DNA from: a virus
DNA: 30,391 bases
Virus record (IMG/VR): IMGVR_UViG_3300032086_001352
Span: 1-30,391 of that record
Strand: one strand, 5' to 3'
Shown here: positions 1 to 30,391 of the stretch, in pieces
Position numbering within the stretch: position 1 is the stretch's first letter
Layout of the letters: every line of letters starts with the position of its first letter
Position numbers and translations under genes: made by a program
Notes under the pieces: generated by a model
What the model saw: the letters and a program-made list of their open reading frames with translations, nothing else
Told to the model about the DNA's origin: nothing
The model's database searches: none

Positions 1-312
1 ATAATAGAACTCAGTAGCAATTTCCCAACTCTCACAAATTGGTCCTTTACCGTCGCCATTTTTACCAAGATCACGTATCTCCCAGTCGATGATATACTCT
101 TCAAAAGCCTCGTTTTTGTATTCTATAAGTTTAGAAAGTGTTGGAATACCATTATCAATAATGCTATTGATATTGGATTGAGTAAGATCAGTAACAAAAT
201 AAGTGCTACCGCCTTTGAATTTCCAATGTGCTTCGTCAACACCATGTTCATAACCTTCGTTATGTGCCGCATAGTTTTCTCTATATTGAGTGTTTATTAC
301 TAAAGTTTGCAT
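1..312 (-). CDS. Conserved phage hypothetical protein, C-terminus cut by window edge
   Basis: The minus-strand reading frame opens at an ATG at 312 and stays open for 104 codons to base 1, so the C-terminus lies outside the window. The start is supported by a GGAG ribosome-binding site a few bases upstream and by a near-consensus sigma70 promoter at 346-373. The protein begins MQTLVINTQYRENYAAHNEG and contains the run WKFKGGSTYFV. I recall similar short proteins in T4-like marine phages but know no function. No catalytic motif or membrane segment is visible. Gene call is firm; function unknown. Confidence 0.8.
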   Translation of the reverse strand, partial: MQTLVINTQYRENYAAHNEGYEHGVDEAHWKFKGGSTYFVTDLTQSNINSIIDNGIPTLSKLIEYKNEAFEEYIIDWEIRDLGKNGDGKGPICESWEIATEFYY

Positions 313-345
313 ATTTACTCCTACCTAATTAATTAAACTATATAT

Positions 346-373
346 AGTATAACAAAAAAATCATAATTGTCAA
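346..373 (-). promoter_or_regulatory. Sigma70-type (early) promoter
   Basis: On the minus strand a perfect -35 box TTGACA (368-373) is followed after 16 bp by TATACT (346-351), one mismatch from TATAAT. It lies about 35 bp upstream of the ATG at 312. The same architecture recurs before dexA, the ferredoxin gene and nrdA, so host sigma70-dependent early transcription is likely. Confidence 0.7.
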
Positions 374-390
374 CACTTTATACAAAAAAA

Positions 391-398
391 GATAAATA
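391..398 (+). promoter_or_regulatory. Plus-strand late-promoter-like motif GATAAATA
   Basis: GATAAATA matches the NATAAATA late motif of T4-like marine phages and is one of two plus-strand copies located upstream of plus-strand genes. It lies 113 bp upstream of the 40-aa gene at 511. An alternative reading is that it is the -10 region of a sigma70 promoter whose -35 is TTGTCA about 18 bp upstream. Confidence 0.4.
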
Positions 399-401
399 TA
401 T

Positions 402-442
402 TTGTAACAAGATTGTAACATAAGTGTTGCATTACTGTTGCA
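402..442. repeat. Helically phased short direct repeats (operator-like)
   Basis: TTGTAACA occurs at 402-409 and 413-420, starts 11 bp apart. TGTTGCA then occurs at 425-431 and 436-442, again 11 bp apart. Four related boxes at about one helical turn, between divergent genes, resemble a protein-binding array. This is seen directly; the regulatory role is inferred. Confidence 0.4.
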
Positions 443-510
443 GTTCACATTAGTGATAAAGCAACTAGAACAGTTAGATACGATTTGTTACCTCATTACA
501 GGAGAATAAA

Positions 511-633
511 ATGGCGAAACCATTAGGAGTAGTAGCCATGCTAACTCAGTCAGCATCTACTACATTTAAAAAATTAGATAAATTAATTAAGGCTGGAAGT
601 TTCCACAGAGTTGCGAATCAGTTCTTAAATTAA
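511..633 (+). CDS. Small basic 40-aa protein on the opposite strand
   Basis: ATG at 511 is preceded by a good ribosome-binding site (ACAGGAG, 7 bases upstream of the ATG). The frame runs 40 codons to TAA at 631-633. The product begins MAKPLGVVAMLTQSASTTFK and is basic, with a short N-terminal hydrophobic stretch. It is transcribed away from the gene at 1-312, and its stop codon overlaps the stop of the convergent exonuclease gene. No family is recognised. The strong ribosome-binding site makes it a real gene candidate despite its size. Confidence 0.6.
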   Translation: MAKPLGVVAMLTQSASTTFKKLDKLIKAGSFHRVANQFLN

Positions 634-1169
634 CGAGGTTGGACGTTAAAGTCCCTATAAAATTGCTGTACGCATACTGCTTGCCAGTGTGCGTCAGCCT
701 GAGCATCATGTAAGTTTTCTTGTATTGCTTTTCTGGGATCTACAGGCATCATCTTAAATAATGTTCTACAGTCATTTACTTGCCAGTAAAACCAGTTCAT
801 ATGATGATCAAATGTCTTAAACAAGTCCTCTAAAATTACCATATCAAACTGTGGGCCTTGGCACCATATTGCTTCACAACCTGTTAGCCAACCATTAAGA
901 TCCTTCATAAAAACATCAACATCTGTTCTGCCAACATCTGAGAATGCCCTATCCTGAATACTTTGCTCTTGTTTGCCCCACCAGGCTAATGTACTCTCAT
1001 CAACTAGTCTGCCTTTTTCAGTTTGAGAGTCTACATCTAACATCCAATGTTTACCGTTGTTAGGCTCAATACTATTAAAAGGATTAAACTTTACAGCACC
1101 CACACTTAATACAACACTTCCAGGCTCTGTGCCTAATGTTTCTATGTCTATCATTGCATGTGTGGCCAT
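630..1169 (-). CDS. dexA: DEDDh 3'-5' exonuclease, T4 DexA-like
   Basis: The 179-aa protein has the full DEDDh exonuclease set: Exo I in MIDIETLG (D8, E10), Exo II in GPQFDMVIL (D109) and Exo III in HDAQADAHW (H154, D159). The opening IDIETLGTEPGSVVLSVGAV and the GRLVDESTLAWWGKQ segment match the Rv2179c-like family that includes T4 exonuclease A. It should hydrolyse single DNA strands 3' to 5' using two metal ions, possibly for host DNA breakdown or nucleotide salvage. A perfect TTGACA/TATAAT promoter lies directly upstream, which suggests early expression. The ATG has a GGAG box upstream. Length is slightly below that of T4 DexA. Confidence 0.88.
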   Translation of the reverse strand: MATHAMIDIETLGTEPGSVVLSVGAVKFNPFNSIEPNNGKHWMLDVDSQTEKGRLVDESTLAWWGKQEQSIQDRAFSDVGRTDVDVFMKDLNGWLTGCEAIWCQGPQFDMVILEDLFKTFDHHMNWFYWQVNDCRTLFKMMPVDPRKAIQENLHDAQADAHWQAVCVQQFYRDFNVQPR

Positions 1170-1192
1170 AAGATTACTCCATTTAAAGTAAT

Positions 1193-1220
1193 ATTATAGC
1201 AAAAGATGTACTTATGTCAA
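1193..1220 (-). promoter_or_regulatory. Consensus sigma70 promoter upstream of dexA
   Basis: On the minus strand TTGACA (1215-1220) and TATAAT (1193-1198) are both perfect hexamers, with a 16-bp spacer. It sits immediately after the stop of the glycosyltransferase gene at 1224 and about 24 bp upstream of the dexA ATG. It would give dexA its own early transcript. Confidence 0.8.
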
Positions 1221-1223
1221 GTA

Positions 1224-2111
1224 CTAAAGGGAAATAATAGTATCGTCAGGTAACTCGTCTTGTCCGTCTATTGGTGATAATTGCCCTGCACCTTTAACAC
1301 CATCAGCCCATTGCATCTTTTCAAATGGGTCTTGATCGCCCGCCACAACTTTATCCCAAAACTCACTATGATTTCCTATCTTGTCTAGGAACCATGCGAT
1401 CTTGGCCGCTGAACTTACTCTGGCTTGTTGCATGTCTGCATGACCAAAGTCTTTGGGGTCGCTTGGATTACCTTCCATATACTTTCTGTTTTGGAAAGTT
1501 TCGTCATCATTATTGCCTGTGATATCTGCTCTGTCATGAATAAACTTAAAGTCTACTCTTTCAAAAATGTCAAGCATATATGCAATATGACTTAACCAAG
1601 CATCGTTCTGTGGATTTTGGCTTAAATGTCCCATTAAAATAAACCAATCTTTAGGTACAATAGGAAGTATTGCGTAAGGATGTCCATCATGATTATCTTT
1701 AGGTCCTAATAACTTAAATTGGCCATCGTATTGCCTAATTACATCGTCCCACCCTTCTGATTCCATTAAGCAATCATCGTTCCAAAAGAACAACCAATCA
1801 CCTGTGGCCGCACCTGCTAGTGTATTAACGTATATATGTAAATTGTCATATCCTAATGGCTTAAATACACTTGCTCTTGCTTCTATACTCCTTTCATTAA
1901 AGTATGGTGCTAGTTCTTCTTTAATGTATTCACTTACACCCTCATCATCGTCATCTATACCAAAAAGTATTTCCAGTCTCTCTGGTTGGTTTGCTTTATC
2001 TATTAAAGACTGTATACTTTTCTTTAATACTTCTCTCCTCCCTCTTGTAGGTAGTAATACTGAAATAATTGTATCGCTTACTTTTTTCTTTTTAGGTTGT
2101 TGTTTTGCCAC
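1224..2111 (-). CDS. GT-A fold (family 2-like) glycosyltransferase
   Basis: From the preferred GTG start at 2111 the product is 295 aa. It begins MAKQQPKKKK, then has the GT2-type nucleotide-binding strand ISVLLPTRGR, an acidic IDDDDEG patch and a metal-binding-like FFWNDDCL. The frame is open up to a GTG at 2174, but the start at 2111 has AGAGGT 5 bases upstream and reduces the overlap with the upstream gene to 20 bp. It probably transfers a sugar from a nucleotide-sugar donor. Its acceptor is unknown: host surface glycan, virion glycan or DNA base are all possible. It follows a second GT-A gene and a carbohydrate-associated oxygenase fusion, probably in one operon. Confidence 0.72.
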   Translation of the reverse strand: MAKQQPKKKKVSDTIISVLLPTRGRREVLKKSIQSLIDKANQPERLEILFGIDDDDEGVSEYIKEELAPYFNERSIEARASVFKPLGYDNLHIYVNTLAGAATGDWLFFWNDDCLMESEGWDDVIRQYDGQFKLLGPKDNHDGHPYAILPIVPKDWFILMGHLSQNPQNDAWLSHIAYMLDIFERVDFKFIHDRADITGNNDDETFQNRKYMEGNPSDPKDFGHADMQQARVSSAAKIAWFLDKIGNHSEFWDKVVAGDQDPFEKMQWADGVKGAGQLSPIDGQDELPDDTIISL

Positions 2112-3030
2112 TTTGTACCTCTTGTTTTCTGGAATAATTATTTTCACCTGTGAATAACTTTCTGATATTACCACGGAATGTATAATGCCCTACATGATTA
2201 AGGGCAGTACGTGGATCTAAATATACAGTACCTCCCATATTCTGCCATGTTCTGCAGAACATATAATCCTCTGACAAATAACGTCTGCTTTCTGGATCAA
2301 TCATTGTGTCAAATAGTGCATACATAAATGGTTCAAACTTTTGATCTACATTTATATCATTAACATATTTGTATTCAGGATGTTTATCAAACATTTGCTG
2401 TATTACATCTTTCCTAATACACATAAAGCCTGTTCCTGCGTCTTTTAGTTTTACTAAATTATCCTCTATTTGTACTTGCGGTGTTTTATTACCTTTTTCG
2501 TCTTCTAAGAAATCAAAGTTTACAACATAATTAGAACTGTGTCCTTCAATTGTTTCTTCTGTTTCTGTTTCATCTGCTCTAGCGGCACTTATAATACTTG
2601 TCCAGTTAAGAGCTTTTTTAGGATAAGCACCTACAACAATAGGTTTGTCGTATGCTACCATTCTTAAAATATCTTCTGGATTAAATTCTATATCAGCATC
2701 AATAAAAAATAAATGTGTTGCTGATTGATTCTCCATAAAGAAACTTGTAAGTGTGTTTCTACCTCTAGTAACTAGACTTTCATTTGCTAATGTGCTAACT
2801 GTATATTGAATATTATACTTGTTACATAAAATTGCTAATCTCATCATACTTCTAAAGTACGGCTCTCCTAATTGACCACCATAACAAGGTGTTGCAATAA
2901 AAATATGTTTTTGTCTAAGTAATCCTAAAGGTATCTCAACTTTTGAGTCAAGAAGATTAAACATAACATCATTATGCTTTGCTTCTTCAACCTTTGTATT
3001 TGGTGTAGGTTTTGTTTTTTTCTTTGCCAT
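2092..3030 (-). CDS. GT-A type glycosyltransferase with DxD motif
   Basis: This 312-aa protein has a lysine-rich N-terminus, then the strand IFIATPCYGG (about residues 43-52), LVTRGRNTLTSFF and the metal-binding FFIDADIEF (D111, D113). The layout matches GT2-like GT-A transferases. It ends by overlapping the next glycosyltransferase and starts 2 bp after the fusion gene upstream. The two transferases may act in sequence on one glycan. Donor and acceptor cannot be read from the sequence. The ATG at 3030 is preceded by the end of the upstream gene with little room for a separate promoter. Confidence 0.72.
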   Translation of the reverse strand: MAKKKTKPTPNTKVEEAKHNDVMFNLLDSKVEIPLGLLRQKHIFIATPCYGGQLGEPYFRSMMRLAILCNKYNIQYTVSTLANESLVTRGRNTLTSFFMENQSATHLFFIDADIEFNPEDILRMVAYDKPIVVGAYPKKALNWTSIISAARADETETEETIEGHSSNYVVNFDFLEDEKGNKTPQVQIEDNLVKLKDAGTGFMCIRKDVIQQMFDKHPEYKYVNDINVDQKFEPFMYALFDTMIDPESRRYLSEDYMFCRTWQNMGGTVYLDPRTALNHVGHYTFRGNIRKLFTGENNYSRKQEVQSGKTTT

Positions 3031-3032
3031 GT

Positions 3033-4169
3033 TTATCTTGTGTGTCCTAGTAATAAGTCTGGGTCTTCTTCGTCATTAATATATTCAAATATTTTATCTA
3101 AATACTTTCTTTCCTTGTCGTTATTTAACAATATCCTTTCATCAACGAATAGAAGATCGGTATTATTTGCTAATGCAAGATCAATTAACTCGTCTCTTCT
3201 CTTTTTATCGTAAGTTATTCCCAAAATACTAGGAAAAAGTATGCCATGAATATTTGGGTCACGAATAAAGTCTTCTAGCATTGGTTCCCAATGACAAAAA
3301 CTTAGTTCTAATGGATAGTCTGCCGGAACAATTCCAACATCTTTACAAAATTGTTGCATAACCATACTGGTAACAAAAAATGGTGTAGTTTCACAAAATC
3401 TACTATTCATGTCAATATAATTAATCCATGTTTTATTGGTTTCAATATTGTCTAATGGTTGCCTGTATTCTCCATGTAATCTAAAGTATCCACCAGGTCT
3501 ACGTCTTCCGTAATTACCACCTTTTACAAGTACTCTAGTATCAAAACTCCAACGTGTAATATCAGTATCGTTATTGATATTACCATGTAAGTGTCCTTGT
3601 TGGAACAACCAACTTTGCCCAGGAGATGCAGTACAAGGAATACTATGTTCTAAACACAACTTTTGTATTTCCTGGTAACTTAACTGCTCATCATAAGTCT
3701 TTTGTGTTATCATTCTGCTTTGTTGCCAAGGAAGTATTTGCATAGTATTAGAGCCCCATGCTTCAGTGATTGGACTCCAGATACTAAACATGCCTGGACC
3801 ATGTCCAAACCATATACCTTGATGGAAGTTTAATGTTCTACCATGCTTGGCCTGGTTAGGTATAACTACTCTAACACCAACAACATCTTGAACCATAAAG
3901 TCTGAACCACCTAAACGTGGTCTTGCAATATCTTCTACAAAGTCATCCAACTTTCTTGCAAACTCTTCTGTTTTACAAATTCGTTGGACGTCCCAAACAA
4001 AATCATTTATTTCATTTGGGTCCATGACCTCATGTAATTTTTCAAGTTCAGTTACTTGTGGATATTTTTCCTGTACAGCATCTATAAAATACTGACGCCA
4101 ATTATATTTTTCATGATCATGATCAATTAATTGATTATCCCATTCATAGTTTAACTTGTTTAATTCCAT
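3033..4169 (-). CDS. 2OG-Fe(II) oxygenase-like domain fused to sporadic carbohydrate cluster domain
   Basis: The 378-aa protein appears bipartite. Residues about 90-215 look like a phytanoyl-dioxygenase-type 2OG-Fe(II) domain: VRVVIPNQ, FHQGIWFG (H116), IWSPITEAWGSNTMQILP, then QQGHLHGN (H193/H195) and RWSFDTR (R206). Residues about 260-365 (TSMVMQQFCKDVG, LEDFIRDPNIHGILFPSILG, RRDELI, FVDERILL) resemble the second family of the sporadic carbohydrate cluster. In bacteria these are, as I recall, separate neighbouring genes; here they seem joined. The usual HxD iron motif reads HQG, so the chemistry may differ or the site may be inactive. Context with two glycosyltransferases supports sugar modification. 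AAGGAAG upstream of the ATG supports the start. Confidence 0.6.
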   Translation of the reverse strand: MELNKLNYEWDNQLIDHDHEKYNWRQYFIDAVQEKYPQVTELEKLHEVMDPNEINDFVWDVQRICKTEEFARKLDDFVEDIARPRLGGSDFMVQDVVGVRVVIPNQAKHGRTLNFHQGIWFGHGPGMFSIWSPITEAWGSNTMQILPWQQSRMITQKTYDEQLSYQEIQKLCLEHSIPCTASPGQSWLFQQGHLHGNINNDTDITRWSFDTRVLVKGGNYGRRRPGGYFRLHGEYRQPLDNIETNKTWINYIDMNSRFCETTPFFVTSMVMQQFCKDVGIVPADYPLELSFCHWEPMLEDFIRDPNIHGILFPSILGITYDKKRRDELIDLALANNTDLLFVDERILLNNDKERKYLDKIFEYINDEEDPDLLLGHTR

Positions 4170-4185
4170 CCATCTTCCTTATAAA

Positions 4186-4261
4186 TGGTGGAGCGAAGAG
4201 GGATCGAACCTCCGACCTCCTGGTTGCAAACCAGGCGCTCTCCCAACTGAGCTACCGCCCC
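4186..4261 (-). tRNA. tRNA-Ala (anticodon UGC)
   Basis: The minus strand folds as a full cloverleaf: acceptor GGGGCGG with TCGCTCC, D-stem GCTC/GAGC, anticodon stem CCTGG/CCAGG around TTTGCAA (anticodon TGC), and T-arm GGAGG-TTCGATC-CCTCT. The discriminator A is followed by an encoded CCA (4186-4188). Without CCA it is 73 nt. It lies 16 bp upstream of the oxygenase-fusion ATG and probably shares its transcript. Confidence 0.95.
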
Positions 4262-4279
4262 TATATTAATATTATTATA

Positions 4280-4543
4280 TTACTTAAGGTTTCTATTTAA
4301 ATATGCAGTCATTTTATCGCCTACTGCTTTAGAATTTCTTGCTATATTGTTGCCAATTGTTTCAGCATTCTTCATAATATTTTTGCTGATTTCCTCTGCG
4401 TTCTTTTGAACGTTTTCGCCAACTTTAGTCCAATCAAAATCAATTGCTACGATTTTATCTTTCTTAGTTGTTGCTTTTTTAGTAACTTTTTTTGCTACTG
4501 CTTTCTTTGTAACTTTCTTTGTTACTGCTTTTTCTTTTACCAT
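4280..4543 (-). CDS. Lysine-rich, histone H1-like small protein
   Basis: The 87-aa product has an N-terminal half made of KKVTKKA-type repeats (residues about 5-28), resembling histone H1 or KTK-repeat tails. A second half follows with repeated amphipathic units (NAEEISKNIMKNAETIGNNI). The basic tail could bind nucleic acid and the second half could form a helix. It lies between two tRNA genes, 18 bp from tRNA-Ala. No family assignment is made. DNA condensation or transcript binding is only a guess. Confidence 0.7.
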   Translation of the reverse strand: MVKEKAVTKKVTKKAVAKKVTKKATTKKDKIVAIDFDWTKVGENVQKNAEEISKNIMKNAETIGNNIARNSKAVGDKMTAYLNRNLK

Positions 4544-4582
4544 TTTTGTTATCCTGTTGCTCTTGCAACGTTATTGTTGTAA

Positions 4583-4658
4583 TGGTGCTGGTAGTCGGAT
4601 TCGAACTGACGACCTACTGATTACAAATCAGTTGCTCTACCAACTGAGCTATACCAGC
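4583..4658 (-). tRNA. tRNA-Thr (anticodon UGU)
   Basis: The minus strand gives acceptor GCTGGTA paired with TACCAGC, D-stem GCTC/GAGC, anticodon stem ACTGA/TCAGT around TTTGTAA (anticodon TGT) and a T-arm with TTCGAAT. The discriminator A is followed by an encoded CCA at 4583-4585. Without CCA it is 73 nt. A CATAAATA motif lies 16 bp upstream. Confidence 0.95.
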
Positions 4659-4673
4659 CTTTATTACGACAAG

Positions 4674-4681
4674 TATTTATG
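4674..4681 (-). promoter_or_regulatory. Late-type motif CATAAATA before the tRNA-Thr gene
   Basis: On the minus strand CATAAATA lies 16 bp upstream of the first base of tRNA-Thr and downstream of the terminator at 4706-4730. This is a suitable place to start a tRNA-Thr / Lys-rich protein / tRNA-Ala / oxygenase transcript. Confidence 0.45.
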
Positions 4682-4705
4682 GTAAGGTATGAAATATTAT
4701 AGATG

Positions 4706-4730
4706 AAAAAGGGCGATATAAACCGCCCTT
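4706..4730 (-). terminator. Rho-independent terminator
   Basis: On the minus strand AAGGGCG pairs with CGCCCTT across an 8-nt loop, followed by a run of T (complement of 4706-4710). It sits 14 bp past the stop of the acidic protein gene at 4745. Confidence 0.8.
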
Positions 4731-4744
4731 AAGGTTTTTGTTGG

Positions 4745-5368
4745 TTAAACTTGTGGAGGAGTTTCGTCACCTTCTTGAGGAGCCACTGGAGCCTCTGGTG
4801 CAACCTCTGGCGCCATTTCTGGAGCCATATCACCTTCAACTGGAGGTACTGGTGCCGGTTCTACCGGAGCCTCTTCTACTAAAAATCCATCTGCGTCTAA
4901 AACAGGTTCAGTTGATACTGGTTCCATTGTTTCAGGCATATCTGCATTTGCTTCTTCATGATGTTCTTCAACAAAGACTGTGCTTGATGAGTCATAATCG
5001 TACCATTCTGTGGCATAATCATTACTCCAATCACTGCCTTCTACCCATGTGTTTGATTCACATTCATATGAAACAGATGCGTTTGCATTGTCACAATAAT
5101 TGTATGTGTCCCATTCCCATTGAGTAGGTTCCATCCAACACTGGCAACACTCGTCCCAATAAGCCGCATCGCTGAAGCCTTCTGGTTTTTCGTGGGTTGG
5201 TGTCATTGGATGTAAGTAATCACCTTCTGCCGGTGCTGTAAATACTGCTTCGTATTCTTCTACTGGCTCTTGATGATGTGGAATTTCCCAGAGTTTCATT
5301 TCAACTTGGTTGATTTTCTCTCTAAGTTCGTGTAGCATGTTTGCTAGGTCTATTCGTGGGTCTAACAT
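4745..5368 (-). CDS. Acidic Trp/Cys-containing protein with Pro-Glu-Ala repeat tail
   Basis: The 207-aa product has a short helical N-terminus (LHELREKINQVEMKLWEI). The middle is rich in Trp, Tyr, Cys and acidic residues (YWDECCQCWMEPTQWEW). The tail has degenerate APE repeats such as MAPEMAPEVAPEAP. No catalytic motif or signal peptide is visible. It stands alone between a GATAAATA motif (5443-5450) and a terminator (4706-4730), so it is probably a single-gene late unit. The composition suggests a disordered linker; function is unknown. Confidence 0.7.
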   Translation of the reverse strand: MLDPRIDLANMLHELREKINQVEMKLWEIPHHQEPVEEYEAVFTAPAEGDYLHPMTPTHEKPEGFSDAAYWDECCQCWMEPTQWEWDTYNYCDNANASVSYECESNTWVEGSDWSNDYATEWYDYDSSSTVFVEEHHEEANADMPETMEPVSTEPVLDADGFLVEEAPVEPAPVPPVEGDMAPEMAPEVAPEAPVAPQEGDETPPQV

Positions 5369-5442
5369 AATATAATCTCCGTGTGTTTACTTGTTATTCT
5401 AGAATATTATGTGTGTGATAATAATGTACTTATATGTAGTTG

Positions 5443-5450
5443 TATTTATC
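5443..5450 (-). promoter_or_regulatory. Late-type motif GATAAATA
   Basis: GATAAATA on the minus strand lies 75 bp upstream of the ATG at 5368, between the terminator of the preceding gene and this gene, in an intergenic stretch that holds no other recognisable element. Confidence 0.5.
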
Positions 5451-5470
5451 TTTCCGAAATTTTACTCATA

Positions 5471-5492
5471 AAAAAAGCACCAATGGGTGCTT
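5471..5492 (-). terminator. Rho-independent terminator
   Basis: AAGCACC and GGTGCTT form a 7-bp perfect stem with a 4-nt loop, followed on the minus strand by six T. It begins 5 bp past the stop codon of the 56-aa gene at 5498. Confidence 0.85.
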
Positions 5493-5497
5493 AAAAA

Positions 5498-5668
5498 TTA
5501 TCTTTCGCTAAAAGGTTTTTTAGAAACAAATTCATTGAGCCGTTCTGCTTCAGCCAAAACTTCTTCAGTCGTAGGCATGTCTTCAGGAGTTTTTGCCTTT
5601 GCCTGTAATATCTCTTTTGCTTCTCGAACCAAATCTAAACGTATCTCATATGGAGTTTTGTTTGACAT
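5498..5668 (-). CDS. Small conserved phage protein (YEIR type), 56 aa
   Basis: ATG at 5668 opens a 56-codon frame ending in TAA at 5498-5500. The product begins MSNKTPYEIRLDLVREAKEI and ends with ERLNEFVSKKPFSER. Short proteins with a YEIR...L..A core and a LNEFVS-like end are, as I recall, widespread in T4-like marine phages and have no known role. The sequence predicts two helices. It has its own late-like motif at 5701 and a terminator directly downstream, so it appears to be monocistronic. Confidence 0.78.
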   Translation of the reverse strand: MSNKTPYEIRLDLVREAKEILQAKAKTPEDMPTTEEVLAEAERLNEFVSKKPFSER

Positions 5669-5700
5669 TTATGTTACCCTATAAATTTTTTATATGCTTA

Positions 5701-5708
5701 TATTTATC
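5701..5708 (-). promoter_or_regulatory. Late-type motif GATAAATA
   Basis: GATAAATA on the minus strand lies 32 bp upstream of the ATG at 5668, the normal distance for a -10-like late element followed by a short leader. Confidence 0.55.
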
Positions 5709-5737
5709 ACATACTAACTTTAATGTTATAACTGTGT

Positions 5738-6241
5738 TTATGTCAAAGTTTTGCTTATAGATTTTAGTACAGGTAAAATTATTTTAGGAATCTGGTTAGG
5801 TTGTTTATATAGATCTTTTGCCGTCTGAATATCTCCTGTTGCTTTTACTAATGCAAGTAACCTATAATGTTGAGGTGATAGAAAAAATTCTAAATTGGAT
5901 TTGCGATTAAAATTATAATTAAATTCCAATATATTAAGGTAATTCCAGTTGTAATCTCTTTCATGGTCCAAAACTTCTTCTAATTCTTGCCATTCATTGT
6001 CATCTAATTCTAAATAATCTGCAACTGCTTCTTTAAACGTAATAGGTTCTAAACCTTGCCATGCAGACTGTCTTATTATAGTTCTTAATTGGTTTGCTAA
6101 GTAAGTGAGTAGGTCAACAGAATCGCTATTTTGTTCTAGGTTAGAAGTATTAATAATGTCATGAATTTCTACAAGTTTAGTCACAGGTGGAATTTTAGAT
6201 GATAGAACAGTATTGCATCTATCATGTATAGTTTGTGTCAT
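5738..6241 (-). CDS. Phage protein of unknown function, 167 aa
   Basis: The product begins MTQTIHDRCNTVLSSKIPPV and looks largely helical. It has an acidic middle (YLELDDNEWQELEEVLDHERD) and an aromatic stretch YNWNYLNILEFNYNF. No motif identifies a family. Its ATG lies 4 bp beyond the stop of the upstream 85-aa membrane protein gene, so the two are probably co-transcribed with the lipase. Confidence 0.7.
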   Translation of the reverse strand: MTQTIHDRCNTVLSSKIPPVTKLVEIHDIINTSNLEQNSDSVDLLTYLANQLRTIIRQSAWQGLEPITFKEAVADYLELDDNEWQELEEVLDHERDYNWNYLNILEFNYNFNRKSNLEFFLSPQHYRLLALVKATGDIQTAKDLYKQPNQIPKIILPVLKSISKTLT

Positions 6242-6245
6242 ACAC

Positions 6246-6503
6246 TTATTTATTTTTCTTTAGTTTCGCTACTTCTTTTTCTAAGTCTACAATTCGCTGT
6301 CCTAATAATGGATATTGTTTGAGCCATTTTTCTTCTCTAGTAGCAATTTCTATATCGTATCTCTTTGCTACCCACTCCATAGTGTTGTCCATTTTTACTT
6401 GGAACCATACACCTACTTTGGTGTTTTTAAACCACTGATAAAAACTACTACCTATAATGCTAGATAGAATTGCTTTTAGTGATAATATAATTAACCAGTT
6501 CAT
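6246..6503 (-). CDS. Small membrane-anchored protein with coiled-coil tail
   Basis: The 85-aa product starts with a hydrophobic helix (WLIILSLKAILSSIIGSSFY, residues 3-22). A charged region and a C-terminal heptad-like segment (QRIVDLEKEVAKLKKNK) follow. It therefore probably sits in the inner membrane with a cytoplasmic coiled coil. It lies 9 bp after the lipase gene. A role in lysis (spanin or holin accessory) is possible but not supported by a specific motif. Confidence 0.65.
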   Translation of the reverse strand: MNWLIILSLKAILSSIIGSSFYQWFKNTKVGVWFQVKMDNTMEWVAKRYDIEIATREEKWLKQYPLLGQRIVDLEKEVAKLKKNK

Positions 6504-6512
6504 ATTGTTTCC

Positions 6513-7319
6513 TTATTTTGGTAATTGATCGCCGTTGTCATCCATGTTAAATAGGTACTCGTGATATAAACCCATACTGTGATCAGCAAAACCATCTATT
6601 AAATTGAATGATTTAAGTGCCATCCAGTGTCCTCTACATTTATCTTTAAAACGTTGGAACCAAGTTGCAGGTCTAATATTACCATATGTATTAATATACC
6701 TTAATACTCCGCCATGTCTAAATAATAGGAAAGAGGGTGGTACTGCCGTTACAGCATCATTATTATTTCTATATCTATAATATTTAATACCGTCTAATGC
6801 TTTTAAAAATGCCTTGTTACCAACTCTTGGTTGTCCAAATGTATGTAGTCCACCGTTTGGTTGTAGTTCAGCCGCAACTAGTACTGCCATTGCTCCACCT
6901 AAACTATGTCCTGTTACCCACATAGTCTTATCACCTTTCTTATTGTGTTTGGCTAATGCTTCTTTAATACCAGGGATAACTTTTTCATACTCTGCATAGA
7001 AACCTCTATGTACTCTACCTGCTATATGATGCTTCACTGGAAACATTTTTAAGTCTGCTAGGATATCATTAATTTGAGTAGGTTCTGTACCTCTACATGC
7101 TATTAATACATCATCCTTATCACTCATTACATAAGCCTGAGCTCCTTCTACATCTATAAATGTTGGTGGTAATGGTTTGTTTAAAAACTTTTTAAGAGGT
7201 GCCAAGTCTTTGATGCCTGGACGTGCTTCTAATAGTTCTTCTGGTGATTGATAGCATTGATGAGCATACATACTCAACAATAAACCGCGATCGCGGTAAG
7301 TCATATCTTTTACTGACAT
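6513..7319 (-). CDS. Class 3 lipase (alpha/beta hydrolase)
   Basis: The 268-aa protein carries the lipase nucleophile elbow VTGHSLGGAM (Ser139). A conserved TFGQPRVGNKAF segment follows, then a candidate catalytic Asp188 in NNNDAVTAVPP and His247 in FADHSMGLYHEY. This is the full order of a fungal-type class 3 lipase. No signal peptide is seen, so it would act inside the cell or be released at lysis. Membrane-lipid hydrolysis to assist lysis, or lipid scavenging, are both possible. A GATAAATA motif lies 36 bp upstream. Confidence 0.88.
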   Translation of the reverse strand: MSVKDMTYRDRGLLLSMYAHQCYQSPEELLEARPGIKDLAPLKKFLNKPLPPTFIDVEGAQAYVMSDKDDVLIACRGTEPTQINDILADLKMFPVKHHIAGRVHRGFYAEYEKVIPGIKEALAKHNKKGDKTMWVTGHSLGGAMAVLVAAELQPNGGLHTFGQPRVGNKAFLKALDGIKYYRYRNNNDAVTAVPPSFLLFRHGGVLRYINTYGNIRPATWFQRFKDKCRGHWMALKSFNLIDGFADHSMGLYHEYLFNMDDNGDQLPK

Positions 7320-7354
7320 TTGTTACTCCTTAATAATATAAATTATTATAGTAG

Positions 7355-7362
7355 TATTTATC
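7355..7362 (-). promoter_or_regulatory. Late-type motif GATAAATA before the lipase gene
   Basis: GATAAATA on the minus strand lies 36 bp upstream of the lipase ATG and 3 bp beyond the stop of the small membrane protein at 7365. It separates the early ferredoxin unit from the lipase unit. Confidence 0.55.
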
Positions 7363-7364
7363 AG

Positions 7365-7535
7365 TTATACGATATAATTTACTCTTTCTTTCTTGGCTGT
7401 ATGTAGTTTTCCAGTCTTACGACCATAGTAAGGTTCCTCTTCGATACCTTTGGTACCGCCGCCCTCACTCAGCAGTAAACTCACAATAGCAATTAAACTT
7501 GCTATCATACCTGCCGCTAAAATTACTCCGTCCAT
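7365..7535 (-). CDS. Single-span small membrane protein, 56 aa
   Basis: ATG at 7535 shares a base with the stop of the preceding 49-aa gene (TAATG). The product has one hydrophobic helix (VILAAGMIASLIAIVSLLL, residues 4-22), then a GGGTKG turn and a basic tail (YYGRKTGKLHTAKKERV). It is the last gene of the ferredoxin unit, so it might anchor or partner a redox protein. That is inference from position only. Confidence 0.65.
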   Translation of the reverse strand: MDGVILAAGMIASLIAIVSLLLSEGGGTKGIEEEPYYGRKTGKLHTAKKERVNYIV

Positions 7536-7684
7536 TATTTTTTCTCATCCTTATACTTCTCTTTACGAGGTATAATTTTAGTTTTATCCTTTTGTACCTT
7601 ATGTCCGAATGGAGTATCGTGAGTAAACAACTGCAAGTGTGACCTTGTAGTATTACTTAACGGCTTTTTAACTTTCTTCGACAT
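7535..7684 (-). CDS. Basic 49-aa phage protein
   Basis: ATG at 7684 lies inside the end of the ferredoxin gene (17-bp overlap) and the frame ends in TAA at 7535-7537. The product is strongly basic, with the core [16 protein letters not shown] and a tail [14 protein letters not shown]. Short proteins with a TPF..K core recur, as I recall, in T4-like marine phages. Tight overlap on both sides argues for a true, translationally coupled gene. Function unknown. Confidence 0.68.
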
Positions 7685-8003
7685 GTTTCTCACCTATTGC
7701 TACTGCTTCTTCTGTACTATATGGACTTTCGTGTGCCATTGGTTCTTTAGTTTCTGTGATGTTTGGCCACACTTGGCTCATTGCATCATTTATTTCTATA
7801 AATGGTATTTGTTCTGCTGGTAGCTCATCATCACTCCAAATTGCTTCTACAGGACACTCTGGTTCACATAAAGCACAATCAATACACTCATCAGGATTGA
7901 TTACCAGCATATCAGGTCCTTCGTAAAAACAATCAACAGGACATACCTCTACGCATTTTGTGTCTTTACACCCAACACAGGGACTACCTACTATAAAACT
8001 CAT
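7668..8003 (-). CDS. fdxA: 7Fe ferredoxin [3Fe-4S][4Fe-4S], FdxA type
   Basis: The 111-aa protein closely follows Azotobacter ferredoxin I. By that alignment C9, C17 and C50 would bind the [3Fe-4S] cluster, and C21, C40, C43 and C46 the [4Fe-4S] cluster. The characteristic [13 protein letters not shown] and [13 protein letters not shown] segments are intact, as is the C-terminal [12 protein letters not shown] motif. It carries single electrons at low potential in the cytoplasm. Possible clients within the window are the radical SAM protein at 13698 and the possible oxygenase, but this is inference. A TTGACT/TATAAT promoter directly upstream suggests early expression. The closest style is proteobacterial, suggesting capture from a host. 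Confidence 0.95.
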
Positions 8004-8026
8004 ATCACTACTTATCTGAAAATGCT

Positions 8027-8054
8027 ATTATACATAAATTATTGCGAAAGTCAA
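8027..8054 (-). promoter_or_regulatory. Sigma70-type promoter upstream of the ferredoxin gene
   Basis: On the minus strand TTGACT (8049-8054, one mismatch) and a perfect TATAAT (8027-8032) are separated by 16 bp, about 24 bp upstream of the ferredoxin ATG. It lies directly after the terminator of the transporter gene, making the ferredoxin unit independent. Confidence 0.8.
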
Positions 8055-8078
8055 GAAAAAGGGCCGTTGCCGACCCTT
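8055..8078 (-). terminator. Rho-independent terminator with GCAA tetraloop
   Basis: On the minus strand AAGGGTCG pairs with CGGCCCTT (one T-G wobble) around the stable GNRA loop GCAA, followed by a T run. It sits 8 bp past the stop of the PiT-like gene. Confidence 0.85.
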
Positions 8079-8085
8079 TAAGTTT

Positions 8086-9030
8086 TTATGTTAATGTATG
8101 AATACCTATTATAATACCCATTGATGCCGCAACACCTATCATTAGTTTACCAAAGTCACCTGCTACTATTGGAAATACTTCTTTAAAGTTTTTCATTCCG
8201 CCACTAAATGTAGCAATGGCAAGTTCTCTACCACTTAACAATCCAATGAATACCCATGTTGTTGACATTGGTATATTGTTATACTGCTTAAAGTACCAAA
8301 GTATAACTAAGTACACTAGGTCAATCAATGTAGCACTTTTAACGTAATTAGTATCTGTTTTACTAATAACTACGTTTTGTATTTTACCACCTTGCTCTTT
8401 AAACATCCAACCCATACCAGCAATAAACAATGCTGATATACCTGTTAATGTTAAAGCATCTATTTCACGTGGCAAGAATACAGCCATGTTAGCCATGTCA
8501 TGTGATAACCATGTCCACCACAGCCAACCTGTAACTGTCCATTGTGCTATACGCCAGTTGCGTTCGCTACCACCTAAGTTTACATTAGACATCCACTTTG
8601 TTACGACTGCCCATATGGCATAGGCACTAACGGCCGCTACTCCATATCCAGCAAACGATTTAATTAACATCTTCTCTAATACAAACGTACTAGCAAATGC
8701 ACTTAATACTAAGAACGATGTACTTACTGGTACACCAAACCGTGTTAATACAAGCAATACACCTGGTGCTAATGCATGGTACCATTGTGGTTCCAAGTAA
8801 GGTATTCTGTCTAGTCTGCCGTATGCGATGTCTCCGCCATTAACAGTCCAGCCGTACCATAATGCAAATAACAATACACTACTTGCTCCAAGCCATAGAG
8901 TAGTCCAATCAAACTTGTCTTTGTTTGACTGTATCCATGTGCCTAATGTTTGAATGCTATCGTTAGCGATAACTGTATAAGAAGCGAAACCAAATCCCAC
9001 ACAGGTCCATAGTAGGGTCATTATATCCAT
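8086..9030 (-). CDS. PiT-family-like inorganic phosphate transporter
   Basis: The 314-aa membrane protein has the duplicated signature of PiT transporters. Repeat 1 has ANDSIQTLGT (22-31) and PVSTSF (101-106). Repeat 2 has SHDMANMAVFLPRE (177-190) and IPMSTTWVFIGLLSGRE (253-269). The segment GGKIQNVVISKT before the second PxST box also fits. About nine hydrophobic stretches are visible. The family moves phosphate (or sulfate) with cations across the inner membrane. It is shorter than typical PiT proteins and the two N-D motifs are not canonical (AND and SHD), so substrate is uncertain. It has an AAAGGAG ribosome-binding site, a structured leader, a TATAAATA motif upstream and its own terminator. 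Confidence 0.72.
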   Translation of the reverse strand: MDIMTLLWTCVGFGFASYTVIANDSIQTLGTWIQSNKDKFDWTTLWLGASSVLLFALWYGWTVNGGDIAYGRLDRIPYLEPQWYHALAPGVLLVLTRFGVPVSTSFLVLSAFASTFVLEKMLIKSFAGYGVAAVSAYAIWAVVTKWMSNVNLGGSERNWRIAQWTVTGWLWWTWLSHDMANMAVFLPREIDALTLTGISALFIAGMGWMFKEQGGKIQNVVISKTDTNYVKSATLIDLVYLVILWYFKQYNNIPMSTTWVFIGLLSGRELAIATFSGGMKNFKEVFPIVAGDFGKLMIGVAASMGIIIGIHTLT

Positions 9031-9092
9031 TCTAATCTCCTTTGAGTTAGAACGGTATAAACTTATTACCTAATGGTGTGTCGTATGCGTTC

Positions 9093-9135
9093 TACATTTA
9101 ATTTTTATATAAATGTAATTTACACCTATTGGTGT
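9093..9135 (-). promoter_or_regulatory. Two hairpins in the leader of the transporter gene
   Basis: Between the TATAAATA motif and the ATG at 9030, two perfect stems occur: ACACC/GGTGT with a 4-nt loop (9122-9135) and TACATTTA/TAAATGTA with a 9-nt loop (9093-9117). No open frame is found in this stretch. The first stem is followed by T only on the plus strand, where no gene ends, so a simple terminator is unlikely. A leader regulatory role is inferred. Confidence 0.45.
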
Positions 9136-9146
9136 TTTTACAATAC

Positions 9147-9154
9147 TATTTATA
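9147..9154 (-). promoter_or_regulatory. Late motif TATAAATA (T4 consensus) upstream of the transporter
   Basis: TATAAATA on the minus strand is identical to the T4 late consensus. It lies 117 bp upstream of the ATG at 9030, giving a leader of about 100 nt, long for this genome. Confidence 0.55.
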
Positions 9155-9163
9155 AAACTAATG

Positions 9164-9328
9164 TTACGACTGTGTTACAAAACTAGCAAGAATAAGCAAC
9201 GATGCAACCGTGCCTAAAAATATTCCTGCTACTAAAAATGCAAATAGAATTATTCGCAAGGGAGATGGATGAAACTGGCCGTCATTTTTACCCACGCCAA
9301 TGACGGCCTGTAATGCTTCTTTGATCAA
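9164..9328 (-). CDS. Single-span membrane protein, 54 aa, no ATG start
   Basis: The frame has no in-frame ATG. The likely start is TTG at 9328, overlapping the TGA stop of the gene upstream (TTGA), so translation could be coupled. The product begins MIKEALQAVIGVGKNDGQFH and has one strong hydrophobic helix (IILFAFLVAGIFLGTVASLL, residues 26-45). A GTG at codon 12 is an alternative start. The coding sense of the TM stretch supports a real protein, but the start is uncertain. Confidence 0.5.
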   Translation of the reverse strand: MIKEALQAVIGVGKNDGQFHPSPLRIILFAFLVAGIFLGTVASLLILASFVTQS

Positions 9329-9513
9329 AAGAGGAATGTATTTAAATACATTACGGCTAACATTAAGCCAAATACTACTACTTGGATTACTGCTGGTATA
9401 ACCACAAACATTTGTAGTACATCAAAGTCTCCTTTCATAAAAAAGTCTGTTTCGAACCACTCTGCTTGTTCTTCAGGTGTGGCTTCTCTTACTTGTGAAT
9501 TATTGGTGCCCAT
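9325..9513 (-). CDS. Single-span membrane protein, 62 aa
   Basis: ATG at 9513 opens a 62-aa protein. It has a charged N-terminus (REATPEEQAEWFETDFF) and one C-terminal hydrophobic helix (LQMFVVIPAVIQVVVFGLML, residues 33-52). The acidic head and single span resemble small subunits of membrane complexes, but no family is recognised. It is part of a run of small membrane proteins from 9164 to 9920. Confidence 0.6.
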   Translation of the reverse strand: MGTNNSQVREATPEEQAEWFETDFFMKGDFDVLQMFVVIPAVIQVVVFGLMLAVMYLNTFLF

Positions 9514-9561
9514 GGTAATATCCAGTATTTTAATATTATCTCTTTTAATTTTTTCATATGA

Positions 9562-9690
9562 TTAAAATAATGTTGACAAGCATAAAAACCAAGATCCCCA
9601 AAGCATTGTGTAACAAAGCACTTCTGCTTTTTGGTGGACCTTTTTAAATATGCCAGATTTATCTATAATCGTGTGTGCTATCGTTCTCAT
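9562..9690 (-). CDS. Small 42-aa protein with hydrophobic C-terminus
   Basis: ATG at 9690 follows an AGAAAG box and gives 42 codons to TAA at 9562-9564. The product begins MRTIAHTIIDKSGIFKKVHQ and ends in a Trp-rich hydrophobic segment (LCYTMLWGSWFLCLSTLF). It is probably membrane-inserted at the C-terminus. No family recognised. Confidence 0.45.
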   Translation of the reverse strand: MRTIAHTIIDKSGIFKKVHQKAEVLCYTMLWGSWFLCLSTLF

Positions 9691-9712
9691 TTTCTTTCTG
9701 TTCTCAATCTAG

Positions 9713-9814
9713 TTATACAATCGGAGCAATAGCAAGTACACTTACTAAAAAAATTGATACTAAAGTGAAAAGTTCTAGACTATCTTTTAATTTATTAATT
9801 TGTTTTTGGCTCAC
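9713..9814 (-). CDS. Very small single-span membrane protein, 33 aa
   Basis: A GTG at 9814 with GGAG 8 bases upstream starts a 33-codon frame. A short charged head (SQKQINKLKDSLE) precedes one hydrophobic helix (LFTLVSIFLVSVLAIAPIV) that reaches the C-terminus. The start overlaps the end of the 41-aa frame upstream. A well-placed ribosome-binding site and clear membrane helix support it, but the size leaves doubt. Confidence 0.45.
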   Translation of the reverse strand: MSQKQINKLKDSLELFTLVSIFLVSVLAIAPIV

Positions 9815-9920
9815 CTACTATACTCCAAGTCGTTATTTCCCTCACACTTCTTAGAGCGCCGTACAATTGGTCGTTTACTTGGATGGTGCAAACTAACCAT
9901 ATACAAACTAAATTCTTCAT
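9795..9920 (-). CDS. Possible small 41-aa protein
   Basis: ATG at 9920 gives 41 codons to TAA at 9795-9797. The N-terminus MKNLVCIWLVCTIQVNDQLY resembles a short signal or lipoprotein-like peptide, but no clear lipobox follows. No strong ribosome-binding site is seen. It is the first frame after the TATAAATA motif at 9973-9980, so it may lead the small-protein transcript. Weakly supported. Confidence 0.35.
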   Translation of the reverse strand: MKNLVCIWLVCTIQVNDQLYGALRSVREITTWSIVGEPKTN

Positions 9921-9972
9921 ATCTGTGTAATGGAGGTTAATATATTAATAACTTATGTCATTATATAAAGTG

Positions 9973-9980
9973 TATTTATA
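9973..9980 (-). promoter_or_regulatory. Late motif TATAAATA upstream of the small membrane protein run
   Basis: A perfect TATAAATA on the minus strand lies 53 bp upstream of the ATG at 9920 and 46 bp past the stop of the PP-loop gene at 10026. It probably starts the transcript for the genes from 9920 to 9164. Confidence 0.55.
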
Positions 9981-10025
9981 TATAGGCGTTTGAATAGTAT
10001 AGATTATAGGTTGTTTTTGAATGAT

Positions 10026-11066
10026 TTAGAAATCAAACTCATACCTGTTTATGTTTTTACAATTATTTTCTTCTATAAAATTAAGGAAATCCTCATAAAA
10101 ATTTGTAATTATAGGATCATAATTGAGGTTTCGTTTGTTTGATTTCCTGTTAGGAATAAATTCTGGTACCAAATCTTTTAAAGGTTGTCTATATAAAATA
10201 TCAAACTGATTATATACACCAGTTTCACTTGCAAGTATTTTCTTTAGAGTCTCGAATCCATTTGTTTGAAAGGACTGACATTTTAAGTCTTTTAATATAT
10301 TTTTATACAATAATCCTTTATACTCATAATGGCTTTTTCTGTAAGGTATGTAGTCAGGATTGTGGTGGTTTGATGCTAAAAAATATACTTTCTTATCTTT
10401 TAACAGGTCTATGTTATTTTTAAAACCCAGATAAACTAATTCTTCACTATGATAAAAAATATCTTTTATACATTCAACTTCTATACTTTCACAAAACAAA
10501 TAGTAAGGTGCCATTATGTCCTGAAATACATCTGCACCAACTGGACGAACATTTTTCTTATCCTTTATGCTATCATAGGCAAAAATAGGTATATCCCCTC
10601 CCATTAAAATATGCTGTATGCTATGTTTTTGTTTTAAAATTTTTAAAAAATGAAAATGTAATGCAACTTGTGGAGAAGCATTAAAAAATTCTGCACCATA
10701 TTTGTAGTGCTGAAATGTAGTAAAAAAAGGTTTAAGATCTATATCTATTATATGATGTTTTAGTTTATGACGCTTTGCTATCATTTCAGCGAAATATAAA
10801 TCCTCTGAGTTTACAATTAAATCCCCCCAAAAAGATCTATATGTATATAATGTAATATTTTTATCTAATTGTAAACAGCATTGAAGTATAAACTGGCTGT
10901 CTAATCCACCACTTAATGCTATATTAACGTCCTGCTTATCCTGTAAAACTTTTCCTATTTCCTGTAATATTGTGTTATCAGTTTTCTTGCATTTTATATT
11001 TACATATGGATCTTTAGACAAACTGATTTCTATGCCTGGTAGTTTTACTTCAGTGTTAGGTTTCAT
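10026..11066 (-). CDS. Asparagine-synthase-like PP-loop ATP pyrophosphatase
   Basis: The 346-aa protein has the PP-loop IALSGGLDSQFILQC (SGGLDS, residues 52-57) of the asparagine synthetase B synthase domain. A second ATP-site-like MGGDIPIFAYDS follows. It lacks the N-terminal glutaminase domain, so ammonia or an amine/carboxylate substrate must come from elsewhere. Such free-standing domains include lasso-peptide cyclases, beta-lactam synthetases and sugar amidotransferases. It adenylates a carboxylate and lets an amine attack it. The gene is very A+T-rich, is divergent from the protease gene 82 bp away and lies near two radical-SAM-type genes. Exact substrate unknown. Confidence 0.72.
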   Translation of the reverse strand: MKPNTEVKLPGIEISLSKDPYVNIKCKKTDNTILQEIGKVLQDKQDVNIALSGGLDSQFILQCCLQLDKNITLYTYRSFWGDLIVNSEDLYFAEMIAKRHKLKHHIIDIDLKPFFTTFQHYKYGAEFFNASPQVALHFHFLKILKQKHSIQHILMGGDIPIFAYDSIKDKKNVRPVGADVFQDIMAPYYLFCESIEVECIKDIFYHSEELVYLGFKNNIDLLKDKKVYFLASNHHNPDYIPYRKSHYEYKGLLYKNILKDLKCQSFQTNGFETLKKILASETGVYNQFDILYRQPLKDLVPEFIPNRKSNKRNLNYDPIITNFYEDFLNFIEENNCKNINRYEFDF

Positions 11067-11093
11067 TTAATTGTTTATGATCTGTAAAAATAT

Positions 11094-11101
11094 GATAAAT
11101 A
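11094..11101 (+). promoter_or_regulatory. Plus-strand late-type motif GATAAATA before the protease gene
   Basis: GATAAATA on the plus strand lies 47 bp upstream of the protease ATG. It is one of the two plus-strand copies found upstream of a plus-strand gene, which supports the motif being directional and functional. Confidence 0.55.
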
Positions 11102-11148
11102 CATTGTATAGTATAGTTATCAAATAATTTTAATTAGGAGTTTACAAA

Positions 11149-12723
11149 ATGGCAGAATACATAATTGAGATGGATTCGTCAGTACATGCAGACGCAACTG
11201 CGGCCCAAACGGCTATTACAAGTGCGGGTGGTTCAATAACTAAAACATATAGTTTTTCCTTAACATATAAAGTTGAGTGTGAGCCAGCAGAGTACGATGC
11301 AATTAACGGTAAAAAATATGGCGAGCTTGTAAGTGCAGAAAAAGTAGTTACACCAGCATTTAATACAAACCATTTAAAAATGATGTGTAATAAAATTGGA
11401 GAGACTACTGTTACATATAATGCACAAAGTAGTGGTAATGGTGAGCATGTATATTTACTAGACACAGGTGTAAATACTGTTCATGATGAATTTTCAGGTG
11501 CTACAGTCAATAATTTATATACAAATTTCAGTACTGATTTTAATGACTCAGACGGTCATGGTACTGTAATGGCAAGTTTAATTGTAGGACAAAACATTGG
11601 CACGGCTAAAGATGCCACATTACATAATGTCAGAATGATGAACTCAAATCCATATACAGGAACAGTTGGTGCAGTTATTGATGCCTTAGATGCTGTTTCA
11701 GTTCATCACAATGCTAATAATCCAAGTCAAACAAAAACTGTTGTGTGTTGTTGGACAACTAGCAAAAACAGTTTAATAGACTCTAAAATAGCTCAATTAG
11801 AAAATAACAATTTAGTTGTTGTTGCGGCGGCGGGTAACGATGGTGCAGATACTGATAACTACTCACCAGCAGGTCTTGATAGTGTACTTACAGTAGGTGC
11901 TATGAATATTAATGGCCACGTTGCAGAAATAGATGGCGGTAAATGTAACCTAGGTGAAGAAAATGATATATATGCTTTAGGTGATAGTGTTTCTGTAATT
12001 AATTTTACTGACAACTCAGCATATACCACAGCAAGTGGTACGTCAGTTGCGGCGGCACAAATAGGCGGACTTGTAGCTCAATATACAGACTTATATCCTA
12101 ATGCAGATTCCTTCCAGACTAAATCATATGTTATTGCAGAAGGAATGGTAGAATTTAAAGGTACAGCAGTATCTTTTGATTCCACTCTTGTTACAGAGAC
12201 AGGAGTAGATGTGACTAAACTCAAAGAGTCAATTGGTGTTAGCCCACAGGTTGACGATATAAGTATATCACCTATTCCATCAGGAATAGTATTAACTGTT
12301 CAAAACGGTCAAAGTGCAAGTGCAAACCTAATGATATATCCAGATGCATCTAATGTAGCCCTTAGTGATTTCAGTCCTCTTCCACCATTTGCAAGTATTA
12401 CTAATGCAGAAGGTGGTAATGTTGAAGTAGGCGAGGTTTATTTAAATATAGATACTTCCAATGCAAGTAATATGGCAAACGTTACTTTACCAGCAGTATT
12501 TCACTTTAGTATTAGAGGTGAGAGAAGTAATGTAATTGTAATTGAGGAATATTCCGTTGGTGTTTATAATACATCAGAGAATGAATTATACTCTGCTTCA
12601 GAATATTACTATGATAGCGAAGAAGCAAGTTACGACCAAGTGGTAAACTTTAATGCGGCCAAGAACCTAGAGAATAACGTCCCTGTAGGTTTAGGGAAAT
12701 ATGCTTTCCACGGTGGTTTATAA
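11149..12723 (+). CDS. Subtilisin-like serine protease (S8 family)
   Basis: The 524-aa protein has the ordered S8 triad: Asp105 in VYLLDTGVN, His137 in DSDGHGTVMA and Ser299 in ASGTSVAAAQ, with oxyanion Asn230 in AAAGNDG. Residues 1-75 (MAEYIIEMDSSVHADA...) resemble an I9-type propeptide that folds the enzyme and is later removed. About 180 C-terminal residues look beta-rich and could bind a substrate or virion. No signal peptide precedes the propeptide, so it acts in the cytoplasm or as a virion component. AGGAG lies before the ATG. It is on the plus strand, opposite to its neighbours, and is followed 11 bp later by the radical-SAM-like gene. It may mature a structural protein or a peptide. 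Confidence 0.9.
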   Translation: MAEYIIEMDSSVHADATAAQTAITSAGGSITKTYSFSLTYKVECEPAEYDAINGKKYGELVSAEKVVTPAFNTNHLKMMCNKIGETTVTYNAQSSGNGEHVYLLDTGVNTVHDEFSGATVNNLYTNFSTDFNDSDGHGTVMASLIVGQNIGTAKDATLHNVRMMNSNPYTGTVGAVIDALDAVSVHHNANNPSQTKTVVCCWTTSKNSLIDSKIAQLENNNLVVVAAAGNDGADTDNYSPAGLDSVLTVGAMNINGHVAEIDGGKCNLGEENDIYALGDSVSVINFTDNSAYTTASGTSVAAAQIGGLVAQYTDLYPNADSFQTKSYVIAEGMVEFKGTAVSFDSTLVTETGVDVTKLKESIGVSPQVDDISISPIPSGIVLTVQNGQSASANLMIYPDASNVALSDFSPLPPFASITNAEGGNVEVGEVYLNIDTSNASNMANVTLPAVFHFSIRGERSNVIVIEEYSVGVYNTSENELYSASEYYYDSEEASYDQVVNFNAAKNLENNVPVGLGKYAFHGGL

Positions 12724-12734
12724 TTTAGAAGTTT

Positions 12735-13706
12735 GTGTATAATATTTGGATAGATTTAACTTCAAAAAATTGTGTTTTTAATTGCTTAGAATCACAGGGA
12801 AGTTTTTGGAACCATAGGTTTGGTAAAAGGAAAATACCTGAAGAGCATATAGACTTTAATGTACTTAAACAGTATCTAATAACTGAAAATCCTGAACAAA
12901 TAATTTTAGATTCAGTTTTTGGTGATCCATTTGAGTACTCCCATATCAAACAATTATTAGAATTCTGTAATTATCAGGATATTAAAATTGTATTTGTTTG
13001 CAATGGGGAATCTAATAACATCCATCTGATAAAAGATTATAATGCATATTGTATTTTTAACTTATATGGATACACGAACACTTACGAAAAAATAATTCCT
13101 GAAGGTAATTTTTCTAAAGTATACGATAATTTACAATACTGTAATAAAATAAATTACTTCTTTTACAAACAAAATTTTATAGACATTGAACATGTTGAAA
13201 AAAATATTTTTAACATTCCGGTAGAATATCAGCCAGGTCCTCTAGTAGATAGAGCCACTCGTATAAATCATATTTTTGATAGTAAAGGAGAATGGTTATA
13301 TGACGTTTTACTTTCTGACTATCTAAAACAACCACATATATCTAATTATGAAACCCTTAAAACACTTAAAAGTGATAATAACTTTGTAAAAACAGTTGCT
13401 GGATATCATTTAATTAAAAAATATTTAAAACCTATAGAGGGAAAAGGAATTTTAGATTTCTCAGTTATGCCAAAATATCCGCCTGTTACTGCATCGATTC
13501 TAGAATCTGGAAATCCATTTAATTTATCTGAGCATCAGACAAGTATTACATATAAAGGACATATTTTAAAAAATATATCGATAAGAAACTTAATTACAAA
13601 CACTTATATACCTGATTGGGACTATGATGAGCTTTTATCCCAAAAAGGTTCTCGACAACAATTTGAACTGTCTAAGTTTGTTAATAATGAAAAAATATCA
13701 ATCTAG
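12735..13706 (+). CDS. Radical-SAM-like protein with degenerate cluster motif
   Basis: The frame starts at GTG 12735; the frame is closed by a TAG just upstream, so no longer start exists. The 323-aa product begins MYNIWIDLTSKNCVFNCLES. The layout of strand, cysteine motif, IPEEHIDFNVLKQYL, PEQIILDSVFGDPFEYSHI and KIVFVCNGES follows a radical SAM barrel, including the GEP-like GDP. The cluster motif reads CxxxCxxS (C13, C17, S20), so the third iron ligand is missing. It may be a non-catalytic partner of the radical SAM protein encoded convergently at 13698, with which it overlaps by 9 bp. Base composition is strongly A+T-rich. Family assignment is by motif order only. Confidence 0.5.
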   Translation: MYNIWIDLTSKNCVFNCLESQGSFWNHRFGKRKIPEEHIDFNVLKQYLITENPEQIILDSVFGDPFEYSHIKQLLEFCNYQDIKIVFVCNGESNNIHLIKDYNAYCIFNLYGYTNTYEKIIPEGNFSKVYDNLQYCNKINYFFYKQNFIDIEHVEKNIFNIPVEYQPGPLVDRATRINHIFDSKGEWLYDVLLSDYLKQPHISNYETLKTLKSDNNFVKTVAGYHLIKKYLKPIEGKGILDFSVMPKYPPVTASILESGNPFNLSEHQTSITYKGHILKNISIRNLITNTYIPDWDYDELLSQKGSRQQFELSKFVNNEKISI

Positions 13707-14732
13707 AGTTTTTGTTATAGATATATCACTTATGTTATTACAAAATGCATAAGGGCATGTAGTTTTACTCTGCGGTAAATTCCAATTAGTATCTGATATA
13801 TTTCCAAAGTTTACAGCACCACACCAACTGCTATACATATCTCCACTGGCATCTATATTAAGACTTTCAAATCCTAAATGACATCTCATACCCTGAAAAC
13901 TGTTTAGTCTCTTGTCTATAATTTGATGGCTTTGAACATAAGTAGCGGTACCATCATCATATAAGAATTCTGTCATCCAGGCATTTGGATCTGGCTTAGG
14001 CTCTGGAAATTCTTCTGCATCTGGTATATTTAATTTTTCTCTTTCTGGTATAATTTGCTGTACAATGCCTGGCTTTTTTAACACTTCTTGCTCTTCTGTA
14101 GTGTATTGCCAATATGTTTCCTGTTTGTTCTGGCGTCCTAAGAGCTTCTTATACATGGTTTTAACACATATACTTACCATGTTGTAATCATTATGTTTAC
14201 AGCCTTTAAATAAATCACGTAATTCATCTGCAAATTCGCCCAATTTGAGCACGTCTCCGCCTATTCCAGCAATGTTTATGTCAATGTGTACATAATCCTT
14301 AATTTCGTTTATAACTGCTTTAAAATGCTCGGAATCTTGTGATTGGGGATGGTACGTTAGAATTACCTTATCCATATAGTGTTTTGCTTTACTCCACCAA
14401 TTGGTTGTTCTACTTGCATTGGTATACACTATGCTGGTAGAGTTGTTCTCACTTATTGTTTTTATAATGTCTTCAAAGCCTGGTATAACAGTAACTTCAC
14501 CGCCTATTAATTCATACTCTGTCTGTTTGTCTAATGCTTTGTAATGCGTAGACAGTCGTTTTATTGCGTCTATGTACTGCTGTTTACTTAACCAAGGCTT
14601 GGTTCCATTGTGTAAAATAGGAGGACAATATTCACATTCGTAATTACATGAATTACCCATGTTCCATTGTATTCTTATTATATTATTAGTATTTCTGGCG
14701 TGGGGGCCACGAACAGAAACTAGATTGGACAT
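13698..14732 (-). CDS. Radical SAM protein with SPASM-like C-terminal cysteines
   Basis: The 344-aa protein has the canonical CxxxCxxC motif in GNSCNYECEYCPP (C29, C33, C36), followed by a GGE motif in YELIGGEVTVIPGF. At the C-terminus C284, C304, C326 and C331 (MRCHLGF, SGDMYSSWCGA, TTCPYAFC) could bind an auxiliary iron-sulfur cluster, as in SPASM or twitch enzymes that modify peptides. It needs a reductant, and a ferredoxin is encoded at 7668. It follows the PAAR gene by a one-base stop/start overlap, so it is co-transcribed with spike-tip and RNR genes. Substrate unknown: a virion protein or a small peptide are candidates. Confidence 0.82.
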   Translation of the reverse strand: MSNLVSVRGPHARNTNNIIRIQWNMGNSCNYECEYCPPILHNGTKPWLSKQQYIDAIKRLSTHYKALDKQTEYELIGGEVTVIPGFEDIIKTISENNSTSIVYTNASRTTNWWSKAKHYMDKVILTYHPQSQDSEHFKAVINEIKDYVHIDINIAGIGGDVLKLGEFADELRDLFKGCKHNDYNMVSICVKTMYKKLLGRQNKQETYWQYTTEEQEVLKKPGIVQQIIPEREKLNIPDAEEFPEPKPDPNAWMTEFLYDDGTATYVQSHQIIDKRLNSFQGMRCHLGFESLNIDASGDMYSSWCGAVNFGNISDTNWNLPQSKTTCPYAFCNNISDISITKTLD

Positions 14733-15010
14733 TAGAGTCCTACATTAACCGTAAAACTCCCCATAGTAACGGAATGCATACAAGATGCTTTTGAACCTAC
14801 CATTGCAACTGGTGAGCTTCCCTTTCCGGCAAATACTGTGGCTGAAGTACCTAAAATGATTGTGGGATTTATGTGCGGTGCTTCGCCATGTGTGGAAATT
14901 GTATCGCCTAATGTTGCAATAGGTCTACCTTCTACAAAGACACCGGTAGGCTTGGTACTTTGTATAAGTCCGGTTCCGACCATATCTAAAAATCTTGCTA
15001 CTTTAGGCAT
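14732..15010 (-). CDS. PAAR-domain spike-tip protein
   Basis: The 92-aa protein is built almost wholly of a PAAR fold: MPKVARFLDMVGTG at the start, a central HGEAPHINPTII with metal-binding His candidates, and C-terminal CMHSVTMGSFTVNVG. PAAR proteins cap the gp5-type spike of contractile tails (T4 gp5.4) with a metal-stabilised tip that pierces the outer membrane. It sits downstream of the RNR and Sm-like genes. A Gram-negative host is implied. There is no clear ribosome-binding site before the ATG, but a GATAAATA motif lies just upstream. Confidence 0.88.
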   Translation of the reverse strand: MPKVARFLDMVGTGLIQSTKPTGVFVEGRPIATLGDTISTHGEAPHINPTIILGTSATVFAGKGSSPVAMVGSKASCMHSVTMGSFTVNVGL

Positions 15011-15015
15011 AGTAT

Positions 15016-15023
15016 TATTTATC
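15016..15023 (-). promoter_or_regulatory. Late-type motif GATAAATA abutting the PAAR start
   Basis: GATAAATA on the minus strand lies only 5 bp from the PAAR ATG. If it acts as a -10 element, the transcript would be nearly leaderless; it may also be a chance match, since the PAAR gene lies inside a longer operon. Confidence 0.3.
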
Positions 15024-15025
15024 TA

Positions 15026-15319
15026 CTATGAATCAGTATCTTCTAATAATTTTAAATAATCTGTTGAACTGTTTTCTAAAGCCGCATCTACTGATAAGTA
15101 CTGCTCTCTTAAAATAAATATTTCGTTTGATTTACTGGTAAATGTGTAAGGCACTACTGCTATACTTTCATCAGCAACAACAACTAATCTAGGTTTGTCC
15201 AATGTTAAAGTTAAACTTTTTTCATCAAAACCCATTAATGTTGCTATTAATTCAATACCTGCAGTTGTCTTTACTGATACTACTTTTCCTAAACTGTCTG
15301 TTAATATGTCTTTGTACAT
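15026..15319 (-). CDS. Sm-like (SH3-barrel) small phage protein
   Basis: The 97-aa protein has a beta-rich pattern VVSVKTTAGIELIATLMGFD then SLTLTLDKPRLVVV and SNEIFILREQYLSV. This matches the strand order of an Sm/LSm barrel. I recall similar proteins in T4-like marine phages with no clear role. The gene begins on the last base of the nrdB stop (TAATG) and precedes the PAAR gene. RNA binding is possible by fold but no RNA-binding residues are convincingly visible. Confidence 0.6.
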   Translation of the reverse strand: MYKDILTDSLGKVVSVKTTAGIELIATLMGFDEKSLTLTLDKPRLVVVADESIAVVPYTFTSKSNEIFILREQYLSVDAALENSSTDYLKLLEDTDS

Positions 15320-16416
15320 TATAAACTAAAACCTTTAAATGTGTTATCGTCTACGTCTTGTTTGGTACCACCTATAACGTATGATGATATTTCTGTCTCT
15401 TGTGGAGCAACTTGTACTGATCCACCTGTAATCCATGCTTGAGTCCAAGGTAATGGATTGGTACCACTATTATATATCTTTTCCAATCCCACGGCGTGCA
15501 TTCGTTTGGCCGCAATAAACTCTACATACTGCTTTAGTAGTTCTGCATTAAGACCAATTATGCTACCGTCTTTGAACAAATATTCTGCCCAAGCCTTTTC
15601 TTGTTCCACAGCATCTATAAACATCTGTTTACACTCTTCTGCTGTTTCTTGTTTAATCTTAGCAAAGTCTTTATCATCTTGTGGTAGTAATTTTAACATT
15701 TGCTGTGTACTTGCTAAGTGGACATTTTCATCTCTAGCAATAAGTTTAATAATTTTGGCATTACCTTCCATTCTTTTAAGCTCAGCGAATGCCCAACTAC
15801 ATGCAAAACTAACATAAAAACGTACACCTTCCAATATGTTTACACTCATTAATGCTAACCATATTCTTTTTTTATGCTCATACTCATCATATGTTTTATA
15901 ACCCTTATCTCTTAAAAGGTTATACTCTATAAGTCTATCATAATTTTCTGTTATGCTATCTGCACAATCACATATTTCTTTAATGTCTAGCATTTCATCA
16001 AAAACCTTGCTCGGGTCAGGATATATGTTTCTGATAATATGTGTATAACTTCTACTATGAATAGTCTCACTAAATGCCCAAGTCTCTATCCAGGTTTCTA
16101 ATTCAGGAAGACTTACTATAGGCAAAAAAGCCAGATTAGGCGAGCGACCTTGTACACTATCAAGTATAATTTGTCGTTTTAAGTTACTTGTAAAAATATG
16201 TTGTTCAAAATCAGTAAGATTTTTAAAGTCAGTGGCATCTTTTACGATGTCTACTTCTTCTGGTCTCCAAAAGAAACCTAACTGTTTGTCTGTTAGTTTA
16301 TCAAACTGTTTGTATTTGAGAGTATCATATCGTTGTACGACAGGACCTCCTGTTGGGTCTAAGAACATAGTAGCCTTGGTATGGTGCTTTCTATTTTTTG
16401 TATCTAGTACTGTCAT
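15319..16416 (-). CDS. nrdB: Class Ia ribonucleotide reductase beta subunit
   Basis: The 365-aa protein has all iron ligands and the radical tyrosine by alignment with E. coli NrdB: D86 (LDSVQGRSPN), E117 and H120 (SETIHSRSYTH), Y124, E196 (ILEGVRF), E230 and H233 (ARDENVH). It holds the diiron centre and makes the tyrosyl radical passed to NrdA. It is close to the E. coli length (376 aa). The ATG overlaps the nrdA stop by 4 bp, so the subunits are coupled. The C-terminal tail carries acidic and aromatic residues expected to dock into NrdA. Confidence 0.96.
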   Translation of the reverse strand: MTVLDTKNRKHHTKATMFLDPTGGPVVQRYDTLKYKQFDKLTDKQLGFFWRPEEVDIVKDATDFKNLTDFEQHIFTSNLKRQIILDSVQGRSPNLAFLPIVSLPELETWIETWAFSETIHSRSYTHIIRNIYPDPSKVFDEMLDIKEICDCADSITENYDRLIEYNLLRDKGYKTYDEYEHKKRIWLALMSVNILEGVRFYVSFACSWAFAELKRMEGNAKIIKLIARDENVHLASTQQMLKLLPQDDKDFAKIKQETAEECKQMFIDAVEQEKAWAEYLFKDGSIIGLNAELLKQYVEFIAAKRMHAVGLEKIYNSGTNPLPWTQAWITGGSVQVAPQETEISSYVIGGTKQDVDDNTFKGFSL

Positions 16417-18701
16417 ATTTTACAACTCTCGCAATCTTCTTCGTCTATTTCAGTGATGGCAAGTTCGCCTTGAACGTCATCTTTATGTACATCGATTTCG
16501 CCCTGTCCGTCATAGGTGTTATTATAATATAATTGTTTGCCACCGTATTTATAAAACATCAGTATATCTTGTATTAAAACACTCATTGGTACCTTCTCAT
16601 CTTCGTAATGCTCAGGATTGTAACTAGTATTTACACTGATACCTTGATCTATGTATTTTTGTAATACCGCCATAATTTTTAAATAACCTTGTGGGCTCTT
16701 TTGATCCCATAACAAATCGTATTTGTTTTTATAATATGGATATCCAGGTACAACTTGTTTTAGTACTCCATGTTTGCTCTGTTTAATACTCACATAACTA
16801 CGTGGAGGTTCAATACCATTTGTACTATTACTTATTTGTGCTGATGTTTCTGCCGGCATAAGTGCCATTAGTGTAGAATTACGGATACCTGTTTCTTTTA
16901 ATTGTTGCCTTAATGTTTTCCAGTCTTGCCTTTCTTTATGCTTAACTAAATCATTAACATCTTCTTTGTATGTTTGATTAGGTGTAATACCATGACCATA
17001 TTTTGTTTCCATTGATTTAGGACATGCCCCTCTTTCAACTGCCAAATCGGCACTTGCTTTTATAAGTCCGTAACTCCATGCTTCTGCCCATTCGTCTATT
17101 AATTGTAAATTGGGTTCTTGGTATGATGTATCATGCTTAACTAACCAATATGCAAAATTTATAATACCAACACCTAAAGGGCGTCTATTCATTGTACTTA
17201 GTTCTGCCGCTAATATGGGATATTCCTGATAATCTAAAAGCTCGTCTAGTCCTCTTACTGCCAAGTTACATACCTTATGCATTTCAGTTGTGTCTTTTAT
17301 TACACCCCAATTTACGGCACTTAATGTACATAAACTAATTTCACCATCTGGATCGTTTACGTCTTTTAAAGGCTTAGTTGGTAGGTCAATCTCACAACAT
17401 AAATTACTTTGTTTAATGGGTGCTACATCTTCTATAAATGCTCCATGAGTATTAGCATGGTCAACATTCATTAAATATATTCTACCTGTATCTTTACGTT
17501 CAGTAACAAAAGCACTGAACAAGTCAATAGCAGGAATACTTTTCTTTCTGATGCTTGTCATACGTTCTGCTTTTTCGTATAACTCTTTAAATTTGTCTTG
17601 GTTTGCAAAAAAACTATCATATAAACCAGGAACATCTTGCGGACTAAACAATGTGATGTTACCACCAGTAATTAATCTTTCATACATTAACTTATTAAAC
17701 TGTACACCATAGTCCATGTGACGCACTCTGTTGTCCTCTGTGCCTTTATTATTTTTAAGTACTAATAAGTCCTCAACTTCCAAATGCCAAATAGGATAGT
17801 ATAATGTGGCGGCTCCGCCTCTTACTCCACCTTGACTGCAACTTTTTACAGCACTTTGGAACATTTTATAGAAAGGAATAACTCCTGTGTGAGTTGCATC
17901 TCCACTCCTAATTTTAGAGCCTACTGCTCTAATACTTCCTGCACCAATACCAATGCCTGCCTTTTGGCTTACATACTTAACAATACTGCTACTAGTTGCA
18001 TTTATGCTGTCTAAACTGTCATCAGTTTCAATAAGCACACAACTACTAAACTGTCTTTGTGGTGTACGCACACCTGCCATTACTGGCGTAGGCAAGGAAA
18101 TTTTAAATGTACTAATAGCATCGTAATATGCCTTTACATAACTCATTCTGGTTTCTGCTGGATACTTACTAAACAATGTAGCCGCAATCATCATGTATGC
18201 TACTTGTGGTGTTTCAAATATTTCACCTGTACTTCTATTTTGTACTAGGTACTTGCCACGGAATTGTTCCATAGCCGCATAGGTTAGAACTTCATCTCTA
18301 CTATGATCTATATATTCTTGTAATGTATTGATTTCTTCTTTTGTGTATAGATCAGTAAATTCTGCATCATAAAAACCTGCGTCTATATTTTTTTGAATAA
18401 TATCACATAAGCAAGGCGGTTCAAATGTATTGTATACCTGCTTACGCAAATGATAGTTAATAAGTCTACCTGCTACATACTGATAGTTTGGGGACTCTTC
18501 ACTGATAAGATCTGCGGCACTTTTGATAAGTGTTTCTTGAATATCTTCTGTAACTATTTTATCAAAGAATTGGATTTTAGAATTAATCTCAACTTCACTT
18601 GCACTTACACCAGAAATATCTTCACATGCATACATTACTACCTTATGTAGTTTTTCTATGTTTAAATCTTCTAATGTGCCGTCTCTTTTCTGTACTTGCA
18701 T
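16413..18701 (-). CDS. nrdA: Class Ia ribonucleotide reductase alpha subunit
   Basis: At 762 aa it matches E. coli NrdA in length. An N-terminal ATP-cone (residues about 1-95, MQVQKRDGTLEDLNIEKLH) allows dATP feedback. Catalytic parts are present: QFSSCVLIETDDS (active-site Cys), QSNLCCEIDLPTKPL (Asn, Cys and Glu of the reaction centre) and GEISLCTLSAVNWG (second active-site Cys). It ends in DCESCKI, the redox-active C-terminal pair re-reduced by thioredoxin or glutaredoxin. It converts NDPs to dNDPs for phage DNA synthesis. It has both a TTGACT/TAAAAT early promoter and a GATAAATA late motif upstream, so it may be made throughout infection. Confidence 0.97.
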   Translation of the reverse strand: MQVQKRDGTLEDLNIEKLHKVVMYACEDISGVSASEVEINSKIQFFDKIVTEDIQETLIKSAADLISEESPNYQYVAGRLINYHLRKQVYNTFEPPCLCDIIQKNIDAGFYDAEFTDLYTKEEINTLQEYIDHSRDEVLTYAAMEQFRGKYLVQNRSTGEIFETPQVAYMMIAATLFSKYPAETRMSYVKAYYDAISTFKISLPTPVMAGVRTPQRQFSSCVLIETDDSLDSINATSSSIVKYVSQKAGIGIGAGSIRAVGSKIRSGDATHTGVIPFYKMFQSAVKSCSQGGVRGGAATLYYPIWHLEVEDLLVLKNNKGTEDNRVRHMDYGVQFNKLMYERLITGGNITLFSPQDVPGLYDSFFANQDKFKELYEKAERMTSIRKKSIPAIDLFSAFVTERKDTGRIYLMNVDHANTHGAFIEDVAPIKQSNLCCEIDLPTKPLKDVNDPDGEISLCTLSAVNWGVIKDTTEMHKVCNLAVRGLDELLDYQEYPILAAELSTMNRRPLGVGIINFAYWLVKHDTSYQEPNLQLIDEWAEAWSYGLIKASADLAVERGACPKSMETKYGHGITPNQTYKEDVNDLVKHKERQDWKTLRQQLKETGIRNSTLMALMPAETSAQISNSTNGIEPPRSYVSIKQSKHGVLKQVVPGYPYYKNKYDLLWDQKSPQGYLKIMAVLQKYIDQGISVNTSYNPEHYEDEKVPMSVLIQDILMFYKYGGKQLYYNNTYDGQGEIDVHKDDVQGELAITEIDEEDCESCKI

Positions 18702-18737
18702 GTGTGTAAATTCCTAAAAATCTGTTATGTAAAGTAA

Positions 18738-18745
18738 TATTTATC
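18738..18745 (-). promoter_or_regulatory. Late-type motif GATAAATA upstream of nrdA
   Basis: GATAAATA on the minus strand lies 36 bp upstream of the nrdA ATG, downstream of a sigma70-type promoter, suggesting dual early and late control. Confidence 0.45.
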
Positions 18746-18753
18746 GCAGACTT

Positions 18754-18782
18754 ATTTTACTATATAACTATATAAAAGTCAA
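18754..18782 (-). promoter_or_regulatory. Sigma70-type promoter upstream of nrdA
   Basis: On the minus strand TTGACT (18777-18782) is followed by a 17-bp spacer and TAAAAT (18754-18759), each one mismatch from consensus. The -35 box overlaps the stop codon of the gene at 18779. Confidence 0.6.
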
Positions 18783-19210
18783 TAAGAAAATTTTTCTTTA
18801 TCTATTTTGTGTGCTTGATAAATGGTAGAGTTGTCTTTTACATAATCCCAACTTACTATTTTTCCAGGTAAAAAATTATAAACTAATTCTTTGTCTACAA
18901 GTATCAGTCCATCATCTCCTGATATGTTATTACTTATCACTGGCATACATAATTCGCTACTAGTTATGAAACCTTTATTTATTAAGGTAGCAGTAATTAA
19001 TAACGTAATACCTGACTGGCAAAAATAACCTTCTGCAACAATTTCAAAAGGATTAGGCCAACTATTTGGTGTATAATAGTCTAAGTATCTAGGGACCTTT
19101 TTTATGTCTGTAAACTCTTTAATTAAATCTTCAGCAGAGTTATATGTATGTTGTCTTACATTCCGCCAAATTGATAATCTATCTGTACAACTATGAGTTT
19201 TTAGAAACAT
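18779..19210 (-). CDS. Phage protein of unknown function, 143 aa
   Basis: The ATG at 19210 is preferred; a TTG one codon upstream (19213) would add a single residue. The product contains YYTPNSWPNPFEIVAEGYFC and a hydrophobic SGITLLITATLINKGFI, then an acidic GDDGLILVDKELV. No enzyme motif stands out. It follows the fibre-like gene by 6 bp, so it may be a fibre-associated protein such as a chaperone, but this rests only on position. Confidence 0.65.
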   Translation of the reverse strand: MFLKTHSCTDRLSIWRNVRQHTYNSAEDLIKEFTDIKKVPRYLDYYTPNSWPNPFEIVAEGYFCQSGITLLITATLINKGFITSSELCMPVISNNISGDDGLILVDKELVYNFLPGKIVSWDYVKDNSTIYQAHKIDKEKFSY

Positions 19211-19216
19211 CAATCA

Positions 19217-21334
19217 TTATGTTAAAGGTGCATTCCATTTTCTTACAATATACTTCATATTGCATGATTGGTTAACACTACTGATTGCTGTAAGTGTTAG
19301 TACACTACTAGACACATTTGCTGTAAATTGAACATTTCCTGTCACAGAACCTACTGCTTTATCTGTTGCATAATCCTGTATAACTACATCTGCAGGATTA
19401 CCTGAACCGTAGTCATAACTTGATAATTGAAGTAAACCAACTTTTCTATATAAATCTGCACCACTTCTGTAATCTAATGTATAATCTATAACAAACGTAT
19501 CATATGCAGTCATATCAAATGTCTTAATTGCTGTATTGGCACTTGCTGGTACACTAGCAGTTTCTGTAGAATCATATGCTACATCTGGTAATCCACTTGC
19601 GGCACCTTCTGCTGTTTGTAACTGAATATTATTTTTTACATTCGTCAAACCACGTGAACTAACAGTTAAACTTCCTAAGCCTCCTGCACCTGGTGTATTG
19701 TAGATACTATATTCAAAATAAAGTTTATTAACTAGTGTACTAAAGTTTCTTGCTTCTTCATTGCTGTTAAAAGTAATCTCTGTACCTTCTGTATTAATAT
19801 CTAAATTGTATGTGCCTATAGTTGCCTTTACTGTTGCATTACTAGTATACTCTTGATTAGTATCAACTGATTCAAATATATTTAATGCAGGATCTATCAT
19901 TGCATCATATAAGAAAGTTTCTAATTGTGCTTTAACTGTATCATCTCTAGTATATGATTTAGGTACAAGTTGTAACCTAGTTAAAGTAGTACCACTTTCG
20001 TGAAGTGTAAAATCTAATGGAGTGCTACTCTGTGAGGATTTATGTGTAAAATATACTTTACTGGAAGATATTTGATTTCCAGTAGCAGGGTTATATTGTG
20101 GCAATAATTGTAAACTATGCCAAGCCTGTGTTACATTTGAACCTGTAGTTATATTTCCTGTATTATTTACAATACCTGCTACAGTATTTAATGCTGTAGT
20201 TACATTACCACTACTAGGTGCACCACTAAGATTAAACTCTAAAATTCTTGTATGATCTAATGTACCTGATGTATCAGGAGTGCCACTTACAGTAAATGTA
20301 AAATGAGTACTATTTGCACCTGTAATTACTGCGTTACCATTTACATCTGTATCTGAGCCATTAGTAATATACACATGATTAAAATTATTTGCACTAGTAC
20401 TATATTTTTGATCTGCATTTGGATATGCAACTGTAACATTAGAACCTGATGCTGTAAATGAAGCATTTGCAACTTTTTCACTTGTTCTACTTACAAGTAA
20501 TTTTGTAAAGCCTAGTGTAGTAATATCTGCTGTACTAGTTGAAATAATTGCTGTATGCTTATGTTGTAATCCAATATAACCTGTACCTGTTGTAGAATTT
20601 ACAAGTATTAAATCTGTTGGTATTTGTAAAAAGGAAGGTATACTTTGCCTACTATAAAAATTTGTTAATCCTGTATAACTTGGTTTTATGTTTGCGTCAC
20701 TATTACTAGCACCGTCTAAAGCTCTTATTATAGCAGAGTTTCCATAGTATGTAATACCTATATCATCACTGCTTAAAGGTACTGTTTTAAATGTTATAGT
20801 ATGATCGTTTCCTAAACTTGTTCCTGCTGAAAATATGTAATCTTCTGATGTAAGGTCGCCTATAGTAGAAGTATTGTTTCCTGTAAGTACCGTTCCATTT
20901 TTTACAACTGTTAAATCATCAGCATCAAAGGCCGCACCTGATTCTATACTTACAACATTACCTGCGCCTACTGTACTTCTAAATACATCTCTGCCACTAT
21001 TAGTAATACTAACATCGCTACTGCCTGTATAAGTAAAACTTTTTGCAGTACCATCTAATCCGTCTAAACTTGTATTATATCTTCTGTGTGGTACTGTGAA
21101 ACTTATAATCTGATTGTTAGCAATACTATCTACTATCTGTTTAGCATTATCTGTAGTTTCATAAATTACAGTTTTATTTAATGTAGAGTTTATTTCGTCT
21201 CCACCAATAAAAACTTGTCTACTATCTGTAGCAAGTCCTATTTCTCCAGAGCGGAGTGGCTGAGGTAAGTCTTGTTTAAGCCCTCTACGATTTTGTATCC
21301 TTGATACTACTACATTGTTGTTACTTGTTGCCAT
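19217..21334 (-). CDS. Fibre-like tail or virion structural protein
   Basis: The 705-aa product starts with VSRIQNRRGLKQDLPQPLRS and GEIGLATDSRQVFIGGDE. This N-terminal module is common in phage fibre and appendage proteins and usually attaches them to the particle. The rest is Ser/Thr/Asn/Gly-rich and beta-repetitive (SGTPDTSGTLDHTRILEF, TGSNVTQAWHSLQLLPQY), with no enzyme motif. It is probably surface-exposed and involved in host recognition. A GATAAATA motif lies 26 bp upstream and AGGAG precedes the ATG, consistent with strong late expression. Confidence 0.75.
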   Translation of the reverse strand: MATSNNNVVVSRIQNRRGLKQDLPQPLRSGEIGLATDSRQVFIGGDEINSTLNKTVIYETTDNAKQIVDSIANNQIISFTVPHRRYNTSLDGLDGTAKSFTYTGSSDVSITNSGRDVFRSTVGAGNVVSIESGAAFDADDLTVVKNGTVLTGNNTSTIGDLTSEDYIFSAGTSLGNDHTITFKTVPLSSDDIGITYYGNSAIIRALDGASNSDANIKPSYTGLTNFYSRQSIPSFLQIPTDLILVNSTTGTGYIGLQHKHTAIISTSTADITTLGFTKLLVSRTSEKVANASFTASGSNVTVAYPNADQKYSTSANNFNHVYITNGSDTDVNGNAVITGANSTHFTFTVSGTPDTSGTLDHTRILEFNLSGAPSSGNVTTALNTVAGIVNNTGNITTGSNVTQAWHSLQLLPQYNPATGNQISSSKVYFTHKSSQSSTPLDFTLHESGTTLTRLQLVPKSYTRDDTVKAQLETFLYDAMIDPALNIFESVDTNQEYTSNATVKATIGTYNLDINTEGTEITFNSNEEARNFSTLVNKLYFEYSIYNTPGAGGLGSLTVSSRGLTNVKNNIQLQTAEGAASGLPDVAYDSTETASVPASANTAIKTFDMTAYDTFVIDYTLDYRSGADLYRKVGLLQLSSYDYGSGNPADVVIQDYATDKAVGSVTGNVQFTANVSSSVLTLTAISSVNQSCNMKYIVRKWNAPLT

Positions 21335-21359
21335 ACTAAATAAGTCTCCTATTACCTAG

Positions 21360-21367
21360 TATTTATC
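21360..21367 (-). promoter_or_regulatory. Late-type motif GATAAATA before the fibre-like gene
   Basis: GATAAATA on the minus strand lies 25 bp upstream of the fibre-like ATG, with an AGGAG ribosome-binding site in between. This is the clearest late-promoter geometry in the window. Confidence 0.65.
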
Positions 21368-21381
21368 ATTTTCTGAAAAGT

Positions 21382-22059
21382 TTATGAAACCTTTGCGTAA
21401 TAATCCGCTAGTCTATTAGACCACTTATCACAATATTGCTCAAATTCTTCGCCTTCTATTGTAAACTCAGCAAATTTGCCTTCTCTGTCTACCATAAGTA
21501 TAACTACTTTACTTATTTCAGTACCCATCATTTCATTGTGTGCTAATGCGTATGCACAACCTTGCATAAAATAATCTTCAATCCATTCACGTTTTTTAAT
21601 TTTCTTTGCTGTCTTGAAATCAATTATAGCATCTTGTCCATCATATACTCCTATAGCATCTGAAGTTCCAGCATATAAACCTGCGGCAATTAAACCTACT
21701 TCAACACCCCACAGTTCATCTACTTTGCTTAATCCTTGTTCTATCATTTCTTCCAGCATGTTTTTAGCCATTATGCTGATATGATTATTACCTTTTATTT
21801 CGTAATCTTCGTTCAATACATATTTTTCTATTGCATTATGAACTTTGGTTCCAAGCCCTGCGGCTTCTTGACTAATTCTATTTGCTTCAGCATCGCCTAC
21901 ACGTTTACGCCAGTTAAGTAGAGCAGTTTTATCTCCTGTTTCGCTTAATACAGTAGTTACACTTGGTACCGGAATACTGTCGTCACCAACATATTGTCTT
22001 TTTCCGTTTGCTTGGGTTTCTCTTCGCAGAGTGGGGTATTCGAATTTGTTTTTTAGCAT
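21382..22059 (-). CDS. PD-(D/E)XK nuclease (RecB/Cas4-like exonuclease fold)
   Basis: The 225-aa protein has the motif order of PD-(D/E)XK exonucleases: GTKVHNAIEKY (His74), WGVEVGLIAAGLYAGTSDAIG (Glu120, Asp134), then AIIDFKTAKK (Asp147, Lys149) and QGCAYALAHNEM. It should cut DNA with divalent metal in the cytoplasm. Roles in recombination, DNA repair or host DNA degradation are likely. It sits between structural genes, and its transcript runs into the fibre unit. Confidence 0.8.
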   Translation of the reverse strand: MLKNKFEYPTLRRETQANGKRQYVGDDSIPVPSVTTVLSETGDKTALLNWRKRVGDAEANRISQEAAGLGTKVHNAIEKYVLNEDYEIKGNNHISIMAKNMLEEMIEQGLSKVDELWGVEVGLIAAGLYAGTSDAIGVYDGQDAIIDFKTAKKIKKREWIEDYFMQGCAYALAHNEMMGTEISKVVILMVDREGKFAEFTIEGEEFEQYCDKWSNRLADYYAKVS

Positions 22060-22093
22060 TAAAATTGTTTTAAGTTGTTCGTTATAATTCTAT

Positions 22094-22414
22094 TTACCAG
22101 GAAACGTTCCAAGTAATAGTATTATTTGAACTAGAATTAGTTAAAATGGAAACTCCATAACCTAAGTCTGTGAAGTATTTTTTAACGTAATTTAATTGAT
22201 CTAGTTTTGTGGGATCTGTAGTAGTACCGTTCCATACATAATAGTATACGTTACTATTAGTCATTGTAGAAGCAGAAACAACATTAGCATAAAGTATTCC
22301 TGCATCTATATTTGCAAAAACTTCTGACTCTATAGCATTAATTTCGCCATGAATAACTGTATTATTTCTACTATTAGCTCTTGCCTGTGTGGCATTTACA
22401 AAAATATTAGCCAT
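22094..22414 (-). CDS. Putative virion structural protein, 106 aa
   Basis: The product begins MANIFVNATQARANSRNNTV and ends with SILTNSSSNNTITWNVSW. It mixes a helical start with an aromatic Asn/Thr-rich second half. Its ATG overlaps the last base of the preceding stop. I recall similar sequences in marine T4-like phages as structural proteins, but no named family is recognised. Confidence 0.6.
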   Translation of the reverse strand: MANIFVNATQARANSRNNTVIHGEINAIESEVFANIDAGILYANVVSASTMTNSNVYYYVWNGTTTDPTKLDQLNYVKKYFTDLGYGVSILTNSSSNNTITWNVSW

Positions 22415-22764
22415 TATAAATCCGCCTTAATATCACTTAATGCTTGATCGCCAGCCATCTGGCTCACATCTACGGTTGGTTCTTCTAACTCTGTGTCTAT
22501 ATCTGCACCAAGTTCGTCTTTTGGTACAATAATATCGTCGTCTATGCTGTTAGCAAAGCCACTTTTATTGACTGCTAATTTCAATTGGTCTAATGTTAAA
22601 TCAGTATATCCATTAGCGTCTAAAATTTTACGAAATTTTTGTGTTGATACTTTTTTGATGTCACGAGACATAGCAACTGTAAGAATGTCTTGAACTTTTG
22701 CTAACAGGCCTGCCGCAAAATCTTGATCTTTTTCCTGTACTACTATAACCTCGTTTATGAGCAT
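22414..22764 (-). CDS. Putative internal virion protein, 116 aa
   Basis: The product begins MLINEVIVVQEKDQDFAAGL. The opening MLINE carries an IxE site like those cut by T4 prohead protease, and resembles the leader of neighbouring proteins. The middle is helical (LDQLKLAVNKSGF) and the end acidic. AGAGGT, lying within the end of the upstream gene, is its ribosome-binding site. Function unknown; an internal capsid protein is inferred. Confidence 0.6.
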   Translation of the reverse strand: MLINEVIVVQEKDQDFAAGLLAKVQDILTVAMSRDIKKVSTQKFRKILDANGYTDLTLDQLKLAVNKSGFANSIDDDIIVPKDELGADIDTELEEPTVDVSQMAGDQALSDIKADL

Positions 22765-22765
22765 T

Positions 22766-24100
22766 TTATACCTCTATAGAGGCTCTACCTAATGGCTCTT
22801 CTTCTGGACCTGCCGCGGCTGGTTCATTTATGTCCATTTCTGGTTCTGGCATATCTTCCATGTCATCAATAGGGCTATCTGCACCTAATGGGTCTTCAAT
22901 GCTACCTAAATCATCTGCACCACCCATTACTCCCATATCCTCACCTGTAATACCACCAACTAATTGGTTAACACCTTCTTTTGCCTGTTTGGCACTTTCT
23001 AATGCTGAGCTTAAAGTTTCTTCTGCTGATGCTTTAAATTGTGCTGACTTATCTGCTCCAAACTCGTGTATCATTTGGTCTGCAATAGCAGGAATATCTT
23101 CGTTTACCATTCTGCCTAGTCTTTCAACGTGATCCTGAATGTCGTCTGCTAATGCTCTAACAGCCATAACAACTTCTGCTTCCTCTACAGTTGTACCTTC
23201 AATTTCTTCTGATAACATATCATCTATAATGTCATCAAACATACTTTCTGTTTTTGCTTTCTTACCTAGGATTTTTTCTGCTGTTTCTTTTGACATTTTA
23301 ACTGGTTCCATCTCACCGTTTATTTCAACTTCTTTTTTACCATCAACAGCACCTTGAGCAATAGTCATTGTATATAAGTCCTCGTTAGTTTTGTGTTGAG
23401 CAACTTTGGCTCCAAAGAATTTAATACCATTTGATAAAGCATCTTCTTCTAAACCGTTTAAGAAACCAACAACTGAGTCTCTGCTTTTACCTGATACTTC
23501 AGCAAACAATCCAAGTTTCTCTTCTATAGCATCTATACTGGAAGGATCTGTAAGCTCAACACCTACTTCTTTTGCTAGTTCACTTAATAGGTATTCGTTA
23601 AGGTCTGTGTTAGGGCCTTCAGTAGCAATCTCTTCTAGTGATTCACAATGACTGTCTTGCATATACTGTTTTGCCGCCATCATTACTATAGGAAGTGCCC
23701 ATTCTTCGCTGTGAGCTGTTGGACCTTTTTTAAAGTTAACCATACAATTTGTAACTGCTTCTGATTCTGTATATCCGTTGTCCATTAAACTCTGTACTTC
23801 TGCACACAGTTTTTCTTTCATTTGAACGTTAGCAGGTGATTCAGCATACATGCCTTCTGCAATCATAGTTTGCATGACATCTTTTATTCCTAAATATTTT
23901 GCATATTCAGGCTCTAACTGAAAATGTTTGCTGGTATCTTTTAATTTTATAATAGCCATATCTGCCATTTCTAAAATATTGTCTAACTTAGCCTTTGCAG
24001 GATAAGATGACTTGATTGATACGCCAAACTCTTCACTTAACAGTTTGTTAATTTTTTTGATCTTTGTTTGACCTTGTTGGTTAAAATCTCTAATAAACAT
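22766..24100 (-). CDS. Large helical virion-associated protein, 444 aa
   Basis: The product starts MFIRDFNQQGQTKIKKINKL and is predominantly helical and acidic, with Met-rich patches (ALPIVMMAAKQYM). The C-terminus is disordered, rich in Asp, Glu, Pro and Met. No catalytic motif is recognised. It has a GATAAATA motif 33 bp upstream, so it probably heads a late transcript through 22094. A capsid-internal or scaffold-like role is inferred from context and from the N-terminal leader. Confidence 0.6.
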   Translation of the reverse strand: MFIRDFNQQGQTKIKKINKLLSEEFGVSIKSSYPAKAKLDNILEMADMAIIKLKDTSKHFQLEPEYAKYLGIKDVMQTMIAEGMYAESPANVQMKEKLCAEVQSLMDNGYTESEAVTNCMVNFKKGPTAHSEEWALPIVMMAAKQYMQDSHCESLEEIATEGPNTDLNEYLLSELAKEVGVELTDPSSIDAIEEKLGLFAEVSGKSRDSVVGFLNGLEEDALSNGIKFFGAKVAQHKTNEDLYTMTIAQGAVDGKKEVEINGEMEPVKMSKETAEKILGKKAKTESMFDDIIDDMLSEEIEGTTVEEAEVVMAVRALADDIQDHVERLGRMVNEDIPAIADQMIHEFGADKSAQFKASAEETLSSALESAKQAKEGVNQLVGGITGEDMGVMGGADDLGSIEDPLGADSPIDDMEDMPEPEMDINEPAAAGPEEEPLGRASIEV

Positions 24101-24133
24101 AGTTTCTTCCTAAAGTATATTCTATATACTCCT

Positions 24134-24141
24134 TATTTATC
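24134..24141 (-). promoter_or_regulatory. Late-type motif GATAAATA
   Basis: GATAAATA on the minus strand lies 33 bp upstream of the ATG at 24100, with AAGGAG and AGGAAG purine boxes between, giving a normal short leader. Confidence 0.6.
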
Positions 24142-24161
24142 ATTTATGGAAGATTTTTTAT

Positions 24162-24584
24162 CTAAAAATTTAGCAGTCTTAATTTGGCTTCTTTAATAAA
24201 GTCTAAACTGTCTTGCATTCTGACGCCTGCCGTAAAGACTTTTACTACGTCATCGCTGTGCTTTATAGTGTGTTTATAAAACTGTAAGTCCATGTAGTGT
24301 TTAAAGTACTTGTCTACATGTTTTTGCATATGGTGTCCTTTAACTTCTTCTTCAGATTTATTAAAAGAATCACATGCACTTTTGGCAACATTTAAAAACG
24401 GAACATTTTCTACTAGGATACTTTTATCAATGTAATTAAGAATGTTATATCCAGGGTCTGTTTTTTCAACTACATATACATTACGTTTAGCAACTTTCTT
24501 TGCTAAACCATCTAATTTATTAGCAAGATGCTTTTTGTTATATTTTTTCCTTTTGTGGATAGATTTTGTAGCCAACTTGTTCAC
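24162..24584 (-). CDS. Basic phage protein of unknown function, about 140 aa
   Basis: The frame opens at GTG 24584, overlapping the end of the gene upstream by 47 bp; a nearby TTG at codon 4 is a possible alternative start. The product begins with a very basic region (HKRKKYNKKHLANK), then a helical part with VEKTDPGYNILNYIDKSI and KHYMDLQFYKHTIKHSDDV. The basic head suggests nucleic-acid or capsid contact. Family not recognised. Confidence 0.6.
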   Translation of the reverse strand: MNKLATKSIHKRKKYNKKHLANKLDGLAKKVAKRNVYVVEKTDPGYNILNYIDKSILVENVPFLNVAKSACDSFNKSEEEVKGHHMQKHVDKYFKHYMDLQFYKHTIKHSDDVVKVFTAGVRMQDSLDFIKEAKLRLLNF

Positions 24585-24759
24585 CTTTTCTTAATTTTTG
24601 CAGTACGTCTTTTTTATAAAGTTCTTCTGCAATATATTGTTCTCTTTCGTTTAAACTATTTACACTTACAAAGCCCGATAAATCAACTTTATTGAAAATC
24701 TTTGCTTCAGTGCTACTGATTAAATTTAGGTATTTGTTTTTGTCTTTGACTGCTTTCAT
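24538..24759 (-). CDS. Small phage protein, 73 aa
   Basis: ATG at 24759 lies 2 bp from the stop of the gene upstream. The product begins MKAVKDKNKYLNLISSTEAK and has a helical middle (LNEREQYIAEELYKKDVLQKL) ending in GEQVGYKIYPQKEKI. It overlaps the next gene by 47 bp. No function can be assigned. Confidence 0.6.
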   Translation of the reverse strand: MKAVKDKNKYLNLISSTEAKIFNKVDLSGFVSVNSLNEREQYIAEELYKKDVLQKLRKGEQVGYKIYPQKEKI

Positions 24760-24761
24760 AT

Positions 24762-25106
24762 CTAGCCGGCGTGCATGGCCGCCATATGTTTTTTATATTT
24801 TTTAGTTCCTTTTTTATGAGGAGATTTACCTTCAACATACTTGTCAAGGTACTTTTCTTGTTGCACTACCCCTAATTCTTTAAAGTCATCTTCTGTTTTA
24901 CCTGGATTTAATTTAATATAATCTGCTATTGCTTTTTGCATGGCTGAATTAGGTCTTTGTAAGTAAGGAACCTGATCCTCTGTTGTTTTTTTCTTTTTAC
25001 CATAAATGCTAGGATTAGGCCTTTTTAAAACTTTACCTATAGGATGAGAAAATGAGGCTATACCACCTGCAGTTGTTGTCTCATTTATGATATCTCGTAT
25101 AAGCAT
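24762..25106 (-). CDS. Putative internal virion protein with marine-phage tail motif, 114 aa
   Basis: The product begins MLIRDIINETTTAGGIASFS. The leader MLIRDIINE resembles those of neighbouring proteins and ends in INE, a T4 prohead-protease-type site. The C-terminus KGTKKYKKHMAAMHAG is, as I recall, a tail shared by small structural proteins of T4-like marine phages. Its ATG is 4 bp from the stop of the hydrolase gene. Role unknown. Confidence 0.62.
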   Translation of the reverse strand: MLIRDIINETTTAGGIASFSHPIGKVLKRPNPSIYGKKKKTTEDQVPYLQRPNSAMQKAIADYIKLNPGKTEDDFKELGVVQQEKYLDKYVEGKSPHKKGTKKYKKHMAAMHAG

Positions 25107-25110
25107 ATAT

Positions 25111-26229
25111 CTATTTATCTAAAATAAGCTCTAATTTACTAATAATCCTATTTGCAATATCTTTATGTGTGCGTATTCCATGATGTGATAAATCTCTTGC
25201 TAAATCTTCTGCCTCAGAAATAGACTGCCAGTCTTGTTTTTCTATTACTAATGGAATATTATTTTCCAGACAAAATAATTTTATACTGTTTAAGGCACTT
25301 ACATCTCTTAAAAAATTATTTTCTCTGGTCATTACATAATGCTCTAAATTTTTAGATCTAAAATAATCTATATTATGAGACATTCCTGCCTCTAAAAAAT
25401 TATTAACTTCTTCAGTACTACTATTTGAGTTAATGCCTAGAGTTTCTATGGTGTTATTTAATAATGAAAGGGGTATTTCATCTAGATATTCCTCTTCATA
25501 CTTTTTTGTACTAAACAAAACATCTTCTTGTAATTTTGTACTAGTTAATTTTCCATTTTCATAATAAAAATTTATTATTCTACCTGGAGGTGGAACATAT
25601 ATAACAACGGCATCAATCAGTTGTGGGTCTATCTCTTTGTCCACAAATAGAGAAAAGTAAATAGATTGTACATCTAACCCGTATCCTGGGATACCTAAGT
25701 TTATGCCTTGCCTGTTAAAATGTTTACTTACAATGCCTGAAAATGTATCTTGTAAATTTACACCTATACCAAATGTTTGACTACAGCCTGAAAATAAGAT
25801 ACATTTTGTATCAATCTTATCAAAATCTTTAGCTCTAAAACCCTGCCTGTTTATACAGTAGTCTATATCATTATCTATCCAATTTAGTTTTTCTAATAGG
25901 CTTTTAGTAATTTTGTCTTTACAATTATTGTCAAAATGTTCTTTACTATCTGTAGGAAACCATTTACAAATGTACTTGTAGTCACTATCTGTTGATTTTT
26001 CACCATGTAATGAACAGGGACCTAAGTTAATATCAGATAACACCTTTCTGATATTATCTACATTTATATTATATCTATCAATACCGCCTACCCCTCCAGA
26101 TTCTTTTACTGGAAAGTCATAGGAATGCGTATTTTCATATATTTCTCTGTACAGATTTTTTAAAAGATTTGTTTGAGGATTAGTATTATAAGAATATACT
26201 ATTGGTTTACCTTTTTCATACTGTGACAT
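25111..26229 (-). CDS. SGNH/GDSL-type hydrolase
   Basis: The 372-aa protein has SGNH-like blocks. Block I is CILFSGCSQTFGIGV (Ser150) followed by DTFSGIVSKHF. Block II is NLGIPGYGLDVQ, block III-like is VVIYVPPPGR, and a C-terminal DLSHHG (Asp346, His349) supplies the acid and base. The family removes acyl groups from sugars, lipids or peptidoglycan. Residues 1-135 form an N-terminal extension of unknown fold. It is more A+T-rich in style than neighbouring structural genes, like the genes at 10026 and 12735, and may be a later insertion. A tailspike-type deacetylase or glycan modification is possible. Confidence 0.7.
   Translation of the reverse strand: MSQYEKGKPIVYSYNTNPQTNLLKNLYREIYENTHSYDFPVKESGGVGGIDRYNINVDNIRKVLSDINLGPCSLHGEKSTDSDYKYICKWFPTDSKEHFDNNCKDKITKSLLEKLNWIDNDIDYCINRQGFRAKDFDKIDTKCILFSGCSQTFGIGVNLQDTFSGIVSKHFNRQGINLGIPGYGLDVQSIYFSLFVDKEIDPQLIDAVVIYVPPPGRIINFYYENGKLTSTKLQEDVLFSTKKYEEEYLDEIPLSLLNNTIETLGINSNSSTEEVNNFLEAGMSHNIDYFRSKNLEHYVMTRENNFLRDVSALNSIKLFCLENNIPLVIEKQDWQSISEAEDLARDLSHHGIRTHKDIANRIISKLELILDK
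25112..25119 (-). promoter_or_regulatory. Possible late-type motif GATAAATA at a stop codon
   Basis: GATAAATA on the minus strand covers the last codons and stop of the hydrolase and ends 5 bp from the next ATG (25106). Since it is coding, it may be a chance match. Confidence 0.25.
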
Positions 26230-26234
26230 ACCAG

Positions 26235-26242
26235 TATTTATT
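26235..26242 (-). promoter_or_regulatory. Possible late-type motif AATAAATA before the hydrolase gene
   Basis: AATAAATA lies directly after the ParB-fold gene stop and 5 bp from the hydrolase ATG. The distance would leave almost no leader, as with the PAAR gene. Confidence 0.3.
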
Positions 26243-27282
26243 TAAGACTTTTTACGACCACCCTTCATGTTGGCACACCAGTGATACATTTTAGACTTCT
26301 CACCACTGCTGTTTTTTGCTTTTTTGCGTAAACTGGTTACTGAACCGTTGCAACTTGCTCCACTACGTTTTACTCTGCCTGGACGACTTTTGCCTTTCTT
26401 CTTACCGTCAGCAAAGTTTTCATCCATACCTACATAATAACCTCGTTTGCTGTGATGATATAGTAATTCTTCTACATCATCATAGCCGTGTTTGTCTATA
26501 TATTCTGTAGGATTTGTTTCTTCATCATTTACTAAGTAAATCTCGTCTTTTGCAAAATGTTGGCTTTCGCCTTCATTTTTAAATATACGATAGTTCTTAC
26601 CGTCTTCGCTGGTTACAAGGACACCGTCCTCTTGATCAATTGGTGATTGGTTATAATATTCATATGCGGCTCTTTCTGCTTCAGCATCTGAGAAGTAAGG
26701 CGGATAGCCTACACGTTTCTCACTTGGTGCGGCTTTGTTTATAGGGACAACTTCGCCTTCGCTATATATACTCTTTTTAGGCAATCTTTTTAAGTCTTTT
26801 TCACGTTGCTTTAAGTCTGCCTCTATGCCCTTCATTAAGGCACTGATGTCTTGTGATGCTTCAATAGTTTCCATTAAACTATCTAATTTTGCTTTCATAA
26901 TTTGTTCGTATGTGGGCTCAGGACTTGCTGTATCTGTAAAGTGATCAATAAGATCTTCTACTGAAGCATCTACTTTTAATACCCTGACTTTATCTAACTC
27001 TAAACCTCTTGCAACATCATATCTGTGATGCCCATTTACAATATAATTATCTTTGTCTACAATTATAGGTCTTATTGAGCCGTCTGCAAAGCCTTGTTTT
27101 GCTTTATCATGCATACCTTTTACACGTTGACTCTGTACTGGCTTTAGTTTGTTTAATTTTATTTTTTTCTTTTTAAACTTAAAAGGGGAGTTTTGTAAAT
27201 TATCTTTTCTGATCTGAGGCATAATATTTCTGTCGAAATTTTTATCCTGCTCAGGTCTGTCTTGTAATTCAAACAGTTTCAT
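26242..27282 (-). CDS. ParB/sulfiredoxin-fold protein with virion-type C-terminal tail
   Basis: The 346-aa protein has a ParB-like core at residues about 40-110: IKLNKLKPVQSQRVKGMHDK, RPIIVDKDNYIVNGHHRYDV (the GHHR box) and VRVLKVDAS. Such folds occur in ParB CTPases, nucleases and phosphotransferases. The central part is acidic and helical. The C-terminus (GKSRPGRVKRSGASCNGSVT then MYHWCANMKGGRKK) is, as I recall, a basic tail repeated in T4-like marine phage proteins. The start MKLFELQDR includes LFE, a possible prohead-protease site. It may be packaged in the capsid and act on DNA after injection; this is inference. Confidence 0.68.
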   Translation of the reverse strand: MKLFELQDRPEQDKNFDRNIMPQIRKDNLQNSPFKFKKKKIKLNKLKPVQSQRVKGMHDKAKQGFADGSIRPIIVDKDNYIVNGHHRYDVARGLELDKVRVLKVDASVEDLIDHFTDTASPEPTYEQIMKAKLDSLMETIEASQDISALMKGIEADLKQREKDLKRLPKKSIYSEGEVVPINKAAPSEKRVGYPPYFSDAEAERAAYEYYNQSPIDQEDGVLVTSEDGKNYRIFKNEGESQHFAKDEIYLVNDEETNPTEYIDKHGYDDVEELLYHHSKRGYYVGMDENFADGKKKGKSRPGRVKRSGASCNGSVTSLRKKAKNSSGEKSKMYHWCANMKGGRKKS

Positions 27283-27284
27283 TT

Positions 27285-27857
27285 TTAATAAACACCTTTA
27301 CCAAAATCAAAACCTTTAGTTTTCTTCTTTTTCTTTTTCTTCTTTTTACCTGGCATCATACTACCTAAAAATGCATACCCTCTGCTAACAGGAGCATCCA
27401 TACTAGGAGCATCACTAGGCGTGGAATCAGCGGAACCAGTGTCGCCACTGACTGCAGACCCGCCGTCTCCACTTGAACTTGTTGACCCACCGTCGCCACC
27501 AGCACTTGCTCCTGCACCTGCACCTGCACCGCCACCAGCACCGCCGCCACCAGCACCGCCGCCACCACCGGCTTCTGCATTCAAACGTTGTCTGTCATTT
27601 AATAACTCATCTATCATATCTATAAGTAACTCTATATCTTCTTCATCATGAAAATTTTCTATTACTTCTAATTTTAATCCTGCGAGATATTTGTCTAATT
27701 CTTTGTTATTAATTTGCTTACTTTTTCTTTGCAATTCTGCTATGTGGTTAATTAGGCCCTGTTGATCTCCTTTATTATAATAGTTCTTTGCTTTTATAAC
27801 AAAATCACTATCAAAAGTAGATGTGTATATGTCTTCATATAGTTGTCTTATTTTCAT
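27285..27857 (-). CDS. Glycine-rich low-complexity protein with poly-lysine run
   Basis: The 190-aa product begins MKIRQLYEDIYTSTFDSDFV, with LYE as a possible prohead-protease site. A helical domain of about 95 residues follows, then a 50-residue Gly/Ala/Ser stretch, and a tail with GKKKKKKKKKTKGFDFGKGVY. The linker and basic tail suggest a flexible DNA- or capsid-binding protein. It overlaps the upstream large gene by 4 bp. Both the Gly repeat and the A-rich lysine run are prone to length changes. Confidence 0.68.
   Translation of the reverse strand: MKIRQLYEDIYTSTFDSDFVIKAKNYYNKGDQQGLINHIAELQRKSKQINNKELDKYLAGLKLEVIENFHDEEDIELLIDMIDELLNDRQRLNAEAGGGGGAGGGGAGGGAGAGAGASAGGDGGSTSSSGDGGSAVSGDTGSADSTPSDAPSMDAPVSRGYAFLGSMMPGKKKKKKKKKTKGFDFGKGVY
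27509..27573 (-). repeat. GC-rich simple repeat encoding Gly/Ala linker
   Basis: Imperfect units of CACCTG and CCACCAGCACCGCCG type run through this stretch and stand out as a local GC peak in an A+T-rich genome. It encodes the Gly/Ala linker of the protein at 27285-27857. Confidence 0.75.
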
Positions 27858-30391
27858 GACCTAACTCCTATTTGTGGATAAGGATATATATTATTTTTAC
27901 TAACAAGGTAAACTGTATTTACATTTAGGTTTAAATCTTGCACTTCTTGTTCTGTTCTTACATAGTTAATAGTTTTGGTTTGCTTATCCATGAATATTAT
28001 ACCCTCAAGGTCTCCTTCACTTCTTTTAATATTTAGATAGTTTAGAATATTATATTTTCCATATACTTGCCTAAATTCTACATCATTTCCTGCCTGAAGT
28101 AATTTGAGAAGGTGGCCGATTCGTTTTTTATCTAATGCTGTATTAGTTGCTTGTATTATACCTGCTGTACTGCGTAATGCTTTTTTCTTTCTTGCTGGGT
28201 CAGTTGCTAGTTTAGGATTCTGTAACATTTTAATATGCATCGCACTATTTAATCCTGTTGTAGGCATATTAGCAACTTCTTCTATATCAGCAAAGTCTAA
28301 TTTAAATCCTTCCACTTTGCCTGACCAAGTTGCATCTGGTTGTACATGATAGTCCTTAAACCTGGCATCTTTTGCTGTTTTAGTTTTTAATTCTATATGG
28401 CTTCCGTCAATAAGTAAGTCTCCTTTACCTTTACCTGAACCAATACCTGTAATTTTACTGCTCAGTGTAGCAAGTAAAAACTCACCAGCACCTATACCCT
28501 GACCTATAACGTCTGATAGGTCATCAATAAATTCTGTAATATAATCCTCTTTTCCATATCCTATAAACACTTCTGAGAAATCATACTTACCACCAGATAA
28601 TAGTTTTGTAGTATCTACAAGTTGATCTTTTTTCCATTTTGCAAGTAGTTGAGCTCGTTCTAAATTTGTCATTTCTAAACTAGCAATCATTTTAGCAATC
28701 TTTAATTGATTTCTTCTTACTTCAGCATCATCTATGTCGTCTAATTTTAACATAATACTTTTTAATCTACCACCTACACCCATATCATCTAACAAACCAT
28801 CTATATATTGAACAATTCTATCTGTTTGCGAGTCGTCATCTGGTAAATCTTCAATCTTTTGTATTACTTCGTCTTTATTTTCTACTAACTTTACATCTTT
28901 TTTAACTTCAGGATGTAATTGGCTACTTGCATAACTTCTTAAAATACTTCTTAAATCTGCTTTATCTCCTGACTTACCTCTTACTGCTCTAAAATCTGAT
29001 AGCATTTGTGGTATAGGCAATGCCCAGAAGGCGTCCATTTGCTTTCTTAAATCTCCTGCCTCCATGGGTTCTGATAATAATTTGTTTAATAGATATGGTA
29101 TACTATTATCAGGCAATGCATCACTGCTAGGACCTTCGCTTCTTTTACTTAAATTTTCCAATACTTCTGATTGCTCTACTATTCTTAACTGTTCTACTAA
29201 TGGTAGTTTATCAAATTTGGTAAAGATACTTTCTTGTGATAATGGAAATCTTGCCGCATTTACGGCACCCATAAAAGTATCAAAAGGTCCATTAAGTCTC
29301 AATATTGATAAAACTTCTTTCTTAAAGTTGTTGTCTTGTTGAGGATTGTTTAAAAATGCTACCAATTTATTTACTTCGCCTCTTGGTAAGTAATTCTGTA
29401 TTCCCTGTTGCATCATAATATTAAACAATCTGTGTTCCCTGGCTTTATCGTAATCTGTATTTGTCGAATCTGAACTTCCATATACTCCGCTTACATCATC
29501 ACCTTTGCCACCGTCTGCATTTTTTCTAAAATAGTTTCCAGCACTGACTTTGTAGTTGTTTCTGATATATTTTTCTGCATCTCTTACTGCGGCACCCCAT
29601 CTTGCTAATCCAACTAGATTGTTACCTTCAGAGTCAGTACCTGCTCTCCACATGGGGTCGCCATCATACTGTTGATATACTTTTCTCAATAAATTTATAC
29701 CTTGGTCATTTACACCACGTTCTATTCCTAAATAGTCTGCTAGATTGCCCCAATCTGTTTCACCTGCTATGCCATTTGAGGAACCACCATCGTCTGGTTC
29801 AATACCAGCCGCTATGGCTAACTTATCTAATGGTTTGCCCATGTCTTCTGGATTTATTTCTACTTTGCCATCAAGTACTTTTTTAAGAATGTTTTCTAAT
29901 GCTACTTTAAAACTTCTTTCATTGTTGGCCATTTCTTTTGCAACAACGTCTTTCATTTTTGCTGGGTAATGTTCCCAATCAAATGCATCAAAACGTTTTT
30001 GCTCTGCCTCGTCATCCATATTCTCCCAACTTATGCCATAACTTCTGTTTAATGGCTCTCCGCTTTTGGGATTTTTTGTTTCTTCATCAGGAAATAAATC
30101 GTCTTGTCCAGGTGCACCTTTTCTGCTGTCACCTTTGTGGGAAATCTCAATACCGATATTTTGTAATTTTTGGTATACATCACCATCGCCTTGAATAAAC
30201 TTATCTTGGTCAATTAAGTCCTTCCAACTATAACCATATATTCTATTGAATCTATCTAATATTCTTTTATACCCTTTTTTACGCCAAGTGTGATAATAGT
30301 TTTTGTTTTTTTCAAAAGTGTCTATGAGTTCTAAGCCATTAGTGGCATCCTCGGCATCACTCCAGTGACTGGAAGGTATAACATATACTTT
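27854..30391 (-). CDS. Very large virion-associated protein with PD-(D/E)XK-like C-terminal domain, N-terminus cut by window edge
   Basis: The frame is open without a stop from 27854 to the right edge (845 codons), beyond the internal ATG at 30019, so the true start is outside the window. The N-terminal part seen has two related phrases, FNRIYGYSWKDLIDQD and LNRSYGISWENMDDE, suggesting an internal duplication. The middle is helical and acidic. About 190 residues from the end GKGDLLIDGSHIELKTK fits a PD-(D/E)XK nuclease core (GD...ExK). It ends by overlapping the Gly-rich gene by 4 bp. A virion-carried nuclease or DNA-binding protein is possible; function is not known. Confidence 0.7.
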   Translation of the reverse strand, partial: KVYVIPSSHWSDAEDATNGLELIDTFEKNKNYYHTWRKKGYKRILDRFNRIYGYSWKDLIDQDKFIQGDGDVYQKLQNIGIEISHKGDSRKGAPGQDDLFPDEETKNPKSGEPLNRSYGISWENMDDEAEQKRFDAFDWEHYPAKMKDVVAKEMANNERSFKVALENILKKVLDGKVEINPEDMGKPLDKLAIAAGIEPDDGGSSNGIAGETDWGNLADYLGIERGVNDQGINLLRKVYQQYDGDPMWRAGTDSEGNNLVGLARWGAAVRDAEKYIRNNYKVSAGNYFRKNADGGKGDDVSGVYGSSDSTNTDYDKAREHRLFNIMMQQGIQNYLPRGEVNKLVAFLNNPQQDNNFKKEVLSILRLNGPFDTFMGAVNAARFPLSQESIFTKFDKLPLVEQLRIVEQSEVLENLSKRSEGPSSDALPDNSIPYLLNKLLSEPMEAGDLRKQMDAFWALPIPQMLSDFRAVRGKSGDKADLRSILRSYASSQLHPEVKKDVKLVENKDEVIQKIEDLPDDDSQTDRIVQYIDGLLDDMGVGGRLKSIMLKLDDIDDAEVRRNQLKIAKMIASLEMTNLERAQLLAKWKKDQLVDTTKLLSGGKYDFSEVFIGYGKEDYITEFIDDLSDVIGQGIGAGEFLLATLSSKITGIGSGKGKGDLLIDGSHIELKTKTAKDARFKDYHVQPDATWSGKVEGFKLDFADIEEVANMPTTGLNSAMHIKMLQNPKLATDPARKKKALRSTAGIIQATNTALDKKRIGHLLKLLQAGNDVEFRQVYGKYNILNYLNIKRSEGDLEGIIFMDKQTKTINYVRTEQEVQDLNLNVNTVYLVSKNNIYPYPQIGVRS

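Follow-up and report, generated by a model that had tools for sequence, protein, structure and literature searches.

Can a phage carry a complete phosphate permease of its own, and would phosphate be the substrate that such a permease imports? These questions are raised by one gene in IMG/VR virus record IMGVR_UViG_3300032086_001352, of which the whole stretch analysed, 30,391 nucleotides in length, is called the window throughout. The gene is located at 8086..9030 on the minus strand (stop codon included), begins with ATG, and would encode a 314-residue PiT-like transporter, as judged from its open reading frame, a family alignment, a sequence profile and an AlphaFold model. A Shine-Dalgarno-like AAAGGAG (9037..9043, minus strand) stands six bases before the ATG, and the plus strand over 8086..9030 contains many stops.

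Virus-borne genes with related presumed purposes are known. The cyanophage auxiliary genes pstS and phoH presumably serve phosphate supply during infection, but PstS contributes no more than a periplasmic binding protein to the ABC importer of the host, whereas the window gene would specify a complete permease. Phosphate permeases of the PHO4 superfamily are carried, as in the window, by algal viruses, namely prasinoviruses and coccolithoviruses (PMC3429862; PMC6163359); unlike the window protein, those copies are 459-534 residues long and close to the proteins of their eukaryotic hosts (PMC6163359). Monier et al. (2012) described a phage-derived pho4 on a 1139-nt Pacific clone, JF837193, where it adjoins an ORF that at that time had been seen in cyanophages alone (PMC3429862). 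That clone is a caveat to the statement, made in an initial annotation of the window, that marine phages more often carry PstS or PhoH.

Family assignment from profiles, fold and motifs

The initial annotation had called the product PiT-like and proposed a search with the Pfam PHO4 family (PF01384), for which the curated gathering cut-off is 33.7 bits. The outcome was divided. The window protein alone matched nothing in Pfam (PHO4 included), PHROGs or NCBIfam, so that this search, taken at face value, would have refuted a PiT assignment. Its relatives did match PHO4, at scores below the cut-off: eight of 14 close relatives (best E 1.7e-4) and, best of all, the more distant L132 (27.4 bits, E 2e-6). 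A family profile, A2, composed of 23 phage and bacterial relatives was compared with the whole PDB and matched a single protein, the Thermotoga maritima sodium-dependent phosphate transporter TmPiT (PDB 6L85; PiT/SLC20, TC 2.A.20), at E 8.3e-6. When the family profile was compared with a profile of 12 canonical PHO4 proteins, the match was significant but weak (E 5.5e-5 in the expected register, at a probability of 66%), both alignments being thin.

The predicted structure leads to the same family. The AlphaFold (AF2) model of the window protein (pLDDT 80.5; helices from H3-24 to H282-313) superimposes on 6L85 with Z 20.0 over 289 aligned residues at an rmsd of 3.6, and the next family scores Z 6.1. 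The comparison with PiT structures suggested at the outset thus recovers the predicted fold of TmPiT from end to end. Foldseek with the same model placed two chains of 6L85 first (probability 1.00, E 1e-3), and a structure search of BFVD found no structural relative.

Four motifs can be read along the protein. The first repeat contains V-I-A-N23-D24-S-I-Q-T28-L-G30-T31 and G-V-P101-V-S103-T104-S; the second contains L-S-H177-D178-M-A-N181 and I-P254-M-S256-T257-T258. Every numbered residue is invariant across an alignment of 23 rows, 15 of them phage, whose members are 51-87% identical to the window protein, and the motifs are therefore no chance occurrence. Their order, ND / PxST / xD / PxST, is that of PiT proteins, and the first three are in register with canonical PiTs in the profile alignment. 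The duplicated ND...GT and PxST signatures that had first been noticed in these 314 residues are confirmed in order and conservation. Comparison of the two sequence halves by profile gave no match, so the two repeats rest on the motifs and the fold.

TmPiT likewise has its ND and PxST motifs in duplicate and arranged in this order, yet it is only ~14% identical to the window protein and has ~400 rather than 314 residues. The window protein also differs in falling below the PHO4 gathering score, in carrying HD in repeat 2, and in having F and W in its two repeats at the place, after PxSTT, where most canonical proteins have His. The earlier description of the motifs as altered holds only in part: HD in place of ND is also seen among canonical PHO4 proteins (NGxHDAAN), though there in repeat 1. 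By sequence and predicted structure, then, the window protein is a divergent PiT-like transporter, and the PiT label is borne out by a profile match to 6L85 alone, by the fold, and by the PHO4 scores of its relatives. Since it shares fold and motifs but its sequence places it outside Pfam PHO4 as curated, we call it PiT-like.

Phosphate importers in SAR11 and the likely substrate

SAR11 are the most abundant bacteria of the ocean. Relatives of the transporter are encoded in 262 stretches of cellular genomes, and the best 80 of these 262, at 54-56% identity, belong to SAR11 and two gammaproteobacteria. In searches of the phylum (398 genomes) and of the gammaproteobacterial class (369 genomes), the family was almost absent outside SAR11 and a few gammaproteobacteria with small genomes. 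The SAR11 protein (for example L077 of HTCC9565, or L174 of genome G412) is 55-56% identical to the window protein over its full length and has the same motifs; unlike the window protein it is cellular, stands on a separate branch of the tree, and in some genomes lies beside pst-pho genes or beside arsC and MIP genes. It is named by none of the annotation libraries searched, and we found no paper that names it or describes the Pst exclusion reported below, in a literature search that omits most subscription journals.

One set of 147 Pelagibacterales genomes was searched for the PiT-like family and for PstC, PhoU, RecA and PHO4. The PiT-like family is present in 24 genomes and PstC, over its cut-off, in 105, and the two rarely occur together: PstC was detected in 1/24 carriers of the PiT-like gene versus 104/123 non-carriers (Fisher p 2e-14). 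PhoU follows the same pattern (1/24 versus 105/123). RecA, as a control, is equally frequent in both groups (21/24 and 106/123), and incomplete assemblies therefore do not explain the PstC contrast. Canonical PHO4 was found over cut-off in only two genomes (G408 and G431), neither of them among the 24 carriers. None of another 21 carrier genomes had PstC over cut-off; this second set includes three gammaproteobacteria and shares four genomes with the first. In the SAR11 isolate HTCC9565, which has the PiT-like gene, PstC likewise did not reach its cut-off. The exclusion is also spread over the phylogeny. Across a RecA tree built from 80 of these genomes, the PiT-like gene switches between presence and absence at least 12-15 times. 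Among 12 phylogenetically independent pairs, PstC went the other way in a mean of 9.1 and in none did it go along with the PiT-like gene (median p 0.004). About 19 of the 147 genomes (G417, G441, G445 and G535 are examples) lack both the PiT-like gene and a PstC over cut-off, so that the pair does not explain all SAR11; those genomes must have still another phosphate route, or gaps in their assemblies.

The genes surrounding the SAR11 copies bear on the substrate as well. G412 is the sole PiT-like carrier with Pst among the 147 genomes, and there (L174, 2012-10147) the PiT-like gene diverges from phoR-pstS-pstC-pstA-pstB-phoU-phoB across 76 bp. In two other loci (L182, 5446-6520; L184, 6290-7364) an arsenate-reductase-like (arsC-like) gene and then a MIP channel gene directly precede it. 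Arsenate enters cells through phosphate importers, and an arsenate-reductase-like neighbour is thus what would be expected beside a phosphate importer that admits arsenate. The MIP channel gene alone adjoins several other SAR11 copies, and a glycerol uptake facilitator has been reported in the phosphate islands of HIMB59 (PMC10734472). PhoB-box-like sites above chance were found upstream of neither the window gene, the SAR11 copies nor the G412 PiT-like gene; the single close match, in phage locus L103, falls within the upstream gene.

A PiT fold does not by itself fix the substrate. The family can change substrate, as in Bacillus subtilis CysP, a PiT-family sulfate transporter, and the principal substrate here could be another oxyanion, sulfate as in CysP or else arsenate, with an indirect link to Pst. 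That precedent, the departures from canonical PiT motifs, and the arsenate-reductase-like and MIP channel genes beside some SAR11 copies all speak for such a transporter, which we nevertheless regard as unlikely. Uptake of sulfate or arsenate would hardly account for a Pst system that has been replaced many times independently, with PhoU absent too, or for the position of the G412 gene beside a pst-pho operon, and SAR11 are known to lack assimilatory sulfate reduction. Taken together, the exclusion of Pst and PhoU, the pst-pho neighbourhood and the arsC and MIP neighbours make phosphate much the most probable substrate of the SAR11 protein. For the phage protein, we infer phosphate from homology to the SAR11 protein at 55% identity with fully conserved motifs; the cellular relatives that supply the substrate evidence, at ~55% identity, lie across a deep branch of the tree from all phage copies. 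The substrate, which the initial annotation had left open, is narrowed to phosphate by the Pst exclusion and the pst-pho neighbourhood of these relatives.

Phage copies, their neighbours and a possible barrel partner

IMG/VR contains 41 loci encoding relatives of the transporter at 50-98% identity; the 50,697 deposited phage genomes contain none. In an unrooted maximum-likelihood tree a single branch (support 100/100) separates all phage from all bacterial copies, and the phage copies are therefore not recent captures from hosts. This separation could also be taken to mean that the phage protein has lost transport and persists as a membrane protein in another role, such as superinfection exclusion or membrane remodelling. 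Small membrane peptides encoded upstream in the window would fit that role: a possible one of 54 residues with a TTG start (9164..9328, minus strand), and one of 62 residues (9325..9513, minus strand), 85% conserved in the sister contig L102. Loss of transport appears improbable to us, as it would not be expected to leave the motif residues unchanged in all 15 phage rows, which reach down to 51% identity, nor the reading frames intact in many divergent complete phage copies. The 62-residue peptide was also considered as a copper transporter (Ctr), and this was dropped, the match (E 0.0065) being below cut-off.

That the window is phage DNA, as first annotated, is upheld by nrdA and nrdB genes that match phage families (PHROGs 84 and 86), by genes for a PAAR protein and a phage-type exonuclease, and by L102, a 63.5-kb IMG/VR viral contig collinear with the window over nearly all genes compared; T4-type capsid genes also adjoin the transporter in related loci. 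In view of these features a bacterial fragment or mis-binned contig is very improbable, even though cellular relatives exist and the transporter and its neighbours at 3033-4169 and 27854-30391 have no match in deposited phage genomes.

Around the window gene, a T4-type late-promoter octamer, TATAAATA, lies ~117 bases upstream of the ATG (9147..9154, minus strand). The octamer occurs three times in the whole window against 7.1 expected by chance, and without enrichment the late-promoter reading of this copy is only suggestive. The next gene downstream encodes, by family matches, an FdxA-type ferredoxin (7668..8003, minus strand), relatives of which are found in 5 of 50,697 phage records. It adjoins the transporter in the window and L102 only, and was dropped as a functional partner. 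Farther upstream, an asparagine-synthase-like protein (10026-11066, minus strand) and a radical SAM protein (13698-14732, minus strand) are encoded on either side of a 524-residue subtilase (Peptidase_S8, E 6.5e-21) with a long C-terminal extension (11149-12723, on the plus strand, opposite to most window genes) and an uncharacterised 323-residue ORF (12735-13706). These four genes could form a peptide-modifying group.

In 21 phage loci, many of them near copies and about ten distinct, the transporter gene has beside it a gene whose small product is predicted to be an outer-membrane barrel. The barrel gene is immediately upstream in 20 of these loci, often with touching starts and stops, and immediately downstream in L121. 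Its products are small, secreted-looking and beta-rich, and fall into two families, c1 (~100 residues) and c8 (~181 residues). With Phage_OMP (PF24653; cut-off 27 bits), c1 member L117 scored 34.4 bits (E 2.9e-8), over the cut-off, and L105 scored 18.0 bits, below it; L104 and L110 gave no match to this model. The c8 family has no Pfam match, and its structural model, weak at pLDDT 55, is beta-rich with outer-membrane porins among many of its best structural matches. Close relatives of the window have c1 (L104, L105) or c8 (L103) beside the transporter, and the partner thus appears exchangeable between the two families. Neither gene is present in the window or L102, and in the window the putative 54-residue peptide occupies the place of the barrel gene. 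In L024, from a gammaproteobacterium, the gene immediately after the transporter encodes a Porin_4 protein. We infer that transporter and predicted barrel form a two-membrane uptake unit in the related phages. The Pacific clone JF837193, as described, could be such a transporter-barrel cassette.

Two further arrangements were noted by eye. In another phage group (L129, L132, L133, L137) the transporter gene, without a barrel gene, lies between primase-like and ThyX-like genes. In L103 (4543-8720) and L116 (3149-6183), curli-like genes and a gene for a CHASE2-like protein are near the transporter, and this gene set is similar in the two loci (clusters 46-49, 51).

Proposed role during infection

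The gene product would be a compact secondary transporter of the PiT fold, composed of two repeats that each contribute an (N/H)D and a PxST motif. We estimate a probability of roughly 75% that this transporter imports phosphate for the phage during infection by means of an ion gradient. The phage copy would bring inorganic phosphate through the inner membrane of the host, probably driven by Na+ by analogy with TmPiT. An infected cell in phosphate-poor water could in this way supply virion DNA synthesis without the ATP-driven PstSCAB of the host, and the phage importer would also bypass regulation of PstSCAB by PhoU and PhoB. In many related phages the joined predicted barrel gene may provide a pair for uptake across two membranes, a partner that the lineage of the window is without.

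A broader proposal, to which we give even odds, is that an unrecognised PiT branch repeatedly replaces PstSCAB-PhoU as the phosphate importer of SAR11, and that marine phages carry a long-diverged branch of their own, frequently paired with an exchangeable barrel in a cassette for two membranes, to take over uptake in infection. The SAR11 PiT-like gene would offer an answer to how cells without Pst are supplied with phosphate. Phages of marine waters carry a whole putative permease, beyond a binding protein alone, and the counts of phosphate genes in surveys of marine viruses and SAR11, as made with PF01384 and Pst models, would change.
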